From Bifidobacterium scardovii JCM 12489 = DSM 13734 (GTDB lineage Bacteria; Actinomycetota; Actinomycetes; Actinomycetales; Bifidobacteriaceae): a stretch of DNA of 64,000 nucleotides. The stretch is from NCBI RefSeq assembly GCF_001042635.1, contig NZ_AP012331.1, positions 3,038,001-3,102,000 on the forward strand. The letters run 5' to 3'. Positions 1-64,000 of the stretch are shown piece by piece (the first letter of the stretch is position 1; each line of letters starts with the position of its first letter). The notes beneath the pieces are model-generated. The model saw only the letters and a list, made by a program, of their open reading frames with translations. It was not told the origin of the DNA and did not search any database. The position numbers and the translations under genes are program-made.

Positions 1-531
1 CTCCAGCCGGAGGGCGCCATCAACCGCCTGCTGGCCTCGTGGGGCTGGATCGACGCGCCGTTGCCGTTCTTCACCGACACGACGTGGGCGCGCGTGACCG
101 TGATCGTCGTGAACCTGTGGATCGGCATACCGTTCACCATCATGCAGATCACCGGCATCCTGCAGAATATCCCGGCCGACCAGTACGAGGCCGCCCGGCT
201 CGACGGCGCGAACTGGTGGCAGGTGTTCACCCGCATCACCATGCCGTATCTGGTGTTCGTGCTCACCCCGTACCTGATCACCACATTCACCGGGAACGTG
301 AACAACTTCAACGTGATCTACCTGCTGTCCGGAGGCAGCCCGACGCCGGTCGGCGACACGGCCGGCAAGACCGACCTGCTCATCACCTGGCTGTACAAGC
401 TCACCGTGGATCGCGGCGACTACAATCTCGGTGCCGTCATCGGCATCTTCACTTTCATCACGCTGGCCGCAGTCTCGCTGATCACCTACCGCAGCAGCGC
501 TTCTTACAAGAACGAGGGAGGGTTCCGATGA
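1..531 (+). CDS. ABC sugar transporter permease, MalF type (5' truncated by window)
   Basis: C-terminal part (176 codons visible) of an inner-membrane permease of a carbohydrate ABC importer. The reading frame is open from base 1, so the true start lies upstream. The cytoplasmic EAA loop that contacts the ATPase is visible (QYEAARLDGANWWQVFTRI), as are the MalF-type hydrophobic segments around it and the STxxGGSP-like periplasmic stretch (LLSGGSPTPVGD). Its TGA stop overlaps the next ATG (ATGA at 528-531), the normal coupling of a MalF-MalG pair. Pullulanase and 4-alpha-glucanotransferase follow, so malto-oligosaccharides are the likely cargo (inference). Confidence 0.93.
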   Translation, partial: LQPEGAINRLLASWGWIDAPLPFFTDTTWARVTVIVVNLWIGIPFTIMQITGILQNIPADQYEAARLDGANWWQVFTRITMPYLVFVLTPYLITTFTGNVNNFNVIYLLSGGSPTPVGDTAGKTDLLITWLYKLTVDRGDYNLGAVIGIFTFITLAAVSLITYRSSASYKNEGGFR

Positions 532-1448
532 ACAGCACCACAGTCAGGAACGACGCCGCACCCGCAAGCACCGCGCCAAGCGGCAACCCATTGTGGCATG
601 ACCAGCGCAAGCGCCGCATCGCCGGCGACATCCTCAGCCACCTGCTTCTCGCCGCACTATCCGTCATCTGGGTGATCCCGATCGCCTGGGTGCTGCTGGA
701 GAGCTTCAACAAGAATCCCGGTCCGTACAACGAGACGTTCTTCCCGGCCGAGTACACGCTCGACAACTACGTCAAGCTGTTCACCGACAACCATGTGCTC
801 AACTTCCCGCGCATGTTCATGCACACGCTGGTCATCTCGATCGTCGTATGCGCGATCAGCGTGTTCTTCGTGCTGTGCGTCGCGTTCTGCCTGAGCCGCA
901 TGCGCTTCCGCTTCCGCAAGTCGTTCATGAACATCGTGCTTGTGCTCGGCATGTTCCCCGGCATCATGTCGGTGGTGGTGATCTACTTCATCCTCAAGTC
1001 CTTGGGGCTCACGCAGGGCGCCGGCGTCACCGTCGCGCTGATCCTCGTCTATTCCGCGGGCTCCGGCGCAGGGTTCTACGTGATGAAGGGGTATATGGAC
1101 ACCATCCCCATGTCGCTCGACGAGGCGGCCTATCTCGACGGCTGCACCCGCTGGCAGGTGTTCACCAAGGTCATCATCCCCGTATGCAAGCCGATGCTGG
1201 TCTACCAGGCGCTCACGTCGTTTCTGGGTCCGTGGCTCGACTTCGTGATGGCCAAGGCGATCGCCCGCACGCAGGACAACTACACGGTGGCGCTGGGCCT
1301 GTACCAGATGCTCAGCCGCGAATACCTCAACGAATGGTTCGCCCGTTTCGCGGCTGCCGCCGTAATCATCTCGGTGCCGATCGCGATCCTGTTCATCGTG
1401 ATGCAGCGCTTCTATCAGGAGTCGATGAACGGCGCCATCAAGGGCTGA
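528..1448 (+). CDS. ABC sugar transporter permease, MalG type
   Basis: 306-aa inner-membrane permease, partner of the preceding MalF-type subunit. An N-terminal polar stretch of about 45 residues is followed by six predicted membrane segments. The EAA loop is SLDEAAYLDGCTRWQVFTKV. The ATG at 528 is chosen because it overlaps the upstream stop as ATGA and a GAGGGAGG ribosome site lies just before it; longer upstream frames only read through malF. The gene is followed by the pullulanase gene with about 120 bp between, so the two may be one operon. No ATP-binding subunit is encoded nearby; bifidobacterial systems of this kind are usually served by a shared MsmK-like ATPase (family knowledge). 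Confidence 0.95.
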   Translation: MNSTTVRNDAAPASTAPSGNPLWHDQRKRRIAGDILSHLLLAALSVIWVIPIAWVLLESFNKNPGPYNETFFPAEYTLDNYVKLFTDNHVLNFPRMFMHTLVISIVVCAISVFFVLCVAFCLSRMRFRFRKSFMNIVLVLGMFPGIMSVVVIYFILKSLGLTQGAGVTVALILVYSAGSGAGFYVMKGYMDTIPMSLDEAAYLDGCTRWQVFTKVIIPVCKPMLVYQALTSFLGPWLDFVMAKAIARTQDNYTVALGLYQMLSREYLNEWFARFAAAAVIISVPIAILFIVMQRFYQESMNGAIKG

Positions 1449-1567
1449 GTCCGCCAACCAGGGCGCCCCGGGCCATTGCCCAATATGGCCGGGGCGCACG
1501 ACCAACACATTGCACACGACTCGAACATCCCGGACACCCGACACCACACCCCGGAAGGAACACCGCC

Positions 1568-3598
1568 ATGGAGCAGCCAACCCCCGCATCGGCATCATCC
1601 GGCTGGACGCCGGCAGGCCAGGCCATGCCGTGCCCCGCCTATCCGATATACGCCGGCGACGATCTCGGCGCCTTCCCCGACGGCAACGGTACGACCTTCC
1701 GCGTGTGGGCGCCCACCGCCAGCGGAGGCGTGCTGCGACTGTTCGCCGTCGGCTCCCCCGGCGAGGCGTCCGGCGGAGCCGACGCCCCGACCGGCGTCCA
1801 TGAGCTCGCGCCGGGCCCGAACGGCACATGGCTGGCACGATGCGACGGCGTCGGCCACGGCACCTACTACGACTATGTGGTGCGGTTCCCGGACGGCACC
1901 GCCACCCGAACCGCCGATCCATGGGCCCGCGCGGCCGGCGTGAACGGCCGGCGCAGCATGGTCGTCGACCTGCGACTGACCGATCCCGACGGATGGCCGG
2001 CCGACCGCCGCCCCGCCGTTCCCGCCAGCGAACTGGTGATCTGGGAGACACATATCGGCGATTTCAGCAACGATCCGCACAGCGGCGTCCCGGCGACGCA
2101 CCGCGGCACCTACCTGGCCTTCACCGACGACTCCACCAGCGTGGACGGAACCGGGGAATACCCGACCTGCCTCGCGTATCTCAAGCGTCTCGGCGTCACC
2201 GCCGTGCAGATCATGCCGTTCTATGATTACGGCTCGGTGGACGAATCCGTCCCTCCCGGCGATCCGGGCCGCACCTACAACTGGGGGTACGACCCGCTCA
2301 ACTACAACGTGCCCGAAGGATCGTACAGCACCGATCCGTTCAACGGCTCCACGCGCATCCGGGAATGCAAGCGGATGGTCCAATCGCTGCATCGCGCCGG
2401 CATCAAGGTGATCATGGACGTGGTCTACAACCACATGTTCGACAACGACAACTGGTTCGAGCGCATGATCCCCGGCTACGCGCTGCGCCGGCGCGCGGAC
2501 GGCACGCTCTCCGACGGATCGGCCTGCGCCAACGACGTGGCCACCGAGCACCCGATGATGAGCAAGTACATCGTGGATTCGGTGGTCTATTGGGCGGCCG
2601 AATACCATATCGACGGCTTTCGGTTCGACCTGATGGGGCTGATCGACGTGGATACGATGAATGCAATCCGGGCGGCGCTCGACTCGTTGCCCGGCGGCGC
2701 ATCGATACTCATGTACGGCGAGCCATGGGCGGCGCGCAAGACCGAACTCGAGCCGGGCACGATGGCGGCGGACAAGCGCGGGATGCCGTATCTGGACCCC
2801 CGCATCGGCGCATTCTGCGATGCCACGCGCGATGCGGTGCGCGGCCATGTCTTCCATCGACGGGAGCCCGGCTATCTGACCGGCGCGGCGGCCGATTATG
2901 CGCCCGATATCCGCCATGCAGCCGACGCCTGGCGCGGCACGCCCCATGAAACGGCCGGCGTGGCGCAGGTGATGCAATACGCATCCGCGCACGACGACCT
3001 GACCTTGTGGGACAAGCTGTGCGCGGCGATGCGGCGCATGCCGGCCGACGCCGACTACGCGGGAGAAGGCGCCGGCTCCGCCGATCTGCTGCGCGCGAAC
3101 CGCCTGGCCGCCGGCATCGTGTTCGCCTCGGCCGGCACGCCGTTCATGCTGGGCGGCGAGGAATTCGCCCGCACCAAATATGGCGTATCCGATTCGTTCA
3201 ACAGCCCGGCGCCGCTGAACCAATTGGATTGGCGGCGCACACGGCGGTTCGCGTCACTGGTCGATCACTATCGGGCACTGATCCAACTGCGCCGCGCCGA
3301 TCCGGCTTACTTCGGCGGGGCGCGCATGGTGGTGCCGCGAACCGACGAGATCGTCGTGTTCCGCGTTGGAGGCGACTGCATAGCGATCAATCCGACCGGC
3401 AACGTGCAGTACCAGAGCACCGCCGATCTGGCAACACCCGCTCCATACGGCGAGGTGGCGGGAACCGCGCCGCATGCGTGGTCATGCGTCTACTGCTCCG
3501 AGGACCTCACCCCCGGCGAGACCGCTGACCGACGGCTGGAACTGCCCCCGTTCAGTTTCACCATATGGCGCCGCACGAGGGCACGGCGCGAGGCATGA
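1568..3598 (+). CDS. pulA: Type I pullulanase (GH13, alpha-1,6 debranching)
   Basis: 676-aa cytoplasmic debranching enzyme that hydrolyses alpha-1,6 links in pullulan, limit dextrins or branched malto-oligosaccharides. An N-terminal CBM48-like beta domain (about 30-130) precedes the GH13 barrel. The type I signature YNWGYDP is at 237-243. The nucleophile is Asp354 in DGFRFDLMG, the acid/base is Glu385 in YGEPWA, and the third acid is in HDDLTLWDK (about 476). There is no signal peptide. The ATG at 1568 follows GGAAGGA and fits the start of the CBM48 region; longer upstream frames overlap malG. With the importer upstream and malQ downstream it forms a branched-maltodextrin pathway. Confidence 0.93.
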   Translation: MEQPTPASASSGWTPAGQAMPCPAYPIYAGDDLGAFPDGNGTTFRVWAPTASGGVLRLFAVGSPGEASGGADAPTGVHELAPGPNGTWLARCDGVGHGTYYDYVVRFPDGTATRTADPWARAAGVNGRRSMVVDLRLTDPDGWPADRRPAVPASELVIWETHIGDFSNDPHSGVPATHRGTYLAFTDDSTSVDGTGEYPTCLAYLKRLGVTAVQIMPFYDYGSVDESVPPGDPGRTYNWGYDPLNYNVPEGSYSTDPFNGSTRIRECKRMVQSLHRAGIKVIMDVVYNHMFDNDNWFERMIPGYALRRRADGTLSDGSACANDVATEHPMMSKYIVDSVVYWAAEYHIDGFRFDLMGLIDVDTMNAIRAALDSLPGGASILMYGEPWAARKTELEPGTMAADKRGMPYLDPRIGAFCDATRDAVRGHVFHRREPGYLTGAAADYAPDIRHAADAWRGTPHETAGVAQVMQYASAHDDLTLWDKLCAAMRRMPADADYAGEGAGSADLLRANRLAAGIVFASAGTPFMLGGEEFARTKYGVSDSFNSPAPLNQLDWRRTRRFASLVDHYRALIQLRRADPAYFGGARMVVPRTDEIVVFRVGGDCIAINPTGNVQYQSTADLATPAPYGEVAGTAPHAWSCVYCSEDLTPGETADRRLELPPFSFTIWRRTRARREA

Positions 3599-3666
3599 TC
3601 CGGTGCACGCCACCCGGCGCGCACCGCCCATATCACTTATAGCTAACCTATGGCAAGGAGAGCCGC

Positions 3667-4410
3667 ATGAACGCGCACACGCAGACCCGGGGACTGTCCG
3701 TTTTCCGTCTCAAGGTGATCGGCGCGGCGCTGCTGGCATGCGAACCGGTCGGCGCGATGATGCTGCCGGCCGGAGCCGGCAGAGGCGCCATCGACCCCGC
3801 AAGCCTGAGCATGCCCGCCCTGACGCTCGCCGTGCTCTGCGAGGCCGTCTCATGGATAGCCGCGCCGATCTATGCCTGGCTGCTGACATGGGGATACGCC
3901 CGCACACGCAGCACATGGCATTATGCCCTGCGGCTGCTCGCTCTCGCCGCCGTCACGGAAGCGCCCTACGATCTGTCGACCTCGGGCCGGCCGGTCGACT
4001 GGCATTCGCAGAACCCGGTATTCGCGCTGGCGATCACGCTGGCCGCGCTGGCGCTGATCGACCAGTTCCGTGACCGGCCGCCCGCCGTGCGCCGGCTGGT
4101 TGTCGTAATCGTCACCGCCGCCGGCGTGGTCTGGATGGTCGTCGGCCGCATCGGGGTACGCCAGCAGATCATGAATCTTGGCGTCCTGATCCTGCTTTCG
4201 GCGATCATCTTCCATCTCGGTTCCAAACGGGAGAACACGATGATGCTGGGCGCCGCCGCAATCGGAGCGCTGTGCTGCATCACGCCCGCGTTCGGCGCCG
4301 CCATACTCCATTACCGCAACGGAGTTCCGGGGTATTCGCGGGCATGGGCGCGCGTCGCCTTCTACGCGCTCTACCCCGCGATGCTCCTGATCGCCGCCAC
4401 GCTGCAGTGA
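3667..4410 (+). CDS. TraX-like membrane acyltransferase family protein
   Basis: 247-aa protein with about seven hydrophobic segments. The start resembles the TraX family (FRLKVIGAALLACEPVG), followed by the typical APIYAWLLTWGYARTRS segment, an RLL..AAVTEAPYDL stretch and an NPVFALAITLAALALID segment. TraX of conjugative plasmids acetylates pilin, but chromosomal relatives have no proven role, and nothing conjugative is present here. It sits between pulA and malQ, with a ribosome site AAGGAG before the ATG. A role in modifying a surface glycan or an extracellular sugar is only a guess. Confidence 0.75.
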   Translation: MNAHTQTRGLSVFRLKVIGAALLACEPVGAMMLPAGAGRGAIDPASLSMPALTLAVLCEAVSWIAAPIYAWLLTWGYARTRSTWHYALRLLALAAVTEAPYDLSTSGRPVDWHSQNPVFALAITLAALALIDQFRDRPPAVRRLVVVIVTAAGVVWMVVGRIGVRQQIMNLGVLILLSAIIFHLGSKRENTMMLGAAAIGALCCITPAFGAAILHYRNGVPGYSRAWARVAFYALYPAMLLIAATLQ

Positions 4411-4532
4411 CGCCCCGGCTCCAGCCGCCGGCGGAATGCCATGAGGCATCGGCCGCACGGCGCGGTCTTGCGGATCGGGATGCCACGGCACAGCCATCAT
4501 GCACCAATCCGCACAGCAAAACACCGTCGTAT

Positions 4533-4546
4533 TGCAAACGATGTCA
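4533..4546. promoter_or_regulatory. LacI-type operator candidate upstream of malQ
   Basis: TGCAAACGATGTCA matches 11 of 14 positions of the TGAYAACGTTRTCA motif found beside the two MalR-like LacI genes in this window. It lies 129 bp before the malQ start. Confidence 0.4.
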
Positions 4547-4674
4547 ATACGCGGTATCTTCAGAATACATATGTTTGCCAATACCGTCGAAACACTGGCG
4601 CCGCGAAGTTGCAGCACGACGGGCACAGATGCACCGGCGCGCTGACGCACCACATCCAGTCAAGGAGAGCATCG

Positions 4675-6912
4675 ATGAGCGAGATTGCCAACACAGTATC
4701 CGAGCACACCCCCGAAGCATCAACCAAACCCAATGACGCCAATACCGCAAGGACCGAAAGCCCCGAGCGGCTCGCCCGCCCGCTGATCCGGCTCTCCAAA
4801 GCCGCCGGCGTGTCGACGTCGTATATCGACCAGCTCGGAACCTACGTCGAGATCGACGACGACGTACTGGTCGACGTCCTCGGCGCGCTCGGGGTCGACG
4901 CGTCGAGCGACGAGGCGATCGACCGCTCGATCGCCGATATCGAAGAGCAAAACAGCAAACGTTTGCTGCCCCAGCAGACCATCGTCGCCGCGGCGGGGGC
5001 GCCCGCCACGGTAACCCTGCACTGCGGCGGGGACGAGAAGCCCTCCGCGGCCATCACCCTGGAGGACGGCACCGTGCTTCATGGCGCGCCGGGCGACATC
5101 CGCCCCGGGGATAACCCCACGGAACAGGTCCTTTCGCTGCCAACCGATCTGCCGATCGGCTACCACACGCTCAGCGTCGCCGCCGGCGAGCGCGAAGCCA
5201 CCGCCACGCTGATGGTCGCCCCCGGGCGCATCCCGCTGCCCGAAGCCGTCGAGGAGCATCCGCGCTGGGGCTGGATGGCGCAGATGTATTCCATCCGGTC
5301 CAAGGATTCGTGGGGCGTCGGCGACTATGGCGACCTCAGGCGGCTGCTGGTCGATGCGGCCACCGAATCCGGCGCCGACTTCATGCTGATCAACCCGATC
5401 CACGCCGGCGCGCCGATCCCGCCGCTCGAGCCCTCCCCCTATCTGCCCGAGTCCCGCCGGTTCCTCAACGTCACGTACATCCGCCCCCAGGACATCGCCG
5501 AATACGGCGAGCTGAGCGACAGCGACCGCAGCCGCATCGCCGCGCTGCACGCCGCCGTGGCCCCCTGCAACGACGATCCGAATCCGCTGGACATCAATGA
5601 GGCCTGGTCCGCCAAGCGCCAGGCGCTGCGCATCATCTTCGACCACCCGCGTTCCGCCGAGCGCGAGGCCGCGTTCGCGCGGTTCAAGGAGCAGGCCGGC
5701 CCGGATCTCGACTCGTTCGCCACATGGTGCCTGGCCTTCGAGGTGTGGGGCGCGCCGTGGGAGCCGGACTCGTGGTTCGGCCGCACCGATCGCACGTCGC
5801 CCGAGGTCTCCGGTCTGGTGCGCGACCATCATGATCTGTTCGAGTTCAACCGCTGGCTGCAGTGGATCGCCGACGAGCAGGTGTCCTCGGCGCAGCGGGC
5901 CGCGAAGGACGCCGGCATGGCGCTGGGCCTGATGCAGGACATGGCCGTCGGCGTGCACGCACTGGGCGCCGACGTGTGGTGGAGCCCCGAGCGCTTCGCC
6001 GTCGGCAGCGTGACGGTCGGCTGCCCGCCGGACTTCTACAACCAGCAGGGGCAGGACTGGGGCCAGCCGCCGTTCAACCCGCGCTATCTGGAACGGACCG
6101 GCTACCGGGTGTACCGCGAGATGGTGCATTCGATGTTCGCGCACGCCGGCGCGGTGCGCATCGACCATGTGCTCGGCCTGTTCCGCCTGTGGTGGATCCC
6201 GCGGGGCAAGGGCGCGAAGGGCGGCGCCTACGTGACGTACAACCACGAGGCGATGATCGCCGTGCTGTCCATCGAGGCGACCCGCGCGAACGGCATGGTG
6301 ATCGGCGAGGATCTGGGCACGGTGCCCGATTACGTGCGCCGCGTGCTGGCCGCGCACGGCGTGCTGGGCACCGACGTCGCATGGTTCGCCCGCGTCGACG
6401 ATTCGCCGAACGCCGGCGACCCATACGCGCCGCCGAGCGACTACCGCCGGCAGGCGCTGGCCTCGGTGACCACGCACGATCTGCCGCCGACCGCGGGCTA
6501 TCTGGAATTCGAGCACGTCCAGCTGCGCGAGAAGCTGCACCTGCTCACCGAACCGGTGGAGGAGTTCGCAAAATCGGCCGCCGCCGAGCGGCAGGCCATG
6601 CTGGACATGCTGGTGGAGGGCGGCTGGCTGGACGCCGAAGCGGCCGCGGACGTGCCCGCGCATGAGCAGTGCATCGTCGAGGCGATGCACGCCATGCTGA
6701 CGGCCACGCCGTCCGTGCTACGCCAGGCCGCGATCGTGGACGGCACCGGCCAGCACGCCACGGTGAACCAGCCGGGCACCTCCGACCAGTATCCGAACTG
6801 GCGCATTCCGCTGGTCGACGCGGCCGGAGCCATCGTGCACACCGACGAGGTCTTCGCCAACCCGCGCGTGCTGTCGCTCGCCGCGGTCATGCGAGGCGAG
6901 CGCCGGGACTGA
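4675..6912 (+). CDS. malQ: 4-alpha-glucanotransferase (amylomaltase, GH77)
   Basis: 745-aa cytoplasmic disproportionating enzyme that transfers alpha-1,4-glucan segments between maltodextrins, releasing glucose. The N-terminal extension (about 1-200, including a small beta domain) is typical of actinobacterial MalQ. GH77 motifs follow: WGWMAQMYSIRSKDSWGVGDYGDLRRL cannot be split from the family and includes the GVGDYGDL core. Then come VRIDHVLGLFRLWWIP with the nucleophile Asp, GEDLGTVPDYVR with the acid/base Glu, and TTHDLPPTAGY. ATG at 4675 follows AAGGAGAG at ideal spacing. An operator-like site is 129 bp upstream and a strong hairpin follows the stop. Confidence 0.95.
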   Translation: MSEIANTVSEHTPEASTKPNDANTARTESPERLARPLIRLSKAAGVSTSYIDQLGTYVEIDDDVLVDVLGALGVDASSDEAIDRSIADIEEQNSKRLLPQQTIVAAAGAPATVTLHCGGDEKPSAAITLEDGTVLHGAPGDIRPGDNPTEQVLSLPTDLPIGYHTLSVAAGEREATATLMVAPGRIPLPEAVEEHPRWGWMAQMYSIRSKDSWGVGDYGDLRRLLVDAATESGADFMLINPIHAGAPIPPLEPSPYLPESRRFLNVTYIRPQDIAEYGELSDSDRSRIAALHAAVAPCNDDPNPLDINEAWSAKRQALRIIFDHPRSAEREAAFARFKEQAGPDLDSFATWCLAFEVWGAPWEPDSWFGRTDRTSPEVSGLVRDHHDLFEFNRWLQWIADEQVSSAQRAAKDAGMALGLMQDMAVGVHALGADVWWSPERFAVGSVTVGCPPDFYNQQGQDWGQPPFNPRYLERTGYRVYREMVHSMFAHAGAVRIDHVLGLFRLWWIPRGKGAKGGAYVTYNHEAMIAVLSIEATRANGMVIGEDLGTVPDYVRRVLAAHGVLGTDVAWFARVDDSPNAGDPYAPPSDYRRQALASVTTHDLPPTAGYLEFEHVQLREKLHLLTEPVEEFAKSAAAERQAMLDMLVEGGWLDAEAAADVPAHEQCIVEAMHAMLTATPSVLRQAAIVDGTGQHATVNQPGTSDQYPNWRIPLVDAAGAIVHTDEVFANPRVLSLAAVMRGERRD

Positions 6913-6920
6913 ACGCCCCG

Positions 6921-6957
6921 CGCCGCTTGCGAACTGCGTTGCCGTTCGCAAGCGGCG
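6921..6957 (+). terminator. Hairpin terminator after malQ
   Basis: A perfect 14-bp inverted repeat (6921-6934 with 6944-6957, arm CGCCGCTTGCGAAC) and a 9-nt loop start 9 bp after the stop. No clear T-run follows, so it may be a factor-dependent or weak intrinsic terminator. Confidence 0.6.
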
Positions 6958-7072
6958 TTGCCGCCCGCTCCCGGTGTCGTCATCCGGCGTCGCAACAGGC
7001 GGCAACGCCGGGGGGCGGCGCCCCAAACGGGCAGCGTCACGGACCCGCTGCGGTAGCGTTGGCGTCATGCGT

Positions 7073-7090
7073 ATGATAACGTTGTCTTAT
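7073..7090. promoter_or_regulatory. MalR-type operator before the LacI gene
   Basis: ATGATAACGTTGTCTTAT contains GATAACGTTGTC, a near-perfect palindrome centred on CG. A TATGAT -10-like hexamer overlaps it (7072-7077), so binding would block transcription. This suggests autoregulation of the downstream LacI gene. Confidence 0.6.
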
Positions 7091-7128
7091 CAGATCGTTG
7101 TTGTACCTTCAACGTGAGCGAGGACGCC

Positions 7129-8142
7129 ATGACCAAAGCAAGCATTCAGGCGGTGGCCGCCGAGGCGGGGGTTTCGGTGTCGACGGTGTCGCGCACCTTC
7201 GCCAAGCCGGATCTCGTATTGCCCGAAACCCGTACCAGGGTGATGGCCGCAGCGCAGAAACTCGACTTCCAGGTCTCCCGGTCGGCGGCCGCGCTCAAGT
7301 CCGGGCAGTCCTTCCGCATCGCCCTGCTGCACTCGGACCGCATCAGCACATGGTTCAATGCCAACGTTTACGAGGGCCTCAATTCCGTATTCCATCCGGC
7401 CGGGTACGACCTGTCGCTGTACGGCATGCCCAATGCGCAGACCCGGCACGAGTTCTTCACCGACATGCCGGTGCGGCGCAACGTGGACGCGGTCATCGTG
7501 TGCTCCTTCGACATCGACCCGGATGAGGTCGGCCGCCTCAAGAACATCAACGTGCCGATCGTCGGCATCAACATCCCCTCGACCGACGGGTTCGACGCGT
7601 CGGTCAGCATCGACAACAAGCAGGCCATGCACATGGCCGTGGAGCACTTGGTATCACTCGGCCACCGCCGCATCGCCTTCGTGTACGGGGCGCCGGACGA
7701 CTCGTCGCAGCTGCGCTTCAGCGCCGACGAGCGTCTGCGGGGGCTGCTCGACGCCTGTGCGGCCCACCCCGACGTGCAGGCCGAGCAGATCCGCTTCACT
7801 GGCCACGACGACCCGACCAACATGGTGATCGCCCAGCTGACCACGATGTCGCCGGCGCCGACCGCGGTGTGCTTCCAGACCGACGAGGTCGCGCTGCCGG
7901 TCCTGTACCGGCTCCCCCAATACGGGCGCCGCATCCCGCAGGATCTCTCGCTGATCGGCTTCGACGACATCCCGTTCTGCGCCAAGATCGGCCTGACCAC
8001 GCTGCGGCAGAATCCGTACGATCTGGGCGCGAGCGCCGCGCGCAAGACGCTCGATCTGATGAGCCACAAGCCGCTGGACCAGCAGTTCGAGGCGATACGC
8101 CCGCAACTGATCCTGCGCGACACCACCGCCATCGCGGCCTAG
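7129..8142 (+). CDS. LacI-family regulator (MalR-like), first paralogue
   Basis: 337-aa LacI/GalR repressor. The helix-turn-helix is at 4-25 (SIQAVAAEAGVSVSTVSRTF), followed by a periplasmic-binding-protein-like effector domain. It is closely similar to the regulator at 21.9 kb through the HTH and the domain start (RSAAALKSGQSFRIALL versus RSAMVLKSGRALRVALL; PVRRNVDAVIV versus PIRRNADAVIV). ATG 7129 follows GAGG; a GTG at 7114 would add five residues and is less likely. Its likely operator GATAACGTTGTC lies directly upstream. It is followed by GH31, which it probably controls together with malto-oligosaccharide genes (inference). Confidence 0.92.
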   Translation: MTKASIQAVAAEAGVSVSTVSRTFAKPDLVLPETRTRVMAAAQKLDFQVSRSAAALKSGQSFRIALLHSDRISTWFNANVYEGLNSVFHPAGYDLSLYGMPNAQTRHEFFTDMPVRRNVDAVIVCSFDIDPDEVGRLKNINVPIVGINIPSTDGFDASVSIDNKQAMHMAVEHLVSLGHRRIAFVYGAPDDSSQLRFSADERLRGLLDACAAHPDVQAEQIRFTGHDDPTNMVIAQLTTMSPAPTAVCFQTDEVALPVLYRLPQYGRRIPQDLSLIGFDDIPFCAKIGLTTLRQNPYDLGASAARKTLDLMSHKPLDQQFEAIRPQLILRDTTAIAA

Positions 8143-8240
8143 CCGCAAGCGGCCCCTCCATTCGCCGGCGGCGAGAACGGCCCTCCATCCGCGCCGTCCA
8201 GCAACCAACCATGTCCGCAACCCCAAGCAAAGGAGCTCCC

Positions 8241-10733
8241 ATGAGCCAATTCCCCCAGCTGGACACGCACCCCGGCATGAATCCGGGGCCCGTCATCCAA
8301 GGCGACCGCTGGCGCATCGGCGTGATCACCGAATCCCTCATCCGCCTCGAATGGCAGGACGACGGCGTATTCGAGGACCATGCCACGCAGATGGTCGTGA
8401 ACCGCGACTGGAATGCCGCGCCGCAGTTCACGCAGACCGTGCGCGACGGCCTGCTCATCGTCGACACCCCGGCGCTGCGCCTGACCTACGACATGGAGCC
8501 GTTCAGCAAGGAGGGGCTGAGCGTCGTCGTCAAGGGCATCGCGAACTCGCAGATGAACACCTGGCATTACGGCGAATCGCAGAGGGGCAACCTGCGCGGC
8601 ACCGCGCGCACGCTCGACGAGGTGGACGGCGAGACCGAGCTGGGGCTCGGCGTCATCTCGCACGATGGCTGGGCCGTGATCGATGATTCCGCGTCGAACG
8701 TGATCGTCGAGGCCGATACCGTCAAGGGCGAGGCCAATCCGTTCGGCACCTGGGTGGTGCCTCGCGCCAATCAGGGGCAGGATCTGTATGTGTTCGGCTA
8801 CGGCCACCGCTACATCGAGGCCGTACAGGACTTCTACCGCCTCACCGGCCCGACCCCGCTGCTGCCCCGGTTCACGATGGGCAACTGGTGGAGCCGCTAC
8901 CACCGCTACACCGAGGCCGAGTACCTGGAGCTGATCGATCGCTTCGAGCATGAGGGGCTGCCGTTCACCACGGCCGTCATCGACATGGACTGGCATCTGG
9001 TCGACGACGTGGACCCCAAGTACGGCTCGGGCTGGACCGGCTATACCTGGAACCGCGACTTCTTCCCCGATCCCGAGCGTTTCCTGCACACGCTGCGCGA
9101 CCATGGCCTCAAGACCACGCTCAACGTGCACCCGCGCGACGGCATCCGCGCGTTCGAGGACGGCTACGCCAAGGCCGCCGAGCATATGGGCATCGATCCG
9201 GCCAGCGGCGAACCGGTCGAGTTCGACCTGACCAGCCCGAAGTTCATGGAGGCGTATTTCGACCTGCACCACCAGCTTGAGGACGAGGGCGTCGACTTCT
9301 GGTGGCTGGACTGGCAACAGGGCGGTGTGACCCGGCAGAAGGGCCTGGACCCGCTGTGGATGCTCAATCACATGCACTATCTGGATTCCGGGCGCGGCGG
9401 CCGCTGGCCGCTCACGTTCAGCCGTTACGCCGGCCCCGGCTCACACCGTTACCCGGTCGGTTTCTCCGGCGACACGGTGGTGACGTGGGAGTCCCTCAGG
9501 TTCCAGCCGTACTTCACCGCCACCGCCTCGAACATCGGCTACGGCTGGTGGAGCCACGACATCGGCGGCCACATGTTCGGCTACCGCGATGAGGAGCTGG
9601 AGGCGCGCTGGTACCAGCTGGGCGCGTTCAGCCCGATCAACCGCCTGCACTCCACCGACTCGCCGTTCAACGGCAAGGAACCGTGGAACTTCCATACGGA
9701 GACCCGCGACGCGATGACCGCCGCGCTGCGTCTGCGCCACGAGATGCTGCCTTATCTGTACACGATGAACTGGCGGGCCGCCGCCGAAGGCCGCCCGCTG
9801 GTCGAGCCGATGTACTGGCAGAGCCCGGACAACGCCACCGCCTACGAGATGGAGCAGGAGTTCCGGTTCGGCACCGAGCTGGTCGTTGCGCCGATCACCT
9901 CGCCGATCGACCGCGACGTGCAGCTGGCCAAGGCCGACGTGTGGCTGCCGCAGGGCACCTGGTTCGACTTCTTCACCGGCCGCCGCTACGAGTCCGCGGC
10001 CGAGGGCGGCCGCAAGCTCGAGGCGTGGCGCGGCCTGGACGGTATCCCCGTCTTCGCCAAGGCCGGCGGCATCGTGCCGCTCCAGCCGCTTGGCAAGGAG
10101 AACGGCCCGGTCAACGCCACCGGCAACCCGGAGCACCTGAATGTCGTGGTCTTCCCCGGCGCATCCGGCACGTTCACGCTCAAGGAGGACGACGGCACGA
10201 ATCAGGCCCGCCCCGACGAGTCGGCGCTGGTCGCCACCGCGCTGTCGCTGGATTGGACCGGGACTCCAGCGACGTTCACCGTCGCGCCGGCGTCCGGCAA
10301 TATCGCGGCGCTGCCCGCCGCACGCACGTGGACGGTCACGTTCCGCGGCGTCGCGCCAGCCGAGGTCACCGTCGGCGTCAACGGGTCCGAGGCCGACGCC
10401 GAAATCGCCTATGACCGGTCCACGCTGAGCCTGTCGGTCACGGTGGCGGATGTCTCCGTCTCCGATCAGATCACCATCACCGCTCCTCACGGCCTGCCCT
10501 ACGCCGAGGATCCCGCGGTCGAGGATGCGTTCACCGTGCTCTACAACGCGCAGATCCGTTACCTGACCAAGGAGCGGGCGAACGCGCGGATCCGCGCCGA
10601 CGGCGCCGGTGCGCTCAACGCGCTCCACACGCTGGAAAGCACGAGCAACGATCACCCGCGCCACGACTTCGACGACTCGCACATGCCCGAATCCGTGATT
10701 CAGGCCATCGCCGAACCGCTGCTGCGCGCCTGA
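8241..10733 (+). CDS. Glycoside hydrolase family 31 (alpha-glucosidase type)
   Basis: 830-aa cytoplasmic GH31 enzyme. The N-terminal beta-sandwich (1-210) is followed by the TIM barrel from about 215 (FTMGNWWSRYHRY). The nucleophile motif is DFWWLDWQQG with Asp357, and the acid/base is most likely Asp411 in GFSGDTVVTW. C-terminal beta domains follow, with a short helical tail (EDAFTVLYNAQIRYLTKERA). AAAGGAG precedes ATG 8241. GH31 includes alpha-glucosidases, alpha-xylosidases and glucosyltransferases; the LWxDWQ-type motif is of the alpha-glucosidase-like branch but does not fix linkage. It lies 98 bp after the LacI gene, probably in one transcript. Confidence 0.88.
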   Translation: MSQFPQLDTHPGMNPGPVIQGDRWRIGVITESLIRLEWQDDGVFEDHATQMVVNRDWNAAPQFTQTVRDGLLIVDTPALRLTYDMEPFSKEGLSVVVKGIANSQMNTWHYGESQRGNLRGTARTLDEVDGETELGLGVISHDGWAVIDDSASNVIVEADTVKGEANPFGTWVVPRANQGQDLYVFGYGHRYIEAVQDFYRLTGPTPLLPRFTMGNWWSRYHRYTEAEYLELIDRFEHEGLPFTTAVIDMDWHLVDDVDPKYGSGWTGYTWNRDFFPDPERFLHTLRDHGLKTTLNVHPRDGIRAFEDGYAKAAEHMGIDPASGEPVEFDLTSPKFMEAYFDLHHQLEDEGVDFWWLDWQQGGVTRQKGLDPLWMLNHMHYLDSGRGGRWPLTFSRYAGPGSHRYPVGFSGDTVVTWESLRFQPYFTATASNIGYGWWSHDIGGHMFGYRDEELEARWYQLGAFSPINRLHSTDSPFNGKEPWNFHTETRDAMTAALRLRHEMLPYLYTMNWRAAAEGRPLVEPMYWQSPDNATAYEMEQEFRFGTELVVAPITSPIDRDVQLAKADVWLPQGTWFDFFTGRRYESAAEGGRKLEAWRGLDGIPVFAKAGGIVPLQPLGKENGPVNATGNPEHLNVVVFPGASGTFTLKEDDGTNQARPDESALVATALSLDWTGTPATFTVAPASGNIAALPAARTWTVTFRGVAPAEVTVGVNGSEADAEIAYDRSTLSLSVTVADVSVSDQITITAPHGLPYAEDPAVEDAFTVLYNAQIRYLTKERANARIRADGAGALNALHTLESTSNDHPRHDFDDSHMPESVIQAIAEPLLRA

Positions 10734-10744
10734 CGACCCCACAA

Positions 10745-10793
10745 GCGTGTAAAACCCGGGAGCGCCACCAGTGCGCTCCCGGGTTTTACACGC
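10745..10793. terminator. Perfect 21-bp hairpin containing GTGTAAAACCCGGGAG
   Basis: Arms 10745-10765 and 10773-10793 pair over all 21 bp with a 7-nt loop, 11 bp after the GH31 stop. The GTGTAAAACCCGGGA core recurs in the next two hairpins. Confidence 0.75.
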
Positions 10794-10808
10794 CATAGCC
10801 CCTTTTCC

Positions 10809-10855
10809 CGTGTATAACCCGGGAGTACGCCCCCGCTATTCCCGAGTTATACACG
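10809..10855. repeat. Second GTGTATAAC hairpin
   Basis: Arms CGTGTATAACCCGGGA (10809-10824) and TCCCGAGTTATACACG (10840-10855) pair at 15 of 16 positions around a 15-nt loop. The core matches the neighbouring hairpins. Confidence 0.6.
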
Positions 10856-10858
10856 CAA

Positions 10859-10897
10859 ACCGGCGTCCTACCGTGTATAAGTCGGGAGGACGCCGGT
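10859..10897. terminator. Hairpin between GH31 and SBP1, carrying a third GTGTATAA core
   Basis: Arms ACCGGCGTCCT (10859-10869) and AGGACGCCGGT (10887-10897) are perfect. The 17-nt loop holds CGTGTATAAGTCGGG, the same core as the two preceding repeats. It is placed to end the minus-strand SBP1 transcript. Confidence 0.6.
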
Positions 10898-10909
10898 GGA
10901 GCCAAGGCG

Positions 10910-12223
10910 TCAGTGCGTGGTCTGGTACTCGCTGGCCCAGCCATCCACGAAGGCGGATTTGACCGTGTCCCAGCTGCCGGTGCCCTGCGCGTACTCGAGC
11001 ATCGCGTTGCCGAGGGTCATCACCCACTGCGAGGACGGCAGCGGGTAGATCACGATGTCGTAGTCGCCCTTTTCGGCGTAGGCGTCGTTGGCGCGGTGGA
11101 TCGGGTTGGTGGTCTTGTACCCGTTCTCGGCATAGGACTTGAACGGCGTCTCGAAGCCCATCTCGGTGGTGACCAATTCGCGGGCGTCATCGTTGTTGAG
11201 AATGTAGTCGAGGAATTCGCGCGTGGCCTTCTGGTCCTTCTCGGAGGCGTTCTTGTTCATCGCGAAGTACAGGAAGCTGACGGTCAGCCCGGCCTTCTCC
11301 TCGCCTTCGGTGCCGATGTAGATCGGCAGCACGCCCATGTCCTCATCCGGCACGTTCTGGTCCTTGATCTGCGAATAACCCCAGGTGCCGTTCTGCAGGA
11401 ACACCGCCTCGCCAAGCGCGAACTCGGAGTTGGCGTCGTCCATGGTGGCGCTGGACAGCTGGCTTGCCGGCGTTGTGGAGTCGGTGATGTACAGGTCGAA
11501 GATCTTCTTGAAGTTCGGGATGTACGTGTCGGAGATGGTGGCGGGCAGCTCGGTCACGCCCTGATCTCGGTACTCGTAGTACACCGGAACGTGGGCGAGC
11601 TGGTCGCCGAAACGCTTGATCGAGCTGGTGTCGAAGCCCGCCGACGTGAACGCGCCCTTGACGCCGAGATCGTCCTTGTGCGCCTGAATCTCATCGGCCA
11701 CCGTCTTGAGCGTATCGAAGTTGTCGATCTTGTCCACCGACTTGACGCTCGACCAATCGGCGTCGAAGTACTTGTTGAGCAGCGCCTTGTTGTAGATGAT
11801 GCCATAGCGCTCCATCACATAGGGCACGGCACCGATCTCGTCGCCGTTCTTCATCGCGTAGTCCTGGTTCTGCAGATCCTTGTAGATGCCGGTATCGGAC
11901 ATGTCCGCATAGTAGTCGGTCCAGTTGAGGAAGTCGTTGTTGTCGACGTCGAACACCGTGGGCGCCTCGGACTTGGCCAGCTCGCTCTTCAGCGTCTGCT
12001 CATAGGTGTCGGACGACGCCGTGGCGACGTCCACCTGGATGCCGGTCTCGGCGGTGAAATCGTCGGCCAGCTCCCTGATCTGGTCGGCCTGCTCGACCTT
12101 CATGCTCAGGAAATACACGTGGCCCTTGTCCGCATCGGCGCTGGATGAGCCGCACGCCGCAAGAGCGCTCAAGGACAGAGCCATCGCCGTCGCCGCAGCC
12201 ATTGTTTTGATAATCTTCTTCAT
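10910..12223 (-). CDS. ABC sugar-binding lipoprotein (SBP1)
   Basis: 437-aa extracytoplasmic solute-binding protein of a carbohydrate ABC importer (MalE/UgpB-like). A signal peptide ends in the lipobox LAAC with Cys24 as the lipid anchor. After a Ser-rich linker the family block KGHVYFLSMKVEQADQIRELA appears in recognisable form (split here: KGHVYFLS, then EQADQIRELA). It groups with SBP3 (VMERYGIIYNK; ITDSTT...QLSS; WDTVKSAFVDGWASEY), less with SBP2, SBP4 and SBP5. AGGAGG precedes ATG 12223. No permease adjoins it, so it must borrow one. Ligand unknown; GH32 upstream and GH31 downstream do not settle it. Confidence 0.92.
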   Translation of the reverse strand: MKKIIKTMAAATAMALSLSALAACGSSSADADKGHVYFLSMKVEQADQIRELADDFTAETGIQVDVATASSDTYEQTLKSELAKSEAPTVFDVDNNDFLNWTDYYADMSDTGIYKDLQNQDYAMKNGDEIGAVPYVMERYGIIYNKALLNKYFDADWSSVKSVDKIDNFDTLKTVADEIQAHKDDLGVKGAFTSAGFDTSSIKRFGDQLAHVPVYYEYRDQGVTELPATISDTYIPNFKKIFDLYITDSTTPASQLSSATMDDANSEFALGEAVFLQNGTWGYSQIKDQNVPDEDMGVLPIYIGTEGEEKAGLTVSFLYFAMNKNASEKDQKATREFLDYILNNDDARELVTTEMGFETPFKSYAENGYKTTNPIHRANDAYAEKGDYDIVIYPLPSSQWVMTLGNAMLEYAQGTGSWDTVKSAFVDGWASEYQTTH

Positions 12224-12258
12224 GGTTTCCTCCTGTGGAATGCCATAACTTCATTGTT

Positions 12259-12270
12259 GTAGCGTTGTCA
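12259..12270. promoter_or_regulatory. MalR-type half operator upstream of SBP1
   Basis: GTAGCGTTGTCA has a perfect right half (CGTTGTCA) of the TGAYAACGTTRTCA motif and a weak left half. It lies 36 bp before the SBP1 start. Confidence 0.3.
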
Positions 12271-12335
12271 TGCAATATGGGCGGATCGGACGGCACCGCA
12301 CAATCATCATCCGTTCCGGTGCAGGATGGGGACAT

Positions 12336-12360
12336 GCCGCCGGCCTCGCACGCCGGCGGC
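12336..12360 (+). other. GC-rich hairpin between GH32 and SBP1
   Basis: Arms GCCGCCGGC (12336-12344) and GCCGGCGGC (12352-12360) are perfect. The T-run (TTTT) follows on the plus strand, although GH32 ends from the minus strand, so its function as the GH32 terminator is doubtful. Confidence 0.4.
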
Positions 12361-12408
12361 GGTTTTCATCGACTTCGATTCGGCTCGGCCGTCGCCGTGC
12401 CGAACGGC

Positions 12409-13806
12409 TCACGCCTCACGCAGGCCGCGGGCGATGGTGGCGTTGCGGATCGCGAGCTCGCCATCCGTCACGAACATGCTCAGCGCGTCACCGGGACGCT
12501 GGTACATGCGCGCATTGAGCGCCACGCCATCCACATACAACGTGGCGATCGTGTCGTCGACGATCATCCGGATATGGTATTGGCGTCCGGGCACGAGATC
12601 GATCGGGCGTTCCAGGCCGATGTTCATGCAGTTGAACCACGGGAAGTTCGGGCTGCCCTCGAATACGTACCGGTTCTCCGCGACCGGGAAGATGAATTGG
12701 TAGCTTCTCTCGGCATCCTCGTCGCGGTACACGCGCAGGCCGAACGACCGCGTGCCTTCGCTGAAGGTCACATCCGCCTCGAAGGAATACAGGTCACCGC
12801 AATGATCGGCCAGTACCACGTTGCGCCGGGCGCCGACCCCGTCGATGATGGCGTCGGACGCCACGGCCTCGCGCTCGTTGAACGCGCTCCATACGGTGTC
12901 GGGGATGCGCACGCCCAGCGTGCCGTCCTCGCGCTGGTAGACCTCGTGCGGCACGAACGTGCCGGCCCATTCGAAGTTCTTCTCGTCGTCGCAGTCCTCC
13001 TTGGTGGCGACCCATCCGAAGAGGATGCGCTTGCCGTTCAGCTCGAAGGTGCGGCCGGCATAGTAGGCGCTGCCGTCGAAGGCGTCGTCGTCCGGCGCGA
13101 TCCAAGGGCCCTCGAGGCTCTTGGCCATGCGATAGACCATCTTGTGCTTGTCGCTGTACTCGGTGACGATGTGGTACCACCAGTCGCCCATCTTGAACAG
13201 GTCGGGCATCTCGTGCATCGTGTAGAGGTCCGGAGCCCAGAAGTCGCCCTCGAACGTCCAGTTCTTCAGATCGGTGGAGGTGAATTTGACGGTGCGCCCG
13301 GTCTGGCAGGTCTTCGGGCCGATCTTGCGGGCGCCGAGGATCAGCAGGTACTGGCCGCGCTCCTCGTCGCGGATCACCCACGGGTCGCGCCAATCGTCGG
13401 GATCGTATCCCTCCTGGGGAGTGAAGGTGATGGCGTCCTGGGTTTTCTCCCAGTGGTACAGGTCGTCGCTCACCGCGTGCATGAGCACCTGCGCGGGCTT
13501 GCCCTGCTCCGGATAGTCGCGGTTGTAGCCGGTGTAGAAGATGTGGTACTGGCCTTCTCCCTCGAAGACGGACCCCGCGAAGATGAACTGGTCCTGCTCG
13601 CCATCGCCGCCGCGAGGCACCGCCACGCCGCAGTCCTTGTAATGCACGAAGTCCGTGGTGGTCGCCAGATCCCACCCGAACGGCTCGCCGAACGGCTCGG
13701 GATTGCGGTTGTCGCGCTGGTGGTACAGGAAGAACTCATCGCCCTTGCCGAACGGCATGCAGTCGCCAAACCAGGTGCCGGGAAATTGATAGTACAGCTT
13801 GTGCAT
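12409..13806 (-). CDS. Glycoside hydrolase family 32 (beta-fructosidase type)
   Basis: 465-aa cytoplasmic GH32 enzyme with a five-blade propeller and a C-terminal beta-sandwich (from about 330). The usual WMNDPNG nucleophile block is replaced by GDCMPF with Asp15, as in the subgroup whose proteins start GDxMPF. The RDP motif is at 140-142 (WRDPWV). The acid/base is probably Glu199 in MHEMPDLF, where classical members have EC. FAGSVF at 76-81 is also conserved. The expected reaction is hydrolysis of beta-fructosides such as sucrose, short fructans or levan; the exact substrate cannot be read. Two operators lie upstream and a LacI gene lies next in line, probably its local repressor. Confidence 0.85.
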   Translation of the reverse strand: MHKLYYQFPGTWFGDCMPFGKGDEFFLYHQRDNRNPEPFGEPFGWDLATTTDFVHYKDCGVAVPRGGDGEQDQFIFAGSVFEGEGQYHIFYTGYNRDYPEQGKPAQVLMHAVSDDLYHWEKTQDAITFTPQEGYDPDDWRDPWVIRDEERGQYLLILGARKIGPKTCQTGRTVKFTSTDLKNWTFEGDFWAPDLYTMHEMPDLFKMGDWWYHIVTEYSDKHKMVYRMAKSLEGPWIAPDDDAFDGSAYYAGRTFELNGKRILFGWVATKEDCDDEKNFEWAGTFVPHEVYQREDGTLGVRIPDTVWSAFNEREAVASDAIIDGVGARRNVVLADHCGDLYSFEADVTFSEGTRSFGLRVYRDEDAERSYQFIFPVAENRYVFEGSPNFPWFNCMNIGLERPIDLVPGRQYHIRMIVDDTIATLYVDGVALNARMYQRPGDALSMFVTDGELAIRNATIARGLREA

Positions 13807-13894
13807 GATGACCTTTCATCGCATGCCACGCCATGGCCAAGCAGTCTACTTCGACTGGCCACACATTGCATGGCTTACCATTGTTCTTGTTACG

Positions 13895-13924
13895 TTTAAA
13901 CGCTTAAGCATTTAAGCGATTAAG
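13895..13924. promoter_or_regulatory. Tandem LacI-type operators upstream of GH32
   Basis: Two copies of TTTAARCGMTTAAG, centred on CG, start 16 bp apart (13895-13908 and 13911-13924). Overlapping them is CGCTTAA-GCAT-TTAAGCG. They lie about 90 bp before the GH32 start. The adjacent LacI protein (14090-15172) is the natural candidate to bind them. Confidence 0.65.
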
Positions 13925-14089
13925 CAATATGATAGCATGTCTCGCCACCCTGTCAAGGCACATGCGGAAACCCTTGCGGGAGAGTGCGTGTCGCGGTTGG
14001 ACACCCCCGATCCGACCCGCACCCGGCACAAGGGGCGCAAACGGCGACCCGTCACAGGGCGGGCCACCGACGCCGAAATCCGCCCCCGC

Positions 14090-15172
14090 TCAGCGGGGCT
14101 TGATGGAGTCGCGCATCACGGTCGGGCAGGCCACCAGCAGAGGCGCGTATGGAGGACCGGCCGGCTCGGCCACATCGGGCATCCCGACGGCGTCGGGCAT
14201 CCCGGCATCCGCATCGTCGCCCACGCGGTCCGCGCCCGGTTCCTGCAGCGCGAGCAGCGCACGCACGCCGAGCACGCCCAGATCGTACTGCGGCAGGCCA
14301 ACGGTCGTCAGCGCAGGGTGCAGATGCGCGGAGATGACCTCCTGGTTGTCGAACCCGACCACCGACAGGTCGTCGGGAACGCGCAGGCCACGCTCCCGCA
14401 GCGCGTCGTACAGGCCCATCGACGCACGGTCGTTGTAGCAGAACACCGCCGTCGCACCGGAGGCGAGCACCGCCCCGGCAGCGCCGTACCCGCCCTCTTG
14501 GTCGGCCCCGGCAGCGATCACCAGCCGGGGATCATACTCGATCCCGGATTCCTCGAGCGCCTGCCGATATCCGGCCAGTCGGCCGACCGACGCCGGGGAG
14601 ATGGGGGGATCGTTCACGAACGCGATACGGCGGTGACCGGCATCGATCAGCAGCTGCGTGGCGGTGCGCCCACCCTGCAGCTCATTGGGCACCACGGCGG
14701 GGAACCGGCCCTGCTCATCGAAGCAGTTGACCAGCACCGAGGTTATCCGATCGAGCTCGGCGGGCGGGACGATGGACCGATGCACCCAGCTGGAGTAGAT
14801 CACCCCTTCCACCTGGTGCTCCAGCATGAACGCGAACGCCTTGCGTTCGATCGTCGGATTGCCGTCGGTATCCACGACGAGCAGTATCTTGCCGTTGCGC
14901 CACGCCTCGTCCTGCGCCCCTTGGATCACCTGGCCGGCAAACGGCGAGGTCGCCACGCCGTCGCTGACGAATCCAATCAGGTCGGATCTCCCGCGCGCCA
15001 GCCCGCGCGCCAGCGCGTTGGAATGATACCCGAGCCGGTCGGCGACCTTGCGGACCTTACGCCGCGTGGCTTCGGGGATCCTGACGTTCTTGTTGTCATT
15101 CACCGCCCATGAGGCGGTGGCTATCGAGACGCCCGCCGCTTTGGCGACATCCTGCAGTGTGACCTTGCCCAT
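14090..15172 (-). CDS. LacI-family regulator of the GH32 locus
   Basis: 360-aa LacI/GalR repressor. The HTH is at 4-24 (TLQDVAKAAGVSIATASWAV) with TASWAVNDNKNVR in place of the common TVSRVLN, so DNA specificity should differ from the other LacI proteins here. An effector-binding domain follows. A low-complexity insert near the C-terminus (about 320-345, GMPDAVGMPDV) is unusual. It starts 6 bp after the DUF624 gene, in the same direction, so the two form an operon. GH32 lies downstream in the same direction behind TTAANCGNTTAA operators. Likely role: sensing a fructoside and repressing GH32 (inference). Confidence 0.9.
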   Translation of the reverse strand: MGKVTLQDVAKAAGVSIATASWAVNDNKNVRIPEATRRKVRKVADRLGYHSNALARGLARGRSDLIGFVSDGVATSPFAGQVIQGAQDEAWRNGKILLVVDTDGNPTIERKAFAFMLEHQVEGVIYSSWVHRSIVPPAELDRITSVLVNCFDEQGRFPAVVPNELQGGRTATQLLIDAGHRRIAFVNDPPISPASVGRLAGYRQALEESGIEYDPRLVIAAGADQEGGYGAAGAVLASGATAVFCYNDRASMGLYDALRERGLRVPDDLSVVGFDNQEVISAHLHPALTTVGLPQYDLGVLGVRALLALQEPGADRVGDDADAGMPDAVGMPDVAEPAGPPYAPLLVACPTVMRDSIKPR

Positions 15173-15178
15173 GCCGCA

Positions 15179-15892
15179 TCAGTTCCGCCGCGGCCCGCCG
15201 CCGGCGCTCACGGCACCCACCCCCGCACCGGCCGCCGCATCGCCGGCACCGGCGGCGCCGACCGCGGCATCGCCCTCCCCCGCTTCCTCGGCGGGATCGA
15301 TGTATTTGGCGAATACGCGTTCGAGGATCGGCGTGTGAAGCATCACCATGGTGCCGTAGCCCAGCACCAGCAGCAGGAACAGGCCCTGCGGCATGTAGAA
15401 CCACGAGGCCACCAGCAGCGCGATGTACACCGCGTCAAGCACGGCCAGCACCGCGGTCGCCCCGATATGGGATACGCCGAAGATGAAGGAATTGACCAAG
15501 GTGACGCCGACGGAATTCTCGAACCGGGCCTGCAGCGCCCACACCCATTCGAACCCGATGATCCACAGGATCGTCAGGCCGAACTTGGGGATCAGCAGGG
15601 GCGCGATCTGCAGCGCGATCCACGAGTACGCCAGCCCCGCGCCGACGCCGCCGAACACCACCCACAAGGCGGTCGCCTTCGGAAAGTTCTGCAGGAACGC
15701 CTTGAAGTAATTGGCGGTGACGTGCCCCTCGCCGATGGCCGCCCTCCTTCCGGCATCGTGCCCGGCCGCCAAGGCGGCCCCGATCGTGACCAACGGGATG
15801 CTGGTCACCAGCATCAGGATGTTGATCCAGACGGCATCGGCGACATTGCTCAGTCCGCGCATGAACGCGGAATCCGGGGATAGAAAGCCCAT
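15179..15892 (-). CDS. DUF624 (YesL-like) membrane protein
   Basis: 237-aa protein with about five membrane segments, of the DUF624/YesL family. Members sit beside sugar ABC importers and are of unknown function. The start motif FMRGLSNVADAVWINILMLVTSIP is typical and is only partly quoted here (NVADAVWINILMLVTSIP). The last 45 residues are an Ala/Gly-rich low-complexity tail. ATG 15892 is preferred because GAGGAG precedes it at good spacing; a GTG six codons upstream is weaker. It is the first gene of a two-gene operon with the LacI gene and is divergent from SBP2, sharing a control region with MalR-type sites. Confidence 0.85.
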   Translation of the reverse strand: MGFLSPDSAFMRGLSNVADAVWINILMLVTSIPLVTIGAALAAGHDAGRRAAIGEGHVTANYFKAFLQNFPKATALWVVFGGVGAGLAYSWIALQIAPLLIPKFGLTILWIIGFEWVWALQARFENSVGVTLVNSFIFGVSHIGATAVLAVLDAVYIALLVASWFYMPQGLFLLLVLGYGTMVMLHTPILERVFAKYIDPAEEAGEGDAAVGAAGAGDAAAGAGVGAVSAGGGPRRN

Positions 15893-15955
15893 ATCACTCC
15901 TCGAGGCCACAGGTCATAGGTTATAGATCCATACTAATGCCGGTATGCCACAACG

Positions 15956-15969
15956 TGATAACGTAGTCA
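15956..15969. promoter_or_regulatory. MalR-type operator between DUF624 and SBP2 (site 1)
   Basis: TGATAACGTAGTCA matches TGAYAACGTTRTCA at all but one position. It lies 64 bp before the DUF624 start on the minus strand and could serve either divergent promoter. Confidence 0.55.
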
Positions 15970-16115
15970 TGTCGCCGACATCAGACACCGACGACAATTC
16001 ATCACTTTTCTCATATCTGTATTGTTTCCACACACGGCGCCGACCACCCGAATGTCGGCAAAACCTCCTTTCGGGCGCCGTTTCGCGACACGCCGGCGCC
16101 CCTCGGCGCCCCAAT

Positions 16116-16133
16116 GATGATATCGTTGTCATC
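16116..16133. promoter_or_regulatory. MalR-type operator upstream of SBP2 (site 2)
   Basis: GATGATATCGTTGTCATC is an 18-bp near-perfect palindrome centred on CG. It is the best-formed site of this family in the window and lies 104 bp before SBP2. Confidence 0.65.
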
Positions 16134-16236
16134 AACAACAAGCGATACGACGACAGAACACCCTCTGCCGCCCCCTCCACCCCCAACTCACAGGGGACGT
16201 CGAAGTCCCGGATATCGCGGAAGGAACAATCCACCA

Positions 16237-17601
16237 ATGAAGCACATCACCAAGGTTCTCGCCGCCGGCATCGCCATCACGATGGGCGTCGGGCTGGCTG
16301 CCGGCTGCGGCAGCACGAGCGCCGACCCGGACAAGGGTCACGTGTACTTCCTCAACAGCAAGGCCGAGGTCGTCGATCAGCTCCAGCAGCTCGCCGACGA
16401 CTACACCGCCGAGACCGGCGTGCAGGTCGACGTCCAGACCGCGTCATCCGGCAGCTACGAATCCACGCTGACCTCCGAGCTGGCCAAGTCCGAAGCCCCG
16501 ACCATGTTCACGATCGCCGGATACGACGAATTCGCCAAGTACCAGCAGTACCTCGAGCCGCTGCAGGACACCGAGGTCTACGGCCTGCTCAACGACGAGG
16601 GCAAATCCAACTCGCACAAGGTCGGCGACGACTCCTACACGCTGCCGTACGCGGCCGAATGGTACGGCATCATCTACAACAAGAAGATCATCAAGGATTA
16701 CTGCTCCAAGGACTACGCCGTCATCGGCTCCGACGCCGACATCACGGACTACGCCACCCTGAAGAAGGTCGCCGAGGACATCCAGAAGCATAAGGACGAC
16801 CTCGGCATCCAGGCCGCGTTCGCCACGCCGGGGCTCGACTCCTCCGACTCCTACCGCTTCGCCGCGCACATGACGCGCATGCCGCTGTTCTACGAGTACC
16901 GCGACCTGAACACCACGTTCACCACCGATCTCAAGGGCACCTATCTCTCCAACTACAAGGACCTGTTCGACCTCGAGCTGAGCAACAGCCCGAGCGAGAA
17001 GTCGATGGTCAGCTCGAAGACCTACGACGACGTCACCTCCGAGTTTGCGCTGGGCGACGTGGCGTTCTACCCGAACGGCGTGTGGGCCTACACCCAGATC
17101 AAGGACAACAACGTGGCCGACGAGGACCTGGGCATGCTGCCCTACTGGATGGGCATCGACGGCGAGGAGGACTACGGCCCGGCCGGCGTGTACGACGCCT
17201 CGTGGGCAGTGAACAAGAACGCCTCCGAGAAGGACAAGCAGGCCACGCTCGACTTCATCAAGTGGATGGTCTCCTCCGACGAGGGCAAGCAGGCGCTGTC
17301 CAAGGAGATGGGCTTCTCCGTGCCGTTCACCACCTTCGGCGACGACGACCAGCCCGAGAACCCGCTCACCAAGATCGCGCGCTCCTACTCCGAGGACGGC
17401 AAGCAGTCCGTCACCAGCTTCCCGCTGCCGAGCGCCCAGTGGCAGGACGACCTGACCAGCGCGCTGATCAGCTACGCGCAGGGTGGCGCCGATTGGTCCG
17501 GCTTCGAGAAGGCCTTCACCGAGGGCTGGAAGACCGACTGGGCCAACAACGAGAAGGTGCTCGGCATGCTGCCGGAAGCCACCGCCTTCGACGCCAAGTG
17601 A
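16237..17601 (+). CDS. ABC sugar-binding lipoprotein (SBP2)
   Basis: 454-aa solute-binding lipoprotein. The signal peptide ends in LAAGC with Cys24 lipidated. It belongs with SBP4 and SBP5: shared blocks include YAAEWYGIIYNKKIIKDY, KDYAVIGSDADITDYATLKK, AHMTRMPLFYEYRDLN, FYPNGVWAYTQIKDNNVADE and LPYWMG. ATG 16237 follows GGAAGGAACA at good spacing; the longer frame upstream has no ribosome site. Two MalR-type operators lie upstream, so it is probably a malto- or isomalto-oligosaccharide binder induced with the starch genes (inference). The GH13 glucosidase follows, behind a hairpin and its own operator. No permease adjoins. Confidence 0.93.
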   Translation: MKHITKVLAAGIAITMGVGLAAGCGSTSADPDKGHVYFLNSKAEVVDQLQQLADDYTAETGVQVDVQTASSGSYESTLTSELAKSEAPTMFTIAGYDEFAKYQQYLEPLQDTEVYGLLNDEGKSNSHKVGDDSYTLPYAAEWYGIIYNKKIIKDYCSKDYAVIGSDADITDYATLKKVAEDIQKHKDDLGIQAAFATPGLDSSDSYRFAAHMTRMPLFYEYRDLNTTFTTDLKGTYLSNYKDLFDLELSNSPSEKSMVSSKTYDDVTSEFALGDVAFYPNGVWAYTQIKDNNVADEDLGMLPYWMGIDGEEDYGPAGVYDASWAVNKNASEKDKQATLDFIKWMVSSDEGKQALSKEMGFSVPFTTFGDDDQPENPLTKIARSYSEDGKQSVTSFPLPSAQWQDDLTSALISYAQGGADWSGFEKAFTEGWKTDWANNEKVLGMLPEATAFDAK

Positions 17602-17620
17602 CGGCCGCATGACCGCAATC

Positions 17621-17643
17621 GGCTCGCCCCGTACGGGCGAGCC
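17621..17643 (+). terminator. Hairpin after SBP2
   Basis: Arms GGCTCGCCC and GGGCGAGCC are perfect around a 5-nt loop, 19 bp after the stop. There is no T-run, so partial read-through is possible. Confidence 0.5.
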
Positions 17644-17757
17644 CCGACGATAGCTTGATGGGTTTCGGTATCATCGGAACCCATCGACGCCGCCCGGATA
17701 TCTTGCATCCTCCTTTTTTTGGGTGTCGGGGATGCGAGACGCCGGACGGCGATTTAT

Positions 17758-17779
17758 GATATGTACGAACGTACATATC
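17758..17779. promoter_or_regulatory. 22-bp palindromic operator upstream of GH13
   Basis: Arms GATATGTACG and CGTACATATC are perfect around a central AA. It lies 64 bp before the GH13 start. It resembles no other site in the window, so it probably binds a regulator encoded elsewhere. Confidence 0.6.
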
Positions 17780-17843
17780 GCTGCCGGGGCGGCCGTCCCA
17801 TACCGCGGCCGCCCCGGAGACAACTCGAACAAGGAAGGGAATC

Positions 17844-19598
17844 ATGACCGCAAACAACGAACATGACGACTGGTGGAAGCAGGCGGTCGTTTACCAGATC
17901 TACCCGCGCAGCTTCAAGGACGCCAACGGCGACGGATTGGGAGACATCGCCGGCGTCACCGAAAAGATGCCGTATCTGAAGGACCTGGGCATCGACGCCA
18001 TCTGGCTAAGCCCGTTCTACCCCTCCGATCTGGCCGACGGCGGCTACGACGTGATCGACTACCGCAACGTCGACCCGCGGCTGGGCACCATGGACGACTT
18101 CGACGCGATGGTGAAGGCCGCGCACGGAGCCGGCATCAAGGTCATCGTCGACATCGTGCCGAACCACACCGCCGACAAGCACGAGCTGTTCCTCGAGGCG
18201 CTGGCCGCCGGCCGCGGCTCGGCCGAACGCGACCGCTACATCTTCCGCGAGGGCCGCGGCGAGCACGGCGAGCTGCCGCCCAACGACTGGATCTCCCTGT
18301 TCGGAGGCCCCGCCTGGCAGCGCGTGGACGACGGCCAGTGGTACCTGCATATCTTCACCAAGGAACAGCCCGACGTCAACTGGAACAACCCGGACATCCA
18401 CGAGGAGTTCAAGAAGACGCTGCGATTCTGGTCCGATCACGGCACCGATGGATTCCGCATCGACGTGGCGCACGGTCTGGCCAAGGATCTGGAAAGCGCG
18501 CCGCTGGCCGACATGGATCCGCTGGCCGTGCAGCACGGCCTGTGCCACGACTTCACGAGCCCGCTGTGGGACCGCCAGGAGGTGCACGACATCTACCGCG
18601 AGTGGCGCGAGGTGTTCAACGAGTACGATCCGCCGCGCTTCGCCGTCGGCGAGGCCTGGGTCGTTCCCGAGCACCAGCACCTGTACGCCTCGGAGGACGA
18701 GCTCGGGCAGGTGTTCAACTTCGAGTTCGCCAAGGCCAACTGGGATGTGGACGCGATGCGCGCCGCGATCACCGAGGGCCTCGAGTCCGCGGCCGAGACC
18801 AACGGATCCACCACCACATGGGTGATGAGCAACCACGACGTGCCCCGCCACGCCTCCCGCTACGGCCTGCCCCAGGTCCCCTCGCACGATCACCATCAGC
18901 TCGCCAAGGATTGGCTGCTGCGCGACGGGCAAAGCTACTATGAGGACCGCGAGCTCGGCGCCAAGCGCGCCCGCGCCGCGATCCTGATGGAGCTCGGCCT
19001 GCCCGGCTCGGCGTACATCTACCAGGGCGAGGAATTGGGCCTGTTCGAGGTGGCCGACATCCCGTGGGACCGCCTCGAGGACCCGACGCCCTTCTTCACC
19101 CGCGAACGCTTCATCGAAAAGGGCCGCGACGGCTGCCGTGTGCCGCTGCCGTGGGATTCGTCCGATACGCCGGCGCCGGCCGATTGGAACGGCGGGTTCG
19201 GCACCGGCGCCTCGTTCGGCTTCTCCCCCGCATCCAAGGCCGACGGAACGGCCAGCGACGACCCGCACCTGCCTCAGCCGCTGTGGTACAAGGATTTCGC
19301 CGTGGACGTCGAGGAAGCCGACGCCGGCTCGATGCTCAGCCTGTACCGTGAGTGCCTCGCCGCGCGCGCCGCGCTGCTCACCCCGACCGGCGACACCGCG
19401 TGCGCTCCGGCGAACGCCGGGCACGAGGTGATCGCGTACACGCGCCCGAGCACGGATGGACGCACTTTCGCCAGCTACACCAACTTCGGCGACGATCCCG
19501 TGGATCTGCCGGCCGGCGAGGTCGTGCTGGCCTCCGGCGATCTTTCTGACGGCCAGCTGCCGCAGGACACCACCGCCTGGATCCTCCTGAGCGAGTAA
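17844..19598 (+). CDS. Alpha-glucosidase, GH13 (bifidobacterial type)
   Basis: 584-aa cytoplasmic exo-glucosidase acting on alpha-linked gluco-oligosaccharides. The start DDWWKQAVVYQIYPRSFKD is typical of actinobacterial GH13_30-like alpha-glucosidases. Catalytic residues: Asp207 in GFRIDVAHG, Glu270 in VGEAWV, Asp332 in SNHDVPRHASRYG; region I is DIVPNH. The C-terminal beta domain starts near 500. ATG 17844 follows AAGGAAGGG. A paralogue of similar length is encoded at 30.2 kb. The preceding binding-protein gene suggests they share a substrate, although a separate operator and hairpin lie between. Confidence 0.93.
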   Translation: MTANNEHDDWWKQAVVYQIYPRSFKDANGDGLGDIAGVTEKMPYLKDLGIDAIWLSPFYPSDLADGGYDVIDYRNVDPRLGTMDDFDAMVKAAHGAGIKVIVDIVPNHTADKHELFLEALAAGRGSAERDRYIFREGRGEHGELPPNDWISLFGGPAWQRVDDGQWYLHIFTKEQPDVNWNNPDIHEEFKKTLRFWSDHGTDGFRIDVAHGLAKDLESAPLADMDPLAVQHGLCHDFTSPLWDRQEVHDIYREWREVFNEYDPPRFAVGEAWVVPEHQHLYASEDELGQVFNFEFAKANWDVDAMRAAITEGLESAAETNGSTTTWVMSNHDVPRHASRYGLPQVPSHDHHQLAKDWLLRDGQSYYEDRELGAKRARAAILMELGLPGSAYIYQGEELGLFEVADIPWDRLEDPTPFFTRERFIEKGRDGCRVPLPWDSSDTPAPADWNGGFGTGASFGFSPASKADGTASDDPHLPQPLWYKDFAVDVEEADAGSMLSLYRECLAARAALLTPTGDTACAPANAGHEVIAYTRPSTDGRTFASYTNFGDDPVDLPAGEVVLASGDLSDGQLPQDTTAWILLSE

Positions 19599-19622
19599 TC
19601 GCCCGGCTTGAGCCATATCAAC

Positions 19623-19652
19623 AGGGGCTGTCTCCATCCGGAGACAGCCCCT
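19623..19652 (+). terminator. Rho-independent terminator after GH13
   Basis: A perfect 13-bp stem (arm AGGGGCTGTCTCC) with a 4-nt loop is followed by TTGTCGT. The rest of the 19653-19876 gap shows no gene or motif. Confidence 0.8.
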
Positions 19653-19876
19653 TTGTCGTGTCCGCATCCCACACACCCGCCCATCTTTACTGACATACAG
19701 CCTCCGTTCGCCCCGAGCCAGACTGTAGCCAGCAAAACCTACACGCATCACACAGCTGGCATATGGCCTGCAGCTCATACTCAACAGACCACATGCCAGC
19801 AAAACCACCACGGATACACGTCTCGCAAATGCTGACATAGTCGCGTAGCATGCCGGCATGGACCGAGACATAACAA

Positions 19877-19908
19877 AAGGGCTCTCGCCGGAATCGACGA
19901 GAGCCCTT
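19877..19908 (-). terminator. Terminator of the 19.9-21.6 kb permease operon
   Basis: Arms AAGGGCTCTCG and CGAGAGCCCTT are perfect, and on the minus strand the stem is followed by TTTTGTTA. It starts 22 bp past the MalG-type stop. Confidence 0.85.
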
Positions 19909-19929
19909 GGAATCAGGTTCAGAGCAACA

Positions 19930-20766
19930 TCAGCCTTTGACGGCTCCTGCCATGACGCCCTTGATGATGTACTTCTGGCACGCCAGGTAGAACACGATGA
20001 TCGGGATGATGGCCAGCACCAGGCAGCCCATCATCGCGCCCATGTCCACCGAACCATACCCGCCCTTGAGATACTGGATCGCGATCGACATGGTCTTGAA
20101 CCGGCGCATGTCCAGGGTCAGATACGGCAGCAGGAAGTCGTTCCAGATCCACATCGCCTGCAGGATCGCCACCGAAATCACCGAGGGACGCATGATCGGC
20201 AACACGATCTGGAAGAAGATGCGCGGCACGCTCGCCCCGTCGATCATCGCCGACTCCTCCAACTCCTGGGGAATGCCCTTGACCACGCCCGTGAAGATGA
20301 ACACCGCCAAACCCGCGCCGAAACCAAGGTACACGATCCACAAACCCCACGGCGTGTTCAACCCCAGCATGTCCGCGATCTTCGAAAGCGTGAACATCAC
20401 CATCTGGAACGGCACGATCATGTTGAACAGGAACAGCAGGTACAACGCCTTCGCCCAACGATTGTTCACGCGCACGATCCACCACGCGCACATCGACGTG
20501 CACAACAGGATCAACCCCACCGCGCCGACCGTCACCACGACCGTCCAACCGAACGACTCCACCAGATTCGTCCGCTTGACGCCACGCGTGTAGTTCTCCA
20601 ACCCCACGAACGCCTTGCCCGTCGGGATCGAGAACGCGTCACGGCTGATATACGCCTTCTGCTTGAACGAATTGACCACCACCAACACGATGGGGAACAC
20701 CCAAGCCAGCGACACCACCGCGAACAACGCCGTCCACAACCCCGGACGCTTGACCTTCTCGCTCAT
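19930..20766 (-). CDS. ABC sugar transporter permease, MalG type
   Basis: 278-aa inner-membrane permease with six predicted membrane segments. The EAA-type loop is GIPQELEESAMIDGASVPRIF. Its start overlaps the upstream MalF-type stop by 4 bp (coupled). Together with 20763-21617 it is the only complete permease pair among the five related SBP genes, so it may serve several of them. As in its partner, codons often end in G or T (GTG, TTG, GCG), unlike most neighbouring genes, which hints at a different ancestry. Confidence 0.94.
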   Translation of the reverse strand: MSEKVKRPGLWTALFAVVSLAWVFPIVLVVVNSFKQKAYISRDAFSIPTGKAFVGLENYTRGVKRTNLVESFGWTVVVTVGAVGLILLCTSMCAWWIVRVNNRWAKALYLLFLFNMIVPFQMVMFTLSKIADMLGLNTPWGLWIVYLGFGAGLAVFIFTGVVKGIPQELEESAMIDGASVPRIFFQIVLPIMRPSVISVAILQAMWIWNDFLLPYLTLDMRRFKTMSIAIQYLKGGYGSVDMGAMMGCLVLAIIPIIVFYLACQKYIIKGVMAGAVKG

Positions 20767-21617
20767 GCCGACACCTCCCTGCTAGTCGTCAGACGATTCT
20801 GGATCACCGCGATCACCGCGACGATCAGGAAGAACACCACGGCCTTCGCCTGGCCCACTCCCTCGAAACCCGCGCGCCCGTAGAACGTGCGGTAGATATT
20901 CAACGCCAGCAACTCCGAACTGTTCGACGGCGCGCCGTTCGTCAACGCCAGGTTCTGATCGAACATCTTGAACCCGCCCGTCACCGTCAAGAACGAGCAC
21001 ACCGTGATCGAGGGCATCATCAACGGGATCGTCACCCTAAACAACGTCTGACGGCTCGACGCGCCATCGACCGCCGCCGCCTCCAGCACATCACCCGGCA
21101 ACGCCTGCAACCCCGAAATATAGATGATCATCATATAGCCGATCTGCTGCCAGCAATACAACAACACCATGCCCCAGAAACCATACACGCCCGAATACGT
21201 GATCGAACGACCCCAATGCGCCAGCACGCCATTGAGCAGCAACAACCAGATATAACCCAGAATGATGCCACCGATCAGATTCGGCATGAAGAACACCGAA
21301 CGAAACACGTTCGTGCTCCTAAACCGCTTCGTGAGCATATACGCCACAGCGAACGCCAACACGTTCACCACCACCGTCGTCACCACCGTGAACAACACCG
21401 TATACACCAACGCATGCCAGAACTCCGGATCCGACACCGCATCCGCATAATTCGACACACCCACGAAACGCGCATCCGTCACCGTACTAAAACGACAAAA
21501 ACTCAGATACACGCCCATCACGAACGGCACCACAAAACCAATCACAAAAGCAGCAAACGTAGGCAACGCAAACAACGCCCACCACCTACGAACCGCCTTC
21601 CCAGCCATAGAAATCAT
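20763..21617 (-). CDS. ABC sugar transporter permease, MalF type
   Basis: 284-aa permease with six predicted membrane segments and the EAA loop DVLEAAAVDGASSRQTLFRV. ATG 21617 is chosen; a second ATG three codons later is possible. AAGGAGGAG lies 10-15 nt upstream. Its promoter region holds TCGAACCGGTTTAA, the same operator type as upstream of SBP4 and the esterase gene, so they are probably induced together. Codon use is marked by GTG, TTG, GCG, ACG, TTT and CGT, while neighbours prefer C-ending codons; this points to transfer or different selection. Confidence 0.94.
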   Translation of the reverse strand: MISMAGKAVRRWWALFALPTFAAFVIGFVVPFVMGVYLSFCRFSTVTDARFVGVSNYADAVSDPEFWHALVYTVLFTVVTTVVVNVLAFAVAYMLTKRFRSTNVFRSVFFMPNLIGGIILGYIWLLLLNGVLAHWGRSITYSGVYGFWGMVLLYCWQQIGYMMIIYISGLQALPGDVLEAAAVDGASSRQTLFRVTIPLMMPSITVCSFLTVTGGFKMFDQNLALTNGAPSNSSELLALNIYRTFYGRAGFEGVGQAKAVVFFLIVAVIAVIQNRLTTSREVSA

Positions 21618-21720
21618 GCCATGCCTACTTTCTCCTCCTTGAGTTCACCCTGCACTACTGCGTGAGAGTGGATTCGAGTTTCGGATGTCTCCGCCCTCCT
21701 TAACACCCGAAGGTATCAAG

Positions 21721-21734
21721 TCGAACCGGTTTAA
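21721..21734. promoter_or_regulatory. AACCGGTT-type operator upstream of the permease operon
   Basis: TCGAACCGGTTTAA lies 104 bp before the MalF-type start. Close copies occur at 27535-27571 before SBP4 and, weaker, at 34875 and 35014. Confidence 0.6.
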
Positions 21735-21751
21735 GATTACCATACTACTCG

Positions 21752-21776
21752 TTTGACTTGGAGTCAAACGTTGTCA
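21752..21776. promoter_or_regulatory. Overlapping inverted repeat and MalR-like site
   Basis: TTTGACT-TGG-AGTCAAA (21752-21768) is a perfect inverted repeat. It overlaps AAACGTTGTCA (21766-21776), which carries a perfect right half of the MalR-type site. The spot lies between the divergent permease operon and LacI gene. Confidence 0.5.
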
Positions 21777-21886
21777 TTTTATGCGCGTCGACTCCCCCTT
21801 TCTTAAGATCATCCGCCGCTCTTCATCTATGAATAATCGGCAGAAACGATAAGAAAACTAGTTTTCCTCGATATAGTATCACCGAT

Positions 21887-21898
21887 GAAAACGTTGTC
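21887..21898. promoter_or_regulatory. MalR-type operator before the second MalR-like LacI gene
   Basis: GAAAACGTTGTC differs from GAYAACGTTRTC at one position and lies 47 bp before the start codon. A TATAGT -10-like hexamer is at 21872-21877, so the site sits just downstream of the likely promoter. Autoregulation is likely. Confidence 0.55.
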
Positions 21899-21945
21899 TC
21901 GTGTTATTCTCAAATCGCAATCACCTGTGACATGAAGGAGCCCTC

Positions 21946-22968
21946 ATGGGATTCAGCATCAAGGACGTGGCGGAACAGGCCGGCGTATCCGTTTCCACGG
22001 TGTCCCGCGCGTTCACGCGCCCGGAACTGGTGTCAAAAGCCACACGGACCAAGGTCCTGCGCATAGCCGATGACATGAACTTCTCCATCTCCCGTTCCGC
22101 CATGGTGCTCAAATCCGGGCGCGCCCTGCGCGTCGCGCTGCTGATGAGCGACCACATCCGGCTGTGGTTCAGCGCCTCCATCATCGAAGGGCTCAACCAG
22201 GTCTTCCACGCGAACGGCTACGATCTGTCGATCTTCCAGATCTCCAGCATCGAGGAACGACGGGAGTTCTTCGACATGCTGCCCATCCGCCGCAACGCCG
22301 ACGCCGTGATCGTCGCCTCGTTCGACGTGGACACCGAGGAGATCAGCCAGCTGGCCAAGACCGACGTGCCGATCATCGGCATCAACTGCGTGCTGCCGAC
22401 CAGCGGATTCACCGCCGCGGTGAACATCGACGACGACCAGGGGTCCAAGCTGCTGGCCCGGCATCTGATCGGAATCGGCCACCGCCATATCGCCTACATC
22501 CGCACCGACCGGGCGGTGACACTGCATTTCAGCGTCCAGCAGCGATATGAATCGTTCGCGCAGGCCTGTGCGCAGGCCGGGGTCGAACTGACCACCATCG
22601 TCATTGCGGAGGGCGAGGACCGCATCGGCCGGGCGATGACCGAGCTGCTTACGCTGCCGCAGATGCCCACGGCCATCGCTTGCCAGGAGGACGGCATCGC
22701 CATCCCGCTGATGTTCCAGCTCTCGCGCAACGGACTGCGCGTGCCGTACGACGTGTCGGTCGTCGGCTACGACGACAGCTTCTACGCGCACGACGTGGGA
22801 TTGACCACCGTGCGGCAGGACCCGATCGCCATGGCCAAGGCGGCCGCGGCCAAAACGCTGGATCTGATCGGCAACGGCGCCACGGACAATCCCTTCGAGA
22901 TGTTCCCGGCCCAGCTGCTCGTACGGTCCAGCACCACGGAACCGCGCACGGACGCGGACCGCAGGTAG
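21946..22968 (+). CDS. LacI-family regulator (MalR-like), second paralogue
   Basis: 340-aa LacI/GalR repressor. HTH at 4-25 (SIKDVAEQAGVSVSTVSRAF), effector domain from about 65. It is a close paralogue of the regulator at 7.1 kb, and their recognition helices are nearly identical, so they should recognise the same GAYAACGTTRTC operators; such a site lies before each of them. AAGGAG precedes ATG 21946. It is divergent from the permease operon and convergent with SBP3. Two regulators on one operator class may read different sugars or tune the response (inference). Confidence 0.93.
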   Translation: MGFSIKDVAEQAGVSVSTVSRAFTRPELVSKATRTKVLRIADDMNFSISRSAMVLKSGRALRVALLMSDHIRLWFSASIIEGLNQVFHANGYDLSIFQISSIEERREFFDMLPIRRNADAVIVASFDVDTEEISQLAKTDVPIIGINCVLPTSGFTAAVNIDDDQGSKLLARHLIGIGHRHIAYIRTDRAVTLHFSVQQRYESFAQACAQAGVELTTIVIAEGEDRIGRAMTELLTLPQMPTAIACQEDGIAIPLMFQLSRNGLRVPYDVSVVGYDDSFYAHDVGLTTVRQDPIAMAKAAAAKTLDLIGNGATDNPFEMFPAQLLVRSSTTEPRTDADRR

Positions 22969-23021
22969 CCGAAGCCTCGGCCGGCCGGCACACGACCGGC
23001 ACACGACCCGACATACGACGA

Positions 23022-23059
23022 AGGGGGTTTCGAACGGATACGCTCGAAACCCCCTTCCG
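23022..23059. terminator. Bidirectional terminator between LacI and SBP3
   Basis: A perfect 14-bp stem (arm GAAGGGGGTTTCGA) with a 10-nt loop stands between two convergent genes. Confidence 0.8.
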
Positions 23060-23108
23060 CCATCCCCCTCACGTTGCCCGCGCCATCCGCGGGATATCGG
23101 AAGATCGG

Positions 23109-24443
23109 TTACTCGGCGTGCGCGGCCTTGTACTCCTTGGCCCAGCCGTCGACGAACGCGGACTTGACCTTATCCCAGCTGCCGGTGCCCTGAGCGTACT
23201 CCAGTAGGGCGGAGCCCAAATCGTTCTTCCACTGCTCGGACGGCATCATCGTGAAGTTCCAGCTGACCTGGGTCTTGCCGGACTTCTGGTCGGCGACGGC
23301 GTCGGCCACCAGCGGGTTGTCGGTCTTGACGTCATCGAAGGTCTTGAACGGCGTGGTGAAGCCCATCTCGGTGCTCAGCGCCTTCTTGCCGGTATCGGAG
23401 GTGATGACCCACTTGAGGAACTCCTCGGTGGCCTTCTGATCGGCCTCGGAGGCCTTGGAGTTGACGCACCAGTAGTTCTCGGAACCGGTGGCCAGGCCCT
23501 GGTTCTCCTCGCCGGGAGCGCCGATGTAGATCGGCATCATGCCCACCTGGTCGGCGCTCATGCCGGCCTTCTGCAGGTCGGTCCACGCCCAGGTGCCGTT
23601 CTGGTAGAACGCGGCCTCGCCCAGCGCGAACTCGGAGTTCGCGTCGTCGCCGGTCTTGGAGCTCAGCTGGCCCGGATCGGTGGTGGAATCGGTGATGTAC
23701 AGGTCGAAGATGTTCTTGTACTGCGGCAGGTACGTGCCCTTGATCGTGGCGGGCTGCTCGGTGACGTTGTCATCCTTGAACTCGTAGTAGAGCGGCAGGT
23801 TCGCCAGGTGGGTCTTGAAGCGCCAGTCGGAGCTGGAGTCGAAGCCGGCGGAGGTGAACGCGCCCTTGATGCCGAGCTCGTCCTTGCGGGCCTGCATGTC
23901 GTCGGCCACGGCCTTGAGCTTGTCGAAGGAGTTGATGTCCTCCACCGACTTGGCCTTCGCGCCGGACAGGCCGAAGTACTTGTTCAGGATGTCCTTGTTG
24001 TAGATCAGGCCGTAGGTTTCCATCACGTACGGCACGCCGACGACCTTGTCGCCGTCCTTGAGCGCCACATCCGGGTTCTGCAGCTGCTTGTAGATCTCGG
24101 TGTCCTTGAGGTCGGCGGTGTATTCCTTCCAGTTGGCATAGCCGACCGGGCCGTTGACCTGGAACAGCGTCGGGGCCTCGGACTTGGCCATCTCGCTCTT
24201 GAGCTGCTGCTCATAGGTGCCGGAAGCCGCGGTTTCGACGGTCACCTGCACGCCGGTCTCATCAGTGTACGCCTGAGCCAGATCCTTCCACTGGTCGGCC
24301 GCTTCGGGCTTGAAGTTCAGATAATAGACCTTGCCCTTATCGTCGCCCGACGAGTTGGACGAGCTGCCGCACGCGGCGAGCGCGCCGATCGACATCGCGG
24401 TTGCGGCGATCAAAGCCGTTGCGGTCTTTACTGTGCGATTCAT
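23109..24443 (-). CDS. ABC sugar-binding lipoprotein (SBP3)
   Basis: 444-aa solute-binding lipoprotein. Lipobox LAAC with Cys25, then a Ser/Asn-rich linker and the family block DDKGKVYYLNFKPEAADQW. It is most like SBP1: VMETYGLIYNKDILNKYF, GAFTSAGFDSSSDWRFK, LYITDSTTDPGQLSS and WDKVKSAFVDGWAKEY all have counterparts there. ATG 24443 is chosen (AAAGG upstream); an in-frame ATG 18 codons earlier would spoil the signal peptide. Two TGCAA...TGCA-type sites lie in the long upstream gap. The nearest permeases (19.9-21.6 kb) are beyond an opposite LacI gene. Ligand unknown. Confidence 0.92.
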   Translation of the reverse strand: MNRTVKTATALIAATAMSIGALAACGSSSNSSGDDKGKVYYLNFKPEAADQWKDLAQAYTDETGVQVTVETAASGTYEQQLKSEMAKSEAPTLFQVNGPVGYANWKEYTADLKDTEIYKQLQNPDVALKDGDKVVGVPYVMETYGLIYNKDILNKYFGLSGAKAKSVEDINSFDKLKAVADDMQARKDELGIKGAFTSAGFDSSSDWRFKTHLANLPLYYEFKDDNVTEQPATIKGTYLPQYKNIFDLYITDSTTDPGQLSSKTGDDANSEFALGEAAFYQNGTWAWTDLQKAGMSADQVGMMPIYIGAPGEENQGLATGSENYWCVNSKASEADQKATEEFLKWVITSDTGKKALSTEMGFTTPFKTFDDVKTDNPLVADAVADQKSGKTQVSWNFTMMPSEQWKNDLGSALLEYAQGTGSWDKVKSAFVDGWAKEYKAAHAE

Positions 24444-24554
24444 CTTCGAACCTTTCTCTTTCAGCCGGCCTCGGCACTGCGCCGAGGGATATGGCACCTG
24501 TCAGGCGCCTTCGCTTCCGACAACACCTTTATTATGCGCCGCTTTTTGCAAGAA

Positions 24555-24568
24555 TGCAAACGATGGCA
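24555..24568. promoter_or_regulatory. Operator-like site upstream of SBP3 (proximal)
   Basis: TGCAAACGATGGCA, centred on CG, sits inside AGAATG...CATTCT (24551-24576). It is 112 bp before SBP3. Confidence 0.4.
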
Positions 24569-24656
24569 ATCATTCTGGGTGCAAAACGACCAATTTTTGA
24601 TCACATCAACTGAGAAAAGTAAGTAATATTATGGGTATTTTCCGCCATTTCCTAAC

Positions 24657-24670
24657 TGCAAGCGGTTGCA
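24657..24670. promoter_or_regulatory. LacI-type operator upstream of SBP3 (distal)
   Basis: TGCAAGCGGTTGCA is a 14-bp palindrome centred on CG with only the flanking G/G pair unmatched. It lies 214 bp before SBP3 in a 340-bp gap that otherwise holds only the GH172 terminator. Confidence 0.55.
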
Positions 24671-24741
24671 ATAATTTGTTGCAACGACTATCATTTTTCT
24701 CACCGAAATCGGCGTGTCCCTGTTCGCCGAACGCAAAAAGG

Positions 24742-24769
24742 ACCCCCGAGGAGCGCTCCGCGGGGGCCT
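24742..24769 (-). terminator. Terminator after the GH172 gene
   Basis: GGCCCCCG paired with CGGGGGTC closes a GC-rich hairpin. On the minus strand it is followed by CTTTTTGC. Confidence 0.8.
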
Positions 24770-24783
24770 TTCCGCACGCCGCC

Positions 24784-25884
24784 CTATCGCGGCCAGCGGT
24801 ACTCGCGGTCGGCGAGCGCAGGGAACGCGGCGTGCGGCTCGCGCTGGTACCAGTACGCCACGGACGCCACGTCGTCCCGCCGTTCGAAGAACCCGCGATG
24901 CCCCACGCCGATCTGCTGCACGGTGACGCGCAGGCCGGAGCGGAACCGGATCGGATCGGGGATGTGCCAGCGGTAGAAGCCGCGCATCGGCGGGCAGTCG
25001 TCGTTGTGGTAGTCGTTGTGGATTAGCTCGTCATGGGAGGAGTAATACGGATAGCCCATATACGGCGTGCAGTAGGTCTGTTCAACGGTTTTGCCGTTCA
25101 CCTGCTTGGCGAAGCTCCACGACCCGCCGAAATAGTCCTCGGTGCCGGTCCCGCAGATGGTCGGGTATTCGCCGTCGCCGTCGATGTAGAACTTGAATTC
25201 GCCCTCGCCCCACCAGTATCGCTCCAGCGTGGTCAGGGCCAGATAGGTGCCGACATAGTGGCCCTCGCCCTGCACGCCGTCGAGCACGACATAGTCGCGC
25301 CCCTTTTCGGTGAGGCGCTGCCGCCGCCACTGCGCGTGGAAGTACGCAGTGTCCCCGGCGAGCGGCTCGTCGTACAGGCTGTAGTCGATCTGGTAGAAGA
25401 ACGCGCCGATCGCGTTGGCGTGCTGGTTCTCCAGCGTGATGCGCGCGCGGCGGGCGAACGGCATCGGGAAGAACATGTTGAATCCGCGGTTGGGCACCAC
25501 GGCGACCGGTTCGGAGTTGACCAGGCAGGCACGCCCGAATCCGCAGCAGAAGAAATCCCCGAGCGGGCATTCCACGCTCGGCTCGGGCTCATCGTCCCAG
25601 TAGAAGCGCAGCACCAGATCGCGCAGCACGAAGCAGTCGGCGTCCGTGGTCTTCTCGTCCACGGTGATCCAGATGTGACGGATGCATCCCGGCCCGGCCA
25701 CATCGGCCAACGTCACGGTCCGCCCGCTGGCGATGTCGCGCAGGCACGGGCTGCCCTTGCGGGAGGGGCCCAGTTCGCTCGCCGCCATGCCTCCCCTGCC
25801 GGGCGCGCCGGTGGGATTTTCGGCGTTGATCGCCCGGCTGCGTTCCCGCCTGACCGTGGCCAGCGTTCCCAGATCCGCAATCAT
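24784..25884 (-). CDS. GH172 / DUF2961 family glycoside hydrolase
   Basis: 366-aa protein of the DUF2961 family, now GH172. The N-terminus (TLATVRRERSRAINAENPTG) and the block GEGEFKFYIDGDGEYPTIC followed by GTGTEDYFGGSW (about 226-256) are family hallmarks; conserved Glu residues in this block are the likely catalytic pair. Known members are bifidobacterial difructose-dianhydride I synthase/hydrolase (alpha-fructofuranosidase) and exo-acting D-arabinofuranosidases. No signal peptide. ATG 25884 is preferred over a GTG seven codons upstream because it fits the family start. It lies downstream of SBP4 in the same direction, so SBP4 may import its substrate. Terminator follows. Confidence 0.88.
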   Translation of the reverse strand: MIADLGTLATVRRERSRAINAENPTGAPGRGGMAASELGPSRKGSPCLRDIASGRTVTLADVAGPGCIRHIWITVDEKTTDADCFVLRDLVLRFYWDDEPEPSVECPLGDFFCCGFGRACLVNSEPVAVVPNRGFNMFFPMPFARRARITLENQHANAIGAFFYQIDYSLYDEPLAGDTAYFHAQWRRQRLTEKGRDYVVLDGVQGEGHYVGTYLALTTLERYWWGEGEFKFYIDGDGEYPTICGTGTEDYFGGSWSFAKQVNGKTVEQTYCTPYMGYPYYSSHDELIHNDYHNDDCPPMRGFYRWHIPDPIRFRSGLRVTVQQIGVGHRGFFERRDDVASVAYWYQREPHAAFPALADREYRWPR

Positions 25885-25930
25885 GATTCCTGTTCCCTTC
25901 TCCACGCGGTTTCATTCGTGACGCAATCGG

Positions 25931-25969
25931 TCGAAGGCGCGACGGGCATCAAGCCCGCCGCGCCTTCGA
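25931..25969 (-). terminator. Hairpin between SBP4 and GH172
   Basis: An 11-bp outer stem (arm TCGAAGGCGCG) and an inner ACGGGC/GCCCG pairing lie 63 bp past the SBP4 stop. No strong T-run follows, so partial read-through into GH172 is possible, giving more binding protein than enzyme. Confidence 0.6.
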
Positions 25970-26031
25970 CCCGGCACTTCGGCCCGGCATTTTCCCGACC
26001 CGGAATTTCCGGTCGAAGCCCTCAGCCGGGT

Positions 26032-27378
26032 TTACTTGTGCACCGGCGGCAGCATGCCGAAGTTCGACTCGTAATCGTCCCACGCGCTGGTCCAGTCGTC
26101 AAGATAGGCCTTCTTGACACCGTTCCAGTCGCCGGTGCCCTGCGCGTACTCAAGCAGCGCGTTGGCCACGCCATCGGCCCACGCCTGTCCGGGGATGTAG
26201 GCGCCGTGGATCGGGGTCAGGCCGTCGGACTCGAGCTTGAGCGCGGACTTGGTCAACGGGTTGTCGGGCTGGAAGGACTCGTCCTCGAAGGTGGTGAACG
26301 GCACGGAGAAGCCCATGTCCTTGGCGAGGATCTTCTTGGCGTCGTCGTTGCTCACCATCCACTTGATGAAGTCGAGCGTGGCCTGCTTGTCCTTGTCGGA
26401 GGCGTTCTTGTTCACGGACCAGGAGATGTCGTAGATGGAGTTCGCGGCGTATTCGCTCTCGTTCGGGAAGCCCATGTAGTACGGCAGCATCGCCAGGTCG
26501 TCGTCGGCCACGTCGTTGTCCTTGATCTGGGAGTAGGCCCACACGCCGTTCGGGTAGAACGCCACGCGGCCGGTGGCGAATTCGGCGGTGGAATCCTCGT
26601 AGTTGACCGAGCCGAGCATGGTGTTCTCGGTCGGATTGTCCTTCATCTCCAGATCCCACAGGGCCTTGTAGTTGTCAAGATAGGTGCCCTTGAGCTCCTT
26701 CTCGAAGTCCACGCCCTCGTCGATGTACTCGTAGGCCACCGGCACCTGGGTCATGTGCGAGGCGTAGCGGTAGTAGTTGGAGGAGTCGAGGCCCGGGGTG
26801 GAGAACGCGCCGTCGAGATCGAGGTCGTCCTTGTGCTGCTGGATACTGTCCGCGACCTTCTTCAGCGTGGCGAAATCCTTGATGTCGTCGAAGGAATCGA
26901 TGACCGCGTAGTCCTTCTTGGCATAGTCGTTGATGATCTTCTTGTTGGCGATGATGCCGAACCACTCGGCGGCGTACGGCAGGCCGTACACGTCGTCGCC
27001 GTCCTTGTGGGCCATCTGCTTGCCCTGCTCGTTAAGCAGCTTGTACGCTTCGGAGTCCTGCAGCGGCTCCAGATAGTCCTTGTACTTGGCGTACTGGTCG
27101 AAGCCGCCGATGCCGAACATGGTCGGCGCGTTGTTCTTCGCCAGCTCGGAGGACAGCGTGGACTCGTAGCTGCCGGAGGTGGCGGACTGGATGTCGACCT
27201 TGACGCCGGTCTCCTTGGTGTACATGTCGGCCAGCTCGTTCCACTGGTCCACGACCTCGGGCTTGTTGTTCAGAAAGTAGACATGGCCGGCGTCGCTGTT
27301 GGTGGAGCCGCATGCGGCGAGTCCCATCACCAGCGCCGCGGCGCCGAAGGCGGCTATGCCCTTGGAGAACGTATTCAT
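26032..27378 (-). CDS. ABC sugar-binding lipoprotein (SBP4)
   Basis: 448-aa solute-binding lipoprotein with lipobox LAAC, Cys23. It groups with SBP2 and SBP5: YAAEWFGIIANKKIINDY, KDYAVIDSFDDIKDFATLKK, GAFSTPGLDSSNYYRYASHM, FYPNGVWAYSQIKDNDVADD and LPYYMG are all shared with small changes. AAAGG precedes ATG 27378. Two well-formed AACCGGTT operators lie about 160-190 bp upstream, the same class as before the permease operon at 21.6 kb; that is the best sequence evidence for which permease pair it uses. GH172 follows. Confidence 0.93.
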   Translation of the reverse strand: MNTFSKGIAAFGAAALVMGLAACGSTNSDAGHVYFLNNKPEVVDQWNELADMYTKETGVKVDIQSATSGSYESTLSSELAKNNAPTMFGIGGFDQYAKYKDYLEPLQDSEAYKLLNEQGKQMAHKDGDDVYGLPYAAEWFGIIANKKIINDYAKKDYAVIDSFDDIKDFATLKKVADSIQQHKDDLDLDGAFSTPGLDSSNYYRYASHMTQVPVAYEYIDEGVDFEKELKGTYLDNYKALWDLEMKDNPTENTMLGSVNYEDSTAEFATGRVAFYPNGVWAYSQIKDNDVADDDLAMLPYYMGFPNESEYAANSIYDISWSVNKNASDKDKQATLDFIKWMVSNDDAKKILAKDMGFSVPFTTFEDESFQPDNPLTKSALKLESDGLTPIHGAYIPGQAWADGVANALLEYAQGTGDWNGVKKAYLDDWTSAWDDYESNFGMLPPVHK

Positions 27379-27534
27379 GAATGACCTTTCCTTCGCGGCC
27401 GCAACAGCCGCCCCTTGCTTCTTCTCGCCAGCCCCGCAGGCGGTTCATCGGGGAACCGCAGCCGCAGCCGCGCAGCGGCGCATCGCACTATGCGCCGAGG
27501 TTGGAGCCACCGGCCTCGGCGGCGAGTCACGCGC

Positions 27535-27571
27535 CGAACCGGTTCGATATCAGTATATCGAACCGGTTTGA
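27535..27571. promoter_or_regulatory. Paired AACCGGTT operators upstream of SBP4
   Basis: CGAACCGGTTCG (27535-27546) is a perfect 12-bp palindrome. TCGAACCGGTTTGA (27558-27571) has one mismatched pair. Centres are 24 bp apart with CGATAT-CAGT-ATATCG between. Probable cooperative binding by a LacI-type repressor such as the one at 35.1 kb. Confidence 0.7.
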
Positions 27572-27626
27572 TGCCGTCAAAGCGGAGTGCGGACAGCGTG
27601 TCGCGATCGGACAGCAGCGGCCAGAA

Positions 27627-30122
27627 TCAGACGTCGTCGAAGGTTATGCCCGGATCATCGCCGGCGATCCGTTTGATCCGATCCCACTCGGCATCATCCC
27701 CTGCAGGGGCCGATTGCCGATGTTCGCCCCCTTCCGGCCCATACATATCCATCGGCACGCCGAGGATGGTAAAGGACCACGCCGGGAAGCGGAGCAGACC
27801 ATCGGCCGGCAGCACGATCTCCCGCTCCACCGGGCGGCTCGGGGCCTCCTCGCCGGGACGGCCGGCATCGGGCCGTTCGGCGCGCAGCATTGTCACGAGA
27901 GCGGTGCCCATGGGGGCATGCGGATCGTCATACCCGTTCGTCCACGCGCGGCCATGGGGCGGCAGCACCTTGGACAGATCGGCATGCATCGTTTCCGGCG
28001 TGGCGTTCACCACACGCACATAACGCATCCCGAATCCCCCAACGCCATTGCCTTCGGCCACGGTCACCGTCCGCCGCGTTTCCTCGCCCGGATCGGAGCC
28101 GGCCAGCACGGTGCCGTTCACGCTTGCCCGAATGGAACGCCCCCGGTCATGCACTTCGATGGAGATATCCCATTCATCGCCGTACGACACGCGGCGGTCC
28201 AGACTGACGCGGTCATAGTCATAGGGGAACCCGTCGCGCAACGCGCCGAGCGCGCAGTCCAAGCCGGCCATGCCGATCCACAGCCGGTATCGATCGGGCT
28301 GGTCGAGCGCGCCGAAGTCGATGGAGAACATGCCGGATTCGCTCTCATATCTCGCGTGCAGCCGGATCGTATAACGATCGGCGGTCACATGCAGTCCGGT
28401 GTCGGCGCGAGATCCGGATTCCTTGAACAGATCCGGCACGGTGCACGCCGATCCGTCCGGCAGCTCCACGGCGATGCCGGACAGGCGTACCGCAGGGTCG
28501 CCCCCGAACGACAGACCGGTGTATTCCGGCAGTTCGCGCGTGTACCCGCAAGGGCCCTCGACCTCGACCCGGCGAGCTGACTCCGCGGCGGAATGCGCAT
28601 ACATCCACTGCACCCAGTAGCTGTAGGTGCGGTACGCACGGTCATCGTCGAAATAGATCAGATCGGGATCCCACCCGGCATGCCCGTTGCGGCACAGCAA
28701 CGGCGCGTAGGATGCCATGTCCACCACGTCGCCGTTGGCCTCCATATGGGCCATGAACGCCGCCTCGGACAGCGCGTTGAGCATGGTGACGCCATGCGAG
28801 GCGTATTCGCCGAGATACGCGTGCGGGCCGTTCCGGTCCAGACCGTCGTAGTAATCCAGATGCTGGAACCACCAGGCCGGCGCCAGATAGGAGTGCTCGT
28901 CAAGCAGCGCCACGCCTTCGGCGCGGGCCAGATCCCACGCTTCGTCGAAGGTGGCTCCGACCAGCGTCGGCCCCGCGGTGCCGATGACCGTGATCTCCGG
29001 GTGGGCATAGGCGAGCGCATGGAACAGCTGGCTGAACCGTTCCCGGAAATCGTCGGTGATGTCGTCCTCGTTGCCCAGCCCCAGGTATGCCAACCCGAAT
29101 GGCTCAGGGTGCCCGCACGCGATGCGCTTGGCGCCCCAAACCGTGGAAGCGTCGCCATTGCAGAAATCGACGAAATCCAGCACGTCCCGGACGTACTCGC
29201 CCATCTGGCGCGGGGACATCGCCATCGAGCCGCCGTCCGTGCCCGAACAGCTGACGCCGGCCGGCAGTACCGGGATCGGTTCGGCGCCCAGTGCCTCGCA
29301 CCAGCAGAGGTACTCGTAGAACCCCAGCCGCATCGACTGGTGGTACCCCCACAGGTTGAAGTCGTGGCGCCGGTGCTCGACCGGACCGATGGTGTCTTTC
29401 CAGCGATACATGTTGTCCAATCCGAGCCCATGCACCAAGCAACCGCCCGGGAAACGGACGAACCGCGGTCTGAGCTCGGCGATCGCCTCGGCCAGATCGG
29501 CCCGGAAATGTGTGAGTCCGCGCCACGTGCGGCAGGGCTCGAGCGAGACGAAGTCCACAGCGACCACGCCCGGCTTGGTGAAGGTCAGCGCCAGCGAACC
29601 GTTGGACGCATCGGAATCGACCGTAAGGCGCAGTTCGATCCGCCGCCATTCGCCCGGCAGGGCTTCGCAGCGTGCGCCCGGTCCGGACGGCGCGGCATCG
29701 TCGTCGCGGGGATCGCCCAGCAGCGATATGTCCACCGGATGCGGCGCGCCATCGCATGAGCGTATCCACATCGACAGTTCATACTGCTCCCCCGGCCGCA
29801 GCCGCATGCCCTCGAACCCCCGATTGACCAGCGACACCGGCCCGAGCTCGACCTGCACTACGGCATGATGGGGATTCTCCTCCGCCACGCAGTCTTCGGT
29901 CTCGATCCAGAACGATCCATGCGATCCTTTCGGCACATCCTTGCGCCACGCCGTGAACGCGCTCCACCGCGGATTATCCCGATGAGAGTACTCAAAGGCA
30001 CCGTTCTGCACCAGATCGCCGGCCAGACCACCATCCGCCGCATAATTCAGATCTTCGAAAAACACGCCCCACAGCCTGTCGCTGATCGGATATTTCGCAC
30101 CAACCGGACCGACCTTGACCAT
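27627..30122 (-). CDS. Alpha-L-arabinofuranosidase, GH51 type
   Basis: 831-aa enzyme. Order: DRLWGVFFEDLNYAADGGL at 15-33, a CBM-like beta insert (about 75-195), the barrel with FVRFPGGCLVHG at 221-232, acid/base Glu352 in GLGNED and nucleophile Glu439 in YLGEYASHG, then C-terminal beta domains. There is no signal peptide, so it should act in the cytoplasm on imported arabinose-bearing oligosaccharides. ATG 30122 matches the family start, although its ribosome site is weak; a GTG 11 codons upstream is the alternative. It lies 95 bp downstream of GH13 and may share its transcript with esterase, SBP5 and GH13. Confidence 0.9.
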   Translation of the reverse strand: MVKVGPVGAKYPISDRLWGVFFEDLNYAADGGLAGDLVQNGAFEYSHRDNPRWSAFTAWRKDVPKGSHGSFWIETEDCVAEENPHHAVVQVELGPVSLVNRGFEGMRLRPGEQYELSMWIRSCDGAPHPVDISLLGDPRDDDAAPSGPGARCEALPGEWRRIELRLTVDSDASNGSLALTFTKPGVVAVDFVSLEPCRTWRGLTHFRADLAEAIAELRPRFVRFPGGCLVHGLGLDNMYRWKDTIGPVEHRRHDFNLWGYHQSMRLGFYEYLCWCEALGAEPIPVLPAGVSCSGTDGGSMAMSPRQMGEYVRDVLDFVDFCNGDASTVWGAKRIACGHPEPFGLAYLGLGNEDDITDDFRERFSQLFHALAYAHPEITVIGTAGPTLVGATFDEAWDLARAEGVALLDEHSYLAPAWWFQHLDYYDGLDRNGPHAYLGEYASHGVTMLNALSEAAFMAHMEANGDVVDMASYAPLLCRNGHAGWDPDLIYFDDDRAYRTYSYWVQWMYAHSAAESARRVEVEGPCGYTRELPEYTGLSFGGDPAVRLSGIAVELPDGSACTVPDLFKESGSRADTGLHVTADRYTIRLHARYESESGMFSIDFGALDQPDRYRLWIGMAGLDCALGALRDGFPYDYDRVSLDRRVSYGDEWDISIEVHDRGRSIRASVNGTVLAGSDPGEETRRTVTVAEGNGVGGFGMRYVRVVNATPETMHADLSKVLPPHGRAWTNGYDDPHAPMGTALVTMLRAERPDAGRPGEEAPSRPVEREIVLPADGLLRFPAWSFTILGVPMDMYGPEGGEHRQSAPAGDDAEWDRIKRIAGDDPGITFDDV

Positions 30123-30217
30123 GCCGTTCCGCTCAATCTCTTGATCCCGGTCCACCTTGCCAGCCCTTTCGTCGTCGTGAGCCCGCACATGCCACGGCCG
30201 GCATGCCGATCTTCCCA

Positions 30218-32059
30218 TCAGCGCGCCAATGCCACCCATGCAGTCGTATCCGGCGGCAGAGCCCCCTCATGCAACGGCCCGGAGGCGATCAGCACGTCAC
30301 CGGCCGGCAACGGCACCGGAGACCCGCAAAAGTTGGTGACGCACGCGATGCGCCCGCCCACGCGCCGGCCGTTCTCCGGACACCCGTCTGCTTTCATATC
30401 ATTATCGGGGATTCGACGGGAAAACGCCAAAACGCCCCCTTCATTCCCGTCGGCGCCGTCGGGGTGGCCGCTTGGCCCGTCAATGTCCATCCACTCGATC
30501 TCGACCGGATCGGCTGCCGCACAGTCTGCGTTGAACAGCCGCGAGCGCAGACGAATGGCGTCACGATACAGGTTCAGCATGGACAGCGGGTCCCCGGCCT
30601 GGCGGTCCACAGCGTAGTCGGCGAACCATAGCGGCTGCGGCAGGTGAGGCTCGGCGGCTGGCCGACCGCCATCGGCCATGCCAGGCGAGAATCCGAAGGA
30701 GGCTCCTTCCCCGAATCGATCCGACCAAGGGGCTGGAGCCGGCATATCGGCCGAATTCCAGGGCAGGGGCACGCGGCAGCCGTCGCGACCCTTCTTGCTC
30801 TGCTGGCGCACCGTGTCGAACGCCGTGGGGTCCTCAAGCCGGTCCCATGGAATATCGGCCACTTCCGGCAGCCCAAGCTCATCGCCCTGGTAAATGTAGG
30901 CGGTTCCCGGCAAAGCCAGCTCCACCAATGCGGCGGCCCGCGCACGCCGGGCACCGAGCGCGCGGTCCTCGGCATACGAGGTTCCGTCCCTCAGCAGCCA
31001 GTCCGTCGCCAGTTGGAACAGCCCCCTCGACTTCACCTGCGCCAGACCATACCGCGACGCCACACGAGGCGTATCGTGGTTGCCGAGCACCCATGTGGCG
31101 CTCGAACGCGAGCGCCGAGCCGAGGCCAGCTCGGCGTCGATCGCGGCGCGGTACTCCCGATAGCCCCACAACGACTGCTGCAGATCGAAGTTGAACACCT
31201 GCCCGAGCTCATCATCCGACGCATACCGATGCTCATGCTCGGGCACGATGGAGATCTCCGCCACCGCGCACAGCGGAGGGTCATACGAGTCGAACACCCG
31301 CCGCCAGCCACGGTAGATCTCATGCACCTCGTCACGGTCCCACAGGGGGTGCCGGCCGTCCGGGCACCGGTCATCGTCCACGGTCCACTCGTCGAGATCG
31401 GACCGTCCGTCGATCTGCTTGGCCAATCCGTTGGCCACGTCGACGCGGAAGCCGTCGACGCCCAAGTCGCCCCAGAAACGCAGCACGTCTTCGAATTCGG
31501 CGCGTACCCCGGGGTTGTCCCAGTTCAGATCGGCCTGTTCCCTGGCGTAGATATGCAGATACCATTGCCCGTCATCCACGCGCTGCCATGCCGATCCGCC
31601 CATCTTGGACAGCCAGCCGGTCGGCGGCAGTTCACCGTGGTCGCCACGCCCGTCACGGAAGATGTAGTACGCGCGTTCTGGCGAGCCCGGACCGGCGGCG
31701 AGCGCCTTGCGGAACCACGGATGCTCGGTGGACGTATGGTTGGGCACGATGTCGATGATGATGCGCATGCCCTGATCGTGCACGGCGTCGACCAGTTCGC
31801 GGAACTGGCCGAGCGTGCCGAACTGTTCGGCCACATCACGATAGTCGATGACGTCGTAGCCGCCGTCCGCAAACCCGGAGCGGAAGATGGGATTCAGCCA
31901 CACGCCGTCCACGCCGAGACGCCTGAGATACGGCAGGCTGCGGATCGCACCGGAGAAATCCCCGATCCCGTCGCCGTCACCGTCCCGAAAGCTGCGCGGA
32001 TACAGCTGGTACATCACCGCCTGGCGCCACCAGTCGCCATTGCCTCCGCGTGGGATCAT
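30218..32059 (-). CDS. Alpha-glucosidase, GH13 (second paralogue)
   Basis: 613-aa cytoplasmic GH13 enzyme, paralogous to the one at 17.8 kb. Region I DIVPNH, nucleophile Asp207 in GFRVDVANG, acid/base Glu268 in AVAEISIVPEH (the paralogue has VGEAWVVPEH), and NHDTPRVASRYG. The altered region III may change aglycone preference. ATG 32059 follows AAAGG; the in-frame start 24 codons earlier has no ribosome site. It is followed by GH51 and preceded by SBP5 and an esterase, so it probably acts with them on a mixed or decorated oligosaccharide (inference). Confidence 0.92.
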   Translation of the reverse strand: MIPRGGNGDWWRQAVMYQLYPRSFRDGDGDGIGDFSGAIRSLPYLRRLGVDGVWLNPIFRSGFADGGYDVIDYRDVAEQFGTLGQFRELVDAVHDQGMRIIIDIVPNHTSTEHPWFRKALAAGPGSPERAYYIFRDGRGDHGELPPTGWLSKMGGSAWQRVDDGQWYLHIYAREQADLNWDNPGVRAEFEDVLRFWGDLGVDGFRVDVANGLAKQIDGRSDLDEWTVDDDRCPDGRHPLWDRDEVHEIYRGWRRVFDSYDPPLCAVAEISIVPEHEHRYASDDELGQVFNFDLQQSLWGYREYRAAIDAELASARRSRSSATWVLGNHDTPRVASRYGLAQVKSRGLFQLATDWLLRDGTSYAEDRALGARRARAAALVELALPGTAYIYQGDELGLPEVADIPWDRLEDPTAFDTVRQQSKKGRDGCRVPLPWNSADMPAPAPWSDRFGEGASFGFSPGMADGGRPAAEPHLPQPLWFADYAVDRQAGDPLSMLNLYRDAIRLRSRLFNADCAAADPVEIEWMDIDGPSGHPDGADGNEGGVLAFSRRIPDNDMKADGCPENGRRVGGRIACVTNFCGSPVPLPAGDVLIASGPLHEGALPPDTTAWVALAR

Positions 32060-32209
32060 CGGTTCATCCTTTCTCGTGCGGCGGATGCGGCACGGCGGGC
32101 CCCTCCGGCGGCCCCGAAAAGAGGGACGCAAGAGGAGGCCCGCACGATTTGCCGGTCAGCCGGCCGTCGTCCGAAGAATCGTCATCATGGAGCGGATACG
32201 CGGATGCGC

Positions 32210-33580
32210 CTACTCCGTGAATTCCTTCTGCGCGGGCAACGACCCGGGCGCCGCCTTCTCATTGGCCTCCCAAGTGGATTTCCACTCGTCGGTGATGACC
32301 TTCCTGACGTTGTCCCAGTCCTTCGTGCCCTGCACGTATTCCAGCAGCGCCCCGCCGAAATCCTTCTGCCAGGCGAGGCTGGGAAGCTCGAAGCTGCGAA
32401 TGTACTTCTTGCCTTCCTTCTGGTAGGCGAGCGCCTGGTCGACCAGCGGATTATCCGGCTGGGCATCGTCGCCATAGGTGGTGGCCGGCATGGCGAAGCC
32501 CATCTCCTTGGCCACGATGCGCTTGGCCTCGTCGCTCGTCTGCACCCATTCGATGAATTTGAGCGTCGCCTCCTGGTCGGCCTTGCTGGCGTTCTTGTTC
32601 ACCACCCATTGGTTGTCCATGATGACGCCGGGGCCATAGTCCTCTTCACCGGGGATGCCCATGTAGTACGGCAGCATGCCGAGATCCTCGTCGGCCACGT
32701 TGTTGTCCTTGATCTGGGAATACGCCCACACGCCGTTCGGGTAGAACGCCACCTCGCCAAGGGAGAACTGCGCGGTCACGTCCTCGTAGGACATCGAGGT
32801 CGCGTCGGTCTTGGCGTCGCCCGGCGACGTGTTGACCTGCAGATCATAGAGGTCCTTGTAGTTGTCGAGATACTTCCAGGTGATCTCCGGCATGAACGTG
32901 GTGTTGTTGTCCTTGTACTCGAAATACTCGGCCGGGCGAATCATGTGCGCGGTGAAGCGGTAGTAGTCGGAATTCTCCACACTTGGCGTGGTGAACGCGC
33001 CTTCAAGGCCCAGATCGTCCTTGTGTTCCATCATGCTTTCGGCCACGGCCTTGAGCGTGGGCCAATCCTTGATGTCGTCCGCGGACTTGATGACCGCATA
33101 GTCCTTGGAGCAGTAGTCCTTGACGATCTTCTTGTTATAGATGATGCCGTACCATTCCTGCACGTACGGGATCGCGTACACGTTCTCGGAATCCTGCACC
33201 GCACTGGCCTTGCCGGCATCGGTCAGATTCTTGTAGACATCGGTATCCTGCATCGGGGTCAGGTACTTCTTGTACTTGGCCAGATCGTTCGGGCTCATCG
33301 TCCATGTGGTCGGGGGCTCGCTCTTGGCCAGTTCCGAAGTCAGCGTGGTCTCATAATCGGCCATCGTGGCGGTGACCACGTCCACCTTGATTCCCGTCTC
33401 GTCGGTGAATGCCTTGGCGAGCTCGTCGAACTGGTCGACGACTTCGGGCTTCGAATTCAGGTAATACACCTTGCCCTGAGCGGTGTCGCCGCTCGAATCG
33501 CCGTTGGAGGAGCCGCAGGCCCCCAGCCCGACGATCATGGCGGCCGCGGTGCCGGCAGCGATGATTGCCCTCTTGTTCAT
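32210..33580 (-). CDS. ABC sugar-binding lipoprotein (SBP5)
   Basis: 456-aa solute-binding lipoprotein; lipobox GLGAC with Cys22. It belongs with SBP2 and SBP4: YVQEWYGIIYNKKIVKDY, CSKDYAVIKSADDIKDWP, FYPNGVWAYSQIKDNNVADE, LPYYMGIPGEEDYGPG. GGAG precedes ATG 33580 at good spacing; an in-frame ATG ten codons earlier is unlikely. The esterase gene is upstream and GH13 plus GH51 downstream, all on the minus strand, so the unit looks like an import-and-degrade operon lacking its own permeases. Confidence 0.93.
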   Translation of the reverse strand: MNKRAIIAAGTAAAMIVGLGACGSSNGDSSGDTAQGKVYYLNSKPEVVDQFDELAKAFTDETGIKVDVVTATMADYETTLTSELAKSEPPTTWTMSPNDLAKYKKYLTPMQDTDVYKNLTDAGKASAVQDSENVYAIPYVQEWYGIIYNKKIVKDYCSKDYAVIKSADDIKDWPTLKAVAESMMEHKDDLGLEGAFTTPSVENSDYYRFTAHMIRPAEYFEYKDNNTTFMPEITWKYLDNYKDLYDLQVNTSPGDAKTDATSMSYEDVTAQFSLGEVAFYPNGVWAYSQIKDNNVADEDLGMLPYYMGIPGEEDYGPGVIMDNQWVVNKNASKADQEATLKFIEWVQTSDEAKRIVAKEMGFAMPATTYGDDAQPDNPLVDQALAYQKEGKKYIRSFELPSLAWQKDFGGALLEYVQGTKDWDNVRKVITDEWKSTWEANEKAAPGSLPAQKEFTE

Positions 33581-33739
33581 GGTGATCTCCTTATCCTTGG
33601 GGCGCCTCATAGGAGGCGTTTACGGGAATGCCGGCGACTTCGCCGTCTTCCCCGACGCGGAAGCGCCGTTTTGCCGGCCCATCCGCGTCATCCGTGCGGT
33701 GTGCGTGCCGCAACCGCATCAGCGATGCCCTTGACGGGC

Positions 33740-34753
33740 TCATAGATGCGACTGCAGATACATGTCGACGATGTCCATCGCGCGGTTGGTACGGAACCCG
33801 TAGTACCCGTGCGTGCCATCATTGAGTTTGATGAACGAGACCTCCTTGCCGAGCTCCTTCATGCGCCGGTACAGCCGGCAGCTCTGATTGAACGGCACAT
33901 CCGAATCCCTCCCGCCGTGCATGATCAGCGTCGGCGGAACATCGGACTGCACGGACAGCATGGTGATCGGCGACGCCGCCGCAGCCAGGTCGGGGTGCTC
34001 AAGCGATCGCACGCCTCCCAGTTCCCTGCCGATGGCGCCGTCGGGGCTGTTGTTGTCCATGATGGTCGGATAGTAGTTCATCGCGGTCATGTCGGTGACG
34101 CCGTACCAGTCGATGATGCAGGATACCGCGGCGCTGTACTCGCGATAGTCGTCGGTATCCGGACCGGAATCCGCGGTGAATCCGGCCTGCAGCACCGTGG
34201 TCCCGCCTGAGGAATCACCCCACAGCGCCACCCGGTCGGCGTCTACCCGCAAGCGTTCCGCGTGCTTGCGCACATACCGTATCGCCGTCTTGCAATCCTG
34301 CATCTGCGCGGGAAACGGGGCGATGTCGCTGGAGCGGTACTGCAATGCCGCCACCACGTATCCACGCTCCGCGATGCGCACATAGTAGTTCAGGTAGTCC
34401 AACACGGTCTGCGGGCCGAATCCGGAACCACGGACGAACACCACGACCGGCCATGCCGAAACCCGCCTGCGGACCGGCATGTCATCGGTTCTCGGGCTGA
34501 ATATCCACATGGGAAGGTCCACGGCACCGCCGCCATATGCCTCGTCAACGGTTCTGGTCACGTAGGTTTCCCGGTGGATCATGACCGGGTAGAGAAAATC
34601 GTCCTCATTGAGGTCGTCGATCACCATGCATCCTTCGGGGACTTCCGGGGAACGAGGGAATTCCCGGCGAATCGGCACCTCCACCGCACCCAGTGGCGTC
34701 GGAGAGCCGGGATCGGCCTCCGTGCCTCCCCAAAACCAATCGGATGTCCGCAT
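33740..34753 (-). CDS. Alpha/beta-hydrolase, carboxylesterase-like
   Basis: 337-aa cytoplasmic esterase of the Aes/acetyl-esterase-like group. The nucleophile elbow is GDSSGG with Ser181. The acid is probably in MHGGRDSDVP and the His in NDGTHGYYGF near the end. The usual HGGG oxyanion block is changed to VRGSGFG (107-113). AAGGAATG precedes ATG 34753. As the first gene of the run esterase-SBP5-GH13-GH51, it may remove acetyl or hydroxycinnamoyl groups from imported arabinose-containing oligosaccharides (inference). Operators lie upstream. Confidence 0.82.
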   Translation of the reverse strand: MRTSDWFWGGTEADPGSPTPLGAVEVPIRREFPRSPEVPEGCMVIDDLNEDDFLYPVMIHRETYVTRTVDEAYGGGAVDLPMWIFSPRTDDMPVRRRVSAWPVVVFVRGSGFGPQTVLDYLNYYVRIAERGYVVAALQYRSSDIAPFPAQMQDCKTAIRYVRKHAERLRVDADRVALWGDSSGGTTVLQAGFTADSGPDTDDYREYSAAVSCIIDWYGVTDMTAMNYYPTIMDNNSPDGAIGRELGGVRSLEHPDLAAAASPITMLSVQSDVPPTLIMHGGRDSDVPFNQSCRLYRRMKELGKEVSFIKLNDGTHGYYGFRTNRAMDIVDMYLQSHL

Positions 34754-34874
34754 GGCGCATTCCTTCCCGCTACGATGCGGCGAACCGACGGCGATGCGCC
34801 ATCACATCACCTCGCCACACTGCGCTGATTAAAGAATTTTCTTAATTACATAGAATATTCCTTTTTCATTCTGA

Positions 34875-34892
34875 TGTCAAACCGTTTCGACA
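34875..34892. promoter_or_regulatory. LacI-type operator upstream of the esterase operon
   Basis: TGTCAAACCGTTTCGACA is an 18-bp palindrome centred on CG with only two mismatched pairs. It lies 121 bp before the esterase start. Confidence 0.65.
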
Positions 34893-35013
34893 CAAAACGG
34901 TGCCATTGGTATGTCTGGCGCACCGGCTTCTCGCCGGGCTCGGCACGGCGCCGCTCGGCGTCCGCCGCCGCCGCTGCGCGGAATACTCGAGTTGTCGGTG
35001 TCGGCTCTCATAT

Positions 35014-35027
35014 AACAACCGGTTTCA
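35014..35027. promoter_or_regulatory. Second operator candidate in the esterase-LacI gap
   Basis: AACAACCGGTTTCA carries an AACCGGTT core and matches the motif upstream of SBP4 and the permease operon. The rest of the 365-bp gap (34754-35118) shows no gene. Confidence 0.45.
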
Positions 35028-35118
35028 GACGCTCCGAATACCGTGATATATCGTTACATCAGCCCGTTGCCGCGTATGCGCGCACCGACAACTCAACTTC
35101 TACGGACCGTGCGGAATA

Positions 35119-36150
35119 TCAGCGCACGCGCACAGGGCCGGTACTGTCGCGCACGATCAATTTCGGAGGAATGAGCACTTTCCGATCGGGATCGTCATCC
35201 TCCGATTCAAGGACAAGCCGGAACGCCCGCTCCGTCATATCGGCATAAGGCTGCCGAACCGTCGTCAACGGCGTGGCCGCATGCCACAGATACTCGTTGT
35301 CGTCGAAACCCACCACGGATACCTCTCCGGGAATATCGACCCCCATCTGGTGGGCGGCATCATAGACCCCGACCACCTGGGTGTCGCATGTGGCGAAAAT
35401 CGCGGTCGGCGGATTCTCCATCGCCAACAGGCGCAGGGTCTGGCGCCGGGCCAGCTCGCTCCATTCGTCGCCGGGACATATCAACGACGGGTCCAATGGA
35501 ATGGAGGCCTCGCTCATCGCGGCCTTGCAGCCGTCGAGCCGCGCCCGAAAGCACATCATATCGTCCGGTCCGGTGATAATGGCGATCCTGCGGTGCCCCA
35601 GGCCAATAAGATGCCTGCCGACCTCAAGCCCGCCGGCCCAATTATCGAGCCGCACTTCCAAGCCTTCGGATGCAACGTTGCCACGCAGGTCGATAATCGC
35701 GTATCCCGCATGGATGCTGGCGAACAACTCCCGCTCCTTATCGAGAAGGTCCGCCGTGTTCACCACCACGGCCAACGGTTTCGCGCGCCGCAGGGACTGC
35801 AGGTAATACGGCGACAACGCCCCGTCGTCATCGGTTCGCGAAACGATGATCAGGTTCAGCCCATTGCGGTCCGCATACCGCATGGCACCGCTGAGCATCG
35901 GTGTGACCCAAGGGTGGTCCATCCGGTCGATAAGCAGTGCGATATTGCGCGAGGTGACATGCTTGACCGGTTTTTTCGAATAGTTGACCGACGACAGCAC
36001 CTGTTCGATGCGCTGCCGCGTCGCATCCGATACGCTGCCGTACCCATTGATGACCTTCGATACGGTGGCAGGCGAGGTCCCGGCCAATTGCGCGATCTCC
36101 GCGACCTTCAATCGGCGCGCACCGCTCCGCTCCGATGAGTTGCCGGTCAT
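35119..36150 (-). CDS. LacI-family regulator of the esterase/GH51 operon
   Basis: 343-aa LacI/GalR repressor. HTH at about 14-35 (LKVAEIAQLAGTSPATVSKV, then INGYGSVSD), then an effector domain with RNIALLIDRMDHPWVTPMLS. GGAG precedes ATG 36150. It lies upstream of, and in line with, the esterase-SBP5-GH13-GH51 run. AACCGGTT-type sites in that gap, and before SBP4 and the permeases at 21.6 kb, make it the best local candidate for their repressor (inference from position and motif). The pentose or gluco-pentose inducer is unknown. Confidence 0.9.
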   Translation of the reverse strand: MTGNSSERSGARRLKVAEIAQLAGTSPATVSKVINGYGSVSDATRQRIEQVLSSVNYSKKPVKHVTSRNIALLIDRMDHPWVTPMLSGAMRYADRNGLNLIIVSRTDDDGALSPYYLQSLRRAKPLAVVVNTADLLDKERELFASIHAGYAIIDLRGNVASEGLEVRLDNWAGGLEVGRHLIGLGHRRIAIITGPDDMMCFRARLDGCKAAMSEASIPLDPSLICPGDEWSELARRQTLRLLAMENPPTAIFATCDTQVVGVYDAAHQMGVDIPGEVSVVGFDDNEYLWHAATPLTTVRQPYADMTERAFRLVLESEDDDPDRKVLIPPKLIVRDSTGPVRVR

Positions 36151-36252
36151 ACGCTCTCCGTTCTTGTGTGCAATCGAACCAACTGATCACCACAATAGCG
36201 ATGCTGGCGAAAAACGGATGGCCCTGGCGCCGCAGGCCCTCCCGCACCGCCG

Positions 36253-36942
36253 TCAGCAGTTCCAGCGTTCGATCACGCGATCGCCCTTGTACACGGACAG
36301 TACCGAATAATGCGCGGTGTCGAGCCGCAGCAGCTTCGCCATATGCGGATCGACGCCGAGCCAGCGGGTCGTCAGGATACGCAGCACATGCGCATGGGCC
36401 ACGAACAGCACGTTGCGGCCGTCCTCAAGCAGCGGCACCGCCTGGTCGATGGCCTGCTGAACGCGCTCGTACACGTCAGCGAGGGACTCTCCCGGGCCGT
36501 TGTGCACGGTCACCCGCTCGCCGGACGGCAAGGTATCGACCCACTCGCCTTCCATCGCCGAGCTGAGCACTCCAGGGCCGTCGCGCCACACATCCCAGCT
36601 GCCGCCGTTCATCTGCGCGACCGTCTGTCGGGTGCGCCCTTCAGCGCGGCCATAATCCCATTCCGCCAGCGCCGGCATGGTCCGTGGCCCGAACCCCGCC
36701 AGGGACGCCGTCTGCTGTGCGCGCTTCAACGGGCTGGCGAATACGCATTCCGCGTCGAACGGCTGCGGGAACAAGCTGCGGATGCGGTCCCCGGCGTCGC
36801 GCGCCTGTTGCTCGCCAACCTCCGTCAGCGGAATGTTGGTCCGGCCGGTATGCTGCCCCGACTCGCTCCATGCCGTTTGCCCATGCCGGAGCAGGACCAG
36901 CCGCCCCAGTGCGGCGGCACTGCCGCTGTTCGTTTCGCTCAT
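36253..36942 (-). CDS. Histidine phosphatase (phosphoglycerate-mutase-like)
   Basis: 229-aa histidine phosphatase. The RHG motif is LVLLRHGQTAWSESGQHTGR with catalytic His20; further conserved parts are FASPLKRAQQTA, the acid donor in ALAEWDYG and FVAHAHVLRIL with the second His. Length and motifs fit cofactor-dependent phosphatases of the broad-specificity group rather than true glycolytic GpmA. No Shine-Dalgarno site; TAGAGT lies 7 nt before ATG 36942, suggesting a leaderless mRNA. Divergent from DUF4235. Confidence 0.88.
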   Translation of the reverse strand: MSETNSGSAAALGRLVLLRHGQTAWSESGQHTGRTNIPLTEVGEQQARDAGDRIRSLFPQPFDAECVFASPLKRAQQTASLAGFGPRTMPALAEWDYGRAEGRTRQTVAQMNGGSWDVWRDGPGVLSSAMEGEWVDTLPSGERVTVHNGPGESLADVYERVQQAIDQAVPLLEDGRNVLFVAHAHVLRILTTRWLGVDPHMAKLLRLDTAHYSVLSVYKGDRVIERWNC

Positions 36943-36949
36943 GTACCCA

Positions 36950-36955
36950 ACTCTA
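36950..36955 (-). promoter_or_regulatory. -10 element of a leaderless promoter (histidine phosphatase)
   Basis: TAGAGT on the minus strand ends 7 nt before ATG 36942. Confidence 0.45.
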
Positions 36956-36981
36956 CTCACTTCCGCGTCGCGACCATGCCA

Positions 36982-36987
36982 AATAAT
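36982..36987 (+). promoter_or_regulatory. -10 element of a leaderless promoter (DUF4235)
   Basis: AATAAT ends 7 nt before ATG 36995. No Shine-Dalgarno site is present. Confidence 0.4.
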
Positions 36988-36994
36988 GGTGTGT

Positions 36995-37357
36995 ATGACC
37001 GAATTTCAGGATGAGTCGACAGCCGACCGCATCATCGCGCAGCTCGACCGGGTAAATGCAAAGGTGGATGACATGCGCAACGAACGCCTCAATGATCCTG
37101 ATTCCATGGGGGACAAGCTGCTGAAGTTCGCTTTGCCGTCGATCGCCGGCTTCGTGGCCGGGAAGGTATTCCAACTGCTGTGGAACAAGGGTACCGGAGC
37201 CAAGCTGTCGGAGGAGGATGAAGCTCAGCAGGGGCTGTTGATGAGCGTGCTGTTCGCCGCGCTGTCGGCGGCGTTCACCGCATCGGTGTCGATGCTGTCC
37301 GACCGGGGGTCGAAGGCCTTCGTCGCGCGCCGCCACCGCAAGCGCGCCGCGCGCTAA
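36995..37357 (+). CDS. DUF4235 small membrane protein
   Basis: 120-aa protein of the actinobacterial DUF4235 family, function unknown. A charged N-terminal helix (TADRIIAQLDRVNAKVDDMR) precedes two hydrophobic segments (LPSIAGFVAGKVFQLLW and LMSVLFAALSAAFTASVS) and a basic C-terminus (ARRHRKRAAR). ATG 36995 lies 7 nt after AATAAT; an in-frame ATG three codons earlier is possible. It stands alone, divergent from the phosphatase gene. Confidence 0.8.
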   Translation: MTEFQDESTADRIIAQLDRVNAKVDDMRNERLNDPDSMGDKLLKFALPSIAGFVAGKVFQLLWNKGTGAKLSEEDEAQQGLLMSVLFAALSAAFTASVSMLSDRGSKAFVARRHRKRAAR

Positions 37358-37393
37358 CCTCTTCGCGGAATCCGTTTACTGTGAGCGGAAACA

Positions 37394-37422
37394 TTGGCAT
37401 CGGCGTGATTTCCTGCGACAAT
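37394..37422 (+). promoter_or_regulatory. Promoter of the nitroreductase gene (leaderless)
   Basis: TTGGCA (37394-37399), a 17-bp spacer and GACAAT (37417-37422), then 6 nt to ATG 37429. Both boxes are well placed. Confidence 0.6.
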
Positions 37423-37428
37423 GGCCGC

Positions 37429-38193
37429 ATGGTTACCAATAGCACTATTGAAACCCTGCTCAATCGCAGGTCGATCCGCAAGTTCGCCGACGAACCGATC
37501 GACGATGACACCATCGCCACACTGGAAACGGTTGCTCAGCATGCCGCATCCAGCCAGTATCTCAATGACTGGTCCGCCGTACGCATCACCGATCCCGATC
37601 CCAAGGCCCGGCTTGCGGCTATCGCCAAGCAGCCGTACATCGCCGAGGCCCCGCTGCTGTATGTGTTCATCCTTGACGAGCACCGCAACGCCGCCATCGC
37701 GAAGGCCAAAGGGGCTCCTGCAGGCGAAATCACGCTGGACGCGAGCTACCGGTTCACGCAGGCGCAGAACGATGCCGTACTGGACCTGCATGCCATGGAG
37801 ACGGCGGCGTATTCGTTGGGATTGGGCTGCGTGATTCTCGGTTCGCTGCTGAACGATGTGGACGCGTTGATCGGCATGATGAACCTGCCGGAATACACGT
37901 ATCCCGTCTTGGGTCTGGCGATCGGCAAACCCGACCAGCAGCCGGCGTTGAAGCCGCGCATGCCCCGTTCGATGCAGTTCTTCGAGAACACCTATCCGTC
38001 CGATGATGAGGCCACGCTCGCCGCGCTGCCGCAGTTCGACGCCGAAGTACACCAATACTACGATCTGCGCAACACCGACCGCCCCGTTGATGCCTTCAGC
38101 GATCAGATTCGCGCCGTCGCCACCGATCAGGGCGTGCTGAATCGCGCCGTCGCCCAGAAGGCCGCCAAGCAGGGATTCCGTCTGGACCGCTGA
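37429..38193 (+). CDS. Nitroreductase-family NAD(P)H-dependent oxidoreductase
   Basis: 254-aa flavoprotein of the NfsA/FRP-like nitroreductase group. The FMN-binding start is ETLLNRRSIRKFADEPI. Further blocks are TVAQHAASSQYLNDWSAVRI, AMETAAYSLGLGCVILGSL and YTYPVLGLAIGKPDQQPALKPR in part (GLAIGKPDQQPALKPR). Dimeric oxidoreductases of this kind reduce flavins, nitroaromatics or quinones. ATG 37429 has no Shine-Dalgarno site but a good promoter ends 6 nt before it. The preceding GTG at 37381 lies inside that promoter and is rejected. Confidence 0.9.
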   Translation: MVTNSTIETLLNRRSIRKFADEPIDDDTIATLETVAQHAASSQYLNDWSAVRITDPDPKARLAAIAKQPYIAEAPLLYVFILDEHRNAAIAKAKGAPAGEITLDASYRFTQAQNDAVLDLHAMETAAYSLGLGCVILGSLLNDVDALIGMMNLPEYTYPVLGLAIGKPDQQPALKPRMPRSMQFFENTYPSDDEATLAALPQFDAEVHQYYDLRNTDRPVDAFSDQIRAVATDQGVLNRAVAQKAAKQGFRLDR

Positions 38194-38268
38194 CCGGCTT
38201 CCCCACCTTTCGTCGTGTCCTCATTGACCTGCCGAAATGGACGAAGAAGCGGCTCGTACCCCGCTGGA

Positions 38269-38442
38269 TGGGCAATCCGCAGGATTGCCCATGGCAGTGC
38301 GCGAAGCGCACGTCGCATGTAATGTCGGGGGCTGGCGGCGCAGCCGACTGGGGGGAACGCATGTGAATCGGCTTGACTCAGGCGTTCGCGATAATGCTCC
38401 CTCAGGCCGCTTCGCGGCCGGCTCCCCTCCAAGAGGGGAGCC
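38269..38442. repeat. Mosaic of hairpins after the nitroreductase gene
   Basis: The 281-bp gap holds TGGGCAATCC/GGATTGCCCA (38269-38291), GTGCGC/GCGCAC (38297-38311), GGCCGC/GCGGCC (about 38405-38419) and GGCTCCCCTC/GAGGGGAGCC (about 38420-38442). The last closely resembles the terminator at 62841. It looks like a dispersed intergenic repeat, with the last hairpin likely terminating the flanking convergent genes. Confidence 0.55.
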
Positions 38443-38474
38443 GGAATTACTAAAGGAATTAACGATGCGGGATA

Positions 38475-38726
38475 TTAGCGTCGTCTTGGCTTATAGCCTT
38501 TTTTGCGCGAATGCGGCTTAAGCTGCTGGTTCAAAGGAACCGACCGATAGCTGGCACGCGGATCCCGATGCGTCAAATGCCAGGTGCCGCAATGCTCGCA
38601 ACGGTATACCCATAACTCCGCGCCGCGCTCGATCAGACTCTGATCGGCGGCATGCTGCGCCTGCATCTTGTCGTGATACATGATCTTGTTGGTTGCGGCG
38701 CAACGCTTTGGCGTGAAGTAGTACAT
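38475..38726 (-). CDS. Small CxxC/His protein, zinc-ribbon-like
   Basis: 83-aa basic protein of unknown function. Cys9 and the motif YRCEHCGTWHLTH (Cys43, Cys46, His50 region) suggest one zinc site; the C-terminus is Arg/Lys-rich (PHSRKKGYKPRRR). Similar CxxCxxWHLT motifs occur in short actinobacterial and phage proteins. TATAAT (38738-38743 on the minus strand) lies 11 nt before ATG 38726, with no Shine-Dalgarno site. Coding is supported by the motif and composition. It lies just beyond the rRNA operon terminator. Confidence 0.65.
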   Translation of the reverse strand: MYYFTPKRCAATNKIMYHDKMQAQHAADQSLIERGAELWVYRCEHCGTWHLTHRDPRASYRSVPLNQQLKPHSRKKGYKPRRR

Positions 38727-38789
38727 GATGGTAAACGATTATAAAGCTGTTGTGGGTGGTCGTGTGGCTTTTGTTGTTGATATGCAAAA

Positions 38790-38822
38790 GACCCCCGGTG
38801 GCGTGTTGCTCGACCGGGGGTC
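38790..38822 (-). terminator. rRNA operon terminator
   Basis: Arms GACCCCCGGT and ACCGGGGGTC pair perfectly; on the minus strand TTTTGC follows. It sits 16 bp past the 5S end. Confidence 0.9.
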
Positions 38823-38837
38823 CTTGTGTACGTGTGA

Positions 38838-38953
38838 TGCGGCGGTGTGCTACTCTCCCACACCCTGTCGAGTGCAGTACCATCGCCGTGCCAGGCCTTA
38901 GCTTCCGGGTTCGGAATGGGACCGGGCGTCTCACCTGGGCCATGACCGCCGCA
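38838..38953 (-). rRNA. rrf: 5S ribosomal RNA
   Basis: The minus strand carries a typical 5S: TGCGGCGGTCATGGCCCAGG at the 5' side, CCCATTCCGAACCCGGAAGC in the middle and GTAGCACACCGCCGC at the 3' side. Ends are accurate to a few bases. Confidence 0.95.
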
Positions 38954-39124
38954 AATCTTCAATTCTCACGGCCATCCTGTAAGGGATGCCGGTCTTGTGG
39001 TGGTTCGGGAACCGGATAGTGGACGCGAGTTCCATGACTTGTGTTTGACCGCAAGTGACGTAGTGTTCCTTGCCATCAATCGTTTCCCGCAATAAAGACT
39101 CATCGAACCCCCGCAAGGGGGGTT

Positions 39125-44181
<5,057 letters not shown>

Positions 44182-44803
44182 AAAACATGAAAAGCATCCG
44201 AAAGATGACTCACAAACTATTTTCCAAAAAAGAAAATGACAGAAGAATCCTATAAGGAAGGATCCTCACACTAAAAACCTCACTCCAATTCAACCCCTCC
44301 CAGGGAACCCCACCACAAGGCAAGGCTTGGAATGAACTGGCAATCATTGACTATAAAGAAGTAGTACAAACACACTCTTGAGTTCTCAAACCACCACCAC
44401 ACCAGCGAACCGGACCCCGAACCAACCAAGGAACCAGAACCCGCCGCGCCGGGCAGCAAGAGATAAACTTACACCAACCCCCACCAACACGCAAACCACA
44501 CACGACAAAAACACGCCAAAACACTGCAACAACAGCAATCCATCGGCGTGTCGAAAACAGCGTTTTCGACCATCTACAGTCATATTAAACCCCCGAAAAT
44601 GCACCTCCATGTAAACGAAATAGCGTTCACCCCGGCGTGTCGAGCTCTTTCTCGCAAGGTTCAATCGCCGTTCACCTCGTGTACAAGCGATATCCGCGAC
44701 GATTCTTCAGCGCAAGGGCCCCTTGCCGGGACCTCATCGGGCTCATGTGCGGATCCCACACGGGCCGGCGCGAGGAAACGGGAAAACGGGTATACCTATG
44801 TAT
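44182..44803 (-). other. rRNA operon leader and promoter region
   Basis: There is no gene in this 622-bp gap. It holds an A-rich 16S leader, a boxA copy at 44381-44396 and a perfect palindrome GTCGAAAAC-AGC-GTTTTCGAC (44550-44570). I could not define a convincing -35/-10 pair for the rRNA promoter. Confidence 0.6.
44381..44396 (-). promoter_or_regulatory. boxA-like antitermination site in the 16S leader
   Basis: TGGTGGTTTGAGAACT on the minus strand, about 200 nt before 16S; exact copy of the spacer site. Confidence 0.7.
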
Positions 44804-45559
44804 ATGACGAAGAAAATCGCAGTATTGACCGGTGCGGGCATTTCAACCTCCGCCGGGATCCCCGACTTCCGTGGGCCTGATGGCGTATGGACCAAGCACC
44901 CCGAGCAAATGAGCGTCTACGACATCGACGCGTTCCTTGCCGATAAGGAGGAGCGCGAATACTCCTGGCGATGGCAGAAGGAATCGCCCGTATGGAACGC
45001 GCAGCCGGGCACCGCGCACAAAGCCCTGGTCACGCTTGAGCGGGCCGGTATGCTGACTCTTCTGGCGACGCAGAACTTCGACGCCCTGCATGAGAAGGCC
45101 GGCAATTCGCCTGACGTGATCGTGAACCTGCATGGCACCATAGGCACATCGCATTGCATGAAGTGCCACGCGAAATACGATACGGCCGACATCATGGCCC
45201 ATCTTGACGAGGAACCGGACCCGCACTGCCACCGCAACCTGCCGTACAGCGGCAATATGCCGTGCAACGGCCTGATCAAGACGGACGTCGTCTATTTTGG
45301 CGAGGCCCTGCCGGACGGCGCGATGGAAAAGTCGATGAAGCGCGCGCGGGAAGCCGATGAGTTCTGGGTGATCGGGTCGACGCTTGAGGTATTTCCGGCC
45401 GCGTCGCTGGTGCCGGTCGCCGCGCAAGCCGGTGTGCCGATCACGATCATGAATATGGGACGCACGCAGTACGACCGGCTCGCCACGCGACTGATCCATG
45501 AGGACATCGCCGTCGCGCTGCCGCGACTCGTGGAAGAGACGATCGCCGCAGAAAACTAA
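44804..45559 (+). CDS. NAD-dependent protein deacylase (sirtuin)
   Basis: 251-aa Sir2-family enzyme removing acyl groups from lysines with NAD+. GAGIST at 10-15 and the PDFRG block bind NAD; the QNFD block (90-93) and catalytic His110 (NLHG) follow. Four Cys (118, 121, 142, 154) form the zinc site. ATG 44804 gives the typical start MTKKIAVLTGAGIST; an ATG two codons earlier is possible. No Shine-Dalgarno site; TATACC lies 7 nt before 44804. It is divergent from the rRNA operon. Confidence 0.93.
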   Translation: MTKKIAVLTGAGISTSAGIPDFRGPDGVWTKHPEQMSVYDIDAFLADKEEREYSWRWQKESPVWNAQPGTAHKALVTLERAGMLTLLATQNFDALHEKAGNSPDVIVNLHGTIGTSHCMKCHAKYDTADIMAHLDEEPDPHCHRNLPYSGNMPCNGLIKTDVVYFGEALPDGAMEKSMKRAREADEFWVIGSTLEVFPAASLVPVAAQAGVPITIMNMGRTQYDRLATRLIHEDIAVALPRLVEETIAAEN

Positions 45560-45572
45560 TGCGCTCTGCCCT

Positions 45573-45626
45573 TTCTATGCGATGTGCCCCGCTGAGAAGA
45601 TTCTCAGCGGGGCACATCGCATAGAA
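45573..45626. terminator. Perfect 26-bp bidirectional terminator
   Basis: Arms 45573-45598 and 45601-45626 are fully complementary with only GA between them; the terminal pairs open to form the loop. It separates convergent sirtuin and ilvA genes. Confidence 0.85.
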
Positions 45627-45669
45627 GACAGGTGACACATGCCATCGCGGCTCACGCCGCTTCGGTACC

Positions 45670-46935
45670 TCAGTAGATGCGCTTGGGCTGGAAGCCGGCT
45701 TCCTTGAGCGCCGCGAGGATACGGTCGATGTGATCCGGCCCGTTCGTCTCCACCGTGACGCCCAGCGACACCGCATTCGTATAGTGGCCGGAAGCCTTGA
45801 ACTGGTCATGATCCAGCTGGATGACGTTGGCGCGCTGCTCGGCGAGCAGCGTGGCCACCTTGACCAACTGACCCGGGGTATCGGGCAGTTCGACCTCGAA
45901 GTTCAGGATGCGGCCGCGGGCGATCATGCCCTTCTGGATCACCGCGCCCATCGTGACCGTATCGATATTGCCGCCGGACAGGATCGGCACCACCACATGA
46001 GGCCCGGGAGCGGACGCGAATTTGCGCGAACGCAGGTTCAGATGCTCCAGTGCGGCCAGCGACACCGCGCCCGCGGCCTCCACCACCAGCTTGTGCTTTT
46101 CGAGCATCAGCAGGATCATCTCATTGATGTCGCGCTCGGTGACGGTGACCAGATCGTCAAGGAATTCGTTGAGCAGCGCGAAAGTGAGATCGCCCGGGTG
46201 CTTGACGGCAACGCCTTCGGCCGAAGTGACCACCTGTTCGGCGGGCACCACATGCCCCGCGGCGAATGAATTCTTGAATGCGGGGCTTCCTTCCGGAATG
46301 GCGCCGATCACACGCACCTCAGGCTTGAAGGTCTTGATGGCGAGCGCCACGCCGGCGCCCAGCCCGCCACCGCCGAGCGGCACGACCACATCGGTGACGT
46401 TGGGCACATCCTCGAGGATTTCCATGCCGATCGTGCCCTGGCCGCACAGCACCTCGTAATCGTCGAACGGCGGCACGTAGATCATGCCCTGTTCCTTGCT
46501 CAGCTTGGCGGCATAGGCCGCGGCCTCGTCGAACACATCGCCGTACAGCACCACATCGGCGCCGTACGCCTTGGTGGCATCCACCTTCAGCGGCGGGGTG
46601 ATCTGCGGCATACAGATCGTGGCCTTGGCATGGCGCTCACGCGCCGCATAGGCCACGCCCTGCGCGTGATTGCCCGCGGACGCGGTGACGATACCGCGGG
46701 CGAGCTGCTCCTCGGACAGGGATGCGATCTTGTTGTAGGCGCCGCGAATCTTGAAGGAACCGGTCACCTGCAGGTTCTCCGGCTTGAGCAGAATCTCATG
46801 GCCGGTCATCTCCGACAGGGCGGGAGACGGAATGATCTCCGTATGGCGGGCGGTCCCCTTCAACCGCTCGGCGGCCTTCTTCAATTCGGCCGCATGGTCA
46901 CGCTGCAATGCTTTGAGGACGTCTTTCTGTTCCAT
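45670..46935 (-). CDS. ilvA: Threonine ammonia-lyase
   Basis: 421-aa PLP enzyme converting threonine to 2-oxobutanoate and ammonia, the first step to isoleucine or of threonine breakdown. PLP Lys62 is in GSFKIRGAYNK, the phosphate-binding GGGGL at 188-192, and SAGNHAQGVA at 86-95. A single C-terminal ACT-like domain (about 345-421) is as in the shorter TdcB/IlvA form with one ACT domain. ATG 46935 has no Shine-Dalgarno site; TACAAT lies 7 nt before it, so a leaderless mRNA is likely. Longer upstream frames are rejected for that reason. Confidence 0.94.
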   Translation of the reverse strand: MEQKDVLKALQRDHAAELKKAAERLKGTARHTEIIPSPALSEMTGHEILLKPENLQVTGSFKIRGAYNKIASLSEEQLARGIVTASAGNHAQGVAYAARERHAKATICMPQITPPLKVDATKAYGADVVLYGDVFDEAAAYAAKLSKEQGMIYVPPFDDYEVLCGQGTIGMEILEDVPNVTDVVVPLGGGGLGAGVALAIKTFKPEVRVIGAIPEGSPAFKNSFAAGHVVPAEQVVTSAEGVAVKHPGDLTFALLNEFLDDLVTVTERDINEMILLMLEKHKLVVEAAGAVSLAALEHLNLRSRKFASAPGPHVVVPILSGGNIDTVTMGAVIQKGMIARGRILNFEVELPDTPGQLVKVATLLAEQRANVIQLDHDQFKASGHYTNAVSLGVTVETNGPDHIDRILAALKEAGFQPKRIY

Positions 46936-46942
46936 ACTCGGT

Positions 46943-46948
46943 ATTGTA
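46943..46948 (-). promoter_or_regulatory. -10 element of a leaderless promoter (ilvA)
   Basis: TACAAT on the minus strand ends 7 nt before ATG 46935. The -35 region is weak. Confidence 0.55.
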
Positions 46949-47037
46949 AAACGTCGGGGCGCCAAGAGCTCCCCCCGATAATCGTGGCGCGAGCGCGTCC
47001 CCAGGCTCCGCAACGCACGATAACGCGCCGCAATACG

Positions 47038-47069
47038 GCAAAAGCCCCCTCGCCGGAGGGAGCTTTTGC
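47038..47069 (-). terminator. Terminator after the GH13 oligo-1,6-glucosidase
   Basis: Arms GCAAAAGCCCCCTC and GAGGGAGCTTTTGC pair at 13 of 14 positions, 28 bp past the stop. Confidence 0.75.
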
Positions 47070-47096
47070 GATGAACCGGCAGGCGACTTGCCCCGA

Positions 47097-48917
47097 TCAG
47101 AGCTTGACGACGACGCCTTCCCATGCGGCGAGCTCGCGGGAGGCGAGCGATGCCACGGCATGGGCCGCGTCATACGTGCCGATCACGATGGCGGATTCGT
47201 CCAACGTGTCGGGCAGCAACGCGGCGGAGGCGGCGGGCACGTCGACGGTGCGCCCGGACAGGTTGACCATCACCAGCAGACGATCGTCATTCAGCGTACG
47301 GGTGAAGGCGTAGACGTGCTCGTCCTGCGCGTCGATCAGCTGCCAATCGCCGGCCGCGACGACCTCGTTCCCGTGACGCAGCGCGATCAGCTTCTTGTAG
47401 AAGGCGTACACCGAATCCGGATCGTCGAACTCGCCGGCTGCATTGATTTCGGCATGGTTCGGGTTGACCGAGATCCACGGCTCGGTGGTGGCATCCGGCG
47501 CGGTGAAGCCGGCGTACGTGGAGGCGTCCCACTGCATCGGCGTGCGGGCGTTGTCGCGGCTGCGGGCGGCCAGACCGACCAGCATCGACTCGGCGTCCTG
47601 CACCTTGGCCTCTTCGACGCGCTGGCGGAACGCGTTGATCGACTCAAGATCGCGGTACTGGTCGAGCGACGTGAAGTGCGCGTCGGTCATACCCAGTTCC
47701 TCGCCCTGATACACATACGGGGTGCCGCGGTGCAGGTGCAGCATCAGGCCGAGCGCCTTCGCGGAGAGCACGCGATTCTCCTCGGAGGTGTCGTCGCCCC
47801 AGCGGGACACGACGCGCGGCTGATCGTGGTTGCCGGTGAACAGGCTGGCCCAGCCGGCCTCGGCCACCGCGTTCTGATAGCTGGCCATGATGCGCTTGAG
47901 GCCCGGCAGATCCAATGCGCGCGGCTTCCACTTGACGCCGTCGCAGTCGAAGTCGACGTGCTCGAACAGGAAGAGCATGTCCAGCTCGCCGTTCGCGGGG
48001 TCGGTGATGTACTCGTTGCGCTCGGCGGTGATGCCCGGGGCCTCGCCCACGGTGAGGAAGCCCTCGCGGCCGGCGAACACTTCACGGCGCATTTCGGCCA
48101 GGAATTCGTCCTGGCGCGGACCGTCGGCGCAGAACGGATTCGGGTTGGAATACCCTTCCTCGCCCACTGGCAGATCCTCGAGTTCGGAGCCGGCTTCGCC
48201 GGGCAGCTTGCCGTTGGCGTCGGTGCGCTTGGAGATCAGCGTGATCACGTCCATGCGGAAGCCGTCGACGCCGCGATCCAGCCACCAGTTCATCATGGCG
48301 TACACGGCCTTGCGCACAGCCGGGTTCTCCCAGTTGAGATCGGGCTGCTTCTTGGAGAACTGGTGGAAGTAGTACTCGCCGCGTTCCGGCACGTACTCCC
48401 ATGCGGAGCCGCCGAAGTAGGACCCCCACTGGTTCGGCTCGGCCCCCGGGGTGCCGGGCTCGTGGCCGGGCTTGGCCGGGCGCCACCAGTACCAGTCGGC
48501 GTAGTCGGAGGTCTTGTCCTTCGAGGCCTCGAACCATGCGTGCTCGTCGGAGGTGTGGTTGACGACCAGATCCATCACGATTTTGATGCCGCGCTGATGC
48601 GCCTCGGCGAGCAGCTCGTCCATGTCGTCGAGCGTGCCGAACAGCGGGTCGATGTCCTGATAATCGGAGATATCGTAGCCGTTGTCGTCCTGCGGGGACT
48701 TATAGACCGGGCTCAGCCACAGCACGTCGACGCCGAGATCGGCCAGATAGTCGAGACGGGAGGTGATGCCCTTGAGATCGCCGAAGCCGTCGCCGTTCGT
48801 GTCCTGGAAGGAACGCGGGTAGATCTGGTAGACCACCGCGTTCGACCACCACGGATTCGGGGTGGCGCCGTTCGTACGGATGAGATCGGGGATGATCGGG
48901 CGGTTGAAAGCAGTCAT
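47097..48917 (-). CDS. Oligo-1,6-glucosidase / alpha-glucosidase, GH13_31 type
   Basis: 606-aa cytoplasmic enzyme. It contains WWSNAVVYQIYPRSFQDTNG, region I DLVVNH, nucleophile Asp223 in GFRMDVI, acid/base Glu292 in TVGEAPG and GNHDQPRVVSRWGDD. The Val in DLVVNHTSDEH and the longer loop after ADWYWWRP are typical of alpha-1,6-active GH13_31 members. ATG 48917 is 6 nt after GGAG; the overlapping ATG at 48920 is closer than ideal. With the permeases, binding protein and GH36 nearby, it should split isomaltose, panose or sucrose-type products entering by that transporter. Confidence 0.93.
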   Translation of the reverse strand: MTAFNRPIIPDLIRTNGATPNPWWSNAVVYQIYPRSFQDTNGDGFGDLKGITSRLDYLADLGVDVLWLSPVYKSPQDDNGYDISDYQDIDPLFGTLDDMDELLAEAHQRGIKIVMDLVVNHTSDEHAWFEASKDKTSDYADWYWWRPAKPGHEPGTPGAEPNQWGSYFGGSAWEYVPERGEYYFHQFSKKQPDLNWENPAVRKAVYAMMNWWLDRGVDGFRMDVITLISKRTDANGKLPGEAGSELEDLPVGEEGYSNPNPFCADGPRQDEFLAEMRREVFAGREGFLTVGEAPGITAERNEYITDPANGELDMLFLFEHVDFDCDGVKWKPRALDLPGLKRIMASYQNAVAEAGWASLFTGNHDQPRVVSRWGDDTSEENRVLSAKALGLMLHLHRGTPYVYQGEELGMTDAHFTSLDQYRDLESINAFRQRVEEAKVQDAESMLVGLAARSRDNARTPMQWDASTYAGFTAPDATTEPWISVNPNHAEINAAGEFDDPDSVYAFYKKLIALRHGNEVVAAGDWQLIDAQDEHVYAFTRTLNDDRLLVMVNLSGRTVDVPAASAALLPDTLDESAIVIGTYDAAHAVASLASRELAAWEGVVVKL

Positions 48918-49022
48918 CATTGGCTCCTTTGGTTTTGCTGCGTATCGCTTGATGCCCAAGCTTACGCAACCGTCTTTTTCATTCCCATCAGGGGGATGCT
49001 TGGGTGTGGCGGAAAGAAAATC

Positions 49023-49058
49023 GCAGCGGCTCCCCTGACGTATCGGGGGAGCCGCTGC
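49023..49058 (-). terminator. Terminator of the MalFG pair at 49-51 kb
   Basis: Arms GCAGCGGCTCCCC and GGGGAGCCGCTGC are perfect; on the minus strand GATTTTCTTTCC follows. Confidence 0.9.
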
Positions 49059-49098
49059 GGTGGGTCATTGCGAAGATGGAAGCAGGGCCTACGGCCCG

Positions 49099-50034
49099 CT
49101 ACTTCACCGCGCCCCTCATCACTCCGCTGATCACCCACTTCTGGGCGAAGATGTAGACGACGAGGATCGGGGCCATGGCCATGAGGTAGCTGGCGAACGC
49201 CATCGGGTAGTTGGTGGCGAACTGGGAGCTGAACACGTACTGGGCGAGCGGGATCGTCTGGTTCGACTGATCGGTCAGGATGATCAACGGCAGCAGGAAG
49301 TCGTTCCATGCCCACAGCGCGGTCATGATCGCGATGGTGGCGTTGATCGGTCCCATCAGCGGGAAGATGATCTGCCAGAAGATGCGCCACGTTCCGGCGC
49401 CGTCCATGCGGGCGGCCTCCTCCAGAGACACCGGGATCGACCGGATGAACGCGGTGGCGATGAACAGGTTCGTACCCAGGCCCAGGATCACGTACAGCAG
49501 GATCAGGCCGACCTGATTGTCGAGATGCAGCGAGCCCATCTGCTTGGCGAGCGGCAGCATGACGACCGGGAACGGCACGAACATGGCGGCGAAGAAGAAG
49601 TAGTACAGGAAGCGGAAGAACCGCTTGTCCATGTTGCGGGCCACGGCGTAGGCCACGAAGGTGTTGGTCAGCAGGGTGAGCGCCACGGCGAGCACCGTGA
49701 CGATCGCGGAGTTGAGCGCGGCCTTGGGGTAGTTGACCTTGGCGGAGGCGTCGGCGAAGTTGTGCCATTCCCACGTGGTCGGCAGGCTGAACGTTCCGGC
49801 CTCGGCCGGGGTCTTCAGCGCGGTGACGATCGTGAAGTACAGCGGGATCAGGATCGTCAGCGAAAACACCGCGACGACCGCGGTCAGCCACCAATTGACC
49901 TTATGGTCCTTGTGGAACGCCGCGTTCTTGCGGGCTTTGCGATCGGCGGCACCGTGCTGGGAGGCGGCGACGTTGCGAGCCTGGCGGACCACCGAACTGG
50001 TCTGCGGCGACGGGGTTTCGATTGCGGAGGTCAT
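49099..50034 (-). CDS. ABC sugar transporter permease, MalG type (raffinose/isomaltoside type)
   Basis: 311-aa permease. A polar N-terminus of about 45 residues precedes six membrane segments; the EAA loop is SLEEAARMDGAGTWRIFWQI. ATG 50034 has GAGG 10 nt upstream; a GTG overlapping the upstream stop (GTGA, start 50043) would add three residues. It is the last gene of the run binding protein-MalF-MalG and is closed by a strong terminator. Known relatives in B. breve and B. animalis import raffinose-family and alpha-1,6-gluco-oligosaccharides. Confidence 0.93.
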   Translation of the reverse strand: MTSAIETPSPQTSSVVRQARNVAASQHGAADRKARKNAAFHKDHKVNWWLTAVVAVFSLTILIPLYFTIVTALKTPAEAGTFSLPTTWEWHNFADASAKVNYPKAALNSAIVTVLAVALTLLTNTFVAYAVARNMDKRFFRFLYYFFFAAMFVPFPVVMLPLAKQMGSLHLDNQVGLILLYVILGLGTNLFIATAFIRSIPVSLEEAARMDGAGTWRIFWQIIFPLMGPINATIAIMTALWAWNDFLLPLIILTDQSNQTIPLAQYVFSSQFATNYPMAFASYLMAMAPILVVYIFAQKWVISGVMRGAVK

Positions 50035-50039
50035 ATCGG

Positions 50040-50984
50040 TCACACCTCTTCCTTACCGGAGAAGAACTTCAGCTGAACGAATGCGATAATCGCGAGGACG
50101 ATGAAGAACAGCACGGCGTTGGCCGTCTGGTAGGCGTATTCGCCGCCGGTCAGGCCGCCCTTGAAGATCAGGTAGGTGACGGTCTCGGTCTTCGAGTTCG
50201 GACCGCCGCCGGTCAGGGCGACCACCTGGTCGAAGGTGCTCAGCGCGTTCTTCATGCTCAGCACCAGGTTGATGGTGAAGAACGGGCCGATCATCGGGAA
50301 GGTGATCTTCCAGAAGTTCTGCCAGGCGTTCACGCCGTCCAGCGCGGCCGCCTCGTAGATTTCGGCGTCGATGGTCTGCAGGCCTGCCAGATAGAGCAGC
50401 GTGGAGTAGGCCACGCCCTGCCAGATGGCCAGGAAGACGATCGGGAACCAGGCGAGCGTGTCGCTGGTGAGCATCGACTCGGACAGCCACTTGATGCCCA
50501 GCGCCTTACCGAGCGCCGGCAGCGGCGTCATGAAGATGTACTTGAACACGTAGCCGATGACCAGCACCGACAGGGTGTAGGGGATGAAGTAGATGGCGCG
50601 GAAGCCGTTCTTGAAGGCGATCTTGCCGTTCAGGGCCACGGCCAGGAACATGGCGATCAGGTTGATGCCGACGGTGATGGCGATGGCGATCAGGAAGGTG
50701 AACAGGTAGGCGTGGCCCACGCGGCCATCCTGGAACAGGGCGATGTAGTTCTTCAGCCCGATGAACTGGTAGTCGCCGTAGCCCTGGGAATTCGTGAACG
50801 AATACATGATGCCCTGCAGGAACGGCCAGTACAGGAAGAACGCGAAGATCAGCGCGGCGGGGACCGTCATCCAGTAGTAGGCGCGGTCGACCTTGCGGTC
50901 GGAGAAGGCGGAGACCTTCTTCTTGTTCGGCTTGCTGGTCTTGCTTGGCTTGCTCGCGGCGCGAGACGCGGTTGCGGTGGTCAT
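50040..50984 (-). CDS. ABC sugar transporter permease, MalF type (raffinose/isomaltoside type)
   Basis: 314-aa permease with a basic N-terminus (KPSKTSKPNKKK) and six membrane segments; EAA loop EIYEAAALDGVNAWQNFWKI, with the MalF-type LTGGGPNSKT near the C-terminus. It begins 16 bp after the binding-protein stop, with GGAGAG before ATG 50984. One operon with its neighbours. Confidence 0.94.
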   Translation of the reverse strand: MTTATASRAASKPSKTSKPNKKKVSAFSDRKVDRAYYWMTVPAALIFAFFLYWPFLQGIMYSFTNSQGYGDYQFIGLKNYIALFQDGRVGHAYLFTFLIAIAITVGINLIAMFLAVALNGKIAFKNGFRAIYFIPYTLSVLVIGYVFKYIFMTPLPALGKALGIKWLSESMLTSDTLAWFPIVFLAIWQGVAYSTLLYLAGLQTIDAEIYEAAALDGVNAWQNFWKITFPMIGPFFTINLVLSMKNALSTFDQVVALTGGGPNSKTETVTYLIFKGGLTGGEYAYQTANAVLFFIVLAIIAFVQLKFFSGKEEV

Positions 50985-51000
50985 GATGCTCTCCTTTCCT

Positions 51001-52293
51001 TTACTCCGTGAAGTTCCTGGCCTGGACCTTGTCCCACTCGGTCTGCATCGAGGTGGTGAACTGCTTGATGTTGCCGCTGGTCACCATCGTCTGCAGGTAT
51101 CCGCCGATGTTGATCGAGCTGGGGATGTAGTGGTCGCAGAAGTCGACGAGCTTGTTCTCCTCAAAGAACGGCAGCACGCCCTCGAGCGCCTCGTCACCCA
51201 CATGCGTCTCCTTGAGCGGGGTGAACGCGGCCTGGGCGTCGGCGTATTCGTTGAGTTGCTCCTCACTCATCAGGAACTCGATGAACTTCATCGCTTCCTT
51301 GGGGTGCTTGGTGTCGGCGCCCATGGTGAGCATCACGTCGTCGCCGGAGGTGAGCTTCTGCGCGGATTCGTCGTCGTTGGCCGGCAGCTGGGCGAATCCG
51401 ATGTTGATGTCGGCGTTGACCAGTTTGATCTGCGGGATCGCATACGTGCCGAGCGGGATGATCGCCGCCTTGCCGTTGGCGAAGTTTTGCGTGCCCTGCT
51501 GGTACGTGACGCCCTTGTCCTCGGTCGAGTAATTGAGCACGTCGATCACGCGCTGCCCGGCCTCGGTCCAGATCTTGTCGAATGTGGTCTCGCCGGTCTT
51601 CAGCTCGTCATACTTGCTGGCGTCCACCAGCGTGCCCGCGACCGACGCCAGCGGCGCCTGGATGGTCCACGCGTCGGCGAGCGTCGCCTGCACCGGATTG
51701 ATGCCGGCCGCCTTGAACTTGTCGAGCATCGCCGTGAACTCGCTCCACGTCTTCGGCGGGTTGTCCGGGTCGACCCCCGCCTGCTTCCACAGGTCCTTGT
51801 TGTAGATGTAGCCGCTGGCGTTGCCGGCGAACGGCAGGCCGTACAGGCGCTTCTTCGCCGGGTCGGTGGTCTGCACCAGATTCTTGGCGTTCTCCACCAT
51901 GCTCTCGTTGAGCGTGTCGACGATCGGATCGTCGGTGAAATCATGGAACACGCCGGAAGCGGCGAACATGCCGAAGCTGATGTCTCCGTTGAAGGTGATC
52001 ACGTCCGGCACGCGGTTCTTGACGAAGCGCGTGCGCAGATCGGTCTGCGCGTCGGCGGAGTTGTTGATGTTGATGTTGATGTTGGGATTCTGCGACTCGA
52101 ATTCCTGAGCCATTTTCTTGAACTGGTCGGCGGCTTCGGATTTGAATTGGAAGAAATCCAAGGTCACGGTTCCGGCGGTGGACGATCCGCAGCCCGCGAC
52201 GCCGAAACCGACGGCAAGCGCGCATGCTGCGGTCACGATGCGACGCAGCGTCCGCCGCATCGATCCGTGGCGTGAATGGGGATCCGCTTTCAT
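51001..52293 (-). CDS. ABC binding lipoprotein, raffinose/isomaltoside type
   Basis: 430-aa solute-binding lipoprotein; a long basic N-terminus and signal peptide end in VAGC with Cys35. It is only distantly related to SBP1-SBP5. The context (GH36, oligo-1,6-glucosidase, own permeases, ROK regulator) equals the locus in B. animalis subsp. lactis whose binding protein takes raffinose and panose, so these alpha-1,6-galactosides/glucosides are the expected ligands (inference by synteny). AAAGGAG precedes ATG 52293. A promoter with 17-bp spacing lies upstream. Confidence 0.92.
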
Positions 52294-52358
52294 TGACGAC
52301 TCCTTTGGCCTCTCCTGCCCGACCGTAGCGTCATCACCACGATCATCGGGTAGCTTTT

Positions 52359-52387
52359 ACGATACGGAACCGCAGTTTTCATTCCAA
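52359..52387 (-). promoter_or_regulatory. Promoter of the raffinose-type transporter operon
   Basis: On the minus strand TTGGAA (52382-52387), a 17-bp spacer and TATCGT (52359-52364), about 65 bp before the binding-protein start. The ROK regulator probably binds nearby, but no clear palindrome is seen. Confidence 0.55.
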
Positions 52388-52471
52388 GCGTGTGCGCGCC
52401 TCGCTACAGTGGAAAATAAAAGTAAGGTATTTTTGTTGTTCAGGAAAAGAATTTCAGGCAAAGGGGCTGTT

Positions 52472-53698
52472 GTGGCGAACGAAACATCATCTGGTGCTCT
52501 GCGGAACGACTTTCCTCATTGGTTCAGCGGGTCGGAGTACATGCACCGCGTGGCGCAGGCGATCGCGAAATACGGTCCCGTCGCGCGCACCACGCTCGCT
52601 CAGATGCTCGGCCTGTCGCAGGGCGCGCTGTCGCGCATCACCAGCGACCTGATCTACGCCGGCGTGATCGAGGAGCTGCCGGCCGACACGGTCGTGCGCG
52701 GCCCCCTGCCGCAGGGGTTCGTGCCCAAGGAGAGTTCGGACCGGCGGGGCCGCCCGCAGACCGCACTGGCGCTGTGCGCCAACGCGCGCACCTTCATCGG
52801 CGTCAAGGCGCACGGCACATCCGCCGTCGCCGCCGTGGTCAACGCGCACGGCGAAGTGGTGTCCGGCCGGCATGAACGGTCTTTCCCCGACCGATCCCCG
52901 CAGCTGGTGGCGGATACGATCGCCGAGCTGGTACGCGAGTGCCGGGAGGAGATCGCCCTGTCCCTGCTGCCCGACCCCGTGGCGGTCGGCGTGGCGGTCG
53001 GCGGGCATGTCGAGCAGGACGGCATCGTCACTTTCGCGCCGTTCCTGCGGTGGGACCATGGCGTGGACCTGCGCGCCATGCTCGAGGAGCGGTGCGACAT
53101 GCCGTGCGGCATCTACAACGACATCGATTCGCTGCTCGTGGATGCGAGCTGGTTCGGGCCGGGCGTCGGGCTGGAGGCGTTCGCCGTGGTGACCATCGGC
53201 GTCGGCATCGGGTATTCGCTGGCCATGCGCGGAGAGCCGGTGAGCTATCCGGATAAGAGCTACGGCCTGCTGGGCCATGTGCTGGTCGACCCCGAAGGCC
53301 CGCGCTGCGTCGCCGGGCATATCGGCTGCTCGCAATGCCTGACCGACGATTCGATCGCGGAGCAGTATTCGCTGATGGTCGGCAAGGCATGCACGTTCGA
53401 CGAGTTCGCGGCCGACGCCAAGGCCGGCGTGCCGCTGGCCTCGCGCCTGGTGGACAGCACCTGCTTCCGTCTGGGATCGCTGATCGCCACCGTGGCGAAT
53501 ATCGCCATGCCGTCCACGGTGATGATCGCCGGCGAATCGGCCTTCCTCGCCAAGATGAGCATCGACTCGATCCGCGACGGCATCAGCCGGTACCGCCACA
53601 ACCAGGCCTCGCCCGTGCAGTTCACCGTCATGAACCACGACTGGCAGCTCTGGGCCAAGGCCGCCGCCTCCCGGGTGATCGTGCGCTATATCGGGTAA
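52472..53698 (+). CDS. ROK-family transcriptional regulator
   Basis: 408-aa repressor. A winged helix-turn-helix at about 25-90 (YGPVARTTLAQMLGLSQGAL, then SRITSDLIYAGVIEE) is followed by a ROK sugar-kinase-like domain (GVAVGGHVEQDG, NDIDSLL, VVTIGVGIGYSLAMRG). The usual CxCGxxGC zinc motif appears in the form CVAGHIGCSQC. GTG 52472 follows AAAGGGG. It is divergent from the binding-protein operon and is most likely its repressor, with GH36 also under control, as for ROK regulators of bifidobacterial raffinose loci. Confidence 0.92.
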   Translation: MANETSSGALRNDFPHWFSGSEYMHRVAQAIAKYGPVARTTLAQMLGLSQGALSRITSDLIYAGVIEELPADTVVRGPLPQGFVPKESSDRRGRPQTALALCANARTFIGVKAHGTSAVAAVVNAHGEVVSGRHERSFPDRSPQLVADTIAELVRECREEIALSLLPDPVAVGVAVGGHVEQDGIVTFAPFLRWDHGVDLRAMLEERCDMPCGIYNDIDSLLVDASWFGPGVGLEAFAVVTIGVGIGYSLAMRGEPVSYPDKSYGLLGHVLVDPEGPRCVAGHIGCSQCLTDDSIAEQYSLMVGKACTFDEFAADAKAGVPLASRLVDSTCFRLGSLIATVANIAMPSTVMIAGESAFLAKMSIDSIRDGISRYRHNQASPVQFTVMNHDWQLWAKAAASRVIVRYIG

Positions 53699-53704
53699 GG
53701 GGAC

Positions 53705-53739
53705 GGTCGGGACCGAAGCACATGACCTCGGTTCCGACC
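53705..53739 (+). terminator. Hairpin after the ROK gene
   Basis: GGTCGGGACCGA and TCGGTTCCGACC pair with one G-T, 7 bp after the stop; no T-run. Confidence 0.6.
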
Positions 53740-53794
53740 ACCCCAGTCGACTACGTCGACAGCCCCCGCCATCGGGGGGCATGACAGCCGTCCC

Positions 53795-53840
53795 TTACTC
53801 ACGCACGGCGGTGAACAGAACGGCTTGGACGGGCTGAGCC
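53795..53840 (-). pseudogene. Remnant of a second alpha-galactosidase 3' end
   Basis: On the minus strand this reads QPVQAVLFTAVRE then TAA; the intact GH36 gene ends HPAQAVLFTAVRE then TAG. 32 bp are identical (53797-53828 and 53929-53960, 132 bp apart), while flanks and the stop codon differ. It is a leftover of a tandem GH36 paralogue or of a partial duplication. Confidence 0.75.
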
Positions 53841-53846
53841 GTTAAG

Positions 53847-53902
53847 CGGGACTCCAGCGGAGTCCCGTAGGCGAAGTGAGCGGGCGCGCCACAGGCGCCC
53901 GC
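53847..53902 (-). terminator. Two hairpins downstream of the GH36 gene
   Basis: CGGGACTCC-AGC-GGAGTCCCG (53847-53867) and GCGGGCGC/GCGCCCGC (53880-53902). They lie between the intact GH36 stop and the remnant. Confidence 0.55.
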
Positions 53903-53926
53903 GAAGGCATCCCGCTACAGTACCCC

Positions 53927-56161
53927 CTACTCACGCACGGCGGTGAACAGAACGGCTTGGGCGGGATGCAGGCTCGGCGGGCGCAGACCGTAAGTCTGCA
54001 GCGCGCGGCCGGTCATCAGAACGCCGTTCTCGTTCCACCAGCCAAGCGCCGACTGGCCGTTGCCGATGCCCAGACCGTCGAGATCGAGATCCAGCCACAG
54101 CGGGACGATGCGGTACGTGGCATCCGGGTCGAGTCCGGGCAGATGCACCGGCGCGGCCGGATAGGTGGCCGACGTCGTGACCTGCGTGAAGCGGTAGAAC
54201 GCGGCGGACTTGTCCGGCTTGACCATGCCGTCCAGACGCACGGCCGGGTCGGCGGAGTCCGCATGCACGCACGTGTCGACGGCGAACCATTCACGGTGCT
54301 TCTTGAACTCGGTGACCCACTCGCCCAGCTTGTCGATATCGGCCTGCGACTCCTTGAGCAGGTTCCACTCGATGCCCATGTGCCCGAAGAACGCCATCGC
54401 CATGCGCAATTCCTGGCTGGTGGCGCGGTGGGTCGAATGCGCCGGGCTTGCGCCGACGTGCTCGCCGATCATCTCGGGCGGCACCAGCAGCGACGTATAG
54501 CGCTGAATGTCGGCGCGCTCCACCGGGTCGACGCAATCCGAACCCCAGATGCGATCAGCAAGCCCGAGGATGCCCAGATCCACGCGGGCGCCGCCGGAAG
54601 CGCAGCTCTCGATCTCCAGGCCGGGATGCGCGGCCTTGAGGCCGGCGAAGATGCGGTACACGGCCAACACCTGCTCATGCACGGCCGGGCGGCCGGAACG
54701 CGGGGACACCGCCTCGGTGACGAGCTTGTTGTGATCCCACTTGATGTAGTCGATGCCAAGCTCGGTGACGCGCTTGTCCATCTCGCCGTAAATGTATGCG
54801 TAGGCGTCCGGATTGGTCAGGTCAAGCACCTGCTGCGTGCGGCCCTGCATGGGCAGACGGTTCGGCGTGGGCTTGAGCACCCAGTCGGGGTGGGCGCGGA
54901 ACGTGTCGGAATCCGGGTTGATCATCTCCGGCTCGAACCACAGGCCGAATTCCATGCCCTTGCCGTGCACGTAGTCGGCGAGCGCCTTGAGGCTCTTGTC
55001 GCCGTCCGGCCACACGTCCTGGGAGATCTGCCAGTCGCCGAGACCGGAGGTGTCGTCGCGGCGGGAGCCGAACCAGCCGTCGTCGACCACGAATCGCTCG
55101 ACGCCGGATTCCGCGGCCTTGTCGGCGAGCGCGGTCAGCGTATCGTAGTCGTGCTCGAAGTACACGGCCTCCCACGTATTGAGGATCACGGGACGAGGCT
55201 TGGCCGCCACGCCGTGCGCCTCGCGCCAGGCGCGGTGCTCCTCGCGCAGATGGGCATGGAAGTGTGAGGCCACTTCGTTCAGGCCGTCGCCATACGAACC
55301 GTAGAGCCACGGGGTGGTATAGGTCCCTCCGCGCTGCAGCGTGACCTCGCCGCCGAACAGGGCTTCGCCGCCGCCGATCAGACCGGTCGTGTAGCAGAGG
55401 CGCTCGGCGGACAGCACGCTGTTGCCGCTCCAGCCGAGGTGCGCCGCGTAGACTTCGCCACGTTCGAAGCCGAATCCGGAGATGCCGGCGGCGATCAGCG
55501 AGGCGTCGAAGTCGGGGCGGCCGACCATCGCGTCCTTTTCGATGCGGCCGTTGACCAGCTGCTGGCGCTGGGGGCTGCGTTCGCGCAGATGGTGGCCGGC
55601 GGTGGTGAGGACTTCCACCGCGTTGGGCGGCACCGGGAAGCCGAGCTCGACCTTGCCGACCTCCAGATCGCCGTCCGCGGTGTTGCGGAAGGTCATGTTC
55701 TGGCGGATGAGGCCGGACGGCTCCAGCTCGCACACCCAGGTCAGGGCGACGCCCAGCTCCTGGTCCGCCGCGTCGACGGTGACGGTCGGGGTCGTTCCGG
55801 TGGCTCCCGCATCCGCGGTCTCAATGCCGGTGACGGTGAACTTGCAGAACAGCTCCACGCCGTCGCGGCGCAGAGCCAGGCGGGGGGCTCCGATCCAGGA
55901 TTCGGCCTGGGTCGGCAGGATGCTGGGCCACGGCGTGAAATCGAGCGAGCCGGACACGCGCTGCGGGCGCAGGGCGTCGTATGCGTTGACCACGGTCCGC
56001 GCGTCGGACAGCGGGCGGCCCCAATGGACGAAGCGCGGCAGTTCGTCGGCGTGGAACAGCAGGGCGAACGCCACGCCGGCATCGGGCTGTTCGGCGTATA
56101 CCGCGGTCAGCTCGGCACCGTCGGCGGCAGCGGCTCCATGGAATTGTTCGATACGCGTCAT
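53927..56161 (-). CDS. Alpha-galactosidase, GH36
   Basis: 744-aa cytoplasmic enzyme removing terminal alpha-galactose from melibiose, raffinose and stachyose. The N-terminal beta-supersandwich (1-330) is followed by the barrel (RPVILNTWEAVYFEHD in part, RFVVDDGWFG). The nucleophile is Asp476 in YIKWDHNK and the acid/base is Asp542 in GSDCVD. ATG 56161 follows AAGGGATA. It is convergent with the ROK gene and stands beside its transporter, completing a raffinose pathway. A diverged copy of its last codons lies just downstream. Confidence 0.95.
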   Translation of the reverse strand: MTRIEQFHGAAAADGAELTAVYAEQPDAGVAFALLFHADELPRFVHWGRPLSDARTVVNAYDALRPQRVSGSLDFTPWPSILPTQAESWIGAPRLALRRDGVELFCKFTVTGIETADAGATGTTPTVTVDAADQELGVALTWVCELEPSGLIRQNMTFRNTADGDLEVGKVELGFPVPPNAVEVLTTAGHHLRERSPQRQQLVNGRIEKDAMVGRPDFDASLIAAGISGFGFERGEVYAAHLGWSGNSVLSAERLCYTTGLIGGGEALFGGEVTLQRGGTYTTPWLYGSYGDGLNEVASHFHAHLREEHRAWREAHGVAAKPRPVILNTWEAVYFEHDYDTLTALADKAAESGVERFVVDDGWFGSRRDDTSGLGDWQISQDVWPDGDKSLKALADYVHGKGMEFGLWFEPEMINPDSDTFRAHPDWVLKPTPNRLPMQGRTQQVLDLTNPDAYAYIYGEMDKRVTELGIDYIKWDHNKLVTEAVSPRSGRPAVHEQVLAVYRIFAGLKAAHPGLEIESCASGGARVDLGILGLADRIWGSDCVDPVERADIQRYTSLLVPPEMIGEHVGASPAHSTHRATSQELRMAMAFFGHMGIEWNLLKESQADIDKLGEWVTEFKKHREWFAVDTCVHADSADPAVRLDGMVKPDKSAAFYRFTQVTTSATYPAAPVHLPGLDPDATYRIVPLWLDLDLDGLGIGNGQSALGWWNENGVLMTGRALQTYGLRPPSLHPAQAVLFTAVRE

Positions 56162-56308
56162 TGCATTATCCCTTCAAGATCGGTGAAGTATATTGCGTTC
56201 CATTTCGATGGTACGGCAGACGGCTTTCCTTGCCAGCGTGCGGAGTGTTCGATGCACAAGGAAAGAAAAAACATGATCGGGTACCCGTTCCCACCCGCCG
56301 TCGACCCG

Positions 56309-56782
56309 TCAGCGGCGCAAGGCGAAGAAGTCCGTGAGCATCGCGGCGCACTCCTCCTCGCGCACGCCGCCGACGATTTCGGGCGTGTGGCCGACATGCG
56401 GGTCGCGCGGGATGTCCCATACCGATCCGCAGGCGCCGAGTTTCGCGTCCCACGCCCCGAACGCGATGCGCCCGACATGGGTCTGCAGGCAGGCGCCGGC
56501 GCACATCGGGCACGGTTCCAGCGTCACGACCAGCGTGCAGTCGGCGAGGTTCCACGTACCCAGCCGCTCGGCGGCGTCACGCATCGCCAGCACCTCCGCG
56601 TGAGCGAGCGGGTCGGCGTGGATTTCCCGGGCGTTGCGCCCGGTGCCGATGATCGTTCCGTCGCGGTCGAATACCACCGCGCCGACCGGCACCTCCCCTT
56701 CGGCCGCGGCCTCGCCGGCCAGCGCGAGGGCGCGTGCCATAGCGCCGCCGACCGCACCGTCAAACACCCTGCCAATCGTCAT
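56309..56782 (-). CDS. tadA: tRNA-specific adenosine deaminase
   Basis: 157-aa zinc deaminase converting A34 to inosine in tRNA-Arg(ACG). The zinc/catalytic HAE is at 61-63 and PCPMC at 90-94 (LEPCPMCAGACLQ). Length is typical. ATG 56782 has no Shine-Dalgarno site; TACACT lies 7 nt before it, pointing to a leaderless mRNA. The longer in-frame extension upstream overlaps this promoter and is rejected. Confidence 0.93.
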   Translation of the reverse strand: MTIGRVFDGAVGGAMARALALAGEAAAEGEVPVGAVVFDRDGTIIGTGRNAREIHADPLAHAEVLAMRDAAERLGTWNLADCTLVVTLEPCPMCAGACLQTHVGRIAFGAWDAKLGACGSVWDIPRDPHVGHTPEIVGGVREEECAAMLTDFFALRR

Positions 56783-56789
56783 GCGATTC

Positions 56790-56795
56790 AGTGTA
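56790..56795 (-). promoter_or_regulatory. -10 element of a leaderless promoter (tadA)
   Basis: TACACT on the minus strand ends 7 nt before ATG 56782. Confidence 0.5.
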
Positions 56796-56902
56796 GCGGC
56801 CGGGCCACCGAACGGTCGCTGAGCGAGAAACGTTACATGTCGGCGCGACGGGGGCTGATAGTCTGGGCATGTCGAGGGAGGACGCACCACAAGGGAGGAA
56901 CC

Positions 56903-58978
56903 GTGGCGGTACTTGAGCTCATCCTATGCGTGGTGGCGGCGGTGGTGCTCTCCTCGTTCATCAGCCGGTTCATCCCCAAGGTGTCCACGCCTCTCGTGCA
57001 GATCGTGCTGGGCATCATCGTGGCCGAACTGCCGTTTTTCCCGAGCACGGACCTCGATCCTGAACTGTTCATGGTGCTGTTCATCGCACCGCTGCTCTAT
57101 CTTGAAGCGCATGAGATCGATAAATCCGGACTGCTGAAAACTCTGAACCTGTCACTGTCCCTGGCCATAGGGCTGGCCATCGCGACCATGATCGCGGTCG
57201 GCTTCATCCTGCACGCGATATGGCCGGTGGTGCCGCTGGCTGCGGCGCTGGCGCTCGGCGCGGCGCTCGGCCCGACCGACGCGGTGGCGGTCAGCTCGCT
57301 GGGCAAGGAGGCGTCGCTGACCCAACGCCAGCTGAGCGTGCTCAAAGGCGAATCCCTGTTCAACGACGCCTCCGGCATCGTCGGCTTCCAGTTTGCGATC
57401 GCGGCGGCCATCACCGGCCAGTTCGAGGTCGGCGAGGCCGCGGGGGATTTCGTCGCCTCGTTCATCGGCGGCGCGGTGCTCGGCATCGTCATCGGCCTCA
57501 TCGCCAACTGGGTGTTCGAATCCATCCGGTCGCTCGGCTGGGAGACCACCACGTCGCGCATTCTGATGGAGCTGTTCCTGCCGTTCCTGCTGTATCTGGC
57601 AGCCGAGGACATCGGCCACGTCTCCGGCATCCTCGCCGTGGTGGCGTCCGGCCTGTTCATCCAATTCGACCGGACCGGCGTCGGGCCGAACGTGGCGCGG
57701 ACCAACATCGTGTCCACCAGCGTGTGGGGCGTGCTGTCGTTCACGCTCAACGGCGCGGTGTTCATCCTGCTCGGCATGCTGCTGCCCGACGCGATGCGCA
57801 CCAGCTGGGACGATCCGGGCGTGAGCAATCCGCTGCTGATCGGCGTCATTCTGCTGGTGTCCTTCGTGGTCGTCGCGCTGCGGTTCCTGTGGGTGTGCGG
57901 CATGCTGCGCATCGCCCGCGACCAGTCCACGCACAAGCGGCGCAAGATGACGCCGGAACGCCTGCGCTCGGCCGCGGTCATGACCTTCGGCGGGGCCAAG
58001 GGAACCATCACGCTGTCGCTGATGTTCACCGTGCCGTACACGGTGTCCGGCGGAAGCCCCTTCCCCATGCGCGACGAGCTGATCTTCGTGGCGAGCGGCG
58101 TGATCATCGTCACCCTGCTGCTGGCGAACTTCCTGCTGCCCCTGATCGCGCCGAACCGCCGCCATGACACCTCCGAGGAGATGACCGAGGTCACGATCGA
58201 CGTGCTGCGCCGCACCGTGGAGGAGCTGACCGGGCGCGTCACCCCGGAGAACCGCCGGGCCATCATGATGGTGATCGACTCCTACACCAAGCGCATCACC
58301 AGGCTGAAGCAGCGCACCGGCGAAATCGACCCGCAGGCGTACGCGCAGCTGCAGATCGACGCGCTCGGCTGGGAGAAGGACTATGTCAAGCAGCGGCTGG
58401 CCGACGCGAAGCAGCATCCCGCGCCGAACAAGTCCCAGCAGGAGCTGGAGATCGAGGCCTGCGAGCGGCTGCTCGACCAGATCATGAACTCGCTGCGCCA
58501 CATCGACACCGATCGCAAGACCGGCAATGTGGCATGGCAGATCAAGGGCCGCTTCCGCGCGCTGCAGCGCCGCACGGTCACGCTCGCCAGGCGCCTGAGC
58601 AGCAGGATCCGCCGTACCACGCCGCTGATGAGCGACGACGAGATCTTCGCCTCGACCAGGAAACTGCAGCTGGACGCCATCGAGCACGTGATCGACCGGC
58701 TGTATGAGGAGATGCGGCGGAGCCGCTACAACACCGAGCACTGCTCGGCGCTGCTGCTCGACTACCGACGGGGCGAGGCCGCCCTGCGCGCCCGCCCGAA
58801 CATGGGCGGCAGCGCGCAGACCATCGTGCAGGCCGAGGACGTGAAGCGCGAGAGCTACGGCATCGAGCTCGGCGTGATCCAGGACATGGTCGAGTCCGGC
58901 GACATCACGCGCGCGCAGGCGAAGGCCCTGCGCCGCAACGTGTACGTGATGAGCGTGGACGCGGACAGCAGCCTGTAG
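56903..58978 (+). CDS. Na+/H+ antiporter, CPA1 (NhaP-like) family
   Basis: 691-aa membrane protein exchanging monovalent cations for protons. About 12 membrane segments fill residues 1-420; the ion-binding region is GPTDAVAVSSLGKEASL and GESLFNDASGIVGF. A long cytoplasmic C-terminal region (about 430-691) is mostly helical and charged, probably regulatory. GTG 56903 follows AAGGGAGGAA. A 15-codon open frame (56869-56916) overlaps the start and might couple translation. Convergent with DUF47. Confidence 0.92.
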   Translation: MAVLELILCVVAAVVLSSFISRFIPKVSTPLVQIVLGIIVAELPFFPSTDLDPELFMVLFIAPLLYLEAHEIDKSGLLKTLNLSLSLAIGLAIATMIAVGFILHAIWPVVPLAAALALGAALGPTDAVAVSSLGKEASLTQRQLSVLKGESLFNDASGIVGFQFAIAAAITGQFEVGEAAGDFVASFIGGAVLGIVIGLIANWVFESIRSLGWETTTSRILMELFLPFLLYLAAEDIGHVSGILAVVASGLFIQFDRTGVGPNVARTNIVSTSVWGVLSFTLNGAVFILLGMLLPDAMRTSWDDPGVSNPLLIGVILLVSFVVVALRFLWVCGMLRIARDQSTHKRRKMTPERLRSAAVMTFGGAKGTITLSLMFTVPYTVSGGSPFPMRDELIFVASGVIIVTLLLANFLLPLIAPNRRHDTSEEMTEVTIDVLRRTVEELTGRVTPENRRAIMMVIDSYTKRITRLKQRTGEIDPQAYAQLQIDALGWEKDYVKQRLADAKQHPAPNKSQQELEIEACERLLDQIMNSLRHIDTDRKTGNVAWQIKGRFRALQRRTVTLARRLSSRIRRTTPLMSDDEIFASTRKLQLDAIEHVIDRLYEEMRRSRYNTEHCSALLLDYRRGEAALRARPNMGGSAQTIVQAEDVKRESYGIELGVIQDMVESGDITRAQAKALRRNVYVMSVDADSSL

Positions 58979-58986
58979 GCCGGGCG

Positions 58987-59610
58987 TCAGCTGTTCTTCA
59001 TGACGATGCCGTCGACCACGTCGGCCACCCGCTCGCAGTCGTCAGTGCACCGCTCCAGGTGCATGTAGATCTCATGCCAGGCGAACACCTGCAGCGGGTC
59101 GTCGCAGGTGGTATGCAGGGTGCGCATCGCCTTCACGAACAGGTGATCCGCGTCCTCCTCGATCTTGTTGATGGAGAACACATGCTCGCGCAGGGTCTTG
59201 GACCGCTTGAAGCGCGGCAGCTCCTCGATGAGGCCGCCCATCCGCTCGCACGAATGCACCATCATGTCCACCATCTGCAGGGCGTCGGGGCGCATGTCGA
59301 GCACGTTGTCGTAGTAGAGGCGGGACAGCACGCCCTCGATGCGGTCCGTCACGTCGTCGAGGGTGCTGCTGAGACTGGCGATGTCCTCGCGCTCGAAAGG
59401 GGTGATGAAGGCCGTGACCAGCTCGTCCATCATGTGGTGGCGGATCTCGTCGGCCGACTGCTCGATGCGGTGCATCTGCTCCATCCGCTCGCGCAGATGC
59501 GCGGGATCGTAGTCGTGCATGACGTCGCTCAGCAGACGCGCGGCCTCCAGGGCCTTGCCGGCGCTGTCGCGGAAACCGTCGAAATAGAACGCGTCGTTTT
59601 TTCTCGCCAT
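58987..59610 (-). CDS. DUF47 (PhoU-like) partner of Pit transporter
   Basis: 207-aa all-helical protein of the DUF47/Pit accessory family. Typical parts are YYDNVLD, EREDIASLSSTLDDVTDRIE and HEIYMHLERCTDDCERVADV. Such proteins accompany Pit permeases and probably regulate phosphate uptake. It starts 17 bp after the Pit gene and is cotranscribed. The AAGGAA ribosome site is rather far (about 13 nt) from ATG 59610. Confidence 0.92.
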   Translation of the reverse strand: MARKNDAFYFDGFRDSAGKALEAARLLSDVMHDYDPAHLRERMEQMHRIEQSADEIRHHMMDELVTAFITPFEREDIASLSSTLDDVTDRIEGVLSRLYYDNVLDMRPDALQMVDMMVHSCERMGGLIEELPRFKRSKTLREHVFSINKIEEDADHLFVKAMRTLHTTCDDPLQVFAWHEIYMHLERCTDDCERVADVVDGIVMKNS

Positions 59611-59627
59611 ATGAATGAGGTTCCTTT

Positions 59628-60680
59628 CTAGAACACGAACATGAACAGCTTGGCCATGGCGTAGCTGATGATGCCGCACCCGGGGAAGGTGAACACCCAG
59701 GTGAGCATCATGTCGCGGACCACGCCGAAGTTGATCGCGGAGAGGCGCCGCACCGCGCCGACGCCCATGATGGCGCTGGTCTTGGTATGCGTCGTGGAAA
59801 CGGGGATGCCAAGCACGGTCATGACCAGCAGGCACAGCGCGCTCGACAGGTCGGCGGAGAATCCCTGGTACTTTTCCAGCCGGACCATGTCCTGCCCCAC
59901 GGATTTGATGATCCGCTCCCCGCCGACGCTGGTGCCGACGCCCATGATGACGCTGCACAGCGCCATCAGCCACAGGGGGATGACCACGCCGGCCACGCTC
60001 GACTGGCCGTTGCAGAAGGCCACGCCGAGAAACAGCACGCCGATGAACTTCTGCCCGTCCTGCGCGCCATGCATGAAACTCATCGCCGCCGCGCCGACGA
60101 TCTGCGCATACGTGAAGACCCCGTTGGTCCGACGGCGATCCATGCCGGCGCAGATCAGGGTCACGATCCTGCAGACCAGCCAGCCGATGCCGAAGCCCAG
60201 CAGCAGGCTCGCCACCAAGCCGTAGATCACCTTGACCCACTCCCCCATGTTGATGCCGCCGATGCCGCCCTGAATGGCGATCGCGGCGCCGGACAGACCG
60301 GCGATCAGGCTGTGGCTTTCCGAAGTCGGGATGCCCAGCAGCGACGCGCCGACGCTGTAGACGACGATGGAGAACAGCGCCGCGCACAATGCGATGAGCG
60401 CCGCATGCGCGTCACCGCCGAAATCGACCATGTTGCTGATGGTGGACGCGACGGACGCGTTGAACTGGGTCATGAGAAACACGCCCAGGAAGTTGAAGAT
60501 CGCGGCCATGATCACGGCCGAACGCACGCGCATGCATCGCGTGGTCACGCAGGTGGCGATGGCGTTGGGCGCGTCGGTCCATCCGTTGACGAAGATCACT
60601 CCCAGCGTCAATAACGTTGTGACGGCCAAGGCCGGGTTCGACAACACCTGTTGGATAAAATGCGCTAGGGACACGTCCAA
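59628..60680 (-). CDS. pit: Inorganic phosphate transporter, Pit family
   Basis: 350-aa low-affinity phosphate permease with about ten membrane segments and the two Pit repeats: VNGWTDAPNAIATCVTTR near the N-terminus and MSFMHGAQDGQKFIGV in the second half; GIPTSESHSLIAGLSGA and GIPVSTTHTKTSAIMGVG are also diagnostic. The start is uncertain: TTG 60680 gives the family N-terminus, GTG 60674 is the alternative, and no ATG fits. A promoter with a strong inverted repeat lies upstream. Confidence 0.92.
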   Translation of the reverse strand: MDVSLAHFIQQVLSNPALAVTTLLTLGVIFVNGWTDAPNAIATCVTTRCMRVRSAVIMAAIFNFLGVFLMTQFNASVASTISNMVDFGGDAHAALIALCAALFSIVVYSVGASLLGIPTSESHSLIAGLSGAAIAIQGGIGGINMGEWVKVIYGLVASLLLGFGIGWLVCRIVTLICAGMDRRRTNGVFTYAQIVGAAAMSFMHGAQDGQKFIGVLFLGVAFCNGQSSVAGVVIPLWLMALCSVIMGVGTSVGGERIIKSVGQDMVRLEKYQGFSADLSSALCLLVMTVLGIPVSTTHTKTSAIMGVGAVRRLSAINFGVVRDMMLTWVFTFPGCGIISYAMAKLFMFVF

Positions 60681-60727
60681 GTGAAATCATCACCTTCTTC
60701 TTCGAGGGGCGAAAGGATGCCACATCG

Positions 60728-60761
60728 ATTGTATCCGATGAATAGCTACGTAGCTTTCATC
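60728..60761 (-). promoter_or_regulatory. Promoter and inverted-repeat operator of pit
   Basis: TACAAT (60728-60733, minus strand) is preceded in the -35 area by the palindrome AGCTACGTAGCT (60744-60755), itself flanked by GATGAA and TTCATC (60737-60742, 60756-60761). This looks like an activator or repressor site, perhaps phosphate-linked. Confidence 0.5.
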
Positions 60762-60858
60762 ATGGCATAGCGCGTGTTCGAGGACGTTCGGGGATGTTCG
60801 GAGGTTCCTGCGATGTTTTTCGGGGGTGTGTGGCTGCCTGGGCCGCCGGTGCGGACGG

Positions 60859-61599
60859 TCAGAGCACGCCGGACGCCAGATCGTTGACCAGCATCCACTG
60901 GCGCAGATCGGCGAACTCGTCCATACTCACCGAATGGTCGAGGCCACGGTAGCTCTTCGCGGTCAGCCACGTGTGCTCCTCCATCCAGGCGGACGCGGCG
61001 TACAGCTCGTATTTGGGAATCACCGTATCGTTCTGGCCGTAGCCGAAGAATACGGGGATCTGCCCGTCGAGCCGGTCATCGGCGGGGGCGGTCCCAGCTA
61101 CGTTCCCGGACGCCACGAATCCGGACAGCGACACCGCCGCGCGGTACCGTTCGGGATGCACGCGCAGCAGATGCACGGCCAGCAGGCCGCCTTGGGAGAA
61201 CCCCAGCGGCACCACATCGCGGTCCTCGGGAATATTGTCCATGACCCAGCGGTCGATGGCGCTTGCCGCGGCAAACGCGTCGCGATCCAGATCATCGCCG
61301 GAGGGCACCGCATCATGGAACCACGAGTAGGCTCCCGGCATGAATCCGCCTTCCTGCAGCACCAACGGCGCACGCAACGCGGCATAGTCGTTGTACGGCG
61401 CGATGTAGCGCATCATGCCGCCGAGATCCTCCTCATTGGAGCCCCAGCCGTGCAGGCACAGGAACATCGGGCGCGTGGGATTGGCCTTGCCGCCGCCCCT
61501 CGAATACTCGGCGTGGGTGACGGTCAGTGGCTCGCCGAATCGCCCCGGTACCACCGTGGACTCGCGGCCGATGAGATCATTCGTTGCGTCTTCGCTCAT
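60859..61599 (-). CDS. Carboxylesterase/phospholipase-like alpha/beta-hydrolase
   Basis: 246-aa cytoplasmic hydrolase of the YpfH/phospholipase-carboxylesterase type. The LCLHGWGSNEEDL loop forms the oxyanion site; the nucleophile is Ser135 in GFSQGG; the acid is in GQNDTVIP and the His in GLDHSVSMDE. Substrate unknown. ATG 61599 has no Shine-Dalgarno site; TATATT lies 7 nt before it, consistent with a leaderless mRNA. Confidence 0.9.
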   Translation of the reverse strand: MSEDATNDLIGRESTVVPGRFGEPLTVTHAEYSRGGGKANPTRPMFLCLHGWGSNEEDLGGMMRYIAPYNDYAALRAPLVLQEGGFMPGAYSWFHDAVPSGDDLDRDAFAAASAIDRWVMDNIPEDRDVVPLGFSQGGLLAVHLLRVHPERYRAAVSLSGFVASGNVAGTAPADDRLDGQIPVFFGYGQNDTVIPKYELYAASAWMEEHTWLTAKSYRGLDHSVSMDEFADLRQWMLVNDLASGVL

Positions 61600-61606
61600 A
61601 CCGCCC

Positions 61607-61612
61607 AATATA
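61607..61612 (-). promoter_or_regulatory. -10 element of a leaderless promoter (carboxylesterase)
   Basis: TATATT on the minus strand ends 7 nt before ATG 61599. Confidence 0.55.
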
Positions 61613-61824
61613 CGTCAGCCACGGCACCGCGCGCATCGGATCGACCATGATGTGCGTCACACCATCCCGGGTTTGCGAAACGCATGTCGCACGCCATGGA
61701 GCCGGCGGCGGCGCCAACGTCACCGCATGCCGCCCTCGGTCCCGGGTCTCGCTGCGCGAGCCAGCTCCCGCCGGCGGGAGCATGCCAATCCCGACGCGGC
61801 AGAGCCGTGCACAGCGAAGCCGGG

Positions 61825-61929
61825 CAAAAAAGAACCCCGGCGGGGTCACCGCCGGGGAGAGAAAGGAGAGAGAAGAAGAAAGGGTTCAATTGTCGGGAAC
61901 TGCTGCGGTTCCTGTTCAGCTCTTGCTGA
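61825..61929 (-). ncRNA. Candidate small RNA with C/U-only linker and terminator
   Basis: A promoter (TTGCGT, 17 bp, CATAAT at 61935-61963) points into a short unit that ends in an intrinsic terminator. The predicted RNA of about 105 nt starts with CAGC-AAGA-GCUG and GGAAC-CGCAGCA-GUUCC hairpins. A 27-nt stretch of only C and U follows (61858-61884), including CUCCUUU, complementary to AAAGGAG Shine-Dalgarno sites. The terminator stem is CCCCGGCGG/CCGCCGGGG with a U-run. No credible reading frame. It resembles trans-acting sRNAs that block ribosome binding; not recognised as a known family. Confidence 0.6.
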
Positions 61930-61934
61930 CAGTT

Positions 61935-61963
61935 ATTATGTAACCATCCCATCCTTGACGCAA
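61935..61963 (-). promoter_or_regulatory. Promoter of the candidate small RNA
   Basis: TTGCGT (61958-61963) and CATAAT (61935-61940) on the minus strand with exactly 17 bp between. The rest of the gap up to the dcd gene (61964-62215) shows no gene. Confidence 0.65.
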
Positions 61964-62215
61964 TGCTGGTTTTCTCTGAGAACTTCCTGAGAATTATGGC
62001 GCTGTTGTGTGCATCCGCCGGAGGGAGCCGCGATTCCGGCCGGCAGGGCCGACCGATCCCCGCACCGCCGCGTACGGGGCAGCCCCTACGACCCACCCCC
62101 GCCACACGTATACGCCACCCCACCGCGCGTGCGATGCATATGCAAATAGGCATGCATCGGTAGACTGGAGCACAGATACATGGAAGCGCACATCGCGCAT
62201 ACGTAAGGAGTCGTT

Positions 62216-62797
62216 ATGCTGCTGTCTGATCGCGACATTCTCGCCGCCAAACGCGACGGCCATATCTCGCTTGACCCGTGGACCCCGGAAATGGTGCAGC
62301 CGGCCTCGATCGATGTGAGGCTCGACCGGTTCTTCCGCCTGTTCAACAATCATGCGTACACGTACGTCGATCCGGCCGAGAATCAGGGCGCGCTGACCGA
62401 ACAGTTCGAAGTGGCCCCGAATGAGCCGTGGATCCTGCATCCCGGCGAGTTCGCCCTCGGATCGACCTGGGAGTACGTCAAGCTCGACGCGACGGTGGCC
62501 GCCCGTCTGGAGGGCAAGAGCTCGCTGGGGCGCCTCGGCATTCTGACCCACTCGACCGCCGGCTTCATCGATCCGGGATTCGAGGGGCACATCACGCTGG
62601 AGCTGTCGAATGTCTCGACGCTGCCGGTCAAGCTGTGGCCGGGCATGAAGATCGGGCAGATGTGCTTCTTCCAGCTCAGCTCCCCCGCCGAGCACCCCTA
62701 CGGGTCCAAGGGGACCGGATCGCATTATCAGGGCCAGCGCGGCCCGACCCCGAGCCGTTCATACGTGAACTTCTACCGTGCCGAGGTCAACGACTGA
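62216..62797 (+). CDS. dcd: dCTP deaminase
   Basis: 193-aa enzyme deaminating dCTP to supply dUTP or, in the bifunctional actinobacterial form, dUMP. Motifs: [27 protein letters not shown] and [18 protein letters not shown] with Glu129 as the likely catalytic residue. ATG 62216 follows AAGGAG. Single gene, ended by a strong terminator. Confidence 0.95.
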
Positions 62798-62840
62798 TCG
62801 ACGCCGGGTAAACAAGTACAGCAAGCACTGAACCCATAGC

Positions 62841-62873
62841 AATCCGGCTCCCCTCAGGGAGGGGAGCCGGATT
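62841..62873. terminator. Bidirectional terminator between dcd and the P-type ATPase
   Basis: A perfect 15-bp stem (arm AATCCGGCTCCCCTC) with a 3-nt loop stands between convergent genes. The same stem core occurs at about 38420-38442. Confidence 0.85.
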
Positions 62874-62892
62874 CATTTCGCATGGCGTGCCG

Positions 62893-64000
62893 TTAGGCGA
62901 CCACGCCATTCTTCTTGTCGATCGCGCGCATGATCGCCTTGTAGATTTCCGAGGCGATGAGCACCACCGCGGCAAGGCAGATGCACTCGACCCAAGCCCA
63001 CGGGCCGAGCGGCGTGGTGCCGAACGCGGAGTTGAGGAACGGCACGTAGATCACCACGAGCTGCAGCACGACGGACAGGCCGATCGCACCCCACAGCCAC
63101 TTGTTGGAGAACAGGCCGACGAATGCGGACTGACGGGACGAGCGCGAGGCGATCGCGTTGAACAGCTGCGCGAACACGAGGATCGTGAAGCCCATCGTGC
63201 GGGCCTCGGTCATCTGGAATTCGTGGCTTCCGCCGATCGAGCGATCGGTGAACAGGCCGCCTTCCAGGTGCATGTCCATGCCGATCAGCGTGACGGCGGC
63301 CATGATGATGCCGATGAAGGCGATGTCGATCCACATGTCCCTGTCGATCACGCGATCGGTGAGCTTGCGCGGCTTACGGGCCATCACGTCGTCGGTCTGC
63401 GGGTCGACGCCCATCGCGAGCGCGGGGGCCGCGTCGGTGAGCAGGTTGATCCACAGCAGCTGCGTGGCGAGCAGCGGCACGGTGACGCCTTCGGAGCCGG
63501 GCTGGGTGATGCCCATCACGCCGGCGAGCATGACGCCGCCGAACACGGTGAACACCTCGCCCACGTTGGAGCTGAGCAGGTAGCGCAGGAACTTGCGGAT
63601 GTTGTCGAAGATCACGCGGCCTTCACGCACGGCGGCGACGATGGTGGAGAAGTTGTCGTCCGCGAGGATCATCTTCGCGGATTCCTTGGTCACCTCGGTG
63701 CCGGTGATGCCCATGGCCACGCCGATGTCGGCGGACTTGACCGCCGGGGCGTCGTTCACGCCGTCGCCGGTCATGGCGGCGATGTTGCCCTGGCGCTGCA
63801 GCGACTCCACGATCTTGAGCTTGTGCTCGGGGGCCACGCGCGCGTACACGGACACTTCGGAGGTGGCCTTGTCGAAGGCGGCCTCGTCGGGCAGGGCGTC
63901 GAGCTGGTCGCCGGTCAGGGCCTTGCCGCCCTTGGCGATGATGCCCAGATCGGAGGCGATGCGGGCCGCGGTCAGCGGGTGGTCGCCGGTGATCATCACC
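62893..64000 (-). CDS. P-type cation-transporting ATPase, probably Ca2+ type (5' truncated by window)
   Basis: About 369 C-terminal residues are visible; the N-terminal part lies beyond base 64000. TGDHPLTAARIASDLGI belongs to the end of the nucleotide/P domain, MTGDGVNDAPAVKSADIGVA is the hinge motif, and six membrane segments follow, including LLWINLLTDAAPALAMGVDP, which with the downstream FNAIASR is typical of IIA Ca2+ pumps (PMR1/SERCA-like). The phosphorylation motif DKTGT is outside the window. Confidence 0.93.
   Translation of the reverse strand, partial: VMITGDHPLTAARIASDLGIIAKGGKALTGDQLDALPDEAAFDKATSEVSVYARVAPEHKLKIVESLQRQGNIAAMTGDGVNDAPAVKSADIGVAMGITGTEVTKESAKMILADDNFSTIVAAVREGRVIFDNIRKFLRYLLSSNVGEVFTVFGGVMLAGVMGITQPGSEGVTVPLLATQLLWINLLTDAAPALAMGVDPQTDDVMARKPRKLTDRVIDRDMWIDIAFIGIIMAAVTLIGMDMHLEGGLFTDRSIGGSHEFQMTEARTMGFTILVFAQLFNAIASRSSRQSAFVGLFSNKWLWGAIGLSVVLQLVVIYVPFLNSAFGTTPLGPWAWVECICLAAVVLIASEIYKAIMRAIDKKNGVVA

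Follow-up and report, generated by a model that had tools for sequence, protein, structure and literature searches.

The minus strand of positions 61825-61963 of the window, i.e. of the whole stretch of 64,000 nucleotides of Bifidobacterium scardovii DNA that was analysed, very probably carries a real small-RNA (sRNA) gene, judged by its sequence and that of its relatives, and this gene has several similar counterparts throughout the bifidobacteria. The computations reveal an sRNA family with a common structure, several copies and promoter repeats which are shared between the copies and which occur in similar form at phoP. It is likely that the sRNA is switched on by a stress-sensing regulator. 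We consider it reasonably probable that this is a stand-alone sRNA from a multi-copy, CU-rich family, that a PhoP-type regulator turns the copies on, and that the linker pairs with purine-rich translation starts and blocks ribosome loading.

The locus reads on the minus strand as given in a preliminary description made from the sequence alone: TTGCGT, 17 bp, CATAAT, two small hairpins, a run of 27 nt of only C and U, and a terminator with a T-run (Table 1). That description proposed an unannotated sRNA gene with an open pyrimidine linker able to pair with purine-rich starts, and this proposal has held up: the unit is conserved and falls into no Rfam family. The minimum-energy fold (-31.7 kcal/mol) consists of two 5-bp hairpins, the open linker and the terminator, and the centroid fold agrees with it on the terminator. 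Compared to shuffled sequences, the fold energy is only modestly low (z -1.85; 7 of 200 shuffles are equally low). Five terminator-like sites occur in 60000-64000 (2.2 expected), three of them being overlapping versions of the sRNA terminator, which has the most GC pairs of all. As fold energy alone is unremarkable and the -35 region is poor, it is the comparative evidence that decides. When the whole window was searched with Rfam 15 at the gathering cut-off, only rRNAs were found and the sRNA was assigned to no family. With E values up to 10, the best match in 61700-62100 is anti-hemB (17.4 bits versus a cut-off of 49.5), and a search of 13 member loci returned two tRNAs and nothing else.

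Table 1. Features of the sRNA locus and of the predicted transcript (window coordinates).
Feature	Position	Strand	Basis and remarks
Direct repeats TTCTCAG-N4-TTCTCAG plus two weaker half-sites, reaching the -35 zone	61951..61994	-	Alignment and PWM of close members; proposed PhoP-type response-regulator site
TTGCGT at the -35 position	61958-61963	-	17 bp from CATAAT
-10 box CATAAT within the conserved TTAYATAA zone; no conserved -35 hexamer	61935..61940	-	Sequence and alignment
Predicted sRNA, ~100 nt	61829..61930	-	5' end inferred from -10 box, 3' end from terminator; covariance match and fold
Hairpin 1 (UCAGC-AAGA-GCUGA)	61916..61929	-	Fold; pairing in 94.9% of cells; 2 of 5 pairs with double changes
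Hairpin 2 (GGAAC ... GUUCC)	61896..61912	-	Fold; pairing in 95.7% of cells; 3 of 4 pairs with double changes
Conserved single-stranded ACAAUUGAA	61885..61893	-	AAYUGAA in 78/84 (close members) and 50/56 (distant members)
C/U-only linker, 27 nt	61858..61884	-	UUCUUC core shared by all 140 members that were examined; CUCCUUU mostly among close members
Intrinsic terminator, stem of 9 GC pairs plus T-run	61826..61857	-	Sequence scan; compensatory C-G to U-A at one pair in 12 of 35 sequences

The unit goes beyond chance because it is conserved. By blastn, the 141-bp stretch has matches in 75 of the 112 genomes of the genus and is single-copy in its own genome (3,158,347 bp). A covariance search of other Bifidobacterium genomes, which had been suggested as a check in the preliminary description, bore the sRNA out, with covarying hairpins and with matches to the model (R1) in 111 of the 112 genomes at E values up to 0.01. 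All 105 genomes with at least 90% completeness and at most 5% contamination are among those matched, and the sole genome without a match (G094) is 74% complete. Most genomes of the genus have 2-10 matches; a single one is found in G022 and G096. At the locus itself, the match covers window positions 61825-61932 with 125.3 bits, this sequence being among those from which the model was built. Family-wide, 129 of 151 genomes and 9 of 16 genera are matched, one of the genera by a single match with an E value of 0.0093. A draw of 297 genomes from the order served as negative control against a model that fires on any C/U tract followed by a terminator, and all 21 genomes that matched are from the same family. 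The exact 24-mer of the linker, which tests for the close form only, was found in 28 contig stretches among 84,980 species genomes, and all 28 are titled Bifidobacterium.

When 84 members were oriented and aligned, the C/U linker proved to be one of the best-conserved parts. For a non-redundant set, 33 of the 84 members were left out, and 16 of the remaining 51 were left out of the alignment (A1). For the 35 members analysed, RNAalifold returned the same three helices as the fold of the single sequence. Double changes occur at 7 of 18 pairs (shuffled alignments: 4.6, with 17 of 500 reaching the value), and the cells changed on both sides number 32 (shuffled: 10.4, with 0 of 500 reaching the value). 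While 95.9% of the cells are paired, sliding the partners leaves at most 54.8%. Neighbouring duplicates were seen by blastn in two genomes: G061 has two near-identical copies at a distance of 24 kb (L034, L035), and two copies in G088 (L059) are separated by about 2 kb.

In its own genome, the family is represented by five model matches at E values up to 0.01 (125.3, 60.1, 52.2, 35.8 and 28.6 bits), which are located in differing gene contexts. By eye, the five copies have AYAAYUKAA, a tract containing UUCUUC and the terminator in common. Two further matches, with E values of 0.2 and 1.1, were not counted as copies. Two of the paralogs are found 6 kb apart on opposite strands. Both are within 15 kb of amtB, which by eye is preceded by a GlnR-like box (the regions concerned are G000:C1:260046-266357 and 275058-276278).

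Two promoter elements had been proposed initially. CATAAT is part of the conserved TTAYATAA zone. TTGCGT is a poor -35 box. It fits the consensus at only 3 of 6 positions, which is why a promoter scan did not list the site, and only its TT is kept in relatives (46/78 and 67/78; 6 of 84 rows were left out of the promoter table for gaps). From its sequence, the promoter looks activator-dependent. In close members, the upstream region shows AG dinucleotides spaced by 11, 10 and 12 bp, a series that reaches the -35 zone and is followed by TTAYATAA. Direct repeats TTYTCAG with the strict 4-bp spacer (7+4 spacing) are restricted to the first two half-sites, the later steps being 10 and 12 bp and thus one base too short and one too long for the register. 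These repeats had been missed in the preliminary description, as had the candidate response regulator and the multi-copy nature of the family.

A single exact match to the double repeat TTYTCAG-N4-TTYTCAG is present in the own genome. In the genus, there are 70 matches in 52 of 112 genomes, compared to 5 for the reversed control; of 30 such loci that were opened, 14 are family sRNAs and 16 are located at or in other genes. A stricter repeat pattern led to no site beyond the sRNA locus. When one mismatch was permitted, 3 matches were obtained in the own genome, and L086 is located in an apparent CRISPR array. As the RNA model contains no promoter, the promoter provides a separate test. A repeat PWM, for which 1 of the 84 members was left out, scores 45 of 47 model-only members above all 958 random control positions; the 47 were chosen among the matches listed and share descent with the members behind the PWM. 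No repeat scores above the controls in 3 of 56 members. One of them, L090, had itself been detected through the exact repeat, which the search frame did not catch. The five own copies score 53.8, 20.9, 14.5, 18.6 and 14.0, while the best other place in the window reaches -5.6.

Similar repeats were encountered upstream of several other genes. A one-mismatch repeat (L085:1501-1518) precedes a gene with a Pfam Sulfatase domain, LTA-synthase-like by reading, which is a possible further target of the regulator. A repeat-like site (TATTCAGGGAACAATCAGG, score 5.5) upstream of an apparent response regulator gene (L275:13520-13630) suggests a regulator cascade. The top repeat score among the 303 sampled gene starts (9.5) belongs to a minus-strand start near 2492 of the reversed stretch L272, and the gene downstream reads as an acyl-CoA synthetase. 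In three genomes (L097, L098, L106), a repeat with other spacing to the -10 box is found upstream of a small RelA/SpoT-type synthetase-like gene.

A pattern of 7-bp motifs in tandem, separated by 4 bp, is in keeping with OmpR-type regulators, and the own genome has 8 matches to the OmpR-type regulator domain. By sequence similarity, one of these proteins (L122) is the PhoP ortholog, attaining 282 bits with PhoP from Mycobacterium tuberculosis versus 160 bits with PrrA, the next other regulator. All nine genomes examined have repeats upstream of their best phoP match, with scores of 5.2-26.3 against a background of 4 in about 128,000 window positions scoring at least 4, a background that does not cover AT-rich genomes. 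Six of the nine sites have the same orientation and are close to the start; three are opposite, including one that lies 124 nt upstream. The best-matching protein is only 46-47% identical in two genomes of this set, G123 and G135. The own phoP site, in which three 11-bp repeats can be read, scores 16.1, while among the 303 sampled gene starts none reaches 10 and two reach 5. A strict 12-of-14 motif scan of the 8 own OmpR-type regulator loci found nothing, and the site at the mycobacterial-PhoP-like gene was later found by the PWM. For the other two regulators common to all six sRNA-positive genomes tested, the best upstream scores are below 4, except for one AT-rich match at 8.5. According to the accessible part of PMC4832192, PhoP sites consist of 7-bp TCACAGC direct repeats with a strict 4-bp spacer, and three or four repeats are bound more tightly. 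The bifidobacterial half-site TC[T/C/A]CAG is similar, not identical, to TCACAGC, and the first two half-sites keep the 7+4 register. A helix which we read as the recognition helix (DAAIVESYISYLRKK) is identical in 7 of the 9 PhoP-like proteins, including all six from sRNA-positive genomes. By manual alignment, two contact residues differ from M. tuberculosis PhoP, which may explain the relaxed third base of the half-site. A PhoP-like gene is also present in all three sRNA-negative genomes tested. Two other leads were abandoned: the phosphate-locus PhoP (L118, beside a pstS-like gene) has no close ortholog in four of the six sRNA-positive genomes (G058, G104, G113, G172), and MprA gave nothing usable.

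It is quite unlikely, in our estimate, that GlnR or another OmpR-type protein rather than PhoP is the regulator, so that the sRNA would answer nitrogen status. A GlnR-like gene (L117) tracks the sRNA exactly across nine genomes, being present in the six sRNA-positive and absent from the three sRNA-negative ones, but the latter are reduced genomes of 0.8-1.1 Mb. The L117 protein attains 246 bits with 8hig, which we take to be GlnR, and 88 bits with 4o1h, which is listed as GlnR. Nevertheless, an upstream repeat score above 4 is found for only one of six GlnR-like genes (8.5, AT-rich) versus nine of nine phoP-like genes, and the GlnR-like sequence upstream of the own amtB (GTAAC..GTAACttgttgAAAAC, by eye) is unlike the TTYTCAG repeats. 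The GlnR box forms used for this comparison were taken from the part of PMC10704036 at hand.

In the preliminary description, CUCCUUU was the key element of the linker. This sequence is found in 58 of 84 close but only 8 of 56 distant members, whereas UUCUUC is present in all of them (84/84 and 56/56). As UUCUUC is universal and CUCCUUU mainly restricted to close members, we regard AAYUGAA plus UUCUUCUCUC as the conserved core. AAYUGAA directly precedes the C/U tract and is kept in most members; no role was found for it. The linker, which is open in the fold, binds gene starts better than internal sites by 3.4 kcal/mol (303 starts from the window plus 400 kb, called roughly by an SD-favouring rule; of 308 genes called, 5 were dropped because they lay too close to the end of a stretch). 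Shuffled linkers prefer starts about equally, with 3, 13, 11 and 1 of 16 being at least as strong for copies 1-4, the copies covered by this comparison. Generic anti-SD binding follows from the composition of the linker and thus does not explain why the base order is kept. Target prediction shows a preference for starts that shuffled linkers largely share, and a weak signal-peptide bias was seen. Linker complementarity is stronger at genes with a signal peptide or lipoprotein signal (p 0.0012, 24 of 303 starts), as called by a simple home-made rule on rough gene calls. After filtering, which removed 140 of the 303 starts, including the surface protein that topped the unfiltered list, the bias has p 0.05 (18 of 163 starts), and 1 of 30 shuffled linkers shows one as large. 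By reading, the best linker matches in the sample include genes for solute-binding lipoproteins, for a surface protein and for a pilin-like protein. The target list is too weak to name one target, and the signal-peptide bias is a lead, not a result.

The tuning of SD-led genes in general by a ribosome-site mimic, in which the linker would act through CUCCUUUCU, similar to the 16S 3' end, had been suggested in the preliminary description and now seems very unlikely. The 16S 3' end in the window indeed reads CACCUCCUUU followed by CU, and AAAGGAG precedes an ATG at 8.2, 48.9 and 52.3 kb as claimed, at genes named in that description as GH31, oligo-1,6-glucosidase and raffinose-type binding protein. 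AAAGGAG occurs 8 times in the window, versus an expectation of 2.9, and 1 of 100 shuffles reaches this number; two of these occurrences only reflect the sRNA and the 16S 3' end read on the opposite strand. While CUCCUUUCU is kept in 56 of 84 close members, it is found in only 7 of 56 distant ones. AAAGGAG is found at only 7 of the 303 sampled starts, and the linker shows no clear preference over shuffled C/U tracts (3 of 16 for the window copy). The sRNA might alternatively bind protein, with AAYUGAA plus UUCUUCUCUC titrating a pyrimidine-binding protein instead of pairing with mRNA, which we rate as unlikely. The order of the tract is kept (UUCUUC in 84/84 and 56/56) even though order hardly matters for generic pairing with start sites, and several copies per genome would fit protein titration; yet pairing with few specific mRNAs would likewise preserve the order. 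That the locus is a cis-acting leader or attenuator of a downstream esterase gene, with transcription starting at the sRNA promoter and the terminator deciding on read-through, is highly improbable. In 53 of 84 close members an esterase is encoded downstream on the same strand, dcd is found upstream in opposite orientation in 56 of 84, and the extrapolated gap between sRNA and esterase is as short as 12 and 15 nt in two members. However, no esterase is present within the ~1.5 kb fetched around 31 of the 84, and where there is one, the gap ranges from 12 to more than 1000 nt (median 272), so that neither linkage nor distance is constant. In addition, the four further copies in the own genome lie in other contexts, and the two folds computed agree on the terminator.

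Returning to the stand-alone sRNA, one of five paralogs in its own genome and a member of a family represented in almost all genomes of the genus, we propose the following scenario. The tandem 7-bp half-sites, which lie shortly before the -10 box, would be bound by a response regulator, for which the ortholog of mycobacterial PhoP is the most likely candidate, and all copies would thereby be switched on together. The pyrimidine linker (AAYUGAA-CCYUUCUUCUCUC...) would stay open between the 5' hairpins and the terminator and pair with a limited number of mRNAs at their purine-rich translation starts; these mRNAs may be those of secreted proteins, lipoproteins and pili. This pairing would block ribosome loading. 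We infer transcription, PhoP as the regulator, the pairing, the repression and the class of targets. We know of no Hfq in bifidobacteria. It is conceivable, if doubtful, that a PhoP-type two-component system (TCS) in bifidobacteria has as its main output a genus-wide riboregulon of redundant CU-rich RNAs, usually 2-10 per genome, which under envelope or acid stress would silence surface proteins, solute-binding lipoproteins and pili. With its clear structure, a promoter motif and a candidate regulator, the sRNA family offers a directly testable entry to post-transcriptional control in bifidobacteria, and it may bear on how these gut bacteria adjust their surface proteins and sugar-binding lipoproteins.

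Genome G007, which we take to be from a B. animalis strain other than that of the published sRNA survey, has three model matches, but none in the 157 kb around the coordinates of the published B. animalis sRNAs. The survey covers B. animalis subsp. lactis, is the only one for the genus that we found in the open-licence literature and describes 11 intergenic sRNAs; in the available text, none of their neighbours is dcd or an esterase (PMC4338058). The published list does not appear to contain the sRNA described here. In the open-licence literature, we found no description of it and very little on post-transcriptional control in bifidobacteria.

The sRNA shares two traits with TCS-controlled multi-copy CU-rich sRNAs, namely several homologous copies per genome and response-regulator-type direct repeats (putative sites) in the promoters. 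By analogy, it appears closest in kind to the streptococcal csRNAs and to LhrC from Listeria, with regulator repeats, several copies, hairpins, an open pyrimidine stretch and a terminator. In excerpts of PMC3091779, csRNAs are described as part of the CiaRH regulon of streptococci, with several copies per genome across the genus, stem-loops, an open SD-complementary region and a terminator, and with the response-regulator repeat TTTAAG-N5-TTTAAG in their promoters. The bifidobacterial sRNA is alike in copy number, direct repeats, stem-loops, SD-complementary region and terminator. However, it comes from another phylum, its repeat is TTYTCAG-N4 and not the CiaR motif, and no sequence relation was seen. 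An anti-start-codon CAU is found in 53 of 61 csRNAs (same excerpts); for the bifidobacterial sRNA, the members with [CA]AUAAYUGAA, which is not a count of CAU alone, make up 13/84 of the close and 41/56 of the distant ones. LhrC1-5 from Listeria, as far as covered by the accessible part of PMC4132741, comprise five LisRK-dependent copies with CU-rich sites, which impede translation of the mRNA for the cell-wall protein LapB (lapB). The number of copies and the CU-rich site are alike, and the dependence of LhrC on the two-component system LisRK has its counterpart in the candidate regulator. LhrC has three redundant UCCC-type sites in loops and linker, whereas the sRNA from bifidobacteria, again from another phylum, has one C/U linker; sequence relation to LhrC was assessed through Rfam only. 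Mcr7 from M. tuberculosis, according to parts of PMC4038636, is encoded at the most prominent PhoP site of the genome and is predicted to pair at a ribosome site. In bifidobacteria, the sRNA is likewise found at a candidate PhoP site, with predicted pairing at ribosome sites. Mcr7 differs in being longer (~350 nt), predicted for the M. tuberculosis complex only and paired via a 33-nt loop, with no C/U linker mentioned in those parts. If our reading is true, the design seen in csRNAs and LhrC has arisen separately in actinobacteria, under a PhoP-type regulator.
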